From positions 542,447-606,446 of the forward strand of contig NZ_BAABFP010000005.1 of NCBI RefSeq assembly GCF_039541115.1: DNA of 64,000 nucleotides, written 5' to 3'. The first letter of the stretch is position 1; every line of letters starts with the position of its first letter. The DNA comes from Angustibacter luteus (GTDB taxonomy: Bacteria > Actinomycetota > Actinomycetes > Actinomycetales > Angustibacteraceae). Below, in pieces: positions 1 to 64,000 of this stretch. The notes under the pieces were generated by a model. That model worked only from the letters and a program-made list of their open reading frames with translations, had not been told where the DNA came from and searched no databases. A program made the translations under genes and the position numbers.

Positions 1-460
1 AGGCGGCGATGTAGGGCTCCCCCACCTTGCCTGCCACCGACGCGATGGCGACGATCCGACCGTTGCCGCTCGCCCGCATCGCGGGGACCGCCCGCCGCAC
101 GCAGCGGAACGGAGCCGTCAGGTTGAGGTCGAGGGTGTGCTGCCAGTCCTCGTCGCTCGTGCGCTCGATCCGGGCCGAGCCCGACGTCCCGGCGTTGAGC
201 ACCAGGTCGGTCACCGGACCCCAGGCGTCCTCGACCTGGTCGAACACCTGGTCCACCCCGCTCAGGTCGAGCAGGTCCGCGGGCACCACGAGCGTGTCGG
301 CGGGGCAGGCCTGCGCGGTCTCGGCCAGCTCTGCCGCGCTGCGGGCGGTGAGGGCGACTCGCAGACCCTGGCGGCTCAGTGCGATGGCCACCGCACGTCC
401 GATCCCCCGGCCCGCACCGGTGACCAGGGCGACGCGGTCCGACGACTCAGGCACAGGCAC
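1..460 (-). CDS. SDR-family oxidoreductase, 3' part cut by window edge
   Basis: Only the first ~153 residues lie in the window; the C-terminus runs off the left edge. Reading leftward from a GTG at 460 (a second in-frame GTG lies at 454) gives a Rossmann protein with the dinucleotide-binding motif TGAGRGIGRAVA near the N-terminus, an NAG motif (LVLNAGTSG) about residue 90 and the start of the active-site region (GRIVAIASVAGK, the Ser of the Ser-Tyr-Lys triad). These are hallmarks of classical NAD(P)-dependent short-chain dehydrogenases/3-oxoacyl-ACP reductases. The Tyr-x-x-x-Lys pair is probably just outside the window. Substrate cannot be inferred. It is divergent from the secreted-protein gene at 665 across a ~200-base gap. 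Confidence 0.85.
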   Translation of the reverse strand, partial: MPVPESSDRVALVTGAGRGIGRAVAIALSRQGLRVALTARSAAELAETAQACPADTLVVPADLLDLSGVDQVFDQVEDAWGPVTDLVLNAGTSGSARIERTSDEDWQHTLDLNLTAPFRCVRRAVPAMRASGNGRIVAIASVAGKVGEPYIAA

Positions 461-664
461 CGGGTCACCGTGGCATGTGCGCGCGGTCGCGGCAAGCAGT
501 CGCCTCGTCGTGTCGCGGTCCGACAGGTGAGACAGCCGGACCCGAGTCCCAGCACGAATCGCGGCCCGACAGGCCCGGAGGGGTTGGCGAGGTGGACAGT
601 TCGCCCTGTTTCGTTACGGTCGATGACGTTCGGAGGACACCCCAGATGCAAGGAGCTGAACCTC

Positions 665-1354
665 GTGAACCGCACGATCATCCGCAATGCCGTCGCCGGC
701 ACCACTCTGGTGGCCAGCGCTGCGCTCGCCGCACCCGCCTTCGCCTGCCTGCCGTCCGACACCGGTAGCACCACGGCGTCGCCGAGCAGCGCCTCGGCGG
801 CCTGGGCAGCCAGCGACGCGAAGTCCGGCGCGAAGGATCCGAAGACCAAGGCCCCGACGGCCAAGGACCCGAAGGCCAGCACGCTGACGTTCGCCGAGAA
901 GCGGGCCAAGGTGCTCGACCGCATCGATGCCAGGCTCGCCGGGCTGAAGGCGCTCCGGGCGAAGGTGGTCGGCTCCGACCGGCTGACGTCCGAGCAGCAG
1001 AGCGCCTGGTTGGCCAAGATCGACGCGGCCACCGCAGCCCTGAGCGGCCTGCGCAGCGATGTCGCCGCCGACACCACGACGGCGCAGCTCAAGGACGACC
1101 TGAAGGCGTTCGCGACCGCGCACCAGGGTGACCTGCGCCAGCTCGGCGCCGGGCACCACCGCTGGGGAAAGCACCACGAGCGGAAGGCCGTTGACCCCGG
1201 TCGGGACGCCAAGCAGGCCGGCTCGCACGTCGCCCGCCACCGCGGCGACAACCGTCGGGACGGCAGCCATGAGAGCCGTCAGGACGGGCAGAGCGGTGCG
1301 GCCCGCACGGTGTCGTACCGGCAGCACGCCGGTGCCGGGTCTCGTCATGGCTGA
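665..1354 (+). CDS. Secreted protein with His/Arg-rich tail, unknown function
   Basis: A 229-residue protein whose GTG start is preceded by AAGGAG about 8 bases upstream, which fixes this start over the much longer open frame. Residues 1-28 form an export signal (Arg near the N-terminus, hydrophobic core, Ala-x-Ala before Cys-29: APAFAC). The Cys directly after the cleavage site could mark a lipoprotein, but the -3 to -1 residues (AFA) are not a standard lipobox. Next comes a Lys/Ala/Thr/Pro-rich linker, a predicted helical region (about residues 70-155, 'AEKRAKVLDRIDARLAGL' style, repeated Leu/Ala heptads) and a low-complexity His/Arg/Gly tail. Similar small helical exported proteins are common in actinomycetes and have no known role. 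A strong hairpin follows the gene. Confidence 0.75.
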   Translation: MNRTIIRNAVAGTTLVASAALAAPAFACLPSDTGSTTASPSSASAAWAASDAKSGAKDPKTKAPTAKDPKASTLTFAEKRAKVLDRIDARLAGLKALRAKVVGSDRLTSEQQSAWLAKIDAATAALSGLRSDVAADTTTAQLKDDLKAFATAHQGDLRQLGAGHHRWGKHHERKAVDPGRDAKQAGSHVARHRGDNRRDGSHESRQDGQSGAARTVSYRQHAGAGSRHG

Positions 1355-1375
1355 CCGCACCTGACGCCGAACGAC

Positions 1376-1409
1376 GACGAGGGCCCCACCACCAGGTGGG
1401 GCCCTCGTC
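1376..1409. terminator. Bidirectional hairpin between convergent genes
   Basis: A perfect 15-base inverted repeat (gacgagggccccacc and its complement) with a 4-base acca loop lies between the convergent ends of the secreted-protein gene (1354) and the proteasomal ATPase gene (1419). There is no long T tract, as is usual in high-GC actinomycetes. It can serve both strands. Confidence 0.85.
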
Positions 1410-1418
1410 ACGTCACGA

Positions 1419-3161
1419 TCAGAGGTACTGGCCCGTGTTGGCGACGGTGTCGATGGCCCGTCCGGGCTCGGTGCCCTGCTTGCCGGTGATCAGGGTACGG
1501 ATGTACACGATCCGCTCGCCCTTCTTGCCGGAGATGCGAGCCCAGTCATCCGGGTTCGTCGTGTTGGGCAGGTCCTCGTTCTCCTTGAACTCGTCCACGC
1601 ACGCATCCAGCAGGTGCTCCACCCGGATGCCACGCTGCTGCGTGGTGAGGAAGTCCTTGATCGCAGACTTCTTGGCCCGGTCCACGATGTTCTGCACCAT
1701 GGCTCCGGAGTTGAAGTCCTTGAAGTAGAGGATCTCCTTGTCGCCGTTGGCGTACGTGACCTCGAGGAAGCGGTTCTCGTCGATCTCGGAGTACATCCGC
1801 TCGACCGTCCGCTGGATCATCGCCTCGACCGTGGCCTGACGAGACCCACCGTTCTCCGCGACGTCCTGCTCGTGCAGCGGCAGGTCCGACGTCAGGTACT
1901 TGGTGAAGATGTCGCGCGAGGCCTCGGCGTCCGGACGTTCGATCTTGATCTTCACGTCCAGGCGTCCCGGGCGCAGGATCGCCGGGTCGATCATGTCCTC
2001 GCGGTTGGACGCGCCGATGACGATCACGTTCTCGAGCCGCTCCACGCCGTCGATCTCCGACAGCAGCTGCGGGACGATGGTGGTCTCGACGTCCGAGCTG
2101 ACGCCCGAACCGCGGGTGCGGAACAGCGAGTCCATCTCGTCGAAGAACACCACCACGGGCGTCCCGTCCGAGGCCTTCTCGCGAGCCCGCTGGAAGATCA
2201 GCCGGATGTGCCGCTCCGTCTCGCCGACGTACTTGTTCAGCAGCTCGGGGCCCTTGATGTTCAGGAAGTAGGACTTCCCGAGCGGCTGGCCACTCAGCTC
2301 GGCCACCTTGCGCGCCAGGGAGGACGCGACGGCCTTGGCGATCAGCGTCTTGCCGCAGCCGGGCGGACCGTAGAGCAGAACGCCCTTCGGCGGCCGCAGG
2401 TGGTGCTCACGGAACAGCTCGGGGTGCAGGTACGGCAGCTCGACGGCGTCCCGGATCTGGTCGATCTGGTTGCCCAGCCCACCGATGTCCTCGTACGCGA
2501 TGTCGGGGACCTCTTCGAGGATGAGCTCCTCGACCTCAGCCTTGGGGATCCGCTCGTAGACGAAGCCGGCCCGCGAGTCGATCAGCAGCCCGTCACCGAT
2601 CCGCATCTTGTGCTCGCGCAGCGCGTCCGCGACCCGGGCGACCCGCTCCTCGTCGGCATGGCCGACGACGAGCACGCGGTCCTCGCCGAGGATCTCCTTC
2701 AGCTGCACGACCTCGCCGACCCGCTCGAAGCCCCGGGCCTGGACGACGTTCAACGCCTCGTTCAGCAGCACCTCGCGGCCGGGGACGAGGTCCTCCTCCT
2801 GCACGGTCGGGCTCACGGCCACGCGCATCTTGCGCCCCCCGGTGAGGACGTCGACCGTGCCCTCCGGGCCGACCTCGACGATCGTGCCGAAACCGGACGG
2901 CGGTTGGGCCAGCCGGTCGACCTCGGCCTTGAGCGTGACGATCTGGTCGCGCGCCTCCTTCAACGTGCGGACCAGCCGCTCGTTCTGCGCCGACGTGTTC
3001 TCCAGGCTCGACTGCAGCTGCGAGAGCCGCGCCTCGAGCGCGTGCACCCGGTCCGGTGACGTGGCCACCCGTCGGCGCAGGACGGCGATCTCGTCCTCGA
3101 GCGCGCGAACCTGCCGCTGCAGGTCTGCCGGCGAGCGTCCGCCGGAGTCGTGTTCCGTCAT
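1419..3161 (-). CDS. arc: Proteasome-associated AAA ATPase (ARC/Mpa)
   Basis: A 580-residue protein with the full architecture of the actinobacterial proteasomal ATPase: N-terminal coiled coil (about 12-86) that binds Pup, an OB-fold double domain (about 90-195), then one AAA module with Walker A GPPGCGKT (265-272), Walker B VVFFDEMD, and a C-terminal GQYL. The penultimate Tyr in this tail is known to dock into the 20S core and open its gate. The hexamer unfolds pupylated proteins and feeds them to the proteasome. The ATG at 3161 has GGGAGGTG a few bases upstream. It is the last gene of a leftward set with the tRNA methyltransferase (35-base gap) and M50 protease. The usual downstream dop-pup-prcBA-pafA genes are not here; a convergent gene and terminator follow instead. 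Confidence 0.97.
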
Positions 3162-3196
3162 GTCGCACCTCCCCCATAGGGACCCACGACTCGACC

Positions 3197-6272
<3,076 letters not shown>

Positions 6273-6329
6273 TCCGGTGCCCCTCCGCGCGGACGCTCAG
6301 GGTTCCCCCCAGGGTCGAGCCAGGGTGAT

Positions 6330-6352
6330 ACCCCCTCGCCTGCAGGGGGGGT
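6330..6352. promoter_or_regulatory. C-tract/G-tract inverted repeat before an ABC operon
   Basis: The sequence accccct - 7 bases - aggggggg t forms an interrupted inverted repeat of C and G runs, about 65 bases upstream of the ABC transporter genes. The nuclease gene ends about 60 bases before it. It could be a terminator stem or an operator; facing C/G tracts also occur in CsoR/RcnR-type metal-repressor sites, but the spacing here does not fit well and no such repressor is in the window. Confidence 0.3.
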
Positions 6353-6416
6353 GGTGCCGGAGGATGGGTGCCCTGCCCGGCGACCGACTGGGTAGTGACG
6401 ACTAGGGGTGAAGAGC

Positions 6417-7184
6417 GTGAGTTCGGTAGAGGGAAGCACGACCACGGACGCGGTGGCCAGTGCCCGCGGGCTGAAGAAGATCTACGGGCGGGGGGAGGCG
6501 GAGGTGCACGCCTTGGACGGGGTGGACGTCGACTTCGGGCGGGAGCGGTTCACCGCCATCCTCGGGCCCTCGGGGTCCGGCAAGTCGACGCTCATGCACT
6601 GCATGGCGGCGCTGGACACCCCGACGGAGGGCAGCGTCGTCATCGACGGCGTCGAGGTGGCCGGCCTGAAGGACAAGGCGCTGACGAAGCTGCGCCGGGA
6701 CCGGATCGGCTTCGTCTTCCAGTCCTTCAACCTGGTGCCGACGCTGAGCGCGCGGGAGAACATCACGCTCCCCATGGACATCGCGGGCACGAAGGTCGAC
6801 CAGGAGTGGTTCGACACCGTGATCGACACCGTGGGACTGCGCGATCGCCTGCACCACAAGCCGAACGAGCTGTCCGGCGGTCAGCAGCAGCGGGTGGCCT
6901 GTGCGCGGGCGCTGGCCTCGAAGCCGGCCATCATCTTCGCCGACGAGCCGACCGGGAACCTCGACTCGCGGGCCAGCGCCGAGATCCTCGGCTTCCTGCG
7001 CCGCTCGGTCGACGACTTCGGTCAGTCGATCGTGATCGTCACGCACGACCCGGTGTCCGCTGGCTACGCCGACCGGGCCCTGTTCCTGGCGGACGGCACG
7101 ATCGTCGACGAGATGCACGAGCCGACCGCCGACGCGGTCCTGGACCGGATGAAGGGCTTCGACGCCGTGGGGCGGCGGTCCTGA
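6417..7184 (+). CDS. ABC transporter ATPase, MacB/LolD type
   Basis: A 255-residue ATP-binding subunit (GTG at 6417 with AGGGGTG about 8 bases upstream; an alternative GTG at 6408 adds three residues). It has Walker A GPSGSGKS, Q-loop FVFQSFNLVPTLSARENI, signature LSGGQQQRVACARALA, Walker B IIFADEPT followed by GNLDS, and the switch His in IVIVTHDP. The 'GNLDS' and 'FNLVPTL' wording is typical of MacB/LolD-like ATPases, which power mechanotransmission by FtsX-like permeases rather than classical transport. Its stop codon overlaps the permease ATG (TGATG), so the two are translationally coupled. Confidence 0.95.
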   Translation: MSSVEGSTTTDAVASARGLKKIYGRGEAEVHALDGVDVDFGRERFTAILGPSGSGKSTLMHCMAALDTPTEGSVVIDGVEVAGLKDKALTKLRRDRIGFVFQSFNLVPTLSARENITLPMDIAGTKVDQEWFDTVIDTVGLRDRLHHKPNELSGGQQQRVACARALASKPAIIFADEPTGNLDSRASAEILGFLRRSVDDFGQSIVIVTHDPVSAGYADRALFLADGTIVDEMHEPTADAVLDRMKGFDAVGRRS

Positions 7185-9715
7185 TGCTGCGAGTCACCCT
7201 CCAGGGGGTGCGGGGGCACCTCCTGCGCTTCCTCCTGACCACGCTGTCGGTGATGCTCGGCGTCGCCTTCGTGGCCGGGACGTTCGTGCTCAGCGACAGC
7301 CTGAAGGCGACGTTCGACAGCATCTCGGAGGGCTCCACGCTGGGCACCGACGTGCTGGTCCGGGGCGTCGAGGTGAACCAGGGCGTCGCCGACCAGGAGG
7401 ACCTGCGCCAGCCCGTCCCGCTCACCGAGGCGGACCAGATCGCCAAGGTCGACGGCGTGGCCTCGGCCCACCCCGACCTGGCGGGAACGGCCGTGCTGGT
7501 CGGCAAGGACGGCACGGCGGTCCGCAACGGTGGCGCGCCGAGCTTTGGCTTTGCCTACCACGAGGACGGGGTCGCCCTGAAGCTGGTCAAGGGCCGCGCA
7601 CCGGAGAACAAGAACGAGATCGTGGTGGAGTCGAAGACCCTGGAGAAGTCCGGGTTGGGCGTCGGGAGCCAGACCAAGCTGGTCGTGGCCGGCTCGGCGC
7701 TGCCGGTGACCATCGTCGGGGAGCAGCAGTTCGCCGGCGGTCAGGCAGGGCAGACCATCGTGACCGTCTACGAGCCGGCCGCGCGTGAGTGGTTCGCCCC
7801 GGACGGCATGGTGCAGTCGATCAGCGTGCGGGCGGACGACGGCGTCACCCAGCAGGAGCTGCGCGACCGGATCGCCGCCACCCTGCCGTCGGGCCAGCAG
7901 GCCATCACGGGTGCCGCCTACACCGAGGAGACCAAGACGTCGTTCGCCCAGGGCCTCGGCTTCCTGACCACGTTCCTCACGGTGTTCGCGGGTATCAGCC
8001 TGCTGGTCGGGCTCTTCATCATCTTCAACACGTTCTCGATGCTGGTCGCGCAGCGGACCCGTGAGCTCGCCCTGCTGCGGGCTGTCGGCGCCGCTCGCGG
8101 CCAGGTCATCCGGGTGGTGCTCGGCGAGGCCGTGGTCATCGGTCTCGTCGGGGGCGCGCTCGGCCTGCTGGCCGGCATCGGGCTCGCGAAGGGGCTGCAG
8201 CTGCTCGTCGGCTCGTTCGGGCTCAAGATCGACAGCGGCCTGCCGGTGCAGACCAGCACGGTCGTGTGGAGCCTGGCCATCGGTGTCGGCGTCACCTTGG
8301 TGAGCGCGATCCTACCCGCCCTACGCGCGGGCCGCATCGCACCGGTCGCCGCGATGCGCGACGACGTGGCCCTGCCGGAGAAGAGCCTGCGCCGTCGCGG
8401 CCTCCTGGGCGGCGTCGGCCTGGTGATCGGCGTGGCCGTGATGGTCTACGGCGTCACGGCCCTCGAGGGCGGCGATGCCGCGAAGGTCCTCGGCATCGGT
8501 GCGTTCCTGACGTTCATCGGGATGGTCGTGGCGGCCCCGCTGCTCTCCCGGCCGGTCCTCACCGTGCTCGGCGCACCCGGGGCGAAGCTCTCTCGCACGG
8601 TCGGCAAGATCGCGCTCGACAACACCCTGCGCAACCCGCGCCGCACCGCCACGACGGCGATCTCGCTGATGATCGGGCTGGCGCTGGTCTCGGCGTTCGC
8701 CGTGATCGCCGCGACCACCAACGCGTCGATCGACAAGCTGGTCGACGACCAGGTGAAGGCGGACTTCGTGCTGAGCGGCGGGAACTCGCCGTTCCCGAAC
8801 TCGGTCGCCGACCAGGCCAGCCAGCTGGACGGCGTCGAGGCGGTCGTCGACCAGGGCCTGGTGCCGGTCAAGGTCGGCGACGCGACGGTCACCGGAGCGG
8901 GCGTGTCCGGCGCGGGCCTCGCGGCCACCGTCGACCTGGCGATCGAGTCGGGGGACATCACCTCGCTGGACCAGGGGAAGATGGCGATCTCGCACTCGTT
9001 CGCCACCGACCACGACCTCCAGGTCGGCGACCAGGTCAAGGCGACCGTCGGGGTGAGCACCGACCAGGACCTGACCGTCGGGGCGATCTACACCGACTCG
9101 CAGGCGATCGGCACGCCGGTGCTCGTCCCGCGCGAGCTGTACGAGAAGTCGGTGCCCGCGGCGCAGCAGGTGTCCTTCGCGGCGTTCGTGAAGACGGCAC
9201 CGGGAGCGGACCTGGAGCAGGTGCGCAGTGAGCTGACCGCGCTCGTCAAGCCACAGCTGGTGATCTCCGTGCAGGACCGCGACGAGTTCAAGGCGGCCAG
9301 CCGTTCCCAGGTCAACCAGCTGCTCGGCCTGCTGTACGGGCTGCTCGGGCTGTCCGTGATCATCGCGGCGCTGGGCATCATCAACACCCTCGCGCTGTCC
9401 GTCTTCGAGCGGACGCGCGAGATCGGCCTCCTGCGGGCGGTCGGGATGACCCGACGGCAGCTGCGCCGGACGATCGGCAACGAAGCGGTGCTGACCGCCC
9501 TGTTCGGAGCGGTCCTGGGGACGGCGCTCGGGCTGACCCTCGGCATCCTGCTCCAGCGGGTGCTCGCCGACCAGGGCCTCGACGTGCTCGCCGTGCCCTA
9601 CGTCCAGGTGCTGCTGACCTTCGTGCTGGCCGGGCTCGTCGGTCTGGTCGCCGCGCTGTGGCCGGCGTGGCGGGCGTCCAAGCTGGACGTCATCCGCGCC
9701 GTCACGGCGGAGTAG
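7184..9715 (+). CDS. FtsX/MacB-like ABC permease with two FtsX modules
   Basis: An 843-residue membrane protein. An N-terminal transmembrane helix (LLTTLSVMLGVAFVAGTF) is followed by a large extracytoplasmic MacB-PCD-like domain, an FtsX module with three helices (about residues 265-385, including the typical RTRELALLRAVGA), then a second helix, a second extracytoplasmic domain and a second FtsX module (RTREIGLLRAVGM) near the C-terminus. The duplicated layout is common in actinomycete exporters of lipids or envelope components; substrate is unknown. Coupled to the preceding ATPase by TGATG overlap. Convergent with the HAD phosphatase gene across a terminator hairpin. Confidence 0.93.
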   Translation: MLRVTLQGVRGHLLRFLLTTLSVMLGVAFVAGTFVLSDSLKATFDSISEGSTLGTDVLVRGVEVNQGVADQEDLRQPVPLTEADQIAKVDGVASAHPDLAGTAVLVGKDGTAVRNGGAPSFGFAYHEDGVALKLVKGRAPENKNEIVVESKTLEKSGLGVGSQTKLVVAGSALPVTIVGEQQFAGGQAGQTIVTVYEPAAREWFAPDGMVQSISVRADDGVTQQELRDRIAATLPSGQQAITGAAYTEETKTSFAQGLGFLTTFLTVFAGISLLVGLFIIFNTFSMLVAQRTRELALLRAVGAARGQVIRVVLGEAVVIGLVGGALGLLAGIGLAKGLQLLVGSFGLKIDSGLPVQTSTVVWSLAIGVGVTLVSAILPALRAGRIAPVAAMRDDVALPEKSLRRRGLLGGVGLVIGVAVMVYGVTALEGGDAAKVLGIGAFLTFIGMVVAAPLLSRPVLTVLGAPGAKLSRTVGKIALDNTLRNPRRTATTAISLMIGLALVSAFAVIAATTNASIDKLVDDQVKADFVLSGGNSPFPNSVADQASQLDGVEAVVDQGLVPVKVGDATVTGAGVSGAGLAATVDLAIESGDITSLDQGKMAISHSFATDHDLQVGDQVKATVGVSTDQDLTVGAIYTDSQAIGTPVLVPRELYEKSVPAAQQVSFAAFVKTAPGADLEQVRSELTALVKPQLVISVQDRDEFKAASRSQVNQLLGLLYGLLGLSVIIAALGIINTLALSVFERTREIGLLRAVGMTRRQLRRTIGNEAVLTALFGAVLGTALGLTLGILLQRVLADQGLDVLAVPYVQVLLTFVLAGLVGLVAALWPAWRASKLDVIRAVTAE

Positions 9716-9760
9716 CGGTCCGCGCCGCGCGGTCCGCGTGATCCGGGCTGCGCGACTGCC

Positions 9761-9800
9761 CGACCTGCTGTCCTGGCCCTCGGGTCAGGGCAGCAGGTCG
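9761..9800. terminator. Convergent-gene hairpin
   Basis: Arms cgacctgctg and cagcaggtcg (10 base pairs, extendable to about 14 with a G-U pair) enclose a ~12-base loop. The right arm lies in the last codons of the HAD phosphatase gene, so the stem serves as a shared terminator for the ABC permease (+) and the HAD gene (-). Confidence 0.7.
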
Positions 9801-10460
9801 ATCGTCTCCCCCGCCGCGATCCGACCGAGGTCGGCCACGGTGATCTCGGCGAGCGAGTGCGCCCGGGATCGCCCCGGGGCCGCCGGCACGGGCACGACGT
9901 GCGGGACCGCCAGGGTCGGGACCCCGGCCGCCTCCGCGGACGTCACGCCGGTCACGGAGTCCTCGATCGCGACGCACCGGCCGGCGGGCACCCCGAGCAG
10001 CTCGGCTGCGCGCAGGTAGGGGTCGGGGTGCGGCTTGCCGCGCTCGACCCGGTCACCCGTCACGACGACGGCGAACGTGTCCGCCGGCGCCGAGGCCAGG
10101 AAGGTGTCGGCCAGGGCCGTCCAGGACATCGTCACGAGGGCGCACGGGATGCCGCGGTCCGCCAGGGCCGCCAGCAGGTCGAGCGCGCCCGGCCGCCACG
10201 GCACGTGGGCGCCCAGCCGACGCACCACGCCACCGAGCAGCACGTCGACGATCTCGTCCTCGCCCAGCGGGACGTCTCCGTGCTCCTGGATGTAGCGCGC
10301 CGACACCCGCAGGTCGTTCCCGACCAACGCCTTGGCGTGCTCGGCCGTCCAGGTGCCACCGTGCTGCTCGACGAGGTCGTGCTCCTCCGCGATCCAGTAC
10401 GGCTCGGTGTCGACCAGCGTGCCGTCCATGTCCCACAGCACCGCCGCGGGGAGCGCGGAC

Positions 10461-10471
<11 letters not shown>
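9785..10471 (-). CDS. HAD-superfamily phosphatase, beta-phosphoglucomutase-like
   Basis: A 228-residue haloacid-dehalogenase hydrolase of subfamily IA. Motif I is WDMDGTLVDTE (nucleophile and acid/base Asp), motif II is in LVTMSW, motif III is the Lys of ERGKPHPDPY and motif IV is AIEDSVTGVTSAEAAG. This pattern fits small-phosphosugar phosphatases or beta-phosphoglucomutases; the exact substrate cannot be told. Its ATG overlaps the end of metH by 11 bases, so it is translated as the downstream partner of methionine synthase, an arrangement seen in many actinobacteria without a clear metabolic explanation. Confidence 0.93.
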
Positions 10472-14000
<3,529 letters not shown>

Positions 14001-14175
14001 GAGGGACCTTCGTGCCGGGGGCGTGCGGGCGGGTGGAGCAGCAGAAGTCTAGGCCGAGCGGCGGACACCGCCGACGGCTGCCCGCATGGTGACCGTTCCG
14101 GCGGGTCGCAGGAACTAGGCTGAAGGGACTGGTGCGCAGGGTGCCGGCACGTGTCGACGTCGTGGGGAGGCCTGG

Positions 14176-15033
14176 GTGATCGAGCTCGCGGACTGGCCCG
14201 AGCTGACCGACCCGGTGATGATCGCCGCCTTCGAGGGGTGGAACGACGCCGGCGAGGCCGCCACCTCTGCCCTGGAGCACCTGTCGCGGATCTGGGGGGC
14301 CGTGCCGTTCGCCGCGCTGGACCCGGAGGAGTACTACGACTTCCAGGTGAACCGCCCGAGCGTCTCGCGCGAACCCGACGGGCAGCGCCGGATCACCTGG
14401 CCCACCACGCGGCTGCTCGCGGCCCACGTCCCGGCCCTGGGCCGGGACGTCGTCCTGGTCGACGGCATCGAGCCGTCGATGCGCTGGCGCTCCTACGTGG
14501 TCGAGCTGCTCGAGGCGGCCGACCGGCTCGGTGTGCAGGCGCTGGTCACCGTGGGGGCGCTGCTGGCGGACGTCCCGCACACCCGGCCGATCCCGATCAC
14601 CGGGACCAGCGACCACGACCTGATGCTGCACCGGGACGGCGTGGAGCGCTCCCAGTACGAGGGACCGACGGGAATCGTGGGAGTGCTCAGCGACGCCGCG
14701 GCACAGGCCGAGGTGCCGGCGCTGTCCCTGTGGGCCGCCGTGCCGCACTACGCCGGTGCCGGGCCCTCGCCCAAGGCGACGCTCGCGCTGCTGCGCCGGA
14801 TCGAGGAGCTGCTGGACGTCACGATCGACCTCGACGACCTGCCCGACCAGGCCTATGCGTGGGAGCACGGGGTGGACGAGCTCGCCGAGGGCGACAGCGA
14901 GGTCGGCGAGTACGTGCGGGCGCTGGAGGAGGCCAAGGACACCTCCGAGCTGCCCGAGGCGTCGGGCGAGGCGATCGCGCTGGAGTTCGAGCGCTACCTG
15001 CGACGCCGGGACGACGACCCGCCCAAGCGCTGA
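14176..15033 (+). CDS. PAC2-family protein
   Basis: A 285-residue protein of the PAC2 (proteasome assembly chaperone 2-like) family found in most actinobacteria. The recognisable elements are the opening PVMIAAFEGWNDAGEAA, the segment VVLVDGIEPSMRWRSY, LVTVGALLADVPHTRP and the late LSLWAAVPHYAGAGPSPKATLALL. The GTG start has GGGGAGG about 6 bases upstream. The fold resembles archaeal/eukaryotic chaperones for 20S proteasome assembly, but this function has not been shown for bacterial members as far as I know. It shares the window with the proteasomal ATPase, yet is 11 kb away and not in the same operon. Monocistronic; convergent with mshC. Confidence 0.92.
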   Translation: MIELADWPELTDPVMIAAFEGWNDAGEAATSALEHLSRIWGAVPFAALDPEEYYDFQVNRPSVSREPDGQRRITWPTTRLLAAHVPALGRDVVLVDGIEPSMRWRSYVVELLEAADRLGVQALVTVGALLADVPHTRPIPITGTSDHDLMLHRDGVERSQYEGPTGIVGVLSDAAAQAEVPALSLWAAVPHYAGAGPSPKATLALLRRIEELLDVTIDLDDLPDQAYAWEHGVDELAEGDSEVGEYVRALEEAKDTSELPEASGEAIALEFERYLRRRDDDPPKR

Positions 15034-15045
15034 CCTGGGCCTGAC

Positions 15046-15071
15046 CCGCCTTGCTGAAACGTCAGAGGCGG
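15046..15071. terminator. Convergent-gene hairpin after PAC2 gene and mshC
   Basis: The arms ccgcct and aggcgg enclose an inner ctga-aacg-tcag stem with a two-base bulge, giving about 10 base pairs between the convergent PAC2 gene and mshC. The right arm reaches into the last codons of mshC. Confidence 0.5.
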
Positions 15072-16324
15072 ACGCCCAGCACGGCGTCCAGCGCGCGCGC
15101 CAGGACGCCGGGGGCGCCGATCTCGTCACCACCGCGGTTGAGCTGCTGGTCGGCCCAGCGGTCGACGGCGGCCAGGGCGTCCGGGGTGCGCAGATCGTCG
15201 CTGAGGCACTCCCGCACGTGCTGCAGGGTCTGGCTCGCGTCCGGTCCACCGTCGCGTGACAGGGCCGCCCGCCACCGGTCCAGCCGCTGCTGCGCGTTCG
15301 CCAGCACCGCGTCGGTGTAGAACCAGTCCGTGCGGTAGTGGTGGTCCAGCAGGGCCAGCCGGATCGCCATCGGGTCCACCCCGGCCCGCCGCAGCGCCGA
15401 CACCAGGACGAGGTTGCCCCGGGACTTGCTCATCTTGTGCCCGTCCAGGCCGACCATCGCCTGGTGCACGTAGCTGCGCGCGAACGGCCATTCACCGGTC
15501 AGCGACGCGGCGTGCGCGGCACTCATCTCGTGGTGCGGGAAGACCAGGTCGGTACCGCCGCCCTGCAGGTCGAAGGACATGCCGAGGCGACGCACCGCGA
15601 TCGTCGAGCACTCGACGTGCCAGCCCGGTCGACCTGGGCCCAGGCTGCCGCCGTCCCAGGAGGGCTCGCCCGGGCGGGCGGCCCGCCACAGCAGGGCGTC
15701 GAGGGCGTCCTTCTTGCCGGGCCGGTCCGGGTCCCCGCCGCGCTCGGCGTACACCTCGAGCATCTGCTCGCGCGTCCAGCTCGACACCGCGCCGAAGCGC
15801 GGCTGGCTGGCGACGTCGTAGTACACGTCCTGCAGCGCGCCCTCGGCGGCCTCGCCGTCCGGGACGTCGACGCCGTACGCTGCGCCCGCGGCGACCAGCG
15901 CGCGCACGTCGGTGGCGATCTCGCCCACCGAGTCGACCACGCTGACGTAGTCGTCCGGCGGTAGCACGGCCAGCGCCGTCATGTCCTCGTGGAAGAGCGC
16001 GATCTCCTGCCGGGCCAGGTCGCGCCAGTCCACGCCGTCCCGCTCGGCGCGCTCGAGAAGCGGGTCGTCGACGTCGGTGACGTTCTGCACGTAGTGCACG
16101 GCGTGACCGTTGTCCCGCCAGACCCGCTGGACCACGTCGAACGTCACGTAGGTCGCGGCGTGCCCCAGGTGCGTCGCGTCGTACGGCGTTATGCCGCACA
16201 CGTAGAGGGTCGCGGTCGGCCCGGGGCTGGTCGGGCGCAGCTCACCGGACGAGGTGTCGTGGATGCGCAGCGGGACCGGTGGCCCGGGAACGGCGGGAAC
16301 CGAGGGGGCGGGCCAGGACGTCAC
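15062..16324 (-). CDS. mshC: Mycothiol cysteine ligase MshC
   Basis: A 420-residue class I aminoacyl-tRNA-synthetase-like enzyme that joins cysteine to GlcN-inositol with ATP, the penultimate step of mycothiol biosynthesis. It carries the MshC-specific signature [14 protein letters not shown] (C43), where true CysRS has CGPTVY, plus the zinc ligands Cys in [10 protein letters not shown] and His in FPHHE, and the KMSKS loop [11 protein letters not shown]. Length (about 410-420) is typical. GTG start. It follows the SCO1664-like gene by 29 bases in a leftward operon with DUF3090 and a histidine phosphatase, a conserved actinobacterial block. Its presence implies mycothiol is the main thiol of this organism. 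Confidence 0.97.
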
Positions 16325-16353
16325 GCGCGAAGCCTAACCAGCAGGGACGACGG

Positions 16354-17160
16354 TCAGAACGGCGGCCACGGGATGACCGGTCCGTACGCGTCAGGTCGTG
16401 GGAACCGGCCGGACCGGACCAGTGCCGCCGCCCGCGACCGGGTGCGGGCGACCTCCCGCGGGGTCAGCAGCTCCTGCAGGGCCGTCGCCAGTGGACCGTC
16501 GACGCCCAGCTGGTCGGCCACCCGGGCCACGACGTCCACGCAGTCCGCCGGCAGCGCTGCACCCTGCCACCCCCACAGCACGCTGCGCAGCTTGTCGTCG
16601 ACGTTGAAGCTGAGCCCGTGGTCGCACCCCCACAGGTGGCGGTCCTCGGCGACCAGCACGTGGCCGCCCTTGCGGTCCGCGTTGTCGATGACAGCGTCGA
16701 ACACGGCCATCCGGGCCAGGGCGGGGTCGTCGCGGTGCACGAGGACGACGTCGCTGCCCTCACCGTCCTGGGCGTTGAGCACCGGCAGCCAGCCGTCCGG
16801 CACCCCACCGAGCGGGACGACGTCCACCATCTCGGTCTCCTCGTCCGTGTCGATCCAGAGCTGCACGCTGCCCGGGCCGAACGGTCCGTCCCGCCACACC
16901 GTGGGCGGTACCACCTCCCAGCCGGTCGCCTCCGAGACCAGGTAGGCGGCCACCTCCCGCCGCCCCAGCGTGTCGCGGGGGAAGTCACGCAGCGGCCGCT
17001 CCCCCGCGACCGGCTTGTAGATGCAGTGCGCGGCGACCCCGTCCAGCTCGATCGCCGCGTAGAGCGTGGCGTTGGAGGCGGCGGTCATCCGGCCCTCGAC
17101 CGTGATCTCGCCGGACTGGAGCAGGGTCAACGCGTCCTGACGGCCCCCCGTCGAGCTCAC
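16354..17160 (-). CDS. SCO1664-family protein, HipA/PI3K-like kinase fold
   Basis: A 268-residue protein of the actinobacterial family named after SCO1664. The features are a glycine-rich N-terminal 'LLQSGEITVEGRM', HCIYKPVAGERPL (Lys in a VAIK-like position), FDAVIDNADRKGGHVLVAEDRHLWGCDHGLSFN, which resembles the catalytic loop (D-x-x-x-N-x-D-R-x-x-x-N) and metal-binding DHG of HipA/phosphatidylinositol-kinase-like enzymes. A kinase-like activity is thus plausible, but no substrate is known. It starts with GTG overlapping the DUF3090 stop (GTGA), so the two are translationally coupled, and the block lies directly upstream of mshC. Confidence 0.88.
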   Translation of the reverse strand: MSSTGGRQDALTLLQSGEITVEGRMTAASNATLYAAIELDGVAAHCIYKPVAGERPLRDFPRDTLGRREVAAYLVSEATGWEVVPPTVWRDGPFGPGSVQLWIDTDEETEMVDVVPLGGVPDGWLPVLNAQDGEGSDVVLVHRDDPALARMAVFDAVIDNADRKGGHVLVAEDRHLWGCDHGLSFNVDDKLRSVLWGWQGAALPADCVDVVARVADQLGVDGPLATALQELLTPREVARTRSRAAALVRSGRFPRPDAYGPVIPWPPF

Positions 17161-17705
17161 CGTCGGTGGCCGTTGGCCCGCGGGCAGATGTGACCTTCGG
17201 GGTCCAACGGGTTGCCGCAGAACGGGCAGGGCGGGCGACCGGCCTCAACGACCGCGACGGCCCGCTTGGCGAAGGCACGGGCGGCCGCTCCCGTCAGGCT
17301 GACCCGCATGACCATCGCCTCGGGTGACGGCTCGAGCTCACCGTCCTCACCGACGTCCTCGCCCACCTCGAGGCACTCGATCACGACCCGCTCGGCGTCT
17401 GCGTCCCAGGTCAGGCTCATGGTGCCGACCCGGAAGTCCTCCTCGACGGGGGTGCTCAGCGGGGCGCTGTCGGCCAGGCCGACGGGGGTCATCGCGGGCA
17501 CCGGGGCCTGCCCGCCGGTCCGGCGCACGACCTCGTCCAGCAGCTCGTCGACCCGCTCGGCGAGCACCGCGACCTGCTGCTTCTCCAACGAGACGCTGGT
17601 GACGCGGTGGCCGGACGTGGCCTGCAGGAAGAACGTGCGCTGACCGGGTTCGCCGACCGTGCCGGCGACGAAGCGCTCGGGGTCGTCGTAGTCGATGACG
17701 GGCAT
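17157..17705 (-). CDS. DUF3090 protein with zinc-ribbon tail
   Basis: A 182-residue member of the actinobacterial DUF3090 family (opening PVIDYDDPERFVAGTVGEPGQRTFFLQA). The N-terminal two-thirds are alpha/beta with no catalytic motif that I can recognise. The C-terminus carries CPFCGNPLDPEGHICPRANGH, a short C-x2-C...C/H arrangement that probably binds zinc. It overlaps the SCO1664-like kinase gene by four bases; such constant coupling suggests the two proteins act together, but their role is unknown. ATG start at 17705. Confidence 0.88.
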   Translation of the reverse strand: MPVIDYDDPERFVAGTVGEPGQRTFFLQATSGHRVTSVSLEKQQVAVLAERVDELLDEVVRRTGGQAPVPAMTPVGLADSAPLSTPVEEDFRVGTMSLTWDADAERVVIECLEVGEDVGEDGELEPSPEAMVMRVSLTGAAARAFAKRAVAVVEAGRPPCPFCGNPLDPEGHICPRANGHRR

Positions 17706-17732
17706 GGGGACGACCCTACGACGCGGCCGCGC

Positions 17733-18473
17733 TCACGCGCCGCCGCCCACCGCGGCGTCGCTGCTGGACGCCGTCGCGGCCTTCCTCGTGCCGGACCGCG
17801 AACGCCGCTTGGGCGGTGGCGGGACCAGGCCCGACAGGTCACCCCCGACGTCGTTCGTGCTGGTCACGAAGGGGCGGGTCGGCGTGTAGTGCACGACCGA
17901 GACCGAGCAGGGCGAGACCACGATGCGCTGGAACTCGTCCAGGTGCGCCCCCAGCGCGTCGTTCAGCACGGCCTTGATCACGTCGCCGTGCGAGACGGCC
18001 ACCCACACCGCGTCGTCGCCGTGCTCCGCGGCGATCCGGGCGTCCCACTCCCGCACGGCTTCGAGCGCGCGCGCCTGCATGGCCCGCATGGACTCCCCCT
18101 CCGGTCCGGGGAAGACCGCGGCGCTCGGGTGCTGCTGCACGACCTTCCACAGCGGCTCCTTGACCAGCGCCTTGAGCTCGCGGCCGGTCCAGTCGCCGTA
18201 CCGGCACTCGCCGATGCGGGCATCCGTGACCACCTCCGGCCGGGCGGCGCCCTGCGGCCCCGCGACGGCGGTGATGGCAGCCGCGGTCTGCTGGCACCGA
18301 TCCAGGGGGCTGGCGACGACCGCCGCGATCGGCACCACCGCCAGTCGCTGCGCGAGGGTCGCGGCCTGCTCGCGACCACGGTCGTCCAGGTCGACCCCGG
18401 GGGTCCAACCGGCCAGGACGCCGGAAGCGTTGGCGGCCGTCCGGCCGTGTCGGATCAGCAGGACCGTGGGCAC
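17733..18473 (-). CDS. Histidine phosphatase (MSMEG_4193-like)
   Basis: A 246-residue phosphoglycerate-mutase-like phosphatase. The catalytic RHG motif is LLIRHGRTAANASG, with a second Arg in ASPLDRCQQTAAAI, the Glu region in ARIGECRYGDWTG and the second His in VAVSHGDVIKAVL. It belongs to the actinobacterial subfamily found next to DUF3090/SCO1664/mshC. Substrate unknown; the C-terminal ~25 residues are an Arg/Ser/Ala-rich extension. GTG start; first gene of the leftward operon that ends with mshC and divergent from corA. Confidence 0.92.
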   Translation of the reverse strand: MPTVLLIRHGRTAANASGVLAGWTPGVDLDDRGREQAATLAQRLAVVPIAAVVASPLDRCQQTAAAITAVAGPQGAARPEVVTDARIGECRYGDWTGRELKALVKEPLWKVVQQHPSAAVFPGPEGESMRAMQARALEAVREWDARIAAEHGDDAVWVAVSHGDVIKAVLNDALGAHLDEFQRIVVSPCSVSVVHYTPTRPFVTSTNDVGGDLSGLVPPPPKRRSRSGTRKAATASSSDAAVGGGA

Positions 18474-18502
18474 GCGCTCACTGTACGGGGCAGGATGACG
18501 GC

Positions 18503-19537
18503 GTGATCGTGGACCAGGCCGTCTACCGCGACGGCAAGCGTCAGCCGTGCGCGGACCTCTCCGACGAGCTGAGCCGGCTCGCCGACGTCCCCGACGGGTT
18601 CCTCTGGATCGGGCTGAAGGACCCCACGGACGACGAGTTCGACCTCGTCAAGGACGAGCTCGGACTGCACCCGCTGGCCGTCGAGGACGCGGTGAAGGGC
18701 AACCAGCGGACCAAGATGGAGGTCTACGACGGCTCGCTCTTCGTGGTGCTCAAGCCGTTGCGGTACTTCGAGGAGACCTCCCAGGTCGAGACCGGCGAGG
18801 TGATGCTCTTCGTCGGCAAGCACTTCGTCGTGACCGTCCGGCGCGGCGAGGCCAGCCCGCTCAGCGAGGTGCGCCGCCGGCTGGAAGCGAACTCGGAGCA
18901 CCTGACCTACGGTCCGGCTGCCGTGCTGCACGCCGTGATGGACGACGTCGTCGACCAGTACGGCGCCATCGACCAGGAGATCGCCAAGGACCTGGAGCAG
19001 ATGGAGGAGAGCGTCTTCGCCGGCAACGTGGAGGTCGAGGAGGCGGCGCTCGGGGAGGGCAAGCCGCAGGGCGTGCCCGCTCGCCGTCGCGGCGGGGAGG
19101 ACGCCCGGCGCATCTACCTGCTCAAGCGCGAGGTGCTCGAGGTGCGGCGGGCGGTGGTCCCGCTGAAGGACGCCATGCTCCGGCTGCACGCGCAGGAGAC
19201 ACCGAACGTCCCCGAGGAGGCGCGCCCCTTCTTCCGGGACGTCGCCGACCACCTGCTGCGGGTCAGCGACCACATCGAGTCCTACGACCGGTTGCTGTCG
19301 GACATCCTGTCCGCGCACCTGACCCGGGTCTCGGTGCAGCAGAACGACGACATGCGACGGATCTCGGCCTGGGCGGCCATCGGCGTCGCCGCGACGCTCA
19401 TCGCCGGGATCTACGGCATGAACTTCCGGCACATGCCCGAGCTGCACTGGACGCTCGGCTACCCGATGGCGCTGGGGCTGATGGTGCTCGTGTCCGCCGT
19501 GCTCTACCGGCAGTTCAAGAAGTCCGGCTGGCTCTAG
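18503..19537 (+). CDS. corA: CorA-family magnesium/cobalt transporter
   Basis: A 344-residue homologue of the pentameric CorA Mg2+ channel. A large cytoplasmic N-terminal domain ('WIGLKDPTDDEFDLV', 'HPLAVEDAVKGNQRTKME') is followed by two C-terminal membrane helices with the signature YGMNF at the pore mouth (AGIYGMNFRHMPEL) and the short positively charged end KKSGWL. A small insertion at about residues 175-205 (GEGKPQGVPARRRGGEDAR) lies in the stalk region. Monocistronic, starting 29 bases from the divergent phosphatase gene and ending at a convergent hairpin. Confidence 0.95.
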   Translation: MIVDQAVYRDGKRQPCADLSDELSRLADVPDGFLWIGLKDPTDDEFDLVKDELGLHPLAVEDAVKGNQRTKMEVYDGSLFVVLKPLRYFEETSQVETGEVMLFVGKHFVVTVRRGEASPLSEVRRRLEANSEHLTYGPAAVLHAVMDDVVDQYGAIDQEIAKDLEQMEESVFAGNVEVEEAALGEGKPQGVPARRRGGEDARRIYLLKREVLEVRRAVVPLKDAMLRLHAQETPNVPEEARPFFRDVADHLLRVSDHIESYDRLLSDILSAHLTRVSVQQNDDMRRISAWAAIGVAATLIAGIYGMNFRHMPELHWTLGYPMALGLMVLVSAVLYRQFKKSGWL

Positions 19538-19573
19538 GCCCGCCGGTCCCGCCGGGCTCAGAACCGGCGGGCC
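19537..19573. terminator. Convergent-gene hairpin after corA
   Basis: A perfect 11-base inverted repeat (ggcccgccggt / accggcgggcc) with a 15-base loop lies between corA (+) and the acetyltransferase gene (-), the right arm reaching into the last codons of the latter. Confidence 0.75.
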
Positions 19574-19971
19574 ATGGCCACCGACACCGGCGCCGTCTCG
19601 ACGAAGCCGAACTGCGCGTACAGGTGCCGCGCGTCACCGTCCGCGACGAGCGAGACGTACGCGGTCGCCGGAGCTCGTCGCGTCAGCTCGTCCGTGAGCT
19701 CGCGCATGATGCGCTTGCCGAGGCCGCGTCCCTGGTGCTCGGGCAGCACGCAGATGTCGACGACCTGGAAGTGGCAGCCGCCGTCGCCGATGACCCGGCC
19801 CATGCCCACCGTCAGCCCGTCGCGCTCGACGACGACCCCGTGCCAGGTGTTCGGCAGCCCGAGCGCCGCCGCCTCGGCTGACTTGGGGCTGAGGCCGCAC
19901 GCCACCCGCAGGTCGCGGAACGTCTCGGACGACGGGACGCCGGCGCGGACGTCGTAGCCGGGGTCGCTCAC
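19558..19971 (-). CDS. GNAT-family N-acetyltransferase
   Basis: A 137-residue single-domain acetyltransferase. The acetyl-CoA pyrophosphate loop is VDICVLPEHQGRGLGKRIM, with the following 'AYVSLVADGDARHLYAQFGFVET' strand-helix typical of motif B. The substrate is unknown; the architecture is like small-molecule or protein N-alpha acetyltransferases. It lies nine bases downstream of uppP and may be the last gene of the leftward F420 enzyme-uppP-GNAT unit. Confidence 0.9.
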   Translation of the reverse strand: MSDPGYDVRAGVPSSETFRDLRVACGLSPKSAEAAALGLPNTWHGVVVERDGLTVGMGRVIGDGGCHFQVVDICVLPEHQGRGLGKRIMRELTDELTRRAPATAYVSLVADGDARHLYAQFGFVETAPVSVAMARRF

Positions 19972-19980
19972 GCGCCCACC

Positions 19981-20817
19981 CTAGGTCGCGGTCAGGACGC
20001 CGGTCACGAGCAGGACGGCTGTCGCGAGGGCCAGGGCCACGCGGTACCAGATGAAGACCGTGATCGGGTGCTTGGCGACGAACCGCAGCAGCCAGGCGAT
20101 CGACGCGAGGGCGACCACGAACGCGGTCACCGTGCCCACCAGGATCTGACCCCACCCGACCACCGCGGTGTCGACGTCCTTCAGCTCGAACAGGCCCGCT
20201 GCGGTCAGGGCCGGGATAGCCAGGAAGAACGAGAGCCGGGTGGCGGTCACCCGGTCCAGGCCGCGGAACAGGCCGGCCGAGATGGTGGCGCCGGACCGGG
20301 ACACGCCAGGGATCAGGGCCACGCACTGCATGAGCCCGATGAAGAGCGCATCGCGCATCCGCAGGTCCTGCTCGCCGCGGCTCTGGGTGGCCTTGGCCTC
20401 CGCCCACCACATGACGACGCTCCACCCGATCAGGGCGGCCACCACGACCCACAGGTTGCGCAGCGGGCCGGTGATGAGGTCGCGCGCGGCGAGGCCGACG
20501 ACCGCGATCGGCAGCGAGCCGGCGATCACGTACCAGGCGAGCTTGTAGTCCGGGTCCTCGCGACGCGCCTGGTCCCGCAGCCCACGGGCCCAGGCGAGGA
20601 CCAGACGGATGATGTCGCGGGCGAAGTAGAGCAGCGTGGCCGCGATGGCACCGAGCTGGATCACCGCCGTGAACGACGTGATCGCCGTCGAGTCGACGTC
20701 CAGTCCGAGCAGCCCCTCCGTGATCGTCAGGTGGCCGGTGCTGGAGATCGGCAGGAACTCGCTGAGCCCCTCGACGACTCCGAGCAGCACCGACTGGGCG
20801 TAGGTCAGGTCACTCAC
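19981..20817 (-). CDS. uppP: Undecaprenyl-diphosphatase UppP/BacA
   Basis: A 278-residue polytopic membrane enzyme that recycles undecaprenyl pyrophosphate for peptidoglycan synthesis and, when abundant, gives bacitracin resistance. Both signature segments are present: VEGLSEFLPISSTGHL (residues 15-30; catalytic Glu and Ser-Ser-Thr) and PGVSRSGATIS further on. About eight hydrophobic segments. Length is normal for the family. It begins five bases after the F420-enzyme gene, so they are probably co-transcribed. Confidence 0.96.
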   Translation of the reverse strand: MSDLTYAQSVLLGVVEGLSEFLPISSTGHLTITEGLLGLDVDSTAITSFTAVIQLGAIAATLLYFARDIIRLVLAWARGLRDQARREDPDYKLAWYVIAGSLPIAVVGLAARDLITGPLRNLWVVVAALIGWSVVMWWAEAKATQSRGEQDLRMRDALFIGLMQCVALIPGVSRSGATISAGLFRGLDRVTATRLSFFLAIPALTAAGLFELKDVDTAVVGWGQILVGTVTAFVVALASIAWLLRFVAKHPITVFIWYRVALALATAVLLVTGVLTAT

Positions 20818-20822
20818 GGACG

Positions 20823-21947
20823 TCAGGCTCCCAGACCGGAGGCGTCCAGGACCTCCGCCATCGTGCGGATCGTGTGCAGACGCTGGTCGAGGGTCGCGTC
20901 GAAGGCCGACACGGTCAGCGTGGTGACGCCCGCCTCCGCGTACGCGGCGAGCCGGTCGCGCACCCGCTCCGGCGGGCCGATGAGTGCGGTGCTGTCGATC
21001 AGCTCGTGCGGCACGGCCTCCGCAGCCTCCCGGTGCTTGCGTTCCAAAAAGAGGTCCTGCACCGTCGCGGCCGCCTCCTCGTAGCCCATCCGCACGGCGA
21101 GCTGGTTGTAGAAGTTCTTGTCCCGGCTGCCCATCCCGCCCAGGTACAGGGCCGTGTAGCCACGAACGGGTGCCGCGCAGGCCGCCACGTCGTCGCCGAA
21201 GACCACGGGGACCGTCGGCACCACGTCGAAGCCGGTCATGACGTCCTCGCCCGTCGCCCGGCCGCCGCGCTCGCGACCGGCGCGCAGGGGCCCCATCGAG
21301 ACCTCGGCCTGCTCGGGGCTGAAGAAGATGCCCAGCCAGCCGTCCGCGATCTCACCGGTCAGCTCGAGGTTCTTCGGGCCGACCGCCGCCAGGTAGAGCG
21401 GGATCTGCGCCCGCACCGGGTGCACCGTCAGCTTGATGGCCTTGCCCGGGCCGTCCGGCAGCGGGAGCGTGAAGTGCTCCCCGTCGTAGCGCAGCGTCTC
21501 GCGTCGCAGGGCCTGGCGGACGATCTCGGCGTACTCGCGGGTCCGGCCGAGCGGTTTGTCGAAGCGGACGCCGTGCCAGCCCTCGGAGACCTGCGGGCCG
21601 GAGACGCCGAGCCCCAGCCGGAACCGCCCGCCGCTCAGCGTGTCCAGCGTCGCGGCGGTCATCGCGGTCATCGCCGGGGTGCGGGCGGGGATCTGGAACA
21701 CCGCGCTGCCGACGTCGATCCGCTCGGTCTGGGCGGCGACCCAGGTCAGGACGGTGGCGGCGTCCGAACCGTACGCCTCGGCGACCCAGGCCACGTCGTA
21801 GCCGAGCGCATCGGCTTCGCGGGCCAGCGCGAGGTTGTCGGCGTCGTTGCCCAGCCCCCAGTAGCCGAGGTTGAGCCCGAGGCGCATCCGGCCGGGGGTG
21901 GGCGGGGTCGACGTCCGGGGACGGGGTTCGGTTGCGGGCTCAGCCAT
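20823..21947 (-). CDS. F420-dependent LLM-class oxidoreductase (Rv3520c-like)
   Basis: A 374-residue luciferase-like monooxygenase-fold enzyme. After an ~20-residue Pro/Thr-rich N-terminus, the barrel starts RLGLNLGYWGLGNDADNLALAREADALGYD, with a middle segment TLDTLSGGRFRLGLGVSGPQVSEGWHG typical of coenzyme F420-using members of the Rv3520c subfamily. The reaction is unknown; these use F420 for hydride transfer to or from organic substrates. The ATG at 21947 (MAEPAT) is chosen; a longer open frame exists but its N-terminal part is antisense to the next gene. Divergent from the aldo/keto reductase gene. Confidence 0.9.
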   Translation of the reverse strand: MAEPATEPRPRTSTPPTPGRMRLGLNLGYWGLGNDADNLALAREADALGYDVAWVAEAYGSDAATVLTWVAAQTERIDVGSAVFQIPARTPAMTAMTAATLDTLSGGRFRLGLGVSGPQVSEGWHGVRFDKPLGRTREYAEIVRQALRRETLRYDGEHFTLPLPDGPGKAIKLTVHPVRAQIPLYLAAVGPKNLELTGEIADGWLGIFFSPEQAEVSMGPLRAGRERGGRATGEDVMTGFDVVPTVPVVFGDDVAACAAPVRGYTALYLGGMGSRDKNFYNQLAVRMGYEEAAATVQDLFLERKHREAAEAVPHELIDSTALIGPPERVRDRLAAYAEAGVTTLTVSAFDATLDQRLHTIRTMAEVLDASGLGA

Positions 21948-22030
21948 GCCGGAGACGATAACGGGACGACTCGCTGATCCGGCGAGCGCCGCACGTGGCC
22001 TGGCCCACACCGCCGGTAGCGTGTGCGCCC

Positions 22031-22972
22031 ATGGAGCAGCGGTACGTCGGGACGTCGGGGCTGAAGGTCTCCCGGCTGGCCCTCGGCACGATGACCTGGG
22101 GTCGGGACACCGACGAGCACGAGTCGCGGGACCAGCTGGCGGCTTTCCTGGAGGCCGGCGGGACCTTCGTGGACACCGCCGCCGGGTACGGCGACGGGGC
22201 CGCCGAGGAGGTGCTGGGCGCACTGCTGCCGGACCTCGCCGCGCGCGAGGACGTCGTGATCTGCACGAAGGCGGGCATCTCTCGTCGCTCGGGTGAGCGG
22301 GTCGTGGATACCTCGCGCCGGGCCATGCTGTCCGCGCTGGACGGCTCGTTGACCCGGCTCGGCACCGACCACGTCGACCTGTGGCTGGCGCACACGTGGA
22401 GCGACGAGGTGCCGCTCGAGGAGACGTTGTCCGCTCTGGAGCTCGCGGTGTCCAGCGGTCGGGCCCGCTACGTCGGGGTGTCCAACTACGCCGGCTGGCA
22501 GGGCGCCCGCGCCGCCACCCTGGCCCAGCTGCGCGGCGCGGGGGCCCTGGTGACCAACCAGGTCGAGTACTCGCTGCTGGCCCGCGCCGTCGAGGACGAG
22601 GTCGTGCCCTCGGCCGCCGCCCTGGGTTTGGGCCTGATGGCCTGGTCCCCGCTGGGCCGGGGCGTGCTGACCGGCAAGTACCGCACGGGCACGCCGGCGG
22701 ACTCGCGCGCCGCCTCACCGCACTTCGCCTCGTTCGTCGAGCGCTACCTGGACGACCGGGCCCGGCGCATCGTCGACGCCGTCGTCACGGCGGCCGACGG
22801 GCTCGGCTGCTCCCCCGCGGAGATCGCGCTCGCCTGGGTCCGGGATCAGCCGGGGGTCGTCGCACCGGTGGTCGGCGCCCGGACGGCGGCGCAGCTGCGC
22901 GGGACCCTGACGAGCGAGGACGTCGTCCTACCCCGGCAGATCCGGGACGCGCTGGACGAGGTCTCGGCCTAG
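22031..22972 (+). CDS. Aldo/keto reductase
   Basis: A 313-residue NADPH-dependent reductase of the aldo/keto reductase barrel family. Visible are LALGTMTWG at the start, the catalytic Asp and Tyr in FVDTAAGYGDGAAEE, the Lys in VVICTKAGI, His in VDLWLAHTWS, and the C-terminal cofactor-binding VAPVVGARTAAQL. It resembles YajO/Tas-type enzymes. An in-frame ATG at 21995 would add 12 residues; 22031 fits the family start better. No specific substrate can be assigned. Confidence 0.92.
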   Translation: MEQRYVGTSGLKVSRLALGTMTWGRDTDEHESRDQLAAFLEAGGTFVDTAAGYGDGAAEEVLGALLPDLAAREDVVICTKAGISRRSGERVVDTSRRAMLSALDGSLTRLGTDHVDLWLAHTWSDEVPLEETLSALELAVSSGRARYVGVSNYAGWQGARAATLAQLRGAGALVTNQVEYSLLARAVEDEVVPSAAALGLGLMAWSPLGRGVLTGKYRTGTPADSRAASPHFASFVERYLDDRARRIVDAVVTAADGLGCSPAEIALAWVRDQPGVVAPVVGARTAAQLRGTLTSEDVVLPRQIRDALDEVSA

Positions 22973-22973
22973 G

Positions 22974-23012
22974 GCGATCAGGCCCAGCGCGATCAGGCCC
23001 AGCGCGATCAGG
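22974..23012. repeat. Tandem 15-base repeat, 2.6 copies
   Basis: Two perfect copies of gcgatcaggcccagc plus nine bases of a third fill the gap between the aldo/keto reductase stop and the 3' end of the acidic-protein gene. The stop codon of the acidic-protein gene (23008-23010, minus strand) lies within the third copy, so copy-number slippage could change that protein's C-terminus or the spacing between the convergent genes. Confidence 0.85.
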
Positions 23013-23331
23013 TGGAGCGCGCGGGCTCCGTGTCGTCGAGGTCGTCGTAGTCCTCGTCGTCCATCCCGGTGTAGCTGCCGCCGCCCTCGACGTCGTCCGG
23101 CTCGTCGAACTCGTCGTCGTCGTCCTCGTCCCCGCGGTACACCTCGAGCGGGGTCACCTCGTCGAACGCGTCGAGCAGGGCGTCGTCGTACTCCTCGAAG
23201 GCCTCCGCGACCGCGCGGTAGGCGCCGACGACGACCGGGTCGTTCTCGCCCCGTCGTCCCGCGGCGGCCTCGAGGTGGCGCTCCAGGGCAGCCACCAGTG
23301 CATTCAGGGCCGCGCGCGGGTCAGTGGTCAT
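23008..23331 (-). CDS. Small highly acidic protein, unknown function
   Basis: A 107-residue protein. The N-terminal half (about 1-65) is predicted helical (LNALVAALERHLEAAAGR...VVGAYRAVAEAFEEYDDALLDAFDEV); the C-terminal third is almost entirely Asp/Glu with a few Gly and Tyr (DEDDDDEFDEPDD). A similar acidic protein is commonly found beside the DUF5703 gene in actinomycetes; a function is not known to me. The stretch is strongly coding-biased and conserved in layout, so I regard it as a real gene. Divergent from the DUF5703 gene 92 bases away. Confidence 0.75.
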   Translation of the reverse strand: MTTDPRAALNALVAALERHLEAAAGRRGENDPVVVGAYRAVAEAFEEYDDALLDAFDEVTPLEVYRGDEDDDDEFDEPDDVEGGGSYTGMDDEDYDDLDDTEPARST

Positions 23332-23422
23332 GGAACGACCGTAGTCCCCCGACGGCGTCCAGGGACACCAACTATGCGTGCCGTTCTGGCGTCAGGGCCA
23401 CTCGCGTGCAGAATGGTCAACG

Positions 23423-23608
23423 ATGATCGAGTACGAGTACCGGGTGATCCGCGTGCCGGCCCGCGTCACCCGCGCCGAGGCGAAGGCCCTGCTGGTGGAG
23501 CACGCCGAGTACGGGCGGTGGGAGCTTGCGCGGGTGCGCCTGCTCCAGGGCGGCGCGCGCACGGTCTGGCTGCGCCGCCGCATCATCCGGGTCCGGCGGA
23601 CGGCCTAG
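23423..23608 (+). CDS. DUF5703 small basic protein
   Basis: A 61-residue protein reading EYEYRVIRVPARVTRAEAKALL...YGRWELARVRLLQGGARTVWLRRRIIR, matching the small actinobacterial DUF5703 family: a two-strand/helix/two-strand protein with a strongly basic C-terminus (RRRIIRVRR). No function is established. It is the partner of the divergent acidic protein gene; the opposite charges (acidic tail versus basic tail) are notable but not evidence for interaction. Confidence 0.8.
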   Translation: MIEYEYRVIRVPARVTRAEAKALLVEHAEYGRWELARVRLLQGGARTVWLRRRIIRVRRTA

Positions 23609-23723
23609 CCAGCCGCGGCCAGACGCCGCCGCGCTGATCACGGGGTGCGCGCCCGCTATGTCGGGTCTACGTTCTCAGGCGGGCGTCAGGACGGCGCCGC
23701 GCTCGCGCCGATCAGGAGGCGAC

Positions 23724-25241
23724 ATGAAGCTGACGCGCACCAAGTCCGTCGAGCAGTCGATCAAGGAGACGGACGAGCCGGAGCACAAGCTCAAGAAGAG
23801 CCTGTCCGCCTGGGACCTGACGGTCTTCGGCGTCGGCGTGATCATCGGCACGGGCATCTTCGTGCTGACCGGCAAGCAGGCCGCGTTGAACGCCGGCCCG
23901 GCCGTGGTCATCTCGTTCATCCTCGCCGCGATCGCCTGTGGCCTCGCGGCCATGTGCTACGCCGAGTTCGCGTCGACGGTCCCGGTAGCCGGAAGCGCCT
24001 ACACGTTCTCCTACGCGACGCTCGGTGAGCTGGTCGCCTGGATCATCGGCTGGGACCTGGTGCTGGAGCTCGGTCTGGGCGCGGCCGTGGTGGCCCGTGG
24101 TTGGTCCGCGTACCTGCAGAACCTGTTCGACCTGCCGACCTGGCTGGCCGGCGACGACGCCATCCCCGACTTCGGCGCGATCTTCATCGTCGCCGTGCTG
24201 GCGGTCGTGGCGGTCGTCGGGACCAAGCTGTCCGGGCGGGTCACCGGCGTGCTGGTGGTCATCAAGATCGCGGTGGTGCTGCTGGTCATCGTGGTCGGCG
24301 CCTTCTACATCAAGACCGCGAACTACCACCCGTTCATCCCCCCGTCGAAGCCGAAGTCCGAGGAGGTCAGCGGGCTCACCCAGCCGTTGATCCAGGCGCT
24401 GTTCGGGCTGGAGCCGACGTCCTTCGGCATCTTCGGTGTGGTCGCGGCGGCGTCCGTGGTCTTCTTCGCGTACATCGGCTTCGACATCGTCGCGACGGCT
24501 GCCGAGGAGACGCGGAACCCCAAGCGCGACATGCCGCGCGGCATCATCGGCTCGCTGGTCATCTGCACCGTGCTGTACGTGCTCGTCAGCCTGGTGATCA
24601 CCGGCATGGTCAAGTACGACCAGCTGGACTCGGCGGCACCACTCGCCGAGGCGTTCAAGCTCAACGGCGTCACGTGGGCCTCCAAGCTCATCTCGCTGGG
24701 GGCGGTCTGCGGCATCACCACCGTGATCCTGGTCCTGATGCTCGGCCAGAGCCGCGTGCTGTTCGCGATGTCCCGCGACGGGCTGCTGCCGCGCAAGCTG
24801 GCCAAGGTGCACCCGACGTTCGGCACGCCGTACGTGATCACGATCATCACGGCCGCGTGCATCGCCGCCCTGGCCGCCTTCGTGGACCTGGAGAAGCTGT
24901 CCGAGATGGTCAGCATCGGGACGCTGTTCGCGTTCGTGGTGGTCTCGGCCGGCGTGATCATCCTGCGCCGCACCAGGCCCGACCTCGAGCGGTCGTTCAA
25001 GACGCCGGGCGTGCCGTGGCTGCCGGTCCTGGCGATCCTGGCCTGCGTGTGGCTGATGCTCAACCTGCCGGTCGAGACGTGGCTGCGGTTCATCGTCTGG
25101 ATGGTCATCGGCTTCGTCATCTACTTCGTCTACGGCGCCTCGCACAGCCGGGTGGGCATGCGTGCGGCGAGCGGCGAGGGTGAGGCGACGGCCGAGAGCG
25201 CCGCGGCCGACCGACGGAAGTCCGTGGGAGACAACGACTGA
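23724..25241 (+). CDS. APC-family cationic amino acid permease
   Basis: A 505-residue membrane transporter of the amino acid-polyamine-organocation superfamily with about 12 helices. The first helix contains VFGVGVIIGTGIFVLTGKQA, the conserved substrate-binding GxGIF motif; FFAYIGFDIVATAAEETRNPKRDMPRGI is the helix 6 to loop motif typical of YhdG/CAT-type amino-acid transporters. Polar N- and C-terminal tails are cytoplasmic. The ATG has AGGAGG five bases upstream, a strong site. Specific amino acid not inferable (cationic by family). It ends at a convergent hairpin shared with the M20 peptidase. Confidence 0.93.
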   Translation: MKLTRTKSVEQSIKETDEPEHKLKKSLSAWDLTVFGVGVIIGTGIFVLTGKQAALNAGPAVVISFILAAIACGLAAMCYAEFASTVPVAGSAYTFSYATLGELVAWIIGWDLVLELGLGAAVVARGWSAYLQNLFDLPTWLAGDDAIPDFGAIFIVAVLAVVAVVGTKLSGRVTGVLVVIKIAVVLLVIVVGAFYIKTANYHPFIPPSKPKSEEVSGLTQPLIQALFGLEPTSFGIFGVVAAASVVFFAYIGFDIVATAAEETRNPKRDMPRGIIGSLVICTVLYVLVSLVITGMVKYDQLDSAAPLAEAFKLNGVTWASKLISLGAVCGITTVILVLMLGQSRVLFAMSRDGLLPRKLAKVHPTFGTPYVITIITAACIAALAAFVDLEKLSEMVSIGTLFAFVVVSAGVIILRRTRPDLERSFKTPGVPWLPVLAILACVWLMLNLPVETWLRFIVWMVIGFVIYFVYGASHSRVGMRAASGEGEATAESAAADRRKSVGDND

Positions 25242-25247
25242 CGAGCG

Positions 25248-25288
25248 CCTCGACCGGCTGTCAGCAGGTGCGCAGCAGCCGGTCGAGG
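25248..25288. terminator. Convergent-gene hairpin, permease / M20 peptidase
   Basis: A perfect 13-base inverted repeat (cctcgaccggctg / cagccggtcgagg) with a 15-base loop. The right arm encodes the last residues of the M20 peptidase (around RLLRTC), so it is conserved by both uses. Confidence 0.7.
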
Positions 25289-26622
25289 ACGCGGGTGCCG
25301 AAGGTCAGGGCTTGGAGCGGTACCCGCTCGTCGACCCCGTGGAACATGGCGGGGAAGTCCAGGTCAGCGGGCAGCTGCAGCGGCGCGAAGCCGAAGCCCC
25401 GGATGCCGATGGTGCCCAGTGCCTTGTTGTCCGTACCGCCGGACAGGCAGTAGGGCAGCACCGGCGCGCCGGGATCCTCGGCCTGCAGCGCGGCGACCAT
25501 GCGGTCCACCAGGCGCCCGTCGAACGTGGTGTCCAAGGCATTGTCGCGGTGGTGGACGTGGACGTCGACGTGCTCCCCCGCCAGCTCGCGGACCGTGGCC
25601 AGCAGGGACTCCTCGTGCCCGGGCAGGAACCGGCAGTCCACGAAGGCCTCGGCGGTCTGCGGGATCACGTTGTGCTTGTAGCCGGCCTTGAGCATCGTCG
25701 GGTTCGCGGTGTCCTGGAAGGTGGCGCCCACGAACCGGGCCACCGTGCCGAGGCTGGCCAGCAGCTCCGACGGGTCGTTGGGGTCGAGCTCGACTCCGGT
25801 GATCTCGGTCACGCCGTCCAGGAACTCGCGCACCGTCGGGGTGATCTCGATCGGCCAGTCGTGCGCGCCGATCCGGGCGACGGCCGCGCCCAACCGGGTC
25901 ACCGCGTTGTCGGTGGCGATCTGCGAGCCGTGCCCGGCCCGACCCTGCGCCACCAGCCGCAGCCAGGTGATGCCCTTCTCCGCCGTCTGCAGCAGGTAGA
26001 GCCGCACCGGGTCGCCGTTCCTGCCGTCGACCGTCACCGAGTAGCCCCCGACCTCGCTGATCGCCTCGGTGACGCCCTCCAGCAGGTCGCGACGGTGCTC
26101 GACCAGCCAGTGGCTGCCGAGGACGCCACCCGCCTCCTCGTCGGCGAAGAAGGCGAACACCAGGTCGCGTGGGGGCTTGCGGCCGGTCCGGGCCAGGTCC
26201 CGCAGGACCGCGAGCATCATCGCGTCCATGTCCTTCATGTCCACCGCGCCACGGCCCCACAGGCAGCCGCCCTGCTCCTCCCCGGCGAACGGGTCGACCT
26301 GCCAGTCGTCCGCGTCGGCGGGGACGACGTCCAGGTGGCCGTGGACCATCAGCGCGCCACGGTCCCGGGTGCCCGCTGCCTCGCCCTCGACCCGGACGAC
26401 GACCGTGGAGCGGCCGGGCTCGCTCTCGACCAGCTCCGGGTCGAGTCCGACGTCGGTCAGCAGGCCCATCACGTGCTCGGCCGCGGCCCGCTCCCCCGGC
26501 CCCGACCCGTCTCCGTAGTTGCTGGTGTCGATGCGCAGCAGGTCGCGGCACAGGTCCGCGACCTCGGCGACGGCCTGGTCGCTGGGGTCCTGCGCGGCGG
26601 GGGTCTGCGAGGTCTCGGTCAC
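25261..26622 (-). CDS. M20-family metallopeptidase
   Basis: A 453-residue zinc-dependent amidohydrolase/peptidase of family M20 (ArgE/DapE/carboxypeptidase group). Catalytic features: MVHGHLDVVP (metal His and Asp), WGRGAVDMKDM (bridging Asp), FFADEEAGG (catalytic Glu and metal Glu) and the late CLSGGTDNKALG region. A dimerisation lid is inserted in the middle (about 190-310). GTG start at 26622. Many actinomycete members are annotated as dipeptidases. Function in peptide or amino-acid turnover is likely, and the convergent amino-acid permease may be fortuitous. Confidence 0.93.
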   Translation of the reverse strand: MTETSQTPAAQDPSDQAVAEVADLCRDLLRIDTSNYGDGSGPGERAAAEHVMGLLTDVGLDPELVESEPGRSTVVVRVEGEAAGTRDRGALMVHGHLDVVPADADDWQVDPFAGEEQGGCLWGRGAVDMKDMDAMMLAVLRDLARTGRKPPRDLVFAFFADEEAGGVLGSHWLVEHRRDLLEGVTEAISEVGGYSVTVDGRNGDPVRLYLLQTAEKGITWLRLVAQGRAGHGSQIATDNAVTRLGAAVARIGAHDWPIEITPTVREFLDGVTEITGVELDPNDPSELLASLGTVARFVGATFQDTANPTMLKAGYKHNVIPQTAEAFVDCRFLPGHEESLLATVRELAGEHVDVHVHHRDNALDTTFDGRLVDRMVAALQAEDPGAPVLPYCLSGGTDNKALGTIGIRGFGFAPLQLPADLDFPAMFHGVDERVPLQALTFGTRVLDRLLRTC

Positions 26623-26700
26623 GCCGCCACCGTAGTCCGGACGGGGTGGCTGGTGGTCGGGCGAGGGGTCGCTGCGTGTTAGTCTCTACGTCGCATCGCT

Positions 26701-26717
26701 GGGCCCCGACGGGGCCC
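26701..26717. promoter_or_regulatory. Short GC hairpin ahead of tRNA-Leu
   Basis: A perfect seven-base inverted repeat gggcccc-gac-ggggccc lies 13 bases upstream of the tRNA. It is probably in the leader of the tRNA precursor; a possible -10 element (tagtct, about 26680) lies ahead. It might alternatively be a weak terminator. Confidence 0.35.
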
Positions 26718-26730
26718 GGTGATCCACCTC

Positions 26731-26813
26731 GTCCGGGTGGCGGAATGGCAGACGCGCTAGCTTGAGGTGCTAGTGCCCTTAGGGGCGTGGGGGTTCAAGT
26801 CCCCCTCCGGACA
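26731..26813 (+). tRNA. tRNA-Leu (anticodon GAG)
   Basis: An 83-nucleotide type II tRNA. The acceptor arm gtccggg pairs with tccggac; the anticodon stem ctagc/gctag encloses the loop ttgaggt, with T33 and anticodon GAG (reads CUC and CUU); a long variable arm (cccttaggg) and a T-arm ggggg-ttcaagt-ccccc follow, and the discriminator base is A as expected for Leu. The 3' CCA is not encoded (the next bases are ccc). In a GC-rich genome CUC is a major Leu codon, so this is a heavily used isoacceptor. Confidence 0.96.
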
Positions 26814-26841
26814 CCCATCGAACGGCAGTACGATCCGGCGC

Positions 26842-27531
26842 ATGAGCGCACCTGTGGCGACCGTCCAGGATGTGATCGTGCGACTCCAGGGCATCGACCA
26901 CGACCTGCCTGCCCGGGACGGCGCGGCGGTGTTCAACCACATGTACCTGACGGTGACCGAGCAGGTGGCCGAGGGCCTCGCCGGCGCGCCGGTCTTTCGG
27001 GACCCGGCGTTCATGGCCCAGCTCGACGTCACGTTCGCGTCCCTGTGGCTCGCGGCGTACGACGCGCCCGCGGACGCCGTGCCGAAGGCGTGGGCGCCGC
27101 TGTTCGAGCGGCGACACGACGACGCGGTGCTGGCCATCCAGTTCGCCCTCGCCGGGATGAACGCGCACATCGCCCACGACCTGCCCGTCGCCCTCGTCGC
27201 CACCTGCCGCCGGCTGGACAGGTCGCCGGACGACGCCGACGTGCACGCGGACTACGAGAAGGTCAACGAGCTGCTCGCCGCCTGCGAGTCCGAGATCCGC
27301 CGGTCCTTCCTCACCGAGGTCGGGCAGGCGCTGGACCACCGCCTCGGCCCCGTCGTGCACCTCATCGACTCGTGGAACATCGACAAGGCCCGTGACGTGG
27401 CCTGGGTCAACGCCCTCGCCATGTGGGAGATGCGTCGAGTGGGGTCGCTGGCCCGGCGCTACGTCGCGGCGCTGGCTGGCACCGTGGGCATGGCGTCACG
27501 GTGCCTGCTGACGCCGGTCGACCGGATCTGA
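26842..27531 (+). CDS. DUF5995-family protein
   Basis: A 229-residue, largely helical protein. The segments DGAAVFNHMYLTVTEQVAEGL, WAPLFERRHDDAVLAIQFALAGMNAHIAHDLPVALVATC and LIDSWNIDKARDVAWVNAL mark the DUF5995 family. The conserved His/Asn/Asp pattern (GMNAHIAHDLP) looks like a possible metal or ligand site, but no activity is known to me. It begins about 28 bases after the tRNA gene and may be on the same transcript. No signal peptide. Its 3' end almost abuts the convergent acyl-CoA dehydrogenase gene. Confidence 0.85.
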   Translation: MSAPVATVQDVIVRLQGIDHDLPARDGAAVFNHMYLTVTEQVAEGLAGAPVFRDPAFMAQLDVTFASLWLAAYDAPADAVPKAWAPLFERRHDDAVLAIQFALAGMNAHIAHDLPVALVATCRRLDRSPDDADVHADYEKVNELLAACESEIRRSFLTEVGQALDHRLGPVVHLIDSWNIDKARDVAWVNALAMWEMRRVGSLARRYVAALAGTVGMASRCLLTPVDRI

Positions 27532-27536
27532 ACGGC

Positions 27537-28742
27537 CTACGTGAAGGCGGACAGTCCCGTCGCCTCGCGCCCCAGGATCAGCGCCTGCATCGAGTCGGTC
27601 CCTTCGTAGGTGTAGACGACCTCCATGTCCGTCATGTGCCGGGCGACGTGGTAGTCGAGCAGCACTCCGTTGCCGCCCAGCACGTCCCGGGCGTCGAAGG
27701 TCACCTGCCGGGCCATCCGGGCCGACGTGAGCTTCGCCATCGACGCCATCGCAGCGGTCAGCCGGTCCCGGTCCTGCAGCTCGGCCATCCGGAAGCACAG
27801 CAGCTGCAGGTGCGTCACCGCGGTGAGCATCTCGGCCAGCTTCATCTGGACGAGCTGGAAGCTGCCGATCGGCTGGCCGAACTGCTCCCGCTCCTGCGCG
27901 TACGTCAGGGCGATCTCGTAGCAGGCGATGGCGTGGCCGAGGCACTCCCAGGCCACTCCCCCGCGCGTCGCCGTCAGGACGCGGTTGACGTCGTCGAACG
28001 AGCTGGCCCCGGCCAGCCGGTTCTCATCCGGTACCCGCACGCCGTCCAGCCGGACGTCGGGCTGCCAGACCGCACGTTTGCCGATCTTGCCGGTGATGAG
28101 CTCCGTCGAGTAGCCCGGCGGGTCCTCGCCGTCCGTCCGCTCGACGACGAAGCCCTTGACCTCGCCGTCGGCCTCGTCCCTCGCCCATACGATCACCAGG
28201 TCTGCGAACGAGGCGTTCCCGATCCATCGCTTGCGTCCGTCGATGACCCAGTAGTCGCCCTCCCGCCGGGCGGTGGTGCCCAAGGCCACTGAATCCGATC
28301 CGTGGTCCGGCTCGGTCAGGCCGAACGCGCCGACGAGCTCGAGCCGGGCCATGTCGGGTAGCCACCGTTGCCGCTGCTCCTCACTGCCCAGCAGGTGGAT
28401 CGACCCCATCGCGAGCCCGGAGTGCACCCCGGCGAACGTGTTCAGGCTCCCGTCACCGCGGGACAGCTCGAGACTGACCAGGCCCGCGGCGAGCCGGCTG
28501 AGCCCCGGGCAGCCGTAGCCCTCGATGGACAGCCCCGACACGTTGAGCGCCGCCAGCCCCTGGACCAGCTCGAAGGGGAACTCCGCCCGCTCCCAGTAGC
28601 CGTTGATGACCGGCAGCACCGCGTCGTCGACGTACGCCCGGACGCGGTCGCGCACCGCGCGGTCGTCGGCGGTCAGCCGCTCGTCCAGCAGGTAGAGGTC
28701 GGTGTCCAGGGCGGTCGTCAGGCCGGGCGTCAGGTCGCTCAC
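27537..28742 (-). CDS. Acyl-CoA dehydrogenase, glutaryl-CoA dehydrogenase-like
   Basis: A 401-residue FAD-dependent dehydrogenase. FAD-binding signatures are GAFGLTEPDHGSDSVAL and WIGNASFADL; the C-terminal helical region ends with VVYTYEGTDSMQALILGREATGLSAF, where the Glu in YEGT is the catalytic base of the glutaryl-CoA/isovaleryl-type group. The closest recognisable relatives are glutaryl-CoA dehydrogenases, which oxidise and decarboxylate glutaryl-CoA in lysine/aromatic degradation; specificity cannot be fixed. Divergent from the small membrane-protein gene at 28864, with a perfect palindrome in between. Confidence 0.9.
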   Translation of the reverse strand: MSDLTPGLTTALDTDLYLLDERLTADDRAVRDRVRAYVDDAVLPVINGYWERAEFPFELVQGLAALNVSGLSIEGYGCPGLSRLAAGLVSLELSRGDGSLNTFAGVHSGLAMGSIHLLGSEEQRQRWLPDMARLELVGAFGLTEPDHGSDSVALGTTARREGDYWVIDGRKRWIGNASFADLVIVWARDEADGEVKGFVVERTDGEDPPGYSTELITGKIGKRAVWQPDVRLDGVRVPDENRLAGASSFDDVNRVLTATRGGVAWECLGHAIACYEIALTYAQEREQFGQPIGSFQLVQMKLAEMLTAVTHLQLLCFRMAELQDRDRLTAAMASMAKLTSARMARQVTFDARDVLGGNGVLLDYHVARHMTDMEVVYTYEGTDSMQALILGREATGLSAFT

Positions 28743-28778
28743 CCGGCGATTGTCGTCCGCAGCGAGTGAACCCGCACT

Positions 28779-28797
28779 CTCACCCGCTGCGGGTGAG
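28779..28797. promoter_or_regulatory. 19-base palindrome in divergent promoter region
   Basis: The sequence ctcacccgc-t-gcgggtgag is a perfect palindrome with one central base, immediately preceded by another near-palindrome (gagtg-6-cactc, about 28764-28779). It lies 37 bases upstream of the acyl-CoA dehydrogenase start and about 67 upstream of the PLDc_N/SHOCT gene. Its size and symmetry suit a dimeric regulator such as TetR or GntR; no regulator gene is adjacent. Confidence 0.5.
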
Positions 28798-28863
28798 TCG
28801 TCCGCTGATCTTGCGGGACTAGCGTTCGGCGCAGGACGACCGACGACAGAGGAGCGGATTCAG

Positions 28864-29277
28864 ATGCCGGCATCCACCATGAACGCGAGCTTCGGCGACG
28901 GGAGCGTCCTTCTCTGGATGCTCGAGTTCTTCCTCTTCATCATCTGGTTCTGGCTGCTCATCACGATCTTCTCGGACCTGTTCCGGGACCACGAGACGTC
29001 GGGTGCGGCCAAGGCGTTCTGGGTGATCTTCGTCGTGATCCTGCCCTACCTCGGTGCCCTGATCTACCTGATCGCCCGCGGTGGCGGGATGGCTGAGCGC
29101 AACGCCAAGCAGGCGGCCGCCATGCAGGCCCAGGTTGATGCGAGGATCCGAGCGGCGGCCGGTTCGGGGTCGGGCGCGAGCTCGGCGGAACAGATCGCGC
29201 AGGCGAAGTCGCTGCTGGACAGCGGCGCCATCTCCCAGGCCGAGTTCGACGCGCTGAAGGCCAAGGCACTGGCCTGA
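28864..29277 (+). CDS. PLDc_N/SHOCT-domain membrane protein
   Basis: A 137-residue protein with two membrane helices in a phospholipase-D-nuclease-N-terminal-like domain (MLEFFLFIIWFWLLITIFSDLF; FWVIFVVILPYLGALIYLIA) and a C-terminal SHOCT domain (QIAQAKSLLDSGAISQAEFDALKAKAL). This pair is common in actinomycetes; SHOCT segments mediate oligomerisation. No catalytic site. The ATG is preceded by a GAGGAG-type site about 9 bases upstream. Monocistronic or leader to the ABC exporter pair that begins 50 bases on. A palindromic sequence upstream may regulate it. Confidence 0.88.
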   Translation: MPASTMNASFGDGSVLLWMLEFFLFIIWFWLLITIFSDLFRDHETSGAAKAFWVIFVVILPYLGALIYLIARGGGMAERNAKQAAAMQAQVDARIRAAAGSGSGASSAEQIAQAKSLLDSGAISQAEFDALKAKALA

Positions 29278-29326
29278 CCCACGTCATCCCGCCGTCGCGG
29301 CGTCGAGAGGCGTAGCGTCGCGACTC

Positions 29327-30262
29327 ATGGACGACGTCGTCGAGACACGGGGTCTGCAGAAGCGTTTCGGGAGCGTGCGCGCACTCGACGGGCTCGACCT
29401 GTCCGTGGCGCGCGGTGAGATCCACGGCTTTCTCGGGCCCAACGGGGCCGGCAAGTCCACGACGATCCGGGTCCTGCTCGGACTGGCCCGCGCGGACGGC
29501 GGCACCGCGCGGGTGTTCGGCCAGGACCCCTGGGCGGACGCCGTGGAGCTGCACCGGCGGATCGCCTACGTCCCCGGGGACGTCAGCCTGTGGCCGAACC
29601 TGTCCGGCGGGGAGATCGTCGACCTGATCAGCCGTCTGCGCGGCGGCACGTCGGACGCGGCCGGGTACGCGGCGCGCCGCCGCAGACTGCTCGAGGTGTT
29701 CGAGCTGGACCCGAGCAAGCGGGGTCGGGCCTACTCCAAGGGCAACCGGCAGAAGGTGGCCCTGGTCGCCGCGTTCGCCACCGAGGCCGAGCTGTACGTC
29801 CTGGACGAGCCGACCAGCGGCCTGGACCCGATCATGGAGACCGTCTTCAACGCCGAGGTGGAGCGCCTGGCAGCAGCGGGCTCCACGGTCCTGCTGTCCA
29901 GCCACATCCTGTCCGAGGTCGAGCGGCTCTGCCATCGGGTGACCATCGTGCGCGCGGGCCGGACCGCCGAGTCGGGCACGCTGGAGTCGTTGCGCCACCT
30001 GACTCGCACCGAGATCTCGTTCGCGGCGAACGGGATCGACCCGGAGTCCCTGGCGGCGATCGACGGCGTCCAGGACGTGACCGCCCTGGGCGGCCGGATC
30101 GCCCTGACGGTGGACAGCGACACGCTCACCACCGTCCTCCCGTCGATCACGGGGCTGGATGTGCGCGGGCTGACGGTCAACCCGCCATCGCTGGAGGAGC
30201 TCTTCCTGCGGCACTACGGCGAGGAGCTCGCCGCCACCGAGCACGCCGAGGGCGACCGTTGA
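29327..30262 (+). CDS. ABC exporter ATPase (DrrA-like)
   Basis: A 311-residue ATP-binding subunit of an ABC-2-type exporter. Walker A GPNGAGKST, an unusual signature region (AYSKGNRQKVALVAAFA, with SKGNRQK rather than the canonical LSGGQ), Walker B LYVLDEPTSGLDP and switch His in LLSSHILSEVE. The ~90-residue C-terminal extension after the core is typical of DrrA/antibiotic exporter ATPases. It overlaps the permease start by four bases (TTGA). Confidence 0.93.
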   Translation: MDDVVETRGLQKRFGSVRALDGLDLSVARGEIHGFLGPNGAGKSTTIRVLLGLARADGGTARVFGQDPWADAVELHRRIAYVPGDVSLWPNLSGGEIVDLISRLRGGTSDAAGYAARRRRLLEVFELDPSKRGRAYSKGNRQKVALVAAFATEAELYVLDEPTSGLDPIMETVFNAEVERLAAAGSTVLLSSHILSEVERLCHRVTIVRAGRTAESGTLESLRHLTRTEISFAANGIDPESLAAIDGVQDVTALGGRIALTVDSDTLTTVLPSITGLDVRGLTVNPPSLEELFLRHYGEELAATEHAEGDR

Positions 30263-31878
30263 CCACGTTCGGTCCTCTGCTGCGGCAACGGGTGCGCCGG
30301 GACCGCTGGCAGCTGGCGCTGTGGGTCGCAGGGACCGGCATCATGGCGGCCTTCTCGACCTCCGCGATCGCCCAGAGCTACGGGGACGACAGGTCTCGGC
30401 GGGCGATCATGCTGCTGGCGACGGAGAACCCGTCGATCCTGATGCTGCGCGGCCTGCCGGCCGGCTACGGCTTCGGCGCCTTCACGTTCTTCGAGATCTA
30501 CGCCTTCCTCGCGCTGCTGGCGGGCCTGATGAGCACCTTCCTCGCCGTGCGGCACACCCGGGCGGAGGAGGAGAGCGGTCGGGCGGACCTGGTGACGGCC
30601 ACGCCCGCGGGGCGGACCGTGCCCTTGGTGGCGACCCTGGCTCATGGACTGCTGGCGAACGTCGTGCTCGGGCTCGTCGTCGCACTGGGATTCCTCAGCG
30701 CTGGCCTGCCGGTCACGGGCTCCTTCGTGGCCGGTGCGGCCGTGGCAGCAGCGGGGCTGGCGTTCCTCGGCCTGGGACTCGTGTGCGCCCAGTTCCTGCG
30801 CACGTCGCGCGGCGCCAACGGCGCGGCGGCCGCGCTCGTCGTCCTCGCGTACCTCCTGCGCGGCCTGGGTGACTCGCTGTCTCGGCCGGGCGCCGACGAG
30901 CTGCACCGCGTGGCCGCGTGGCCGAGCTGGCTGTCGCCCATCGGGTGGGGACAGCAGACCGGCGCCTGGACCGGGAACGCGCTGTGGCCGCTGCTGCTCA
31001 GCCTGTGCTTCACCGGTGCCTGCGGCGCCGGGGTCCTGGTCCTGCAGGAGCGTCGGGACACGGGCGCGAGCCTGCTGCCGTCCCGCCGCGGCCGGGACCG
31101 CGCCCGCCCGGCACTTGGCAGTCCGTCCGCCCTGGCCTGGCGCCTGCAGTGGCCGACCATCCTCGGCTGGTGCGTCGGCGGCGCGGCCACGGGGCTCCTG
31201 GCGGGATCGTTGACCCACCTGGTGGACCAGGTCTCGGATGCGGACGAGAACGTCGTCGACACCTTGCGCTCGATGGTTCCCGGGACGACGCAGACGCTCA
31301 CCCAGCTCCTCATCGCGGCCATGTTCGGCGTGGCTGGGGTACTCGCCGCCGCGTGCGCCGTCCAGGTGGTGCTCCGACTGCGCCAGGAGGAGAGCGCCGG
31401 CACCGCAGAGGTGCTGCTGGCCACGCCCGTGGACCGGACGCGCTGGCTGCTCGACTACGTCGTGCTGGGCGTCGTCGCGGTCGTCCTCGTGATGGCCGCC
31501 ACGGCGGTCGCCGCCGCGCTCGCGCTGCTCGGGTCGGGTGAGGACGTGGCCCGCGTGGGCGACGCCTTCGTCGCCGGCCTGGCCCAGCTGCCCGCCGCCC
31601 TGCTGTACCTCGGCGTCCTGGCGCTGGGGTTCGTGTTCCTGCCCGGCGTGGTGATCGGGCTGGGCTGGGGACTGCTGGCCCTGGGGGTCGCGCTGGGCAC
31701 CTTCGGCGGCATGGTCGGTGCCCCGCAGTGGTTGCGCGACCTGTCCCCCTTCACCCACACGCCGGTCCCCGGGGCGGGGGTGGCCAGCTGGACCGGCGGG
31801 CTGTGGATGCTCGCTCTGGCCGTCGCGGCGACGGCTTTGGCCGCATCCGGCATGCGTCGGCGCCAGCTCCGCCCGTGA
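30259..31878 (+). CDS. ABC-2-type exporter permease, double-length
   Basis: A 539-residue membrane protein with about 12 hydrophobic segments in two halves, typical of the actinomycete 'polyketide antibiotic exporter' permeases. Both halves contain the matching cytoplasmic segments RAEEESGRADLVTATPAGR and RQEESAGTAEVLLATPVDR, showing an internal duplication. The start is a TTG overlapping the ATPase stop (TTGA); no ATG or GTG in this position is available. The exported compound is unknown; no biosynthetic genes lie next to it. Confidence 0.9.
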   Translation: MTTFGPLLRQRVRRDRWQLALWVAGTGIMAAFSTSAIAQSYGDDRSRRAIMLLATENPSILMLRGLPAGYGFGAFTFFEIYAFLALLAGLMSTFLAVRHTRAEEESGRADLVTATPAGRTVPLVATLAHGLLANVVLGLVVALGFLSAGLPVTGSFVAGAAVAAAGLAFLGLGLVCAQFLRTSRGANGAAAALVVLAYLLRGLGDSLSRPGADELHRVAAWPSWLSPIGWGQQTGAWTGNALWPLLLSLCFTGACGAGVLVLQERRDTGASLLPSRRGRDRARPALGSPSALAWRLQWPTILGWCVGGAATGLLAGSLTHLVDQVSDADENVVDTLRSMVPGTTQTLTQLLIAAMFGVAGVLAAACAVQVVLRLRQEESAGTAEVLLATPVDRTRWLLDYVVLGVVAVVLVMAATAVAAALALLGSGEDVARVGDAFVAGLAQLPAALLYLGVLALGFVFLPGVVIGLGWGLLALGVALGTFGGMVGAPQWLRDLSPFTHTPVPGAGVASWTGGLWMLALAVAATALAASGMRRRQLRP

Positions 31879-31888
31879 TCGCGCGTCG

Positions 31889-33082
31889 CTAGTCCTCGAA
31901 GGTCTCGGACCCGGTCGGCTCGACGTGCTGGGTGTCGTTCATCCGCTGGCGCAGCTTGGCCAGCTCGTAGTACATCGTGCGCCGGGCGCGGTTGGAGTTC
32001 CCGAGCGGCTGGTGCTCGGTCAGGCTGTGCCACGGGTTGTACCGCAGCGCGTCCGCGAACCGCAGCTGCGCGTCGGAGTCGAAGCGCTGCCGCACCAGCC
32101 GCAGCTCGGCGACCGGAACATACGGGGACAGCCGCTCGGGCCAGTGCACGCAGGCGTTCTCGATCGGCATGCGGTGGGGATCGGTCTGCACCTGCACCAT
32201 GAAGTCCATCAGCCAGTCGCCGTCGGCCAGGGTGGAGGAGATCGCGTCCCGCAGGTAGTTCTCCTTCGCGTGCACCGGGATCCGCGACCGGCCCTGCTGT
32301 CGCGGCCTCAGCGAGTACTGCACGGCCTGGCCGGGCCCCAGCAGGAAGGGCACGTTGCTGTAGTAGCGATCCTCGACCGGGTTGGCGTGCATGGGCGAGT
32401 AGAGCAGCTGCATCGCCAGGTGAATCCAGTGCTTGGGGTTGAACGCGTAGCCCAGGGGCGCCTTCGCGCGCACCCAGCGCTGCATCTTCGCGTTCTCCTT
32501 GATGTCCGGGGTCACGAAGGCCGCGGGCGTCACCAGGATGAGGTCCTGGGTGCCCTGCTCGTCCTCCATCAGCTTCGGGCCAGGGACGCCCATCACCTTG
32601 ATCCCCACGGAGCACTGCCCGAAGTCCTCCAGGTCCGGCGGGGCGAAGGGTCCGGGCCCGGAGAACCGCACCCACGCCGGGTACACCCCGGGAGTCGCGA
32701 ACAGCCCGTGCCGCAGGGGCTCAGGGACGTCGTCGCGCACCGTGAACTCGGCCCGGAGCACGCCGTAGGTCTTGGTGTTGCCGAAGCGCTGGACCGCGCC
32801 GGGAAGCCAGTTCTCCCGCATGAACAGGGCGATCTCGTCGATGATCTGCTGGACCAGACGGTCCTCGTCGGGTAGGAGCCGCTCCTGGGCCAGCTCAAGG
32901 TGCTCGTCGCGCCGGAAGAGGTTCTGCAGCCACTGCGCGGACGCGAAGAGCGGCGGTCGCAGCCACCGGTCGAACCAGCGCCGGTACAGGAACTCGAAAC
33001 GGCGTTCCACCCTCCAGATCCAGAGCACCAGGTCGCTGAGCGGTCGCAGGACGTAGAACGTGAAGGCCCCCTGCGGGTTCAC
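31889..33082 (-). CDS. Catalase-related haem protein
   Basis: A 397-residue member of the catalase fold family related to catalase-like allene oxide synthases and hydroperoxide lyases. After an N-terminal amphipathic region (WIWRVERRFEFLYRRWFDRWLRP, perhaps membrane-associated) come TYGVLRAEFTVRDDVPEPLRHGLF, YPAWVRFSGPG, GIKVMGVPG, TQDLILVTPAAFVT and YNPWHSL...HQPLGNSNRARR, all family landmarks. Where ordinary small catalases have H-x-K-x-H-G, this protein has N102-T-K-T-Y-G. I do not find the classical R-x-F-x-Y proximal motif of large catalases. GTG start overlapping the DyP-gene stop (GTGA). Last gene of the leftward haem operon. It most likely converts fatty-acid hydroperoxides rather than H2O2, given the dioxygenase nearby (inference). 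Confidence 0.8.
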   Translation of the reverse strand: MNPQGAFTFYVLRPLSDLVLWIWRVERRFEFLYRRWFDRWLRPPLFASAQWLQNLFRRDEHLELAQERLLPDEDRLVQQIIDEIALFMRENWLPGAVQRFGNTKTYGVLRAEFTVRDDVPEPLRHGLFATPGVYPAWVRFSGPGPFAPPDLEDFGQCSVGIKVMGVPGPKLMEDEQGTQDLILVTPAAFVTPDIKENAKMQRWVRAKAPLGYAFNPKHWIHLAMQLLYSPMHANPVEDRYYSNVPFLLGPGQAVQYSLRPRQQGRSRIPVHAKENYLRDAISSTLADGDWLMDFMVQVQTDPHRMPIENACVHWPERLSPYVPVAELRLVRQRFDSDAQLRFADALRYNPWHSLTEHQPLGNSNRARRTMYYELAKLRQRMNDTQHVEPTGSETFED

Positions 33083-34500
33083 GTCGCCGCTCCTGGGCCC
33101 GCAGCCGCACGGGTCGCCAACCAGCGCAGGGCGCTGATACCGGGGAGGAAGAAGTAGCCGCCGCCGCGGACCCGCACGAACTGTGGCAGGTCCCGGTAGC
33201 GCCGGCGCACCGGTGTCGCCGGAGCCGAGAACGTCGCCCCGGCTCCCCGGCCGGTGCCGACCCGGACGCCGACCAGCGGGTCGGACGCGTCGTCCAGCAG
33301 GTTGAAGCCCGGGTCGTTCAGCCAGCTGTGCTGGATGAACTCGAACTGGCGGGCGAGGTTCGCGTTGAGGCAGAGGAAGTACAGCCCCTGCTCGACCGTG
33401 CCGTCCTCGCGCTGCGTCCGGTAGGCGCGGCCGCGGCGCAGGATCCGGTGCCGGCGATTGACGTCCAGCGAGGACGCCGTCCCGGGCTTCGGCGCCAGGG
33501 CGTCGCGGGGGTTGGCGCGTCGTACGTGCGCGCCGATCGGGCACCCCAGCCCATCCGCGTCGTTGGCGTGGTAGCCGAACTCGTTCGCCTCCGCGTGAGT
33601 GGGGTTGTCCTGCTGCGGGTCCAGCGTCAGCGGCGCACCGCTGGGCCAGCGGCCGACGAGCTGCGCACCGAGCAGTGCGGCGGCTGCCGGGTCGGCGCTG
33701 CCGTCGCTGCGCCGGGTGGCGTCGGCCAGGTACTCGTGGAAGGCGTCGACGTGCTGCTCCAGCTGGCGGAGCACGAGGTAGGAACCGTTGCGCCCGAGGT
33801 CGGCGGCGCCGTCCGCCCGGGGCAGCAGGCGTTCGGGGTCGGCCGAGTCGGCGAGCAGTGGCCGCTCCGTCAGCTGCCCGTACTCGTTGGGGTACCCGAG
33901 GACGAACTCCCCGGACCGGACGGCGCCGGGCGGGTCACTCGCCCCCGGCAGGCCGGTCAGCAGCGGCTGGGAGATGCCGTCGTGGAAGCCGAACGGCTCG
34001 TTCGGACCCAGCGTGTCCGTCGCGAGCTCGCCGGCCAGGGCGAGGCCGCTGCCCTCGGCCTGCGCGACCAGCTCTGTCTGCAGCTGGGTCAGTGCGGCGG
34101 CGCTGGCCGCGTAGACCAGCACCAGCACGTGCACCGTCGGCGTGGTCGGGCCACCCCAGTCCCAGGTGGCCGGACCGTCGTCCCCCTGGTCGCCCAGCAG
34201 CCGGCTCCGGTACGCCGTCGCCATGCCGGTGGTGAACTGCTGCGAGAAGCCGGCGGTCACCCCGTCGCCGGCGAGCGCGCGCACGCCCTCGGCGGTCAAC
34301 GCCACCTGGATCGCGCTGTCCTGCACCCGTTCCAGCGCCGAGGTGACCCGGCCCGCCCAGTCAGCCAGGACGGTCCCGGCGGCGGCGGACTCACGCACCT
34401 CCAGCAGGAGGAACGTGGCCTCGGGCAACGCCCCGTGTCCACGCAGGACCAGGCCCTGGATGTCCGCGAGGTCGAGGTCGCGGGTGGCTGTCGCGGTCAC
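33079..34500 (-). CDS. DyP-type haem peroxidase
   Basis: A 473-residue dye-decolorising-type peroxidase. The hallmark GFHDGIS is at 171-177 (distal Asp174), the proximal haem His is H325 in GCPIGAHVRRANPRD, and the distal Arg region and C-terminal YFFLP motif are present. Two tandem ferredoxin-like halves make up the fold. No twin-arginine signal, so it is cytoplasmic or associated with its operon partners. GTG start and stop both sit in GTGA overlaps with the neighbouring membrane-protein and catalase-related genes. DyPs oxidise a wide range of substrates using peroxide; here it may use hydroperoxides made by the divergent dioxygenase (inference). Confidence 0.93.
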   Translation of the reverse strand: MTATATRDLDLADIQGLVLRGHGALPEATFLLLEVRESAAAGTVLADWAGRVTSALERVQDSAIQVALTAEGVRALAGDGVTAGFSQQFTTGMATAYRSRLLGDQGDDGPATWDWGGPTTPTVHVLVLVYAASAAALTQLQTELVAQAEGSGLALAGELATDTLGPNEPFGFHDGISQPLLTGLPGASDPPGAVRSGEFVLGYPNEYGQLTERPLLADSADPERLLPRADGAADLGRNGSYLVLRQLEQHVDAFHEYLADATRRSDGSADPAAAALLGAQLVGRWPSGAPLTLDPQQDNPTHAEANEFGYHANDADGLGCPIGAHVRRANPRDALAPKPGTASSLDVNRRHRILRRGRAYRTQREDGTVEQGLYFLCLNANLARQFEFIQHSWLNDPGFNLLDDASDPLVGVRVGTGRGAGATFSAPATPVRRRYRDLPQFVRVRGGGYFFLPGISALRWLATRAAAGPGAAT

Positions 34501-35771
34501 AGCAGGGCCAGCCACTCGGCGGCCTGCGGCTGGTCCGGATGGCCCGCGAGGCCCCGGCGCAGGGCGGCGTTGCGGTCGATCCGGGGTGCGTGCAGCTCGG
34601 GGTAGGCGGAGTACCAGACCACCGTGGGCACCTGGTGACGGCGCAGGTAGCGCTTGAAGGCTGTCTCGTCGCGGGCGCCGCCGAACAGCAGCCAGCGGGT
34701 GGACGGGTAGCCGACACCGTTGCTGAACACCAGGTTCAACCCCCACGCCAGGCGGTCGATGAAGTCGTTCATGTAGCTCTCCTGGCTGCCGTCATAGCTG
34801 CTGGCGAAGACCAGCCGGCGCCCGCCGTCCAACGGCACCCACCGGGCGAAGTGCAACGACGTCACCCCGGCCAGCGTGTGGCTGTTGAACACCAGCCGGT
34901 TTCCCAGGTCGAGGCCGAGGAGAGCGACCCGCATCGTCGTGGCCCGGACGAATCCCGGTTTGACGAAACCCACTGCGGTGAACGGGTTCTGGGTGGCCCA
35001 GTCCTCGTACTGCTCCACGTCGTGGACGTGGTCGAGGTCCACCGGTCCGGTCTCCGGAACGTCCCGCAGCTCGTGCACCCGGAGCAGGAGCAGGAAGACC
35101 ACCAGCACCACGACGAGCAACGGCAGCAGGACGAGGGCGACGAGTCCCAGGGCCACGAGCACGACGAGCGAACGCAGCTTGGAGGGCGAACCCGCCCGCG
35201 AGGCGGGGTGGCGCGCCCACCCGAGGTCGGCCCGGTCCGTGACGGCGTCGCGCAGCCGGGCGTGCAGGGAACGGGCGTCAGCACCAGCACGGACGTTCGC
35301 CGGCAACCCGTCCACCTCGTCGGCCAGGGCCGCGCTCAGCGCCGCCTCGTCGAGGACCTGTCGCAGGGTCCGCCCGATCGTGTGCACGTACACGGCGGCC
35401 GGGCGCAGGCTGTGCTCGGTCAGCCAGGCCACGCGTCCCTGCACCGAGGGGTGGGCCGGGTATCCGAGGCACCGCCCGAACAGCGCGTCCAGGCCCGGTC
35501 CGGCCACGGTCGCCAGCTCCAGCAGGTGGGCGGGCTCGTCGGTGTCGACGTCGCACATGTAGACCAGCGACGGCGCGATGGTGCGACCCTCCAGGTCCTC
35601 GACCTCCTCCAGCACGAAGACCCGGGCGAAGTGCACGCCGTACAGGGACCCGAAGGGCAGCATCGAGTCGCCGCCACCGGCGGCGCGGATCTCGCGCAGC
35701 AGCGCGATCGTGTCCCCGACGGCGCCGTCGGCGAGGGTCGCCCGCACCGTGACGGCCGTCTGCCTCGTCAC
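34497..35771 (-). CDS. Membrane protein with duplicated HFAR domain, unknown
   Basis: A 424-residue protein with a central hydrophobic segment (about 195-230, LVVLVALGLVALVLLPLLVVVLVV) that makes one long or two short membrane spans. The flanking domains look homologous: N-terminal SLYGVHFARVFVLEE...PSLVYMCDVDTDEPAHLLEL and C-terminal SLHFARWVPLDGGRRLVFASSYDGSQESYMNDF. The alternating strand pattern with HFAR resembles the ferredoxin-like barrels of the DyP/chlorite-dismutase superfamily (inference). It overlaps the DyP gene by four bases and follows the 161-residue unknown gene by four. Possibly an anchor or accessory for the peroxidases. Confidence 0.7.
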   Translation of the reverse strand: MTRQTAVTVRATLADGAVGDTIALLREIRAAGGGDSMLPFGSLYGVHFARVFVLEEVEDLEGRTIAPSLVYMCDVDTDEPAHLLELATVAGPGLDALFGRCLGYPAHPSVQGRVAWLTEHSLRPAAVYVHTIGRTLRQVLDEAALSAALADEVDGLPANVRAGADARSLHARLRDAVTDRADLGWARHPASRAGSPSKLRSLVVLVALGLVALVLLPLLVVVLVVFLLLLRVHELRDVPETGPVDLDHVHDVEQYEDWATQNPFTAVGFVKPGFVRATTMRVALLGLDLGNRLVFNSHTLAGVTSLHFARWVPLDGGRRLVFASSYDGSQESYMNDFIDRLAWGLNLVFSNGVGYPSTRWLLFGGARDETAFKRYLRRHQVPTVVWYSAYPELHAPRIDRNAALRRGLAGHPDQPQAAEWLALL

Positions 35772-35775
35772 GCGG

Positions 35776-36261
35776 TCAGCTCTCGCCGACCGGACTGCGC
35801 AACGTGAACCAGCCGACCCGCTTGCGCCACATCCACACCACGCCGAGATAGAGGCCCGGTGCGACCAGCCGGATCTCGTCGCGCACCATCCGGGCCACCT
35901 CGGACGTTCGCGAGTAGTCCAGGACCACGCAGTCGCGGTCGTCGACCCAGCTCGGGACGACGTCCAGCTGGGCCGGGATCAGCCGCAGCCGCAGGGGGCT
36001 GACCTTGTTCTTGAGCAGGCGGTGCTCGTGGCTGACGACCTTGCCCTGCCAGGCGACCACGTAGATGGCGGCGGCGAGCGGTTTGGCGACCGCAGTGCCC
36101 GGGAACATCAGCACGGTGCCGCGCATGTTGCCGCTCGGGACGTCGCCGGAGGGGCTGACCCGGAACAGCGCGTCGAGCTCGCGGTTGGTCATGGCGAGCA
36201 GCCGGGGCTCGTCGACCAGCAGACCGACGGGCGCAGGCTCTCCGGAGGGTTCAGCGGTCAT
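35776..36261 (-). CDS. Conserved protein of unknown function in haem operon
   Basis: A 161-residue protein starting at the ATG at 36261; the open frame extends to 36360 but the extra N-terminus is Arg-rich and overlaps the divergent leader. Core segments are RVSPSGDVPSGNMRGTVL (Gly-rich), AAAIYVVAWQGKVVS, DYSRTSEVARMVRDEIRLVAPGLYLGVVWMWR and a closing strand RVGWFTL. The RDEIR...PGLYLG pattern is one I associate with a family found near haem peroxidases, with no assigned function. It could be a lipid- or ligand-binding partner. First gene of the leftward haem operon. Confidence 0.65.
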   Translation of the reverse strand: MTAEPSGEPAPVGLLVDEPRLLAMTNRELDALFRVSPSGDVPSGNMRGTVLMFPGTAVAKPLAAAIYVVAWQGKVVSHEHRLLKNKVSPLRLRLIPAQLDVVPSWVDDRDCVVLDYSRTSEVARMVRDEIRLVAPGLYLGVVWMWRKRVGWFTLRSPVGES

Positions 36262-36422
36262 CGACGCGCTCCTCTCGTCGACCGACCGGACGACGTCCGG
36301 CCGGACGATTCCACGATCCTCTGCCCTTGATCGTCTTGTAAAGGAGATGCCCGTTGACACTGCTGGCCGCGCGCTGCGACTGTGGCCATGCCGTCAGGCC
36401 GCCTGCGAAAGGGGCGCAGCCC
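36262..36422. promoter_or_regulatory. Divergent promoter region of the haem-protein locus
   Basis: This 161-base interval separates the leftward peroxidase operon from the rightward dioxygenase pair. It contains a perfect TTGACA at 36354-36359 (+ strand), although a good -10 at the right distance is not evident, and AAGGAG at 36341-36346 that could instead be a ribosome site for a TTG start at 36354. It should carry promoters for both arms, so co-regulation is likely. Confidence 0.45.
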
Positions 36423-36785
36423 ATGGATCCGAGCCTGGCCCGGAAGCTGCTCGCGGCCGTGCGCCTGGTCAACGGGGTGCTCGGCCTGCTGGCCCCGTCT
36501 TTCCTGCTGCGCCGTCTGGGGACGGACCCGGCGGTCGACCGCTCCGGCTACTACCCGTTCCGGATGTTCGGCGTCCGCACCATCGTGATCGGGGCCGACC
36601 TCCTGCTGCTGCAGGGTGAGCAGCGCCGGCGCGCCGTCCGCCTCGCCGTCCTGATCCACGCGTCGGACACGGTGTCCGCCGCCACGGCCGGGCTGCGCGG
36701 CGACCTCCCCCGCAAGCCCGCCGTCATCACCACGGCGATCTCCGCCACCAACACCGCGCTCGCGATCATCGCCACCCGGGAGTAG
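36423..36785 (+). CDS. Small hydrophobic protein paired with the dioxygenase
   Basis: A 120-residue protein with three weakly hydrophobic segments (LVNGVLGLLAPSFLL, FGVRTIVIGADLLLL, a late ITTAISATNTALAIIA). The pattern LVNGVLGLLAPSFLLRRLG...YPFRMFGVRTIVIGADLL resembles small DUF4267-like membrane proteins, though I am not certain. The ATG has AAAGGGG about nine bases upstream; the alternative TTG at 36354, with AAGGAG seven bases ahead, would add 23 residues (containing CDCGH). It ends four bases before the dioxygenase start, so it is surely co-expressed with it. Possibly a membrane partner. Confidence 0.65.
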   Translation: MDPSLARKLLAAVRLVNGVLGLLAPSFLLRRLGTDPAVDRSGYYPFRMFGVRTIVIGADLLLLQGEQRRRAVRLAVLIHASDTVSAATAGLRGDLPRKPAVITTAISATNTALAIIATRE

Positions 36786-36789
36786 CGCC

Positions 36790-38613
36790 ATGGCACGAAC
36801 GTCTCCGTACCGCTCCGGCCTGGTCTGGACGGTGTACGACCGGATCTGCGAACGGATCGACCGCCGGGTCGGCTGGGACAAGCTCCCCCGCCCGCTGGCG
36901 CTGCTGCTCCTCATCGGCATCCGCAACAACCTGCGCCGCGAGAACCTCTTCGACACGAACGTCGCGCCCGCCACGAACCTGCCGCCGCTCTCGGAGCCGT
37001 CCGCGCAGACCCGGTCCCAGCGCACGCCCGATGGCACCTACAACGACCTCGAGACCCCACGCATGGGCATGGCGGGAGCCCGGTTCGGCCGCAACGTCCC
37101 GCTCGCCGCAGGGGCAGCCGAGACCGGCGACCGGCTGATGACCCCCAACCCGCGGGTGGTCAGCCGCCGGCTGATGACCCGGACGACCTTCCAGCCGGCG
37201 ACGACCGTGAACGTCCTGGCGGCCACCTGGATCCAGTTCATGGTCAAGGACTGGTTCTCGCACGGCGCCGGCGACGCGACCCGGCCGTTCGACGTGCCGT
37301 TGCCCGACGGCGATCCCTGGCCGACTCCGCCCATGCTGGTCCCGCGGACGCTGGCGGACCCCACCCGCAGCGGTCAGGAGGACGGGTACCCGCCCACCTT
37401 CACGAACATCAACACGGCCTGGTGGGACGGCTCCTCCATCTACGGGAGCAGCACCGACCAGCAGCGGGTCATCCGCTCCGGCGTCGACGGCAAGCTGAAC
37501 GTGTCCGCCGACGGCATGCTGATCCTGCCCGACGACCCGAGCCTGAACCCCACGCTGGTCCCCGGGTTCTGGACCGGACTGGCGATGATGGGCGGCCTGT
37601 TCACGCTGGAGCACAACGCGGTCTGCGACCACCTGAAGGCGGCCAACCCGACCTGGTCGGACGAGGAGCTCTTCCAGCGCGCCCGCCTGGTGGTCTGCGC
37701 GCTCATCGCCAAGATCCACACGGTCGAGTGGACACCCGCCATCATCAGCCACCCGACCACGGTGACCGCCCTGCGCGCGAACTGGTTCGGGCTGGTCGGC
37801 GAGCGCTTCACCCGAACCTTCGGCCGCATCAGCGGCAGCGAGATCCTCAGCGGGATCCCGGGCTCGGAGACCGACCACTACGGCGTGCCCTACTCCCTCA
37901 CCGAGGAGTTCTCGATCGTCTACCGGATGCACCCGCTGATCCCGGACGACTACGCGGTGCGGTCCGCGGTCGACGACGCGCACATCGCCGACTACACGTT
38001 CCGGGACCTGGCCGGGCCGGCCGGCGGTCAGGTCCTGCAGGACGTCGCCATGGCCGACCTGCTGTACAGCTTCGGTACGGCCAACCCCGGCGCCATCGTG
38101 CTGAACAACTTCCCCCGCTTCCTCCAGGAGTTCGAGCGCCCGGACGGCAAGCTGGCCGACCTGGCGGCCACCGACATCCTGCGCACCCGCGAGCTGGGCG
38201 TCCCGCGCTACAACGAGTTCCGGCGGCTGCTGCACCTCGACCCGGCGACCAGCTTCGCCGACCTCACCGGCGGGGACCACGGGCTGGCCGCCACGCTGGA
38301 CGACGTCTACGGCGGCGACCTCGAGGCCGTGGACACGATCGTCGGCATGTTCGCCGAGCAGCGCCCGACCGGCTTCGCGTTCAGCGACACGGCGTTCCGG
38401 ATCTTCATCCTGATGGCGTCGCGGCGGCTGAACAGCGACCGGTTCCTCAGCTCCGACTTCACTCCCGAGGTCTACAGCCCGGCCGGGTTCGCCTGGGTGC
38501 GGGACAACGGGTTCACGTCCGTCCTGCTGCGCCACTACCCCCAGCTGCGGCCGTGCCTGCACGGCGTCAAGAACCCGTTCGCCCCCTGGGTGAGCAGTAG
38601 CGGGCCGGCCTGA
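36790..38613 (+). CDS. Alpha-dioxygenase/cyclooxygenase-like haem peroxidase
   Basis: A 607-residue animal-haem-peroxidase-superfamily protein closest to plant alpha-dioxygenases, which insert O2 into fatty acids. Landmarks in order: WIQFMVKDWFSH (147-158), WWDGSSIYGS (211-220), LEHNAVCDHL (273-282), ALIAKIHTVEW (304-314), LRANWFGLVG, and YSLTEEFSIVYRMHPL (368-383), with Y378 at the catalytic-radical position and H381 as proximal ligand. The Q-x3-H distal His of this family is Q149-x3-Lys153 here. The N-terminus has a hydrophobic/amphipathic stretch (PLALLLLIGI) that may bind membranes. The length is close to the plant enzymes (~620-640). Coupled to the small gene upstream. Confidence 0.88.
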   Translation: MARTSPYRSGLVWTVYDRICERIDRRVGWDKLPRPLALLLLIGIRNNLRRENLFDTNVAPATNLPPLSEPSAQTRSQRTPDGTYNDLETPRMGMAGARFGRNVPLAAGAAETGDRLMTPNPRVVSRRLMTRTTFQPATTVNVLAATWIQFMVKDWFSHGAGDATRPFDVPLPDGDPWPTPPMLVPRTLADPTRSGQEDGYPPTFTNINTAWWDGSSIYGSSTDQQRVIRSGVDGKLNVSADGMLILPDDPSLNPTLVPGFWTGLAMMGGLFTLEHNAVCDHLKAANPTWSDEELFQRARLVVCALIAKIHTVEWTPAIISHPTTVTALRANWFGLVGERFTRTFGRISGSEILSGIPGSETDHYGVPYSLTEEFSIVYRMHPLIPDDYAVRSAVDDAHIADYTFRDLAGPAGGQVLQDVAMADLLYSFGTANPGAIVLNNFPRFLQEFERPDGKLADLAATDILRTRELGVPRYNEFRRLLHLDPATSFADLTGGDHGLAATLDDVYGGDLEAVDTIVGMFAEQRPTGFAFSDTAFRIFILMASRRLNSDRFLSSDFTPEVYSPAGFAWVRDNGFTSVLLRHYPQLRPCLHGVKNPFAPWVSSSGPA

Positions 38614-38628
38614 CCCTCGCGGTCAGGC
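38608..38628. terminator. Hairpin between dioxygenase and small helical gene
   Basis: A perfect eight-base inverted repeat gcctgacc-ctcgc-ggtcaggc spans the dioxygenase stop and the convergent small gene's stop, giving a compact shared terminator. Confidence 0.65.
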
Positions 38629-38862
38629 AGCGCCGACCAGCGCGGCGAGCTCCTCGCGGGCGTAGCGCCGGACCAGCAGTGGCACGAACGCCTGCACCTT
38701 GGCGTCGGCGAACCGGCTGGCCACCTGGTCCAGGCACTCGTCGACCTGGTGCGGGTCGACGCGCGCGTCGAACTCCTCGTGCAGCATCCGGCTGATCCCG
38801 ACGAGCTCGTCGCGCGGGGTCTCGACGACGAGCGGGGCGCTGGCAACCGTGGCGATGCTCAT
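38623..38862 (-). CDS. Small three-helix-bundle protein
   Basis: A 79-residue helical protein (MLHEEFDARVDPHQVDECLDQV...FADAKVQAFVPLLVRRYAREEL). The pattern of an acidic helix, a D-x-x-V-x-x-C turn and a final R-R-Y-A-R-E-x-L helix matches the small 'three-helix bundle dimerisation' proteins common in mycobacteria and relatives, often regulatory or interaction modules of unknown role. Not obviously part of the haem locus: it is on the opposite strand and ends at a shared terminator. Confidence 0.65.
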   Translation of the reverse strand: MSIATVASAPLVVETPRDELVGISRMLHEEFDARVDPHQVDECLDQVASRFADAKVQAFVPLLVRRYAREELAALVGAA

Positions 38863-38984
38863 GAGCAGAGCGTGGGGCGCGAAGGTGAACGGCAGGTGAA
38901 CACGACACGACTTCCGGGCGCTGATCCTGAGCCCGCGACGGGCGGGTGCCGGCGGCAGACGGCAGAATCGCCCCGGGAGGTCAC

Positions 38985-40502
38985 GTGGACCAGTCGGTAG
39001 GACTCCGCACCGGGACGGCCCGTGGTCGGTGGGTCCTGCTGGCCACGGTCCTGGGCAGCGGGATCGCGTCCCTGGATGCGACGGTGGTGAACATCGCGCT
39101 CCCCACCATCGGGCGCGACCTCGGCGCGACCCTGGCCGGCCTGCAGTGGACGCTGAACGGCTACACGCTGACGCTGGCCGCGTTCATCCTGCTCGGCGGC
39201 TCGCTCGGCGACGTCTGGGGTCGTCGGCGGATCTTCCAGATCGGCACCCTGGCCTTCGCCGCCACGTCGCTGCTGTGCGCGCTGGCCCCGACGATCGAGG
39301 TGCTGGTCGGCGCCCGGATCCTGCAGGGCGTCGCCGGCGCGCTGCTCACTCCGGGGTCGCTCGCCATCATCGCCGCGTCCTTCTGCGCGCGGGACCGGGC
39401 CGCCGCGATCGGCGCCTGGTCGGGCTTCAGCGGAGTGACGGCCGCGGCCGGGCCGTTCGTCGGCGGCTACCTGATCCAGCACCTGTCCTGGCGCTGGATC
39501 TTCCTGATCAACCTGCCGCTCGCGCTCCTGGTGGTGGTGATCGCCCAGCGGCACGTACCGGAGAGCCGGGATGTCGATGCACCGCGCCGCACGGACGTCG
39601 CCGGGGCACTGACCTGCGTGCTGACCCTCGCCCTGCTCACGTTCGGACTGATCCGCTGGGGCGCGGACGGGATGAGCCCGCTGGTGGCGTCGTCCCTGGT
39701 GACTGCGGTGGCCGCCGGCATCGGCTTCGTCGTCGTCGAGCGCCGCAGCTCGCACCCGATGATCCCGCTCGACATCTTCCGGTCCACCCGGTTCACCGCC
39801 GCGAACCTGGTCACGTTCCTGATGTACGCCGCCCTCGCCGGGGTCTTCTTCCTCCTGTCCCTGCAGCTGCAGATCGTCTCCGGCTTCTCTCCCATCGCCG
39901 CCGGGGCAGCTCTCCTGCCCGTGACGGCACTCATGCTGCTCGGGTCTGCCCGGGTGGGACGGCTGGCCCAGCGTTTCGGGCCGCGACCGTTCATGACGGT
40001 CGGCCCACTGGTCTGCGCCGTCGCCATGCTGCTGCTGCGCCAGGTCGGTGTCGGGGCGAGCTACTGGTTCGACGTGCTGCCGGCCATCGCCGTCTTCGGG
40101 GTGGGGCTGACGCTCACGGTGTCCCCGCTGACCACGGCGGTCCTCACCTCCGCCCCACAGCGGCACTCGGGTGTCGCCTCCGGGGTCAACAACGCGGTCG
40201 CCCGCACTGCCGGCCTGCTCGCCGTGGCGGTGCTGCCGCTGGCCGCCGGGATCGGCGAGAGCAGCTACCTGGTGCCCGCGCAGTTCGACGCCGGCTACCA
40301 GCGAGCGCTGATCGGGTGCGCGGTCCTGCTCGCCACCGCAGGGGTGCTGTCGGCGCTGCTCATCGGCAGCCGGGGACTGACCCCGGAGCACGAGCCGACG
40401 GCCAGCGAGCCGCCGGACCGACCGGCCGAGCGCTACCACTGCGGGGTGGACGCTCCCGCGCTGGGACGACCGGCATCCCTCACCGACCCTGCAGCTCACT
40501 GA
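38985..40502 (+). CDS. DHA2-family MFS drug exporter (EmrB/QacA type)
   Basis: A 505-residue transporter with about 14 predicted helices. Helix 1 has LDATVVNIALPTIGRDL, the DHA2-specific motif, and the helix 2-3 loop has GSLGDVWGRRRIF (motif A). Motif C resembles GVTAAAGPFVGGYL in helix 5. These are proton-coupled multidrug exporters. GTG start with GGGAGG 4-5 bases upstream, preferred to the upstream in-frame start at 38946. The C-terminal ~50 residues are polar and disordered. The last 23 bases overlap, tail to tail, the kinase gene on the other strand. Confidence 0.92.
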   Translation: MDQSVGLRTGTARGRWVLLATVLGSGIASLDATVVNIALPTIGRDLGATLAGLQWTLNGYTLTLAAFILLGGSLGDVWGRRRIFQIGTLAFAATSLLCALAPTIEVLVGARILQGVAGALLTPGSLAIIAASFCARDRAAAIGAWSGFSGVTAAAGPFVGGYLIQHLSWRWIFLINLPLALLVVVIAQRHVPESRDVDAPRRTDVAGALTCVLTLALLTFGLIRWGADGMSPLVASSLVTAVAAGIGFVVVERRSSHPMIPLDIFRSTRFTAANLVTFLMYAALAGVFFLLSLQLQIVSGFSPIAAGAALLPVTALMLLGSARVGRLAQRFGPRPFMTVGPLVCAVAMLLLRQVGVGASYWFDVLPAIAVFGVGLTLTVSPLTTAVLTSAPQRHSGVASGVNNAVARTAGLLAVAVLPLAAGIGESSYLVPAQFDAGYQRALIGCAVLLATAGVLSALLIGSRGLTPEHEPTASEPPDRPAERYHCGVDAPALGRPASLTDPAAH

Positions 40503-41028
40503 GCGTCAGGACGACGTCCGCCTGCGACCGGGGGTCGCACGCCGCGAGGTAGAGCCGCTGGCCGCCCACGTAGCGTGCGTTGGCCGGGTGCTCCGGGTCC
40601 GGGTCGCACCCGTCCCGGACCGCCATCCGGCGGAAGGTCTCAGCGAACGGGACGTCCAGGAACACCGACAGGTGCCACAGGTCAGCGAGCTCGGCGCGGT
40701 GCAGGAACAGGCCGTCCAGCACCAGGGCCCCGCGCGTCGGCTCGAGCGCCGTGCGGCGCAGGGAGTCCAGGTCGTAGGAGTCGCGGAAGAAGCCCTGGGG
40801 CGAGTGCCGGCCCAGGCGATAGCGGACCTCGGGCGGGTTGAGGAAGTTGTCGGCGCGGACCCGTGTGACGTCGTGCCCGCGCCGGGCCAGCTCGACCTCG
40901 AGCGCGTCCCCGAGCGTGGTCTTGCCGGACCCGTCCACCCCGTCGATGCCGACCCGCACGCCATCGGGCCGACCCTGCGCAACGAGGTCGGCGACCCGTC
41001 GGACAACTCGCTGGAGACCCACCGGCAC
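40480..41028 (-). CDS. Uridine-kinase-like P-loop kinase
   Basis: A 182-residue P-loop protein. Walker A GIDGVDGSGKTT, then the substrate-binding motif RADNFLNPPEVRYRLGRHSPQGFFRDSYD, where the Asp-rich uridine/phosphoribulokinase site would be, and VFLDVPFAETFRRM(A)VRD in the lid. The DNFL...GFFRDSYD signature matches uridine kinases and their actinobacterial relatives, but this is a short form (E. coli Udk 213). Substrate unproven. Starts 20 bases from the divergent VOC gene. Confidence 0.88.
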   Translation of the reverse strand: MPVGLQRVVRRVADLVAQGRPDGVRVGIDGVDGSGKTTLGDALEVELARRGHDVTRVRADNFLNPPEVRYRLGRHSPQGFFRDSYDLDSLRRTALEPTRGALVLDGLFLHRAELADLWHLSVFLDVPFAETFRRMAVRDGCDPDPEHPANARYVGGQRLYLAACDPRSQADVVLTLSELQGR

Positions 41029-41048
41029 AGCCTGCCACGATGGGCGCC

Positions 41049-41441
41049 ATGACCGTTCACGTGCACAGCATCACGTTCGACTGCCACCGCTGGGAGCCCC
41101 TGGTCGAGTTCTGGGCCGCGGTCTCGGACTTCGCCGAGGACCCGCAGAACCCGAACAACGACGGTGACCCGATGGGGGCCCTGCGGTCGCCGTCCGGGCT
41201 GCAGCTGCTCTTCATCCCGGTCCCGGAGGGCAAGCAGGTGAAGAACCGGGTGCACCTCGATGTGGTCCCGGTCGACCAGACCCGCGACGAGCAGGTAGCG
41301 GCCGTCCTCGAGCTGGGAGCGACGCAGGTCGCGGACCACCGCCGCCCGGACGGATCGGGTTGGGTCGTCCTGGCCGACCCCGAGGGCAACGAGTTCTGCA
41401 TCGAGCGCAGCCAGGCCGAGCGGGACGCCGCTGCGACGTAG
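41049..41441 (+). CDS. VOC-family (glyoxalase/bleomycin-resistance fold) protein
   Basis: A 130-residue vicinal-oxygen-chelate protein. The opening VHSITFDCHRWEPLVEFWAAV, KNRVHLDVVPVD and the closing LADPEGNEFCIE define two beta-alpha-beta3 modules; metal ligand candidates are His in VHSITFDC, His in RVHLDV and Glu in NEFCIE. The alternative ATG at 41040 adds three residues. Many such proteins have unknown substrates; family functions include isomerases, dioxygenases and antibiotic binding. It precedes the sirtuin gene by nine bases and may be co-transcribed. Confidence 0.88.
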   Translation: MTVHVHSITFDCHRWEPLVEFWAAVSDFAEDPQNPNNDGDPMGALRSPSGLQLLFIPVPEGKQVKNRVHLDVVPVDQTRDEQVAAVLELGATQVADHRRPDGSGWVVLADPEGNEFCIERSQAERDAAAT

Positions 41442-41450
41442 GCTGGTCGG

Positions 41451-42314
41451 GTGGACCAGCTGGCAGCGGCACTCGACGTCCTGGACGGGCGCCGGGTCGT
41501 CGCGCTCACGGGGGCCGGGCTCTCGACCGACTCCGGCATCCCTGACTACCGGGGGCCGACAGCGGTCCCGCGGCAGCCGATGACCCACCAGGAGTTCGTG
41601 TCCGGGCCGGCGGCCCAGCGGCGGTACTGGGCCCGCAGCCACGTCGGCTGGGGTCGGATGCGGCGGGCGGAGCCGAACCCGGGCCACCTCGCGCTGGCCC
41701 GGCTCGAGCACGCGGGTGCCGTGTCGGCGTTGATCACGCAGAACGTGGACGGGCTGCACGGCGTCGCGGGCAGCCGGGACGTCGTGGACCTGCACGGCCG
41801 GATCGACGAGGTGGTGTGCCTGCGCTGCGACGAGATCACCTCGCGCGCCGCGCTGCACGAGCGGCTGACCGAGCTCAACCCGGACTTCGGGGACGGCGCG
41901 TACGCTCGCACGGCACCGGACGGCGACGCCGAGGTGCAGGACGTCGAGCACTTCCGGCTCGCCCCCTGCCTGGTCTGTCGCGGGGCGCTGATGCCGCACG
42001 TGGTGTTCTTCGGAGCCAACGTGCCCAAACCGCGGGTGGAGCGCTGCTACGCGCTGGTCGAGTCCGCGCAGGCGCTCCTGGTCGCGGGGACGTCGCTGGC
42101 CGTGCAGTCCGGGCTGCGGTTCGTCCGGCGTGCCGCCCGGGACGGGGTTCCCGTCGTCCTGGTCAACCAGGGACCGACCCGCGGTGACGACCTCGTGACG
42201 GTGAAGGTGGAGGCCGGGTGCTCCCCCACGCTCAGCGCCCTGGCCGACGTCCTCGCCGGGCGCGCAGGTAGTCCTGCACCACGTACTGACCCAGGTCGTG
42301 CGCTGACGGTGTGA
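41451..42314 (+). CDS. Sirtuin NAD-dependent protein deacylase
   Basis: A 287-residue Sir2 protein. NAD motifs GAGLSTDSGIPDYRG (21-35) and TQNVDGLH (95-102), catalytic His114 in DLHG, and a zinc ribbon of C122/C125 and C172/C175 (CLRC, CLVC). The distance between the two cysteine pairs is long (about 46 residues), as in the class II sirtuins. It removes acetyl or other acyl groups from lysines using NAD. GTG start. The 3' end overlaps the VWA-protein gene by 83 bases on the opposite strand, so the last ~27 codons are read in both directions. Confidence 0.94.
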   Translation: MDQLAAALDVLDGRRVVALTGAGLSTDSGIPDYRGPTAVPRQPMTHQEFVSGPAAQRRYWARSHVGWGRMRRAEPNPGHLALARLEHAGAVSALITQNVDGLHGVAGSRDVVDLHGRIDEVVCLRCDEITSRAALHERLTELNPDFGDGAYARTAPDGDAEVQDVEHFRLAPCLVCRGALMPHVVFFGANVPKPRVERCYALVESAQALLVAGTSLAVQSGLRFVRRAARDGVPVVLVNQGPTRGDDLVTVKVEAGCSPTLSALADVLAGRAGSPAPRTDPGRALTV

Positions 42315-44223
42315 ACACCCGCCCGCCGCTGCGGCGGGCCATCGCGTCGACGAACCGGCGCAGGCTGGGGTCCTCGCCGAGCATGAAGACGTTCAGCACC
42401 GCGCCGTAGCGGGTGAGCTGGTCGATCTCGTCGACGGTGGCCCGCAGGGTCTCGGCCCGAGGGGGCCAGGCGAACGCCGCCTCGCCGTCGGGCAGCAGGT
42501 GCGCGGTCGGCTCGCCGTCGGTGACCACCAGCACCACGGGGTCGCCGTCGCTGTGCTTGCGCAGGTGCCGGCGGGCCAATTGCAGCGCGTGCTGGAGGTT
42601 GGTGCCCTGCACGAAGTCCGGCTCGGCTGCCGCCAGCTCGCCGGCGGACAGCGTCAGGGCGTACCGGCCGAACCCGATGATCTGCAACGCGTCCTGCGGG
42701 AACTGGGTGGCGACGAGGTGGGAGAGCGCCAGCGCGGTCTGCTTCATCGGTCCCCAGCGGCCCTCGGAGACCATCGAGAACGACATGTCCACGCACAGCG
42801 CCACGGCGGCGCCGGCCCGGCGCTCGGTCTCCACCACCTCGAAGTCCTCCACCGCGAGCGCGACCGCACCACCGGCAGCAGAGGCGTTGCGCCGCACCGC
42901 GTTCGAGACGGTGCGGACGACGTCGAGCGGCTGCTCGTCGCCGAACTCCCAGGCGCGGGAGGCGCCGGTCGCCTCCCCGGCCGCTCCCGCGGACTGGACG
43001 TCGTGCGTGCCGCGGGACGCCGACTCGATGCGGGCGAACACCCGCTGCAGCGCGGTGGATCCCAAGCGTCGCAGCGCCTTTGGGCTCAGCACGGTGTCCG
43101 CGGCGCTGCCGGACAGCCACCCCTGCCGGCGCAGCTCGCGCTCCAGCTCGCGCAGCCGGCGGACGTCGTCGGCCGCACCGCGCCCGAGCTGGCGTTCCAC
43201 GGCCTCGACGTCGACGTCGTCCAGGGTGGCGCCGGCGTGCTCCTGGCCCAGCTGGTCCAGCAGGTCGTCCAGCTCGGCCACCTCGGCCAACGCGCCGGTC
43301 GCCTCGCCGTAGCCGAGTGGCTCCTCCCCGCGGCCCTGCTCGCCGCGGCCCCAGGACAGGTCGGGCCGCAGCGCACGCAGGTTCTCCGACAGCGCGGCCA
43401 TCTGCTCGGCGACCCCGGCCTGACCGAGCGCCTGCTCCATCAGCCCGGCCAGCTCGGCGCGCTGGGACGGCGTGAGCGAGCGCATCAGCCGCTCGCCGGC
43501 GGCGGCCCGGCGGGCCAGCAGGTCGACCAGCTCGTCGACGTCCTGCGGCTGCTCGGGGAAGAACTCGCCGTGCTCGCGCATGAACTCGGCGAAGGAGTCC
43601 GTCGTGTCCTCGCCGCGGGCGTGCTGGCCGAGCAGCTCGTTGAGGTCGGCGAGCATGGACTGCAGCGCCGCGGCGGCCTGCGGGTCGCGCGCCGGGTCGG
43701 CGCCCTGGAGCGCGTCACGCATGCCCTCGAACCGCTGACCGAGGACGTCGTCCCGCAGCTCGTCCAGGATCCGCTGGTAGTCCGCCCGGGCCTCGTCGCT
43801 GGTCCAGTCGTACTCGGACAGCTCCTGCACGGCCCGGGACGTGGAGCGCGGCAGCGCGTCCAGCTGCGCCTCGGCGAACCGCGCGTCGTCGTCCGCGCGC
43901 TGGGCGAGGGCCTCCCGCTCGGCGGCCAGCGCCTGGTCCAGCAGGGCCTGGGCCCGGGTGATGGTGCCGTCCAACCGGCCGCGGCGCAGCGCCTCGCGGC
44001 GCATCCGGCGGGCCCGCTCGTGCAGGTCGTCCAGCCCGTGTCCGCGCTCCCCGTCGGGCCCGCGGTGCAGCAGGTCGCGCAACGCGTCGCGCAGGCTCGA
44101 GCCGGCCAGCACCTCCTCGCCGAGCTGGTCCACCGCGGACCGGACGTCGTACGGCGGTGCCAGCGGATCCGGACCGCCCTGCCAGGCGCCGTACCGGCTG
44201 CGCCGGCCGGGGTGACGCGCCAC
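42232..44223 (-). CDS. VWA-domain protein, MoxR partner
   Basis: A 663-residue protein. The N-terminal ~430 residues are helical, charged and contain coiled-coil-like stretches (HERARRMRREALRRGRLDGT). The C-terminal ~200 residues form a von Willebrand A domain with MIDAS VALCVDMSFSM (D-x-S-x-S), QIIGFGRY and VVTDGEPT. It starts six bases after the end of the MoxR gene, so the two form the well-known MoxR-VWA module, thought to act like a metal-chelatase/chaperone pair. The target is unknown. Its 3' end overlaps the sirtuin gene by 83 bases. Confidence 0.9.
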   Translation of the reverse strand: MARHPGRRSRYGAWQGGPDPLAPPYDVRSAVDQLGEEVLAGSSLRDALRDLLHRGPDGERGHGLDDLHERARRMRREALRRGRLDGTITRAQALLDQALAAEREALAQRADDDARFAEAQLDALPRSTSRAVQELSEYDWTSDEARADYQRILDELRDDVLGQRFEGMRDALQGADPARDPQAAAALQSMLADLNELLGQHARGEDTTDSFAEFMREHGEFFPEQPQDVDELVDLLARRAAAGERLMRSLTPSQRAELAGLMEQALGQAGVAEQMAALSENLRALRPDLSWGRGEQGRGEEPLGYGEATGALAEVAELDDLLDQLGQEHAGATLDDVDVEAVERQLGRGAADDVRRLRELERELRRQGWLSGSAADTVLSPKALRRLGSTALQRVFARIESASRGTHDVQSAGAAGEATGASRAWEFGDEQPLDVVRTVSNAVRRNASAAGGAVALAVEDFEVVETERRAGAAVALCVDMSFSMVSEGRWGPMKQTALALSHLVATQFPQDALQIIGFGRYALTLSAGELAAAEPDFVQGTNLQHALQLARRHLRKHSDGDPVVLVVTDGEPTAHLLPDGEAAFAWPPRAETLRATVDEIDQLTRYGAVLNVFMLGEDPSLRRFVDAMARRSGGRVFTPSAHDLGQYVVQDYLRARRGRRPGR

Positions 44224-44229
44224 GGCTGC

Positions 44230-45639
44230 TCAGCCCCCGTAGACCGTGCGGCCGTCGTCCGTCGTGGTCTTGGCGAGCCGTCGGGTCAGGTGCAGGCCCT
44301 CGAGCACCAGCTCGACGCCGGACGCCGCCTGGCCGGGGCTGGGTGCCTCCCCCAGCCCGAGCCGGTCCAGCACCTTCGCCAGCCCGGCGACCGTCCCGAC
44401 CTGCTGGAGCACCTCGGCCGACGTCACGAGCTCGCCGGTCTCCACGCTCTCGCCGTCCTCCACGAGGGTGACGAACGAGCCCAGGTCCAGACCCGCCGTC
44501 CGGGACCGGAAGGTCTCGGCCACCGCGATCCGCAGCAGGTGCGCGAGCACCTCGGTCTCGCGTCCCTCCTCGCCGCTCTCGAACTCGACCTTGCCGCGCA
44601 GCGTCCCGACGATGGACTCGGTGTCCCCGACCCGGGCGACCGGCTCGTCCTCGCCGCGCAGCGCACCCCGGCGCAGCGCCGCGGCGGCCACCGTCTCGGC
44701 CCCGGCGACCGCGAACCGCGCCGAGACCCCGGACCGGGCGTCCACGGACGGCGACTCGCGGACGTCGCGGGTGAACCGGGCGACGACCTCGAGCACGTGC
44801 TCGGGCACCTCGGCCACCAGCTCGGCCTCCTGGCGCACGAGGGTGATCTCGTCGTCCAGGTCCAGCGGGTAGTGGGTCCGGATCTCGGCGCCGAAGCGGT
44901 CCTTCAGCGGGGTGATGATGCGCCCGCGGTTGGTGTAGTCCTCCGGGTTCGCGCTGGCCACCAGCAGCAGGTCCAGCGGCAGCCGCAGCTGGTAGCCGCG
45001 CACCTGGACATCGCGCTCCTCCAGCACGTTCAGCAGCGAGACCTGGATCCGCTCGGCCAGGTCCGGCAGCTCGTTGATCGCGAAGATGCCGCGGTGCGTG
45101 CGCGGGACCAGCCCGTAGTGGATGGTCTCCGGGTCGCCCAGGGTGCGGCCCTGCGCCACCCGAATCGGGTCGACGTCCCCGATCAGGTCGCCGACGCTGG
45201 TGTCCGGCGTGGCGAGCTTCTCGCTGTAGCGCAGCGAGCGGTGCCGCCACGCGACCGGCAGCTCGTCGCCCAGCTCGGCGGCGCGGCGGCGCGAGGCCGG
45301 GGTGATCGGGTCGTACGGGTGCTCGGCGAGCTCGGCGCCGTCGATGACCGGCGTCCACTCGTCGAGCAGCGCGACCAGGGATCGGATGAGCCGGGTCTTG
45401 CCCTGGCCCCGCTCGCCGAGCAGCACCAGGTCGTGCCCCGCGAGCAGGGCGCGCTCCAGCTCGGGCAGCACGGTGAGGTCGAAGCCGACGATGCCCTCGA
45501 AGCGGGGCTCGTCGTCGCGCATCAGGGCCAGCAGGTTGTGCCGGATCTCGGCCTTCACGCTGCGCAGCTGGTGCCCGCTGGCGCGCAGCTCGCCGAGGGT
45601 GGTGGGACGGTCCGGTGTGGTGTGCGAGGGGGCTGTCAC
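44230..45639 (-). CDS. MoxR/Mg-chelatase-like AAA ATPase
   Basis: A 469-residue AAA ATPase of the MoxR/ChlI group. Walker A is GERGQGKTRL, the Walker B/sensor region includes HRGIFAINELPDL, and the pre-sensor insert VRGYQLRLPLDLLLVASANPEDYTNRGRIITPLKDRFGAEI carries sensor 1 (Asn) and the Arg finger. It pairs with the VWA protein gene six bases downstream. Such pairs assemble cofactors or chaperone specific complexes. GTG start at 45639. Only a 53-base gap separates it from the HelD-like gene upstream on the same strand, so a three-gene transcript is possible. Confidence 0.92.
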   Translation of the reverse strand: MTAPSHTTPDRPTTLGELRASGHQLRSVKAEIRHNLLALMRDDEPRFEGIVGFDLTVLPELERALLAGHDLVLLGERGQGKTRLIRSLVALLDEWTPVIDGAELAEHPYDPITPASRRRAAELGDELPVAWRHRSLRYSEKLATPDTSVGDLIGDVDPIRVAQGRTLGDPETIHYGLVPRTHRGIFAINELPDLAERIQVSLLNVLEERDVQVRGYQLRLPLDLLLVASANPEDYTNRGRIITPLKDRFGAEIRTHYPLDLDDEITLVRQEAELVAEVPEHVLEVVARFTRDVRESPSVDARSGVSARFAVAGAETVAAAALRRGALRGEDEPVARVGDTESIVGTLRGKVEFESGEEGRETEVLAHLLRIAVAETFRSRTAGLDLGSFVTLVEDGESVETGELVTSAEVLQQVGTVAGLAKVLDRLGLGEAPSPGQAASGVELVLEGLHLTRRLAKTTTDDGRTVYGG

Positions 45640-45692
45640 CCACTCACGCTACGTCGCGCCCGCCCCGGGCGCACAGGGGGTTTCCAGCGGCG

Positions 45693-47942
45693 TTACCAAC
45701 GGACGAGATCGTCCATGCCCGCCGGGAGCGGTTCGCTGTGCAGGACGACGAGCCGCCGGGTCGGTCGCGACAACGCGACGTACAGGTCACTGAGGCCTCG
45801 TCGGGACGCCGAGACGACGGCCGCCGGCTCCACCACGACCACGTCGTCGAACTCCAGCCCCTTGACCTGCTCGGGCGCCAGCACGCTCACCCGGACCGTC
45901 AGGGCCGTCCGCTTCGCGTCACCGACCTGACCGGGCCACTGGTCCTCCAGGACCCGGGCCAGCTCGGGCACCTCCGCCAGCGGCGCCACCACCGCGATGG
46001 TGCCCTCCTCCGAGGCGGTCAGCAGCGAGGCCACCACCTCGACCACGGCTTGGCCGTCGCCAGGGGCGCGCTCACGCACGGCGGGATCCACCTCGCCCTC
46101 GCGGACGGACTCGACCGCCGTCACCGGCAGCCCGTTGGCTCGCGCCATGGCGTCGGCGACCCGCAGCACGCGGCCCGGCGTGCGGTAGCTGACGCTCAGC
46201 TCGCGCTCGCGCCAGCGCCCGGCGGCCACCGGCTGCAGGGCCTCCGCCCACGAGGAGGCGCCGCCGACCGTGCCGCGCTGGGCGAGGTCACCCACGACGG
46301 TCCAGGACCGTGCGGGGCAGCGGCGAGAAAGCAGGCGCCACATCATCGGGGTCAGCTCCTGCGCCTCGTCGACCACGAGGTGCCCGAACGCCCAGGAGCG
46401 GTCGGCCTCCGCGCGCTCGGCCACGCTCAGCGCCGGCCCCATCTCCGCGAACTGGTTCGCGAGCATCTCGGCACCGATCCCGGGGGCCTGCGGGTCCACC
46501 AGACCGGTCATGCCCAGCACGTCCTTGGCGTACTCGAGCTCCGCCGCCCGCTCCTGCGCACGCTGGCGACCCTCGACCCGCCCGGCCTCGCCGTCGTCAC
46601 CGACCAGCTCGGCGACCTCGTCCAGCAGCGGGACGTCGGACAGCGTGAACGGCTGGTCGCGGTCGCGCTCGAGCCGGGCGCGCTCGGCTGCACTCAGCGC
46701 GTCACCGGCCGACGCGATCCGCACGGGCGTGGCGAACAGGTCCTGCAGGAAGCGCTGCGGGGTGAGGGGCATCCACAGCAGGTTCAGGTTGACCCGCACG
46801 TCGCGACTGTCCCGCAGGTCCGCGTCGAGCTCCTGCCGCAGCTCGTCCGACAGGGTCTGGCCCATCTGCTGGGCGAGCTGGCCGGCGAGGTGGCGCAGCA
46901 TGTCCTTGACGAACGTCACCCGTGCGGCGTTGTGCGCGGCCCCGGTCGACCGGGCCCGGGCCCTGGCCGCGGCGACGGCCGAGCGGGTCAGGGTCAACCG
47001 GTGCGACCCGACGCGCAGCTCGAGGTCCTCGTCCGGCAGCCGCTGACGGTCCCGCACGGCGTTGGCGAGCACCTCCACCATGCGCAGGTCGCCCTTGACC
47101 TGGGCGACGTCGTCGCCGTCGTCCGTGCTGGCCTCGACGCCGGGGAACAGCGAACCAGGGGTGGCCATCACGACGCCGGACTCGCCGAGCGAGGGCAGCA
47201 CCTGCTCGATGTACCGCAGGAACAGCGGCCCGGGGCCGACGACCAGGACGCCCGAGCGCTCGAGCCGCTGGCGGTAGGTGAACAGCAGGTAGGCAGCGCG
47301 GTGCAGCGCGACGGCCGTCTTGCCCGTGCCCGGGCCGCCCTGGACCACCAGCACGCCGGCGAGCTCGTCCCGCACGATGCGGTCCTGCTCGGCCTGGATC
47401 GTCGCCACGATGTCGCCCATGCGACCGGTGCGCGGCGCCCGCACGGCCGCCATCAGTGCGCCCTCGCCCTGCAGGGTGGCCCGTTCGTCGTCGTCGATCG
47501 CCTCGAGGTCGAGCACCTCGTCATCCAGGTGCACGACCTCGCGGCCGGACGTCGTCAGGTGCCGGCGCCTGATCACCTCGCCCGGGGCGGCCGGTGTGGC
47601 CTGGTAGAACGGCGCGGCGACCGGCGCGCGCCAGTCGACCAGCAGCTTGTCCTGGTGGTCGTCGCTGAGCCCGATGCGGCCGATGTGGTGCCGTTCGCCG
47701 CCGCGCAGGTCGAGGCGGCCGAAGCAGAGCCGGTCCTGGACGTTGCGCAGCTGGGCGAGGCGGAACTCCAGCGTCGTGGACATCGCGTCGCGCTCGGAAC
47801 GCGCCTGCGGCGTGCCCACCGACCCCGTGCGCCGGATCGCCGTCAGCTGCCGCTCCGCGGCCGCGACGATGGCGTCCAGCCGTCCGTACACCACATCGAG
47901 GTGCGCCTGCTCGGCAGCGCGGTCCCCGCTCAGGTCGCTCAC
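45693..47942 (-). CDS. helD: HelD-type RNA polymerase-recycling ATPase
   Basis: A 749-residue superfamily 1 helicase-like ATPase. The N-terminus is a charged coiled-coil arm (about 1-75), then FGRLDLRGGERHHIGRIGLSDD and LLVDWRAPVAAPFYQ, the HelD-specific sequences, followed by Walker A GGPGTGKTAVALHRAAYLL, Walker B LVVDEAQELTPMMW, motif IV/V elements and the final motif VKGLEFDDVVVVEP and LYVALSRPTRRL. Bacterial HelD/HelR proteins displace DNA, sigma factor and, in some actinomycetes, rifamycins from RNA polymerase. GTG start; a perfect hairpin lies in the leader region. Confidence 0.9.
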   Translation of the reverse strand: MSDLSGDRAAEQAHLDVVYGRLDAIVAAAERQLTAIRRTGSVGTPQARSERDAMSTTLEFRLAQLRNVQDRLCFGRLDLRGGERHHIGRIGLSDDHQDKLLVDWRAPVAAPFYQATPAAPGEVIRRRHLTTSGREVVHLDDEVLDLEAIDDDERATLQGEGALMAAVRAPRTGRMGDIVATIQAEQDRIVRDELAGVLVVQGGPGTGKTAVALHRAAYLLFTYRQRLERSGVLVVGPGPLFLRYIEQVLPSLGESGVVMATPGSLFPGVEASTDDGDDVAQVKGDLRMVEVLANAVRDRQRLPDEDLELRVGSHRLTLTRSAVAAARARARSTGAAHNAARVTFVKDMLRHLAGQLAQQMGQTLSDELRQELDADLRDSRDVRVNLNLLWMPLTPQRFLQDLFATPVRIASAGDALSAAERARLERDRDQPFTLSDVPLLDEVAELVGDDGEAGRVEGRQRAQERAAELEYAKDVLGMTGLVDPQAPGIGAEMLANQFAEMGPALSVAERAEADRSWAFGHLVVDEAQELTPMMWRLLSRRCPARSWTVVGDLAQRGTVGGASSWAEALQPVAAGRWRERELSVSYRTPGRVLRVADAMARANGLPVTAVESVREGEVDPAVRERAPGDGQAVVEVVASLLTASEEGTIAVVAPLAEVPELARVLEDQWPGQVGDAKRTALTVRVSVLAPEQVKGLEFDDVVVVEPAAVVSASRRGLSDLYVALSRPTRRLVVLHSEPLPAGMDDLVRW

Positions 47943-47961
47943 AGGCTGGGCCTCCCGGTCG

Positions 47962-47983
47962 CGCGCCAGCGGTGGCTGGCGCG
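47962..47983 (-). promoter_or_regulatory. Palindrome in the helD leader, with -10 candidate
   Basis: A perfect nine-base inverted repeat (cgcgccagc-4-gctggcgcg) lies 20-41 bases upstream of the helD start. Just outside it, TAGGAT at 47991-47996 (minus strand) is a plausible -10. The palindrome therefore lies at or just after the expected transcription start, either as an operator or as a 5' mRNA hairpin. I see no clear -35. Confidence 0.5.
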
Positions 47984-48036
47984 GGCATCAATCCTATGCC
48001 ACGCCGCCGACGTCCACCTGCAGATACCGTTCGTCC

Positions 48037-48579
48037 GTGAGTCCAGCCCTCGACGTCCGGCGCCCCGCGCTCGCCCACGCCCCGCTCCTCGCCGACCCGG
48101 TCGCCGCCGCGCTGCAGGCCTGGGTGCACGCGGACGGCGTCGGCGTCGCCGCGATCGACCCCGACCTGGCGGACACCGCCGCCTTCGTCGAGGCGTACGG
48201 CGTGGCCTCGGACGCGTCGGCGAACTGCGTCGTCGTCGGCGGGCGGCGCGACGGCGTCGAGCGGATTGCGGCGTGTGTCGTGCTGGCCACCACCCGGGCC
48301 GACGTCAACGGGATCGTGCGCCGCGCCCTGGACGTCCGCAAGGCGTCGTTCCTGCCGATGGACCGGGCCGTCGAGCTGACGGGCATGGAGTACGGCGGGA
48401 TCACCCCGATCGGGCTGCCCGCCGACTGGCTGCTCCTGGTGGACGAGGCCGTGACGCTGGCCGGGCGGGTCATCGTGGGCTCGGGGCTGCGGCGCAGCAA
48501 GATCGAGGTCCCCGGAGCGGACCTCGCCCGGCTCCCCCGGGCCACCGTGGTGCCGGGCCTCGGCCGCCCAGTGGGCTGA
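48037..48579 (+). CDS. YbaK/aminoacyl-tRNA editing-domain protein
   Basis: A 180-residue single-domain protein of the YbaK/ProX family. The catalytic-site Lys lies in RRALDVRKASFLPMDRAVELTGMEYGGITPIGLP, a near-perfect family signature, and the end VGSGLRRSKIEVPGADLARL matches too. Family members deacylate mischarged Cys- or Ala-tRNA. The GTG at 48037 gives the family's usual length. Divergent from helD across 94 bases. Confidence 0.92.
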   Translation: MSPALDVRRPALAHAPLLADPVAAALQAWVHADGVGVAAIDPDLADTAAFVEAYGVASDASANCVVVGGRRDGVERIAACVVLATTRADVNGIVRRALDVRKASFLPMDRAVELTGMEYGGITPIGLPADWLLLVDEAVTLAGRVIVGSGLRRSKIEVPGADLARLPRATVVPGLGRPVG

Positions 48580-48591
48580 GCCGATCCGACG

Positions 48592-49401
48592 TCAGGGGCG
48601 CAGCGCCCAGAAGGCGACGGCGCTGGCCGCCGCCACGTTGAGCGAGTCGACGCCACCAACCATGGGGATCCGCACCACCAGGTCGGACGCCGCCACCGTC
48701 GACTCCGCGAGCCCGTGGCCTTCCGTGCCGAGCACCAGGGCCAGCCGGTCCGGTGGCGCTGCGGCCAGCTCGTCCAGCGGCACCGCGGACGCGGACAGGG
48801 CGAAGGACGCCACCGTGAAGCCGTCGTCCCGCAACGTCTGCATCCCCTCCGGCCACGGGTCGATGCGGGTCCACGGCACCTGGAAGACCGTCCCCATCGA
48901 GACCCGGACGCTGCGTCGGTAGAGCGGGTCCGCGCACTGCGGGGTCACCAGCACGGCGTCCACGCCGAGCGCCGCCGCCGACCGGAACATCGCGCCCACG
49001 TTCGTGTGGTCCACGACGTCCTCCAGCACGGCGACCCGGCGCGCCCCGCGGACGACGTCCTGCACCGTGGGCAGGTCGGGCCGGTGCATCGCGGCGATCG
49101 CGCCGCGGTGCAGGTGGAAGCCGGTCAGCGCCTGCAGCACCGACGGCTCGCCGACGAACACGGGGACGCCGTCCCGCTCGGCATCCGCGACCACGTCCGC
49201 GAGGTCGTCCAACCACCGCGGCGCCATCAGGAACGAGCGCGGTCGGTGTCCCGCGGCCAGCGCGCGACGGATCACCTTCTCGCTCTCCGCCAGGTACAGG
49301 CCCTGCTCGGGCTCGCGCAGCCGGCGCAGCGCGACGTCCGTGAGGCTCGTGTAGTCGGCCACCCGCGGGTCGGCCGGGTCCTCGATCCGCTGCACGCTCA
49401 C
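48592..49401 (-). CDS. SpoU/TrmH-family RNA 2'-O-methyltransferase
   Basis: A 269-residue SPOUT methyltransferase. The N-terminal L30e-like part (YLAESEKVIRRALAAGHRPRSFLMA) precedes the knotted SAM domain with the three motifs: EDVVDHTNVGAMFRSAAALGVDAVL (motif 1, with N and R), LVLGTEGHGL (motif 2) and IPMVGGVDSLNVAAASAV (motif 3). It methylates a rRNA or tRNA ribose; the exact site is not inferable. The GTG start overlaps the TSUP gene's stop (GTGA). Last gene of the leftward NfeD-SPFH-TSUP-TrmH set. Confidence 0.93.
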   Translation of the reverse strand: MSVQRIEDPADPRVADYTSLTDVALRRLREPEQGLYLAESEKVIRRALAAGHRPRSFLMAPRWLDDLADVVADAERDGVPVFVGEPSVLQALTGFHLHRGAIAAMHRPDLPTVQDVVRGARRVAVLEDVVDHTNVGAMFRSAAALGVDAVLVTPQCADPLYRRSVRVSMGTVFQVPWTRIDPWPEGMQTLRDDGFTVASFALSASAVPLDELAAAPPDRLALVLGTEGHGLAESTVAASDLVVRIPMVGGVDSLNVAAASAVAFWALRP

Positions 49402-50174
49402 CCGGTCGTCACCACCTTCACGATGGCCACCAGGCCGACCACCACGATGAACACGCGCAGCGCGCCGGGCGGCAGCCGCCGTCCGTAGCGCGAACCGAGC
49501 ACACCGCCCAGGAGCGAACCGGCGGCGATCAGCGCCACCACCCGCCAGTCGATGTGGTCGCGGGCGACGACCAGGAACGTGAGCGCCGCGACGCTGTTCA
49601 CGACCAGGGCCAGCACGTTCTTGACGCCGTTGAGGCGCTGCATGGACTCGGGCACCAGGGAGCCGAGCAGCCCCATCAGCAGCACGCCCTGGGCAGCGCC
49701 GAAGTACCCGCCGTAGGCGCCGGCGCCGAGGGTGCCGGCCATCAGCAGCGCCCGGTGCCACCGGCTCTCGTCCTGGTCGGGATCCGCGTGCCGGGCCGCG
49801 ACCCGGGCCTGCAGGCGAGGCTGCAGCACCACCAGCACCAGCGAGATCGCCAGCAGCACCGGGACGATCGCCTCGAAGGCCGACGCGGGCAGGCGCAGCA
49901 GGAGCAGCGCCCCGACCATCGCACCGACGAACGACATCGGCGCCAGCAGCCGGAGCAGCCGCCCCTGCCCGGCCAGCTCGCATCGGTAGCCCCAGGTGCC
50001 CGAGACGCCGCCGGGCACCAGCCCGATGTTGTTGGACACGTTGGCGGTCACCGGCGGGAAGCCGAACGCCAGCAGGGTCGGGAAGGTGATCAGGCTGCCC
50101 GAGCCGACGATCGTGTTGATGGTGCCGGCGGCGACGCCCGCAGCGAAGATCGCGAGCACCTCGAACCAGGACAC
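49398..50174 (-). CDS. TSUP-family (TauE/SafE) membrane transporter
   Basis: A 258-residue protein with about eight membrane helices. The opening GVAAGTINTIVGSGSLITFPTLLAFGFPPVTANVSNNIGLVPG is the family's typical first repeat, and GAYGGYFGAAQGVLLMGLLG is the matching second repeat. TSUP proteins export sulfite, sulfoacetate or related anions; the substrate here is unknown. It is coupled to the downstream methyltransferase by GTGA overlap; the SPFH gene ends 27 bases upstream. Confidence 0.92.
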   Translation of the reverse strand: MSWFEVLAIFAAGVAAGTINTIVGSGSLITFPTLLAFGFPPVTANVSNNIGLVPGGVSGTWGYRCELAGQGRLLRLLAPMSFVGAMVGALLLLRLPASAFEAIVPVLLAISLVLVVLQPRLQARVAARHADPDQDESRWHRALLMAGTLGAGAYGGYFGAAQGVLLMGLLGSLVPESMQRLNGVKNVLALVVNSVAALTFLVVARDHIDWRVVALIAAGSLLGGVLGSRYGRRLPPGALRVFIVVVGLVAIVKVVTTG

Positions 50175-50201
50175 CCCGCGACCCTAGGCGAGGCCGGCCC
50201 G

Positions 50202-51416
50202 TCAGGCCCGGGGAGGGTCCTGCCCGTCGTCCTGCCCGTCGTCCTGCCCGGCGTCCGGGCCGGGGGCGGGCGGCGCGGGCGGCACCACCGGCGGTGGGAC
50301 GTCCTCGACGTCGCCCAGCAGCCCGGGCTGGGACGCCGACCGGCTGGGCATCGGTCCCGGGTGGATGCCCGCACTGGCCGCACCCTCGGCCTCGGCGCTG
50401 GCGCCGGCCGCCTCACGTCGGGCCTGGGCCAGCGCCTCGTTCGGGTCCTGCAGCACGGGAGCCTCGAACGGCAGGTCGTCGGGTGGGGGCGGCGCGGCCG
50501 ACCCACCCGCCGGTGCGGGGCCGTCGGGCTCGGGCTGCAGCCGGCCGAGTACGCCGCCGATGCCCTTGAGCGCCTCGCCGAGCTCACTCGGCACGATCCA
50601 CAGCTTGTTGCTGTCACCGCGGGCGATCTGCGGCAGCATCTGCAGGTACTGGTACGCCAGCAGCTTCTGGTCAGGGTTGCCGCGGTGGATCGCGTCGAAC
50701 ACCTGCTGGATGGCGCGGGCCTCGCCGGTCGCGTTGAGGATCGCGGCCTGGGCGGTGCCCTCGGCGCGCAGGATGTTGGACTGCTTCTCGCCCTCGGCGG
50801 TGAGGATCTGGGCCTGCTTGACACCCTCGGCGGTGAGGATCGTGGCGCGGCGGTCCCGCTCGGCCCGCATCTGCTTCTCCATCGAGTCCTGCACCGAGGC
50901 CGGCGGGTCGATGGCCTTGAGCTCCACCCGGTTCACCCGGATCCCCCACTTGCCGGTGGCCTCGTCCAGGACGCCGCGCAGCTGCCCGTTGATCTGGTCG
51001 CGGCTGGTCAGCGTCTGCTCCAGGTCGAGCGAGCCGATGACGTTGCGCAGCGTGGTGACGGTCAGCTGCTCGATGCCCTGGATGTAGTTGGCGATCTCGT
51101 AGACCGCCGACTTCGGGTCGGTCACCTGGAAGTAGATGACCGTGTCGATGCTCACCACCAGGTTGTCCGAGGTGATCACGGGCTGCGGCGGGAAGGAGAC
51201 GACCTGCTCGCGCAGGTCGACGTTGGCACGAGGCTTGTCGATGAAGGGGATCAGCAGGTGCAGCCCCGCCTCCAGCGTGCGCGAGTACCGGCCCAGCCGT
51301 TCGATGATGATCGCCGTCGCCTGGGACACCACCCGGATCGTGCGGGCGATGACGATGACGACGAACAGCAGCAGCAGCCCCAGGACTACCAGGACGACGA
51401 TCTGGCCGGTACTCAC
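50202..51416 (-). CDS. SPFH/band-7 membrane-scaffold protein
   Basis: A 404-residue stomatin/paraslipin-like protein. One N-terminal membrane helix (VVLVVLGLLLLFVVIVIA), then the SPFH domain (QATAIIIERLGRYSRTLEAGLHLLIPFIDKPRANVDLREQVV) and a coiled-coil part (ERDRRATILTAEGVKQAQILTAEGEKQSNIL) that oligomerises into membrane microdomain cages. The tail is acidic, Pro/Ala-rich and ends in GQDDGQDDGQDPP, encoded by a 12-base tandem repeat. It overlaps the NfeD gene by four bases (GTGA), the standard SPFH-NfeD pairing. Confidence 0.94.
   Translation of the reverse strand: MSTGQIVVLVVLGLLLLFVVIVIARTIRVVSQATAIIIERLGRYSRTLEAGLHLLIPFIDKPRANVDLREQVVSFPPQPVITSDNLVVSIDTVIYFQVTDPKSAVYEIANYIQGIEQLTVTTLRNVIGSLDLEQTLTSRDQINGQLRGVLDEATGKWGIRVNRVELKAIDPPASVQDSMEKQMRAERDRRATILTAEGVKQAQILTAEGEKQSNILRAEGTAQAAILNATGEARAIQQVFDAIHRGNPDQKLLAYQYLQMLPQIARGDSNKLWIVPSELGEALKGIGGVLGRLQPEPDGPAPAGGSAAPPPPDDLPFEAPVLQDPNEALAQARREAAGASAEAEGAASAGIHPGPMPSRSASQPGLLGDVEDVPPPVVPPAPPAPGPDAGQDDGQDDGQDPPRA
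50217..50252. repeat. 12-base tandem repeat at the SPFH C-terminus
   Basis: Three copies (the last with one change) of gtcctgcccgtc encode the repeated Asp-Gly-Gln-Asp at the end of the SPFH protein. It keeps the reading frame with any copy number, so tail length could vary between strains. Confidence 0.85.
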
Positions 51417-51898
51417 GTAGTGCCCTCCGATTCCGGTTGGGTGACCGGGGCCTCGGCCGCGACGATCGCGGTGGCCCCGTCGATAGCGATGACGGTGACG
51501 TCCGCACCGGGCAGCAGCGCCTCAGGCGGACCGGTACGACGGGTGCGGGCGGACCAGATCTCGCCGTGCAGCTTGACCCGGCCACCGGTCTCGGTCACGG
51601 TCTCGACCACGAGCGCGTGCCGGCCCACCAGGGCCGCGGAGCCGGTGAGGATCGCGTCGCCCATCCGCATCCGGCGGATGACCACCGGCCGCAGGAATCC
51701 CAGCAGCACCATGGCCACGACCACGAAGACCACGACCTGGACGATCACGTTGGCCCCGAACGCTGCGGCGACCGCGGCACCCAGCGCCCCGACCGCCAGC
51801 ATGATGAAGACGAGGTCGAGCGTGGCCACCTCGATGGCACCGAGCAGCAGGGCAAGACCCAGCCAGGTCAGCGCCGGGTACTCCGTCAGCCAGTCCAT
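51413..51898 (-). CDS. NfeD-like membrane protein
   Basis: A 161-residue NfeD-family protein. The N-terminal membrane region (WLGLALLLGAIEVATLDLVFIMLAVGALGAAVAAAF and a second pair of helices) precedes a cytoplasmic OB-fold domain (ALVGRHALVVETVTETGGRVKLHGEIWSAR). It forms a complex with its SPFH partner, encoded next with a four-base overlap, and probably organises membrane domains. A longer in-frame start exists but 51898 gives the usual family beginning. Confidence 0.92.
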   Translation of the reverse strand: MDWLTEYPALTWLGLALLLGAIEVATLDLVFIMLAVGALGAAVAAAFGANVIVQVVVFVVVAMVLLGFLRPVVIRRMRMGDAILTGSAALVGRHALVVETVTETGGRVKLHGEIWSARTRRTGPPEALLPGADVTVIAIDGATAIVAAEAPVTQPESEGTT

Positions 51899-52032
51899 GC
51901 GCCACCTTCTCGTGCGACGTCGGAACGCCGTCCCCACCGTTCAGACGCCTGGTCGGCCGCGGACGTTCCCCCGAGCGGCTCACCTTCCCACGCAGCGATC
52001 AAGTCGGCCACCGTCTCATCCGATAGTGCGCC

Positions 52033-53130
52033 GTGACCCCTGGTGAACGCACCCCCAGCCGGGCGCGGTGGGCCTGGCGGGCGATCGCGTCGCTCGCCTG
52101 CGTGTCCCTCACCTGGGTGGTCTCCGCACCGGCCCAGGCCGAGGACGCCGCCACCGCACGACGGCACGCCCAGGAGGCCGCAGCACAGGTGCAGCAGATC
52201 CAGGAACGACTCGCGACCGCCGAGGCCGGGTACGAGGCCGCGCTCAGCGGTGTGGGCGACCGGGTCAGCGACTACCTGCAGGCCGACGCGCAGAGCGCGG
52301 ACGCGCAGCACAGCGCCGATGCGGCGGCGGACCAGGCCGCTGCCTCCGTGCGCGCGCTCTACCTGAGCGGTGGCCAGGCCGGGCTGCTCAACACGGTGCT
52401 GACCTCGAGCAGCCTCGAGGACCTGGCCTCACGCATGATCGGGGTCGACCGGGTGCTGTCGACCACCAGCGCGAGCGCGGACGACGCGCAGCAGCAGGCG
52501 GACCGGCTCGTCGACGTGGCGGCGGAGAAGGAACGGCACGCGGACGCCGCTGTCGTCACTGCCGCCCAGCTCACCCGGCAGGCCGACCAGGTCGCGGCCC
52601 TGCTGGCCGCGGCGCAGCACTCGCTCGACTCGCTGTCGGCGACGGCGCGGCAGCTGACGGAGGCCGAGGACGCGGCGAGGGCGCTCGCCGCCGCCCGCCG
52701 GGCCGCCGAGGCCGGCCAGGACGACGCCATCGGCGCGGCCCGCGCCCAGCTGCCCACCGCCGAGTACTTCCGGCTCTACCAGGCGGCCGCCCGGACCTGC
52801 TCGGGGATGGACTGGACCCTGCTGGCCGCGGTCGGCCAGGTGGAGAGCGGGCACGGCCGCAACGCGGGCACCAGCTCGGCGGGGGCGCAGGGGCCGATGC
52901 AGTTCATGCCCGGCACGTTCGCCTCCTACGCCGTGGACGGCAACCACGACGGGAAGCTGGACGTCTACTCCCCGGCCGACGCGATCTACACCGCGGCCCG
53001 GTACCTGTGCAGCGGCGGGGCGGGGTCGCCGGCCGGGGTGAGCGCGGCGCTGTTCCGCTACAACCGGGCGCAGTGGTACGTCGACCTGGTGCTCTCGGTG
53101 CAGGCGCAGCTCCAGGCAACCCTGGGCTGA
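52033..53130 (+). CDS. Secreted lytic transglycosylase with coiled coil
   Basis: A 365-residue exported protein. The signal peptide (about 1-36, ARWAWRAIASLACVSLTWVVSAPAQA) is followed by a long coiled coil (about 38-235) like those of RipA/NlpC-P60 endopeptidases, and a C-terminal SLT-like domain with catalytic Glu in AAVGQVESGHGRNAG, plus QGPMQFMPGTF and YTAARYLC, the family features. It probably cleaves peptidoglycan in cell-wall remodelling or separation. GTG start at 52033. Its 3' end is seven bases from the convergent ABC ATPase gene. It is divergent from nfeD. Confidence 0.92.
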   Translation: MTPGERTPSRARWAWRAIASLACVSLTWVVSAPAQAEDAATARRHAQEAAAQVQQIQERLATAEAGYEAALSGVGDRVSDYLQADAQSADAQHSADAAADQAAASVRALYLSGGQAGLLNTVLTSSSLEDLASRMIGVDRVLSTTSASADDAQQQADRLVDVAAEKERHADAAVVTAAQLTRQADQVAALLAAAQHSLDSLSATARQLTEAEDAARALAAARRAAEAGQDDAIGAARAQLPTAEYFRLYQAAARTCSGMDWTLLAAVGQVESGHGRNAGTSSAGAQGPMQFMPGTFASYAVDGNHDGKLDVYSPADAIYTAARYLCSGGAGSPAGVSAALFRYNRAQWYVDLVLSVQAQLQATLG

Positions 53131-53137
53131 CCGGTCG

Positions 53138-53920
53138 TCAGCGGGCGCGCGCCGTCCACCGGTCGCCGTGCCGCTCCAGCAGCAGGGGCAGGCCGAACGT
53201 GGCCTCGAGGTTCTCCTGGGTCAGCGTGATCTCCAACGGACCGGCGGCGACGACCCGGCCACCGCGGAGCAGCAGGACGTCCGTGAAGTGCGGCGGGATC
53301 TCCTCGACGTGGTGGGTGACCAGGACGAGCGCCGGCGCGTAGATGTCCTCCGCGATCGCGCCGAGCCGCTTGACGAGGTCCTCGCGCCCTCCCAGGTCCA
53401 GGCCCGCGGCCGGCTCGTCCAGCAGCATCAGCTCGGGGTCCGTCATCAGGGCCCGGGCGATCTGCACCCGCTTGCGCTCCCCCTCGCTCAGCGTGCCGAA
53501 CGTGCGGTCCACGAGGTGTCCCACACCCAAGGTCTCGAGCAGCTGCGCGGCGCGGCCGTGGTCGAGGGCGTCGTACTGCTCGATCCACCGCCCGGTGACA
53601 CCGTAGGACGCGGTGACCACGACGTCGCCGACCCGCTCGCCGCCCGGGATCCGTTCCGACAGTGCGGCGCTGGCCAGCCCGACCCGCGGCCGCAGCTCGA
53701 AGACGTCCACCGCGCCCAGGACCTCACCGAGGACGCCGGCGACCCCGCGGGTCGGGTGCATCCGCGCGGACGCGATCTGCAGCAGCGTCGTCTTGCCGGC
53801 ACCGTTGGGGCCGAGCACGACCCACCGCTCGCCCTCGCTGACCTCCCAGGTCACGTCGTCCAGGAGCGTGGTCGAACCACGCACGACGGTGACCCCGGCC
53901 ATCGCCAGGACGTCGCTCAT
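53138..53920 (-). CDS. Lone ABC ATPase
   Basis: A 260-residue ATP-binding protein with Walker A GPNGAGKTTLLQ, signature LSEGERKRVQIARALM, Walker B LMLLDEPAAGLDL and switch His in VLVTHHVEEIPPHF. The sequence style (HPTRGVAGVLGEVLG, EEIPPHFTDVLLLRGG) resembles the ModF/YbbA-like lone ATPases of actinomycetes; no permease gene is adjacent. It may function with proteins encoded elsewhere or in a non-transport role such as ribosome or DNA-associated ABC proteins. Divergent from the unknown gene at 53989. Confidence 0.9.
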   Translation of the reverse strand: MSDVLAMAGVTVVRGSTTLLDDVTWEVSEGERWVVLGPNGAGKTTLLQIASARMHPTRGVAGVLGEVLGAVDVFELRPRVGLASAALSERIPGGERVGDVVVTASYGVTGRWIEQYDALDHGRAAQLLETLGVGHLVDRTFGTLSEGERKRVQIARALMTDPELMLLDEPAAGLDLGGREDLVKRLGAIAEDIYAPALVLVTHHVEEIPPHFTDVLLLRGGRVVAAGPLEITLTQENLEATFGLPLLLERHGDRWTARAR

Positions 53921-53988
53921 GCGCCACGTCCTCGTAGCGTCGCCGAAACCATGAGGGCGAGACTATGGCACCGACGTAGCCTCATCCC

Positions 53989-54771
53989 ATGACCCCGTTG
54001 CCGCGCGCCGCCGTGCTCGGCCTGTGGGCCACCCCGGTGCTGGCCGGGCGGGTCAACGCCGGTGCGCTGCTGCGGGCCGTGCAGGGGGACGACGAGCCGC
54101 ACGAGGTGGCTACCGCGGACGCCGCCGCGCTGGGCCCGCTGGCCGCGCCGGGCCGGTTGCCGGAGCTGCTGGGCACGCTTCGCGAGCAGCGGGTGCGCGC
54201 ACTGCGCCTGGTGCTGCCGGTGCCCGGCGACCCGTCCGCGTTGCCCGGCCCGCCGAAGGTCAACGAGGCCGCGATCGAGGCCGGTGAGTGCCTGGTGACC
54301 GTCGGCGGCCCGCCCCTGGTGCTGATCCCCGAGGTCTACGAGTTCGGTTCGGTCTACGAGATCGGGCACCAGGTGCTCTGGCAGGTGCAGGACTGCTCGC
54401 CGCCGGTCGCCCCGCTCAGCACCACGGTCGGCGAGGCCGAGCGCGAGCTGCGCGAGGCCCTGCTGCGCGCCACCGACACCCTGCACGAGCTGGACCTGGC
54501 CCGGTGGCGGCCCGATGCCGCCGAACGGATCCAGGGGCTGCGCCAGGGGACGGACCAGGCGTGGCCGCCCGGCACGCCGCCGCGAGCAGCCCGGGTGCTC
54601 GACCTGGCCTGGCGGGTGCGGTCCATCGTCGAGCTCGCGCGTGAGGACGACGGCGCCGCGGTGAACGGGTGGGAGGCGACCCGCCGCGACGAGGAGCTGC
54701 GCCAGCTCGAGACCGTCTGCCGCCGGGCGCTGGTCGCCGCGGTGAACGCGCCGATCCACCCGCCGGACTAG
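53989..54771 (+). CDS. Conserved actinobacterial protein, unknown function
   Basis: A 260-residue protein. I recognise no catalytic motif. The N-terminal half has beta/alpha alternation (AAVLGLWATPVLAGRVNAGALLRAVQGDDEPHEV), the middle a segment LVLIPEVYEFGSVYEIGHQVLWQVQDCSPP, and the C-terminal half is helical (ERELREALLRATDTLHELDLARWRPDAAERI). Presence between a lone ABC ATPase and glycogen genes is probably conserved in actinomycetes but I cannot recall a function. Its TAG stop shares a CTAG with the convergent glgA stop. The GTG-free ATG start at 53989 looks sound. Confidence 0.7.
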   Translation: MTPLPRAAVLGLWATPVLAGRVNAGALLRAVQGDDEPHEVATADAAALGPLAAPGRLPELLGTLREQRVRALRLVLPVPGDPSALPGPPKVNEAAIEAGECLVTVGGPPLVLIPEVYEFGSVYEIGHQVLWQVQDCSPPVAPLSTTVGEAERELREALLRATDTLHELDLARWRPDAAERIQGLRQGTDQAWPPGTPPRAARVLDLAWRVRSIVELAREDDGAAVNGWEATRRDEELRQLETVCRRALVAAVNAPIHPPD

Positions 54772-55955
54772 CGCAGGGACCGGTACACCTCCAGCGTGCG
54801 GGCGGCCACGGTGGCCCAGCCGAACTCCTGCTCGGCGCGGACGCGCCCCGCGACGCCGCGGACCCGGGCCCGGGCCGGGTCGGACACGGCGTCCACCAGG
54901 GCCGCCGCCAGGTCCGCCACGAAGCCCTCGGGGTCCACCGGAGTGCCCGAGCCGTCGTCCACCTGCTCGATCGGCACGAGCCAACCGGTCTCGCCGTCCT
55001 GCACGACCTCCGGGATGCCGCCGGTCGCGGTGGCCACGACGGGCAGCTCGCAGGCCATGGCCTCGAGGTTCACGATGCCCAGCGGCTCGTACACCGACGG
55101 GCAGGCGAAGACCGTGCCGCTGGACAGCAGCGCGACGACGTCCTCGCGGTCCAGCATGCGGTCGATCCAGACGACGCCCTGGCGGGTCGTGCGCAGCCCG
55201 TCCACCAGGGCTTCGACCTCCGCCATGATCTCGGCGGTGTCCGGGGCGCCGGCGCACAGCACGAGCTGGACGTCGGGCGGTAGCTGGGCCGCGGCCCGCA
55301 GGAAGTACGGCAGGCCCTTCTGCCGGGTGATCCGGCCGACGAAGACCACGCTGGGCTGGTCCGGGTCGACGCCCAGCGCGCGGACAGCGTCCGGCCGGGG
55401 TCGCCGGGACCAGTCGACCGTGTCGATGCCGTTGTGCACCACGTGCACGCGGGCCGGGTCGACGTCCGGGTAGCTGCGCAGCACGTCCCGGCGCATCCCG
55501 GCGCTGACGGCGATGACGGCGGCCGCCGCCTCGTAGGCCGTCTTCTCGACCCAGGACGACAGGGCGTAGCCGCCGCCCAGCTGCTCGGCCTTCCACGGCC
55601 GCAACGGTTCCAGGCTGTGCGCGGTGACCACGTGCGGGGCGCCGTGCAGCAGGGAGGCGAGGTGCCCACCGAAGTTGGCGTACCAGGTGTGCGAGTGGAC
55701 GACGTCCGCGCCGTCGCAGTCCTGCGCCATCGGCAGGTCGACCCCCATGCTGCGCAGCGCGGCGTTCGCGCCCGCCAGCTCGACCGGGTCCGGGTAGCCG
55801 GTCGTGCCCACCTCGGCGCGCTCGGGGCCGAAGCAACGGACCCGGACGTCGAGGCCGGGGTCGGAGCGCAACGCGCGGACGAGCTCGGCGACGTGCACTC
55901 CCGCCCCGCCGTAGACGTCGGGTGGGTACTCGCGAGACAGCACGTCGATGCGCAC
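54768..55955 (-). CDS. glgA: Glycogen synthase / GT4 glucosyltransferase
   Basis: A 395-residue GT4-family glucosyltransferase. Start [28 protein letters not shown] (donor-loop GGAG), [17 protein letters not shown], the phosphate-binding [23 protein letters not shown] and the nucleotide-sugar E-x7-E motif [23 protein letters not shown]. This is the actinobacterial GlgA/GlgM type; mycobacterial relatives make maltose-1-phosphate for the GlgE route, so it could do either. GTG start at 55955 chosen; longer open frame is spurious. Divergent from glgC, so the pair can be co-regulated. Confidence 0.94.
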
Positions 55956-56030
55956 GGCCTCACCGTAGTGGCGGGGTTCGTCCCCGCGCACCCCTCGCGT
56001 GGCCCCGGCTCGAAGACTAGGTTCCTGAGC

Positions 56031-57284
56031 ATGCCGACTCGTGCGCGCAACCCGAAGATCCTGGCGATCGTCCTGGCGGGCGGCGAGGGCAAGCGCCTGA
56101 TGCCCCTGACCGCCGACCGGGCCAAGCCCGCCGTGCCCTACGGCGGCATCTACCGGCTCATCGACTTCGCGCTGTCCAACGTCGTGAACTCCGGGTACCT
56201 CAAGGTCGTCGTCCTGACCCAGTACAAGTCGCACAGCCTGGACCGGCACATCGCCAAGACGTGGCGCATGTCGAACATGCTCGGCAACTACGTCGCCCCG
56301 GTGCCCGCGCAGCAGCGCGTCGGCAAACGCTGGTACCTCGGCAGCGCCGACGCCATCTTCCAGAGCCTCAACCTCGTGCACGACGAGAAGCCGGACATCG
56401 TCGTCGTGGTCGGCGCCGACCACGTCTACCGGATGGACTTCCGGCAGATGGTCGCGCAGCACATCGAGACCGGCGCCGCCGCGACGGTCGCGGCCATCCG
56501 CCAGCCGATCGAGCTCGCCGACCAGTTCGGCGTGATCGACGTGAAGCCCGAGGACCCCCGCCAGATCCGCGAGTTCCTGGAGAAGCCGACGGACCCCGAG
56601 GGCCTGCCGGACTCCCCCGGTGAGGTGCTGGCCTCGATGGGCAACTACGTGTTCAACACCGACGCCCTGATCGACGCGGTCACCCGCGACGCCGCGAGCG
56701 AGGACACCAAGCACGACATGGGCGGCGACATCATCCCGGACTTCGTGTCCCGCGGTGAGGCCGGCGTGTACGACTTCAAGAACAACGACGTGCCCGGATC
56801 GACGGAGCGCGACCGCGACTACTGGCGTGACGTCGGCACGATGGACGCGTACTACGACGCGCACATGGACCTGATCTCGGTCTTCCCGGTCTTCAACCTC
56901 TACAACTACGACTGGCCGATCTTCACCGACTACGGCTCGTTGCCGCCGGCCAAGTTCGTGCACGGCTGGCACGGCCGCATCGGGCACGCGGTGAACTCCT
57001 CGGTGTCCCCCGGCACCGTGGTGTCGGGAGCGACGATCGAGAACTCGGTGCTGTCGCCGAACTGCTACATCCACTCGTGGTCCAGCGTGAGCGACAGCGT
57101 GCTGCTGGACAACGTCGAGATCGGCAGGCACGCGGTCGTGCGTCGGGCGATCGTCGACAAGAACGTGGTGATCCCCGAGGGCGCGCGGATCGGGATGGAC
57201 CCCGAGGAGGACCGCGCCCGGGGGCTGACCGTCACCGAGTCCGGGTTGGTCGTCATCGGCAAGGGCCAGAAGGTGACCGTGTGA
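56031..57284 (+). CDS. glgC: Glucose-1-phosphate adenylyltransferase GlgC
   Basis: A 417-residue ADP-glucose pyrophosphorylase, the committed step of glycogen synthesis. Substrate site [52 protein letters not shown] and a C-terminal left-handed beta helix ([24 protein letters not shown]-like hexapeptides) for allosteric control and tetramerisation. Divergent from glgA, and the GTG of the following F420 enzyme overlaps the stop (GTGA). Confidence 0.97.
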
Positions 57285-58072
57285 GCGAGCACCAGAACCA
57301 CCGCAAGGTCCGGATCGGCGTCCAGCTGCAGCCGCAGCACGCCGAGTGGTCCGACCTGCGCCGCGCGGTGGTCGCGGCCGAGGAGGCCGGAGTCGACGTG
57401 GCCTTCAACTGGGACCACTTCTACCCGTTGTACGGCGAGCCGGAGGGCAAGCACCTCGAGTGCTGGACGGTGCTGGCGGCCTGGGCCGAGATCACCTCGC
57501 GGGTCGAGATCGGCGCGCTGGTGACCTGCAACTCCTACCGCAACCCCGAGCTGCTGGCCGACATGTCCCGCACCGTCGACCAGATCAGCGACGGCCGGCT
57601 GATCCTCGGCATCGGGGCCGGCTGGTTCGAGAAGGACTACGACGAGTACGGGTACGAGTTCGGCACCGCGGGCTCGCGCCTCGCCGACCTGGCACAGGCG
57701 CTGCCGCGGATCGAGAAGCGGCTGGGCCGGCTCTACCCGGCGCCCACCCGCAAGATCCCGGTGCTCATCGGCGGCGGCGGCGAGAAGAAGACGCTGCGCA
57801 TGGTGGCCAAGCACGCCGACATCTGGCACAGCTTCGGCGACGCCGACGTGGTCGAGCGCAAGGTCGCCATCCTCGACGAGTGGTGCGCGACCGAGGGCCG
57901 CGACCCCGCGCAGATCGAGCGGTCCGTCGGGGTCTCGGGCGATCCGGCCGCGACGGGGCCGCGGTTGCACGAGCTCGGCGTCCGGCTGTTCACCGTCGGG
58001 CTCGGCGGGCCCGACTACGACCTGGGCCAGCTGCGGGACTGGGTGGCCTGGCGGGACGAGGTCAACGCCTGA
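57281..58072 (+). CDS. F420-dependent LLM oxidoreductase (Rv1855c-like)
   Basis: A 263-residue luciferase-fold enzyme. [53 protein letters not shown] and [26 protein letters not shown] correspond closely to the Rv1855c group of F420-using enzymes. It is the second F420-type enzyme in the window. GTG start overlaps glgC (GTGA), so it is translated with the glycogen gene; a metabolic connection is unknown. Confidence 0.92.
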
Positions 58073-58133
58073 CCCGCGTCTCGGCAGGCGAGTCGGCCAG
58101 GTCCGCGTCCCGGGCAGTGGGTAGCCTCGGCCC

Positions 58134-59360
58134 GTGATCGAGGTCCCGCCGCGCAGCACGGACGAACCGACCCTGCTCGTGACCCTGACCGGCGACGACC
58201 GGCCGGGTGTCACCTCGGCGCTCTTCTCCGCCCTGGCCGCGACCCCGGCGACGGTGCTGGACGTAGAGCAGGTCGTGGTCCGCGGGCAGCTGACCCTCGC
58301 CGTCCTGCTCACGACCGGCGGTAGTGAGAGCGTGCGCGCGGCGGCGCTGGACGTCGCGGACGAGCTGGACATGAAGGTGCGGTGCAAGCGCGGCACCGGC
58401 GACACCGCCCACCGCCGCGAGGGCCGCCTGCACGTCACGCTGCTGGCCGCCCCGCTCCTGCCCGCCGCGGTCGCGGCCGTCGCCGAGAAGCTGGCCGAGC
58501 AGGACGCCAACATCGACCGCATCCGGCGCATCTCCCGCTGGCCGGTGACCACCGTCGAGATCGACGTGTCGGGCGGGGACGTGCGCTCGCTGCGGCGCGA
58601 GGTGTCGGTCACGGCTGCGGCGCACGGGATCGACGTCGCGGTCTCCCCCGCCGGCCTGGCCCGGCGCGGCCGCCGGCTGGTCGTGATGGACGTCGACTCC
58701 ACCCTCATCCAGGGTGAGGTCATCGAGATGCTCGCCGAGCGCAGCGGCCGGGTCGACGAGGTCGCGGCCATCACCGAGCGGGCCATGCGCGGCGAGCTCG
58801 ACTTCGCAGCCAGCCTGCACCAGCGGGTGGCGGCGTTGGCCGGCCTCCCGTCGTCCGTGCTCGACGACGTCCGCCGGGCCGTCGAGCTCACCCCGGGGGC
58901 CCGTACCTGCGTACGCACGTTGCAGCGTCTCGGCTTCACCGTGGCGCTGGTGTCCGGCGGCTTCCTCGAGGTGGTCGAACCGCTGGCCGCCTCGCTCGGC
59001 ATCACCCACGTCGAGGCCAACCGGCTGGAGGTCGTCGACGGTCGGCTCACCGGGCGGGTGCTCGGCGACGTGGTGGACCGTGCGGGAAAGGCTGCGGCGC
59101 TGCGGCGCTTCGCCGCGGCCGAGGGCCTGTCGTTGTCCCGCACCGTCGCGATCGGGGACGGCGCCAACGACCTCGACATGCTGGACACGGCGGGGCTGGG
59201 CATCGCCTTCAACGCCAAGCCCGTCGTGCGTCAGCAGGCGGACGCCACCGTCAACGTCCCCTTCCTGGACGCCGTCCTGTACTTGCTGGGCATCCCCCGC
59301 GAGGAGGTCGAGGAGGCCGACGCGGCCGACGGCTTCGAGGTGGACGCCCTCCCCGACTAG
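58134..59360 (+). CDS. serB: Phosphoserine phosphatase with N-terminal ACT domains
   Basis: A 408-residue SerB of the mycobacterial SerB2 type. Two ACT-like domains (LLVTLTGDDRPGVTSALFSAL at 14-34; RLHVTLLAAPLLPAAVAAVAEKLAEQ at 98-123), expected to bind serine for feedback, precede the HAD phosphatase: DVDSTLIQGEVIEMLAE (186-202), SGGF, and GDGANDLDML (about 344). It carries out the last step of serine synthesis. GTG start. It ends before a hairpin of repeat elements. Confidence 0.96.
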   Translation: MIEVPPRSTDEPTLLVTLTGDDRPGVTSALFSALAATPATVLDVEQVVVRGQLTLAVLLTTGGSESVRAAALDVADELDMKVRCKRGTGDTAHRREGRLHVTLLAAPLLPAAVAAVAEKLAEQDANIDRIRRISRWPVTTVEIDVSGGDVRSLRREVSVTAAAHGIDVAVSPAGLARRGRRLVVMDVDSTLIQGEVIEMLAERSGRVDEVAAITERAMRGELDFAASLHQRVAALAGLPSSVLDDVRRAVELTPGARTCVRTLQRLGFTVALVSGGFLEVVEPLAASLGITHVEANRLEVVDGRLTGRVLGDVVDRAGKAAALRRFAAAEGLSLSRTVAIGDGANDLDMLDTAGLGIAFNAKPVVRQQADATVNVPFLDAVLYLLGIPREEVEEADAADGFEVDALPD

Positions 59361-59370
59361 CCGCCCCCTC

Positions 59371-59456
59371 CCCGTGATCATGCACGTTCGCCCCCCTCCG
59401 CGGTGATCATGCACGTTCGCCCCTGGTCTGCCGGGGCGAACGTGCATGATCACGGG
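59371..59456. repeat. 21-base repeat, two direct and one inverted copy
   Basis: gtgatcatgcacgttcgcccc occurs at 59374-59394 and 59403-59423, and inverted at 59433-59453. The second and third copies form a 21-base-pair stem with a nine-base loop; the first and third can instead pair over 24 bases. It fills the gap between the convergent serB and SixA-like genes and can terminate both. The identical copies suggest a mobile or genome-wide repeat family. Confidence 0.9.
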
Positions 59457-59472
59457 ATTGGGGGCAGTGCGG

Positions 59473-59985
59473 CTAGCCGCGGGGGGCCGCGAACGCGGTC
59501 AGCCGGCAGCTGCCCGGCGCCAGCTCGCGCCAGGGTCCGGCGAGCTCCAGGACCGCCACCCCGCTGGTCGTGAACCCTTCGCGCAGCGCCTGCTCCGCCC
59601 GCGGGTCCGCCGAACCGGCCAGCGCCGACGCCACGGCCGACTGGGTCGGCTCGTGGCCCACCACGGCGACGACGCGGACGTGGTCGTCCACCTCACGCAG
59701 CTGGGTCAGCACGCCGGACGCCGACGTCTCGTAGAGCGCGTCCCGGACGTCGACCGGCGGCGCGTCGTCCAGCTCGGCAGCGGCCAGCTCCCAGGTCTGC
59801 CGGGCGCGCTCCGCACTCGAGCAGAGGACGAGGTCCGGGCGCAGTCCGTGCTCGGTGAGCCAGCGGCCGAGCGCGGGTGCGTCCCGTCGTCCGCGATCGT
59901 TCAGCGGGCGCTCGTGGTCGGCCACCCCGGCGTTCTGGTCGGACTTGGCGTGCCGGACGACGAGCAGCTGGCGTTCCGCGGTCAT
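59473..59985 (-). CDS. SixA-like phosphohistidine phosphatase
   Basis: A 170-residue histidine phosphatase of the SixA type. The RHAK motif is LLVVRHAKSDQNA, the second catalytic His is in VAVVGHEPTQSAVA, and the ASSAERARQTW-like segment (LCSSAERARQTWE) is present. SixA dephosphorylates phosphohistidine in phosphotransfer proteins; the actinobacterial members' substrates are unknown. ATG at 59985 preferred; an in-frame GTG at 60003 would add six residues. Divergent from cphB. Confidence 0.9.
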   Translation of the reverse strand: MTAERQLLVVRHAKSDQNAGVADHERPLNDRGRRDAPALGRWLTEHGLRPDLVLCSSAERARQTWELAAAELDDAPPVDVRDALYETSASGVLTQLREVDDHVRVVAVVGHEPTQSAVASALAGSADPRAEQALREGFTTSGVAVLELAGPWRELAPGSCRLTAFAAPRG

Positions 59986-60005
59986 GCCGCCATTCTGGCC
60001 CACCC

Positions 60006-60077
60006 TTGCTCAGCCAGAGCCGCGCGAAGCTGCTCGGCCAGCGGTCTGGGGCGAGCAAAGCAGCGCGGCGTGAGCAA
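60006..60077. repeat. Large imperfect inverted repeat before cphB
   Basis: Three matching arm pairs are nested: ttgctca (60006-60012) with tgagcaa (60071-60077), gccgcgc (60019-60025) with gcgcggc (60063-60069), and tgctcg (60031-60036) with cgagca (60052-60057). It fills most of the divergent gap between the SixA-like gene and cphB and could fold as a long hairpin or be a REP-like element. Confidence 0.65.
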
Positions 60078-60108
60078 CCGGGGAGGGCGGGCCGCCTAGG
60101 GTGGACAG

Positions 60109-60969
60109 ATGCAAGGGCCTCCCCGCACGCGGCTCCTGGTCATCGGCGGCGCCGAGGACAAGGTGGGCACCGCCCGTGTCCTGCGCCGCTTCGTCCGGCT
60201 CGCCGGTGGCGCCCAGGCCCGCCTCCTGGTGCTGCCGACCGCCTCGATGGTCGAGGACGAGATGGTCGAGACCTACCGGACGGCGTTCGGGCGGATCGGC
60301 GTCGACCAGGTCAGCGCGGTGCAGCCCACCTCACGGGCCGAGGCCGACGACCCGGGGCTCGCGGCCCAGGTCGACGCGGCGACCGGCATCTTCATGACGG
60401 GCGGCAACCAGCTCAAGCTGGCCCAGCTCGTCGTGGGCACCGCGCTCGGCAACGCCATCGTGGACGCCTACCGACGCGGCGTGGTGGTGGCCGGCACGTC
60501 GGCCGGCGCCAGCATCATGAGCGCGCACATGATCGCCCTCGGCGAGGAGGGCATCACCCCCCGCCAGCGCGCCAGCCAGCTCTCCGCCGGGCTGGGCCTG
60601 CTGCCGGGCGTGATCGTGGACCAGCACTTCGACCAGCGCGCCCGGTACGGCCGGCTGCTGTCGATGGTGGCCCTGTCACCGCACCTGATCGGCATGGGCG
60701 TCGACGAGGACACGGCCGCGCTCGTCACCGACGGCCGACGCGTCGAGGTGGTCGGCACCGGTGCCGTCTTCGTGGTCGACGCGGCGCGCGCAGTCACCAA
60801 CGCCGCCGAGGCCCCCGAGGGCGCTCCCGTGCTCGTCTCGGGTGCCACCGTGCACACCCTGCCGACCGGCGCGCGGTTCGACCTGGAGGCTCGCGCGCTC
60901 GAGAAGTTCGCCCCCCGGCGGGTCGATCCGGCAGTTGCCGCCCTCGCGAGTGGCGCACGACGGCGCTGA
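60109..60969 (+). CDS. cphB: Cyanophycinase CphB
   Basis: A 286-residue serine exopeptidase that degrades cyanophycin to beta-Asp-Arg dipeptides. The catalytic nucleophile is S131 in GTSAGASIMS; the His is in the VDQHFDQRARYGRL segment; GIFMTGGNQLKL is also a family landmark. Length agrees with known cyanophycinases (~270-290). No signal peptide, so intracellular, suited to mobilising the polymer made by CphA next door. It starts 51 bases before cphA begins (end to start) and the two are surely an operon. Confidence 0.95.
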   Translation: MQGPPRTRLLVIGGAEDKVGTARVLRRFVRLAGGAQARLLVLPTASMVEDEMVETYRTAFGRIGVDQVSAVQPTSRAEADDPGLAAQVDAATGIFMTGGNQLKLAQLVVGTALGNAIVDAYRRGVVVAGTSAGASIMSAHMIALGEEGITPRQRASQLSAGLGLLPGVIVDQHFDQRARYGRLLSMVALSPHLIGMGVDEDTAALVTDGRRVEVVGTGAVFVVDAARAVTNAAEAPEGAPVLVSGATVHTLPTGARFDLEARALEKFAPRRVDPAVAALASGARRR

Positions 60970-61020
60970 TCAGGGCATGATCGGCACGTCCGTCCCTGAC
61001 CGCAGCCGACTGGAGCGCCG

Positions 61021-63792
61021 ATGAGCGACGAGCAGCCGTCCCCGGACCTGACGATCGTCCAGGTCCGCGTCTACCGCGGTCCCAACGTCTGGTCCTACGA
61101 CAAGGCCCTGCACGTGGTCGTCGACCTGGGCGTCCTCGAGCAGTTCCCGACGAACACCCTGCCGGGCTTCACGGACCAGCTCCTCGAGCTGCTCCCGGGC
61201 CTGGAGGCGCACACCTGCTCGCGCGGGCACCGCGGCGGCTTCATCGAGCGGCTGCGCGAAGGCACCTGGCTCGGGCACGTCGCCGAGCACGTGGCCCTGC
61301 AGCTCCAGCAGGAGGCCGGCCACGACATCCGCCGCGGCAAGACCCGGCAGGTCAAGGGCGTGCCGGGCCGGTACAACATCGTCTTCTCGTACGTCGACGA
61401 GCGGGTCGCGCAGGCCGCCATCGCGCTGGCCGTCCGGCTGGTGAACCACCTCGTGCAGCCCGAGCCCGAGTTCGACTTCGCGGACCTGCTGGACACGTTC
61501 CTGCGGCAGGCCGAGCGGACCGCCTTCGGGCCGAGCACGGCAGCCATCCTGGAGGAGGCGGTGAGCCGCGACATCCCGTGGATCCGGCTCAACGAGCACT
61601 CCCTGGTGCAGCTCGGCCAGGGCGTCCACCAGCAGCGCATCCGGGCCACCATGACGTCGCAGACGAGCGCGCTCGCCGTGGACATCGCCGGCGACAAGGA
61701 GCTCACCGGCAAGCTGCTGGCGTCGGCCGGCCTGCCCACCCCCGGCACGGAGAGCGTGCGCAGCGCCGGGGCCGCGGTGACCATCGCGGACCGGATCGGC
61801 TACCCGGTCGTGATCAAGCCGCTGGACGGCAACCACGGGCGCGGGGTCTGCCTGGACCTCAAGGACGGGGACGCCGTCCGCGCCGCCTTCCCGACCGCCC
61901 AGGACCAGTCCCGGCGGGGCTGGGTCGTGGTCGAGTCGATGGTGACCGGCAAGGACTACCGCTGCCTCATCGTCGGCGGGCGCATGCAGGCCATCGCCGA
62001 GCGCGTCCCGGCCCACGTGGTCGGGGACGGCATGAGCACGGTGCAGGAGCTGGTGACCGAGACCAACGCGGACCCGCGCCGCGGGGTCGGGCACGAGAAG
62101 GTCCTCACCCGGATCAGCGTGGACGACGCCGCGGTGGAGCTGGTCCGCCAGCAGGGCTTCGGCATGGACGACGTCCCCCCGGCCGGCGAGATGGTCAAGC
62201 TGGCGCTGACCGGGAACATGTCGACCGGTGGCATCTCGGTCGACCGCACCTTCGAGGCGCACCCGGACAACGTGGAGATCGCCGAGGAGGCGGCCCGGGT
62301 GATCGGGTTGGACGTCGCGGGCATCGACTTCATCTGCCCGGACATCGCCCTGCCCGTGCGCGAGACCGGCGGCGCCATCTGCGAGGTCAACGCGGCGCCC
62401 GGCTTCCGGATGCACACCCACCCCACCGTCGGGGAGCCCCAGTTCATCGCCAAGCCGGTCGTCGACCTGCTCTTCCCGCCGGGCGCGCCGAGCCGGGTGC
62501 CGATCATCGCCGTCACCGGCACCAACGGGAAGACCACGACGTCGCGGATGATCGCGCACGTCTTCAAGGGTCTGGGCCGCAAGGTCGGCATGACCTCCAC
62601 CGACGGTGTCGTCATCGACGAGCGCCTGGTGATCCGGGCCGACGCGTCCGGGCCGAAGTCCGCCCGGATGGTGCTGCAGAACCCGCGGGTCGACCTGGCC
62701 GTGTTCGAGGTGGCCCGCGGGGGGATCCTGCGCGAGGGCCTGGGCTACGACCGGAACGACGTCGCCGTCGTGACCAACGTCGCCCCGGACCACCTGGGCA
62801 TGCGTGGCGTCGACACCCTCGAGCAGCTGGCCGAGGTCAAGGCCGTGGTCGTCGAGGCCGTCCCGCGGGACGGCGCCGCCGTGCTCAACGCCGACGACGC
62901 CCTGGTGCGCGGGATGCGCCGGCGCTGCTCGGGCGAGGTGGTCTGGTTCTCGCTGCAGGCCCCGGGCTCCGACGTCCGGGACATGATCGACGAGCACTGC
63001 CGCCGCGGCGGCAAGGCGCTGGTGCTGGACACCTCCGACAAGGGCGACATGATCGTCATCCGACACGGCCGCCGCACGATGCAGCTGGCCTGGACGCACC
63101 TGCTGCCGGCGACGTTCGGCGGCACCGCCCTGATGAACGTCGCGAACGCGATGGCCGCCGCGGGGGCCGCGTTCGCCGCGGGCGCTCCCCTGCACGACAT
63201 CCGCCAGGGTCTGCGCACGTTCAGCACGTCGTACTACCTGTCGCCGGGCCGGATGAACATGATCGACGTGCAGGGCACGGACGTCGTGGTCGACTACTGC
63301 CACAACCCGGCGGGCATGCGGGCGCTGGGCGACTTCGTGGAGCGCTTCGCGAACCGCCGTGACGCCAAAGCCGACCTCGGCAAGCCGTCGCGCATCGCGA
63401 TGATCGGTGCCGCCGGGGACCGGCGCGACGAGGACGTGCGCGAGCTGGGCGAGGTAGCCGCCGACTTCTTCGACGTCGTCGTCGTGCGCGAGGACGCGAA
63501 CCTGCGCCGCCGGGCGCCCGGCGAGGCGGCCGAGATGGTCGCCGACGGGGTGCGGGCCCGGATGGCCCAGGGTGCCCGGTGCAAGCAGGTCACGGTCGTC
63601 CCGGACGAGCTGGCGGCGGTCCGGCACTGCATGGCGCTGGCGAACCGCGGTGACCTGGTCGTGCTGTGCGCGGACAAGCACGCCGGGGTCCTCGCCGAGC
63701 TGGAGGGGCTGGCGCACCAGGCCCAGGCGGGGGCGCACCCGCAGGGGCTGGTCGGCGACCCGGACCTCGACCCGGCCGAGCTCAGGCCCTAG
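61021..63792 (+). CDS. cphA: Cyanophycin synthetase CphA
   Basis: A 923-residue non-ribosomal enzyme making the Asp-Arg polymer cyanophycin from aspartate, arginine and ATP. N-domain 1-160 with HVAEH (86-90, an HxxEH metal-peptidase-like motif reported to create primers in some CphAs); ATP-grasp domain with YPVVIKPLDGNHGRG and a metal-binding CEVNAAPGFRMHTHP, adding Asp; Mur-ligase domain with Walker A VTGTNGKTTTSRM (about 497-509) and the closing half, adding Arg. Length is typical (~870-920). The TAG stop shares CTAG with the next convergent gene. Confidence 0.97.
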   Translation: MSDEQPSPDLTIVQVRVYRGPNVWSYDKALHVVVDLGVLEQFPTNTLPGFTDQLLELLPGLEAHTCSRGHRGGFIERLREGTWLGHVAEHVALQLQQEAGHDIRRGKTRQVKGVPGRYNIVFSYVDERVAQAAIALAVRLVNHLVQPEPEFDFADLLDTFLRQAERTAFGPSTAAILEEAVSRDIPWIRLNEHSLVQLGQGVHQQRIRATMTSQTSALAVDIAGDKELTGKLLASAGLPTPGTESVRSAGAAVTIADRIGYPVVIKPLDGNHGRGVCLDLKDGDAVRAAFPTAQDQSRRGWVVVESMVTGKDYRCLIVGGRMQAIAERVPAHVVGDGMSTVQELVTETNADPRRGVGHEKVLTRISVDDAAVELVRQQGFGMDDVPPAGEMVKLALTGNMSTGGISVDRTFEAHPDNVEIAEEAARVIGLDVAGIDFICPDIALPVRETGGAICEVNAAPGFRMHTHPTVGEPQFIAKPVVDLLFPPGAPSRVPIIAVTGTNGKTTTSRMIAHVFKGLGRKVGMTSTDGVVIDERLVIRADASGPKSARMVLQNPRVDLAVFEVARGGILREGLGYDRNDVAVVTNVAPDHLGMRGVDTLEQLAEVKAVVVEAVPRDGAAVLNADDALVRGMRRRCSGEVVWFSLQAPGSDVRDMIDEHCRRGGKALVLDTSDKGDMIVIRHGRRTMQLAWTHLLPATFGGTALMNVANAMAAAGAAFAAGAPLHDIRQGLRTFSTSYYLSPGRMNMIDVQGTDVVVDYCHNPAGMRALGDFVERFANRRDAKADLGKPSRIAMIGAAGDRRDEDVRELGEVAADFFDVVVVREDANLRRRAPGEAAEMVADGVRARMAQGARCKQVTVVPDELAAVRHCMALANRGDLVVLCADKHAGVLAELEGLAHQAQAGAHPQGLVGDPDLDPAELRP

Positions 63793-64000
63793 CCGCCTCC
63801 GCCGACGTAGCGCAGCAGCACCGCCCGGTAGTCCTGGTCGTCAGGGTCGGCGGCGTGGGTGAGCAACGCCTCCATCAGGACGGCGAGCGCGCGGTCGCTG
63901 CGGGAGCCGGCCCGCAGCGCGAGGGCGTAGAACCCTTGGGCCGCAGCGCTCGAGGGGCGCTGCTCGCGCACCTGGGACAGGATGTCGAGCGCCTCCTCGA
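63789..64000 (-). CDS. TPR-like protein, N-terminus outside window
   Basis: Only the last 70 residues are inside the window; the start lies beyond the right edge. The helical-hairpin spacing (EEALDILSQVREQRPSSAAAQGFYALALRAGSRSDRALAVLMEALLTHAA) resembles tetratricopeptide repeats. It ends ...LLRYVGGGG with TAG sharing the CTAG of cphA. Function not inferable from this fragment. Confidence 0.6.
   Translation of the reverse strand, partial: EEALDILSQVREQRPSSAAAQGFYALALRAGSRSDRALAVLMEALLTHAADPDDQDYRAVLLRYVGGGG

Follow-up and report, generated by a model that had tools for sequence, protein, structure and literature searches.

Organization and Setting of the Module

The window analyzed here, a stretch of 64,000 nucleotides from Angustibacter luteus (contig NZ_BAABFP010000005.1), carries at positions 31889-38613 a module of six genes, three of which encode different haem enzymes (CAT, DYP, and DOX; Table 1). 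The genes P161, MEM, DYP, and CAT on the minus strand are divergent from P120 and DOX on the plus strand, with approximately 160 bp between the starts; there is a 4-base overlap (GTGA) both between CAT and DYP and between DYP and MEM, and 4-base gaps separate MEM from P161 and P120 from DOX. These gene limits bear out the description, in an earlier note made from the letters alone, of a cluster of haem-protein genes with 4-base overlaps or gaps next to a divergent pair. The grouping of gene families proposed there also stands, although their number has to be raised from five to six, the DUF4267-like P120 not having been identified.

Table 1. Genes and intergenic region of the module, in window coordinates
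Feature	Position	Strand	Description
CAT	31889..33082	-	Catalase-superfamily (catalase-related) haem protein, 397 aa
DYP	33079..34500	-	Dye-decolorising peroxidase, 473 aa
MEM	34497..35771	-	Membrane protein, 424 aa
P161	35776..36261	-	161 aa; candidate carrier of lipids, with a calycin-like (FABP/lipocalin-like) beta-barrel as predicted fold
Divergent intergenic region between P161 and P120 starts	36262..36422	.	Probable promoters
P120	36423..36785	+	120 aa; small hydrophobic, DUF4267-like
DOX	36790..38613	+	Alpha-dioxygenase-type haem oxygenase, 607 aa

The region of the window that carries the module is accessory in character: in the congener G001, approximately 12 kb corresponding to 26.8-39.0 kb of the window are missing, with approximately 2 kb in their place, and neither DOX nor MEM was found in that genome. 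GC content showed no difference. The stretch missing in G001 (window 26800-39000) also includes genes for an acyl-CoA dehydrogenase (27537-28742, minus strand) and an ABC transporter (29327-31878, plus strand).

The Three Haem Enzymes

A Pfam search assigns DOX to the animal haem peroxidases (An_peroxidase, PF03098; E 3e-101). In a PDB search, the best matches by far are plant alpha-dioxygenases (alpha-DOX), with E-values from 1e-117 (4kvj) to 5e-113 and alignments that run end to end, whereas cyclooxygenases (COX-1) are far weaker (E ~1e-18); a homologue encoded on a plasmid of Calothrix sp. PCC 6303 shares 49% identity with DOX over 586 residues. Judged by these matches, DOX is of the fatty-acid alpha-dioxygenase type rather than of the COX type. 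It retains the catalytic Tyr378 and the proximal His381 (VYRMH), the counterparts of Tyr379 and His382 of the rice enzyme, as well as His310 and Thr315, which represent the carboxylate site of that enzyme. At the position of the distal histidine, DOX has Lys153 (QFMVKDW). The distal histidine of rice alpha-DOX is His157, and this residue is only partly conserved across the family (PMC8720084), so that it is not a strict requirement for membership.

The distal lysine is neither a peculiarity of the window nor an error, given that lysine or arginine occupies this position in 14 of the 37 actinobacterial DOX sequences with a readable column, in two clades. P120, which adjoins DOX in related genomes, is found next to 9 of these 14 basic-distal DOX genes (in one case across an inferred contig junction) compared to 1 of the 23 His-type genes. 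P120 and a basic distal residue are nevertheless not linked strictly one to one: locus L161 combines P120 with histidine, and five basic-distal DOX genes lack P120 in the flank read. Of 14 genomes with a basic-distal DOX, 6 contain full-length MEM, compared to none of the 19 genomes whose DOX are all of the His type (Fisher p 0.003, an optimistic value because the genomes are related to one another). Other actinobacterial alpha-DOX genes adjoin a P450 gene (L049, L163-L165, and L185), and on a plasmid of Methylobacterium currus (L202:3419-5987) a divergent gene of the peroxidase family lies beside one of the catalase family, with IS elements on either side of the two.

For CAT alone, searches of Pfam, NCBIfam, and, with the single sequence, the PDB returned nothing. 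A profile of 12 CAT members, in contrast, recovered 3e4w (E 7e-14), which we take to be the catalase-related protein of Mycobacterium avium paratuberculosis, together with typical catalases and the coral allene oxide synthase (cAOS) 1u5u (E 5e-6); by this profile, CAT is a member of the catalase superfamily. The proximal motif R367xxxY371 is retained, the tyrosine being invariant in 12 of 12 profile members and RxxxY present in all CATs compared, and the protein has a hydrophobic N-terminal extension. At the position of the distal histidine of catalases and cAOS stands Asn102 (RFGNTKTYG). The same Asn-type CAT is found in L060 (13 kb copy), L061, L063, L064, L150, L173, and L183, whereas CATs that are fused to DOX, or have DOX alone as a partner, for the most part retain a distal HAK, unlike the module CAT.

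The genes for DOX and CAT are adjacent or fused in L047, L048, L052-L054, L060, L063, L150, L173, and L183. The single-frame actinobacterial fusions come in opposite orders, DOX-CAT in L047 and CAT-DOX in L052-L054, which implies that they arose independently. The coupling of a dioxygenase to a catalase-related enzyme, for which the earlier note had invoked the tandem of Nostoc, is upheld by fusions in both orders, but the dioxygenase of that precedent is COX-like, whereas DOX is of the alpha-DOX type. Given that the usual distal histidine is missing in both DOX and CAT, their chemistry is not to be assumed from precedent, and the activation of peroxide in both may be impaired or different.

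With respect to DYP, the match to TIGR01413 (E 1e-31; 110 bits against a cut-off of 100.5), the similarity to PDB 8re3 (E 5e-52), and the intact haem pocket, with Asp174 of the GFHDG (GxxDG) motif, the proximal His325, and the distal Arg355, indicate that it is a full DyP peroxidase.

Of the three haem proteins, two come from peroxide-handling families, and MEM is a membrane protein, as would be expected if the module were a defense against membrane lipid peroxides, with CAT and DYP as scavengers of lipid hydroperoxides and with peroxidase instead of oxygenase activity in DOX. However, DOX possesses the oxygenase tyrosine and the carboxylate site and lacks the distal histidine that peroxidase activity needs, CAT lacks its distal histidine as well, and a producer of hydroperoxides linked or fused to CAT would be needless for a pure scavenger. 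We consider such a defensive role quite improbable.

MEM, P161, and P120

MEM belongs to no Pfam or NCBIfam family. The view of it as a plain membrane protein was dropped when fold prediction (pLDDT 93) yielded two ferredoxin-like (ABM/DABB-type) domains, at approximately 5-130 and 261-390, with a predicted membrane hairpin at approximately 196-235 between them; the hairpin agrees with the membrane partner postulated in the earlier note. The nearest folds detected with Foldseek are the ABM/SchA-like WhiE-ORFI (9lmn) and the polyketide decarboxylase AbxO (9ltx), with an E-value of 7e-5. These proteins appear to share the tandem ferredoxin-like arrangement in the predicted model but have no counterpart of the hairpin between the MEM domains, and at approximately 11% identity and a TM-score of 0.39 by query length, only the fold type is common.

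A search for MEM across approximately 85,000 species genomes, from which the best 80 loci were kept, recovered Actinobacteria, Alpha-, Gamma-, and Deltaproteobacteria, Bacteroidetes, Myxococcota, and others. A DYP gene lies directly downstream of MEM in all 80 of these loci, and a P450 joins the pair in 59, being fused with it in a single polypeptide in 37 and adjacent in 22; an annotated P450-MEM-DYP fusion is SARO_RS19865 of Novosphingobium aromaticivorans (1443 aa). Because most MEM-DYP pairs among the best 80 loci go with P450 and live without DOX, and MEM-DYP is absent from the vicinity of most alpha-DOX genes, the MEM-DYP pair is not specific to fatty-acid dioxygenation.

P161 likewise falls into no Pfam or NCBIfam family. 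Its predicted structure, of moderate confidence (pLDDT 71), is a beta-barrel, of which the best structural match is Tcur_1030 (E 1.3e-4), followed by weak matches to barrels that bind bile acids, retinoids, and fatty acids (E 0.01-0.3 for the FABP type). Insofar as this model can be relied upon, P161 is probably a lipid-binding beta-barrel. P120 resembles DUF4267 in Pfam with an E-value of 1e-4, under the cut-off.

The fold of MEM raises the alternative of a cassette that tailors some other lipophilic compound, such as a polyketide, a terpenoid, a hopanoid, or another membrane lipid, in which MEM would be catalytic like the ABM/SchA enzymes, the haem enzymes would oxidize the substrate, and DOX would have been redirected from an alpha-DOX ancestry. 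The best fold matches of MEM, the fact that the most common partner of MEM-DYP, often fused to it, is the usual tailoring enzyme P450, and the replacement of the distal histidine of DOX by lysine or arginine are all consistent with this scenario. Nevertheless, the annotation of the nearest flanks of the module recognized no genes of polyketide, terpene, or NRPS type, DOX retains the residues that form the fatty-acid carboxylate site in alpha-DOX, and the predicted structure of P161 resembles a fatty-acid carrier. On this evidence, we regard a tailoring cassette as unlikely, although as a stronger contender than peroxide defense.

Recurrence in Distantly Related Bacteria

The check that the earlier note had considered decisive, namely co-occurrence of the families in other genomes, came out in favor of a genuine module. 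All six families are encoded on one strand in actinobacterium G748 (L173), in the order P161-MEM-DYP-CAT-P120-DOX. In a Pseudonocardia MAG, P120 is divergent from P161-MEM-DYP on a contig that ends inside DYP (L058), and another contig (L150) opens with the remainder of DYP, after which come DOX and CAT; we infer that the two contigs adjoin, which would bring all six families together in this genome as well. Five families are found on one strand in actinobacterium G775 (L172: P120-DOX-P161-MEM-DYP), where CAT is not beside the module, and in the arrangement DOX-CAT-P161-MEM-DYP-CAT in a Desulfocapsa MAG (L060) and a gammaproteobacterial MAG (L063). The DOX of the latter two loci is divergent, and the window DOX alone did not find it there. 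The set is thus shared by four or more further lineages, and a chance neighborhood was rejected on these grounds.

The same observations bear on the notion that two operons, MEM-DYP(-CAT-P161) and P120-DOX, are unrelated and divergent only by coincidence. The two groups do lie on opposite strands in the window, and MEM-DYP occurs without DOX in most loci; yet both groups are on one strand in L173 and L172, DOX stands between DYP and CAT in the Pseudonocardia MAG, and the set is repeated in other phyla in L060 and L063. The conserved linkage already largely refutes this explanation, to which we attach very little probability.

Proposed Function

Given its recurrence in bacteria that are only distantly related, the gene set probably encodes a single machine for the oxidation of fatty acids at the membrane. 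On balance, we favor the interpretation that the six genes constitute a single membrane-associated fatty-acid peroxidation unit, in which alpha-oxidation is followed by processing of the 2-hydroperoxide by CAT and DYP. This interpretation is based on the families to which the genes belong, the folds predicted for the proteins, the conserved linkage, the fusions, and the altered residues; from these, we infer the substrate, the product, the order of the steps, and every protein contact. The P161 barrel would supply or carry the fatty acid or its product. On the membrane, the Tyr378 radical of DOX would take the alpha-hydrogen, and addition of O2 would yield a 2-hydroperoxy fatty acid. CAT and DYP would then convert the 2-hydroperoxide, either by reduction to the 2-hydroxy acid or by cleavage to the Cn-1 aldehyde, with MEM, through its ABM-type domains and hairpin, keeping DYP at the membrane, and P120 might aid DOX in the clade with a distal lysine or arginine. 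From established alpha-DOX chemistry, aldehydes or 2-hydroxy acids are to be expected as end products. Since DOX is of the alpha-DOX type, it would first form a 2-hydroperoxy fatty acid, from which a Cn-1 aldehyde or a 2-hydroxy acid would arise; epoxides are unlikely products.

The most interesting possibility is that the partners help DOX to form the tyrosyl radical without a distal histidine. More tentatively, and with clearly less confidence than in the peroxidation unit, it can be envisaged that MEM-DYP is a widespread membrane peroxidase core with interchangeable haem partners, namely P450 (often in one polypeptide) in Alphaproteobacteria and Bacteroidetes and, in Actinobacteria and some Proteobacteria, alpha-DOX together with a catalase of the Asn type. 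A DOX devoid of the distal histidine would then need these partners for its tyrosyl radical, relying on them and not on a peroxidase site of its own.

Relationship to Known Systems

Bacterial oxylipin biology outside cyanobacteria is thinly known. To our knowledge, MEM, DYP, P161, and P120 have not been described with the dioxygenase tandem of Nostoc, and the described alpha-DOX enzymes have not been reported as part of such a module. We found no description in the open-access literature of the six-gene module, of the MEM-DYP core, or of a DyP peroxidase associated with alpha-DOX. The module is a variant of the known DOX/catalase tandem, and its MEM-DYP core appears to lack an earlier description.

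The Nostoc punctiforme tandem of linoleate 10S-dioxygenase and catalase-related hydroperoxide lyase (Brash et al., 2014, as cited in PMC13049297) resembles the module loci in that dioxygenase and catalase-related genes are adjacent or fused; however, the Nostoc dioxygenase is COX-like (~31% to COX), whereas the window DOX is alpha-DOX-like, and the window CAT carries asparagine instead of histidine at the distal position. A cyanobacterial fusion of catalase and haem dioxygenase is also on record, as cited in PMC11719350. The plant and cyanobacterial alpha-dioxygenases (OsDOX and AtDOX; CalDOX and LepDOX; PMC8720084) are similar to the window DOX over the whole length, including the Tyr/His pair and the carboxylate site, but differ from it with respect to the distal Lys153 and the linkage to CAT, DYP, MEM, P161, and P120; alpha-DOX sequences in Actinobacteria had already been reported (PMC8720084). 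In the coral and cyanobacterial catalase-lipoxygenase fusions (AOS-LOX and HPL-LOX; PMC5617202), the hydroperoxide that the dioxygenase produces is converted by the catalase-family domain coupled to it. The window CAT profile finds 1u5u; unlike in the module, the dioxygenase of these fusions is a lipoxygenase, and cAOS has a distal His67/Thr66 in place of Asn102. The DyP-type peroxidases (8re3, DyP2) match DYP over the whole length and in the haem-pocket residues, but the module-type DYP always follows MEM and, in alphaproteobacteria, is fused as P450-MEM-DYP.

The present analysis provides a test case for the formation of tyrosyl radicals in enzymes of the COX superfamily that lack the distal histidine. 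The physiological role of DyP peroxidases is a long-standing question, and the module offers these enzymes a candidate natural substrate and a set of partners. Furthermore, a large family of P450-MEM-DYP fusions with no known function has been brought to light. Single-frame P450-MEM-DYP proteins of approximately 1450-1700 aa are encoded in L101:5525-9973 and 36 other loci, mostly in Alphaproteobacteria. Genes for TPR, guanylate-cyclase+AAA, or kinase+AAA proteins lie near MEM-DYP (L090:5985-7751, L127:4664-7780, and L074:5949-9977) and recur in alphaproteobacterial and myxobacterial MEM-DYP loci, so that a signaling input is possible. Finally, the P450-MEM-DYP loci L108, L113, L119, L126, L131, and L133 also have in common genes for a subtilase and an ECF sigma factor, as well as a conserved frame of 256 aa with no match in Pfam.

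Follow-up and report, generated by a model that had tools for sequence, protein, structure and literature searches.

The closest described relatives of the enzyme studied here are the alpha-dioxygenases of plants and cyanobacteria (rice 4kvj and 4kvl, Arabidopsis 4hhr and 4hhs, CalDOX, and LepDOX). They share with it a common fold, the catalytic Tyr, the proximal haem His, the fatty-acid-binding residues, a WIQF motif, and a second conserved His. In the rice enzyme, the substrate and catalytic residues are H311, T316, F375, Y379, H382, F552, and R559 (PMC8720084; this and the other PMC articles are cited from part of their text). The bacterial alpha-dioxygenases in the same article are a broad family that is probably the same as ours. 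The distal haem His is called "partially conserved" across that family, and the part of the article cited here makes no statement on the replacing residues, a clade pattern, a gene cassette, or fusions (PMC8720084).

Three other systems bear a resemblance. Like our enzyme, the 10S-DOX of Nostoc punctiforme is a COX-superfamily dioxygenase paired with a catalase-related protein, in that case a hydroperoxide lyase, and its motif F143tdsF, read against F205thqF of COX as printed, places a non-His residue at the distal position (PMC13049297). It differs in that it oxygenates C10 rather than C2, its partner is encoded by a separate gene, and the cited part of the article mentions no DyP cassette (PMC13049297). 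In the coral allene oxide synthase-lipoxygenase and hydroperoxide lyase-lipoxygenase fusions (3dy5, 1u5u), a catalase-fold domain is joined to a hydroperoxide-making dioxygenase. There, however, the oxygenase is a lipoxygenase, and the coral synthase retains the distal H67 where the cassette protein described below has Asn (PMC5617202). Finally, DyP-type peroxidases and chlorite dismutases have distal Arg sites, in which a cationic residue acts on an O-O or Cl-O bond (PMC6153280, PMC7611857). Their fold is unrelated, and DyP has a distal Asp base in addition.

We analysed a 64,000-nucleotide stretch of DNA (the window, meaning the whole of that stretch) that encodes an alpha-dioxygenase-type protein (Table 1). 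It differs from the plant and cyanobacterial enzymes in having Lys for the distal His and in lying in a bacterial cassette with a catalase-fold protein and a DyP. Partial conservation of the distal His was already known (PMC8720084). In the open-access full texts that we searched, outside which most subscription papers lie, we found neither the Arg/Lys replacement nor the cassette nor a catalase-alpha-dioxygenase fusion described, and the cited parts of PMC13118837, PMC11719350, PMC12284513, PMC4420034, and PMC9305512 contain nothing on distal replacements. How far the peroxidase site of a COX-superfamily oxygenase is required has long been asked, and mainly point mutants have been used to probe it. 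Nature has swapped His and Arg/Lys at least five times, in either direction; these swaps, the L008/L046 pair, and the genomes that hold both types make the question directly testable with natural enzymes. In addition, the cassette and the fusions hint at an uncharacterised bacterial oxylipin pathway and point to new fatty-aldehyde biocatalysts.

Table 1. Positions of the features described in the text; those with an L handle refer to the respective locus, all others to the window
Feature	Position	Strand	Basis
Predicted fatty acid dioxygenase of the alpha-dioxygenase type, 607 aa, with Animal haem peroxidase fold	36790..38613	+	Pfam, PDB matches, AlphaFold2 model
Gln149 of the Q-x3-H/K/R motif	37234..37236	+	Q in 135/136 rows
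AAG codon, Lys153, aligned with the distal haem His (rice His157)	37246..37248	+	Codon read and phmmer alignment
His158, separate conserved His, no shifted distal His	37261..37263	+	H in 136/136 rows, with any letter at 153
Catalytic Tyr378 through proximal haem ligand His381	37921..37932	+	Each kept in 138/138 rows with a letter
Predicted catalase-fold protein, 397 aa, Asn for the catalase distal His	31889..33082	-	Family profile to 3e4w; predicted model
DyP-type peroxidase	33079..34500	-	TIGR01413 1.7e-31; PDB 8re3 5e-52
Membrane-type protein, 424 aa, family unknown, cassette member	34497..35771	-	Adjoins DyP in 16 loci (best 80 of 578)
Small cassette protein of at most 194 aa, start uncertain	35776..36360	-	Beside 11/57 Arg/Lys-type, 1/5 His-type loci
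Small DUF4267-like protein, immediately upstream of the dioxygenase	36423..36785	+	Pfam DUF4267 2e-4, under the curated cut-off
Catalase-alpha-dioxygenase fusions, catalase first	L010:1388-4288, L133:421-3315, L134:1456-4335, L095:277-3282, L135:1-3339		Single ORFs
Catalase-alpha-dioxygenase fusions, catalase first	L152:1528-4659, L153:4747-7599, L154:4717-7620, L155:4660-7611, L221:510-2900		Single ORFs
Alpha-dioxygenase-catalase fusion, catalase last	L090:1414-4380		Single ORF

Lysine aligned with the distal haem histidine

Pfam returned a sole match for the dioxygenase ORF, An_peroxidase (3e-101). In a phmmer search of the PDB, the closest solved relatives were rice 4kvj and 4kvl and Arabidopsis 4hhr, with E values from 1e-117 to 1e-113 (1.2e-117 for 4kvj_A). 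The AlphaFold2 model had a mean pLDDT of 89.4 and was superposed by VIA-align on 4kvj with a Z of 43.5 and an rmsd of 2.2 across 568 residues, at 38% identity. Both sequence and fold place the protein in the alpha-dioxygenase family of the COX-peroxidase superfamily. As the initial annotation had stated, the catalytic Tyr378 and the proximal haem His381 (VYRMH) are retained, here and in every readable row of the family alignment (Table 1). The fatty-acid-binding or stacking residues H310, T315, R546, F374, and F539, from the list in PMC8720084, are present as well. The distal haem His is the exception, with Lys153 in its place. Since that His is described as only partially conserved (PMC8720084), its loss does not bar the protein from the family, and judging from its sequence we regard the protein as an alpha-dioxygenase-type enzyme. 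Compared with COX or a haem peroxidase capable of peroxidase turnover, it lacks the distal His that acts as the acid-base catalyst, and its motif has gained no new His elsewhere. The genome from which the window comes has this single member of the family.

The motif of the protein reads WIQFMVKDWFSH. In the phmmer alignments with 4kvj, 4kvl, and 4hhr, Lys153 faces the distal His of the plant motif (WIQFMVHDWMDH / WIQFMIHDWIDH), and His158 pairs with the second plant His, five residues further on. Because His158 has a plant counterpart of its own, the alignment cannot be slid to restore a distal His. The proposal that Lys replaces this residue is therefore borne out, codon 153 being an AAG opposite the plant His, and by alignment Lys153 would be placed over the haem. 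A sequencing error at the codon is very unlikely, because Lys, always spelled AAG, recurs in 8 of 136 rows and most relatives carry Arg. We also considered that His158 might swing in as the distal His. It is conserved throughout the alignment, and the stretch around it is not helical in the AlphaFold2 model. However, it is equally conserved where residue 153 is His, and nothing changes at 158 when 153 switches. As the plant enzymes also carry both residues, His158 would have another role, and we give the swinging His next to no weight.

Distribution and history of the basic residue

Relatives were gathered from genome contigs, from whole genomes (Actinomycetota, Cyanobacteria, Chloroflexota, and Acidobacteriota), and from plasmids; a search of viral contigs for relatives returned none. 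The contig sample consisted of the best 80 of 578 candidates and was biased, as one of its seed patterns was QFMVKDWF, the Lys motif. For this reason, the whole-genome finds were counted apart; three centre genomes in that sampling had been chosen for already holding a copy. The family alignment was built from 162 ORFs scoring above 250 bits, minus near-duplicates and the window's own copies, and comprised 140 rows including the window. Four rows are fragments without the motif, and 136 carry a letter at position 153: Arg in 78, His in 49, Lys in 8, and Asn in 1. All but one of the 87 non-His letters are thus Arg or Lys. Among 62 readable copies in the whole-genome samples, we counted 38 His, 20 Arg, 3 Lys, and 1 Asn (23/62 Arg or Lys). 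Basic copies made up 17 of 38 in Actinomycetota, 4 of 11 in Chloroflexota, and 2 of 4 in Acidobacteriota, with 0 of 3 in Cyanobacteria and 0 of 6 among second copies. A reading of the Lys as a lone oddity does not hold, since the basic replacement spans a whole clade of relatives. As aligned, the window enzyme is one of a large branch of bacterial proteins whose distal His has given way to Arg or Lys and whose other fatty-acid-oxidation residues are kept. Arg-type and His-type copies coexist in single genomes (L116/L223, L121/L224, L086/L220, and L122/L222) and, in L010, inside a single locus.

Two smaller features of this region were observed. L064 and L084, probably one sequence found twice, have Asn at the distal position instead of His, Arg, or Lys. 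The Asp that follows the distal residue (column 154) is present in 86/86 Arg/Lys rows, and Gly or Asn replaces it in 11/49 His rows.

The history of position 153 was followed on a tree of 134 of the 140 rows, computed by a quick method with columns 153 and 469 left out and rooted at its midpoint; 69 of its 131 branches were starred and 34 were open. His and basic residues interchanged at least 5 times with the Asn row set aside, or 6 times if Asn is counted as non-basic, and the site treated as four letters changed 10 times. Among the basic rows there were 4 changes between Arg and Lys, with Lys derived repeatedly from Arg. Because the outer branches of the midpoint-rooted tree carry His alone, we take His to be ancestral; L046, and L067 together with L077, are probable reversions to His within the Arg clade. 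His is encoded by CAC or CAT. Arg is spelled with five kinds of codon (CGC 41, CGG 16, CGT 12, AGG 7, and CGA 2), which argues that the charge at 153 has been maintained across synonymous change. One transition turns His into Arg (CAC to CGC), and one more turns AGG into AAG.

Residue 469 was a candidate for co-evolution with 153, being Arg in 46 of 49 His-type rows and non-Arg in most Arg/Lys rows. However, it changed once on the tree, and independent pairs gave no support for a coupling between the two positions. We attribute the difference to clade signal and claim no compensation.

Probable activity and proposed radical priming

The initial annotation had left room for an inactive enzyme. 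We found that the equivalents of the seven rice residues are kept in all readable Arg/Lys rows (84 to 86, depending on the residue), apart from a single row with Tyr at H310 and a single row with Ser at T315. For close Arg/Arg and Lys/Lys pairs, dN/dS ranged from 0.085 to 0.311, and for His/His pairs from 0.073 to 0.185; the mixed pair of L008 (Arg) and L046 (His), 92% identical, had a dN/dS of 0.188. Purifying selection acts on the Arg/Lys-type enzymes. A catalytically dead or non-oxygenating family member would be in keeping with the loss of the distal His, and the catalase-fold partner lacks its distal His too. Such a protein would be hard to reconcile with the invariance of Tyr378 and His381, the almost invariant substrate residues, dN/dS values far under 1, and the presence of the basic type in the Actinomycetota, Chloroflexota, and Acidobacteriota samples, and we consider it very unlikely. 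The conserved residues, the low dN/dS, and the coexistence of Arg-type and His-type copies in genomes favour a working variant. The Arg/Lys-type dioxygenase is probably active, with a radical that is started differently and more slowly; a different start had been suggested for the window enzyme from the outset and may well be so. In our literature search, we found no Arg- or Lys-type enzyme that had been assayed.

Distal His mutants of plant alpha-dioxygenases reportedly lose much of their activity. The expectation that loss of this His should cripple ordinary peroxide activation is nonetheless weakened, as the H203Q variant of the fungal 8R-DOX "only reduced catalysis" (PMC13049297). H203Q is a neutral substitution, however, and a cation above the iron could behave differently or ligate the iron. 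In the D143A variant of DyP, which is left with the distal Arg only, Compound I forms at 1.9e3 versus 6.2e6 per M per s, some three thousand times slower (PMC6153280). By analogy with H203Q, 10S-DOX (PMC13049297), and this DyP variant, slow, electrostatically assisted priming at Lys153 is plausible.

With somewhat better than even confidence, we favour an enzyme that is active as an alpha-dioxygenase and belongs to a bacterial sub-branch with a cationic distal residue; this residue would prime the radical slowly, and the hydroperoxide would be handled by the cassette partners. For the Lys-type enzyme we infer activity, product, electrostatic role, and partner reactions as follows. Tyr378 would remove the alpha-hydrogen from the fatty acid, as happens in the plant enzymes, and O2 would add, giving the 2-hydroperoxide. 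Since the Tyr radical would be regenerated in each turnover, the haem would have to react with peroxide just now and then, for priming. Lys153 would be unable to replace His as an acid-base catalyst at neutral pH; it would polarise the bound peroxide electrostatically, like the lone distal Arg of a DyP without its Asp. Priming would be slow and ordinary peroxidase turnover largely gone. Processing of the 2-hydroperoxide would then fall to the two cassette partners, the catalase-fold protein and the DyP.

Alternatively, the basic residue at 153 may reflect substrate binding and not priming. In one such reading, Arg or Lys would hold a peroxy fatty acid, such as a 2-hydroperoxy acid, by its carboxylate on the distal side, so that the peroxidase site is tuned to the enzyme's own product, and the carboxylate of the substrate would supply the acid-base function, as it does in CYP152 peroxygenases. 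The near-absence of any non-His letter other than a cation, as if charge were required, fits this idea, and the expected product bears its hydroperoxide adjacent to the carboxylate. However, the catalytic Tyr of plant alpha-dioxygenases lies on the proximal side of the haem. It is near this Tyr that the plant enzymes bind the acid substrate (residue list in PMC8720084), and distal access for a long-chain acid is putative. We regard carboxylate binding as unlikely, if worth keeping in view. A further alternative is that Lys or Arg ligates the ferric iron, so that the haem rests in a six-coordinate form until substrate or the redox state switches it on. A long, flexible cation is aligned at the distal position and Lys is a possible haem iron ligand, but most of the clade has Arg, which is a very poor one, and ligation appears highly improbable to us.

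The cassette and its catalase-fold member

On the minus strand, the genes are ordered catalase-fold, DyP, the 34497 ORF, and the 35776 ORF; the DUF4267-like gene and the dioxygenase follow on the plus strand. From the inferred starts, the DyP gene overlaps both the catalase-fold gene and the 34497 gene by 4 bases each. The start of the DUF4267-like gene is uncertain, its frame being open from 36354. The 35776 product had no Pfam or NCBIfam match, and the 34497 product had no match in Pfam or NCBIfam and no convincing one in the PDB. An aldo/keto reductase identity for the latter was rejected, as the matches were weak and partial (E 0.02) and were taken as noise. In the 34497 product, an HFAR motif occurs in similar form in both halves, and the part between them is membrane-like.

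When the neighbours of the window dioxygenase were searched with tblastn, the DyP and the 34497 ORF were found in 16 of the 80 loci (best 80 of 578), and the catalase-fold gene was present in 14 of these 16. The dioxygenases of the 16 loci were of the Arg type in 13, the His type in 2, and the Lys type in 1. In a clustering of predicted neighbours that was independent of the window, four families ranked highest among the best 80 of 578 loci, namely DUF4267, 34497, DyP, and catalase-fold; the 34497, DyP, and catalase-fold families each occurred in 15 loci, as did a GMC oxidoreductase family. For linkage counts, we kept the 62 of these 80 loci in which either flank extends for 6 kb or more and dropped 18 with short flanks, including the His-type cassette locus L070. 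The DUF4267-like gene lies beside the dioxygenase in 31 of the 62.

The initial annotation had proposed the DyP as a partner that oxidises Tyr378 instead of the missing distal His. The DyP is intact, retaining the catalytic Asp of GFHDG and the HVRR motif in a motif alignment, and together with the 34497 ORF it is a conserved neighbour in the 16 loci. However, the same cassette surrounds the His-type enzymes L069 and L070, and the DyP was present in 11 of 57 Arg/Lys-type versus 1 of 5 His-type loci (Fisher p = 1, five His loci giving little power). Most Arg/Lys loci have no DyP nearby, and when 29 genomes were searched, 28 had a DyP and the Arg-type genome of L014 had no match at E 0.001. In addition, oxidation of the buried Tyr would need long-range transfer from protein to protein. 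The proposal thus finds no support and is, in our judgement, scarcely credible; the DyP is a real member of the cassette and no evident substitute for the lost His. Its place in the mechanism that we favour would be downstream, in the processing of the 2-hydroperoxide.

The catalase-fold protein alone had no Pfam match. The profile of its family matched the Mycobacterium catalase-related protein 3e4w (5e-6) and, weakly, catalase and the coral allene oxide synthase. In VIA, its model (pLDDT 87.6) gave a Z of 26.1 to 3dy5 (coral allene oxide synthase, the best), 26.0 to 3e4y, and about 24 to catalases, and among the matches listed were 50 catalase-type entries with Z from 22.5 to 26.1. As modelled, the protein has a fold that comes closest to those of coral allene oxide synthase and the small catalase-related proteins. 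It lacks the distal His of catalase: Asn occupies this position in 16/16 readable cassette members, the window's included, and His in 16/16 other members of the family. Two cassette fragments without the first stretch were not readable at the position. The proximal Tyr of R-x3-Y, which we take to be the haem ligand, is kept in 34/34 rows.

A catalase-like domain and the dioxygenase also share a single ORF in 11 of 49 His-type rows versus 0 of 85 basic rows (the window apart). The catalase part comes first in ten of these fusions and last in L090, and all are His-type. For L010 and L152, Pfam confirmed the two domains. For L095 and L090 it confirmed the dioxygenase domain alone, and the catalase part rests on BLAST. 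Such a fusion may be undescribed so far. A bolder version of the pathway would comprise, where the cassette is present, two haem enzymes, the cation-type dioxygenase and the catalase-fold enzyme without a distal His, neither of which performs classical peroxide heterolysis. The radical would be primed by the carboxylate-bearing product, the partner would cleave the O-O bond homolytically, and His-type relatives would be coupled to theirs by gene fusion. As a whole, we offer this two-enzyme scheme as speculation that is decidedly unlikely to be right.

Other oxidative enzymes were seen near the dioxygenases. A GMC oxidoreductase is encoded nearby in 15/80 loci (L006, L008, L009, L010, L012, L019, L020, L033, L040, L041, L043, L046, L054, L058, and L072) and is a possible source of H2O2 or a possible 2-hydroxy-acid oxidase. 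In the plasmid loci L149, L151, and L154, the alpha-dioxygenases lie near a patatin-like phospholipase, thiamine-pyrophosphate enzymes, and a GMC or FAD-linked oxidase, which suggests a bacterial fatty acid alpha-oxidation pathway.
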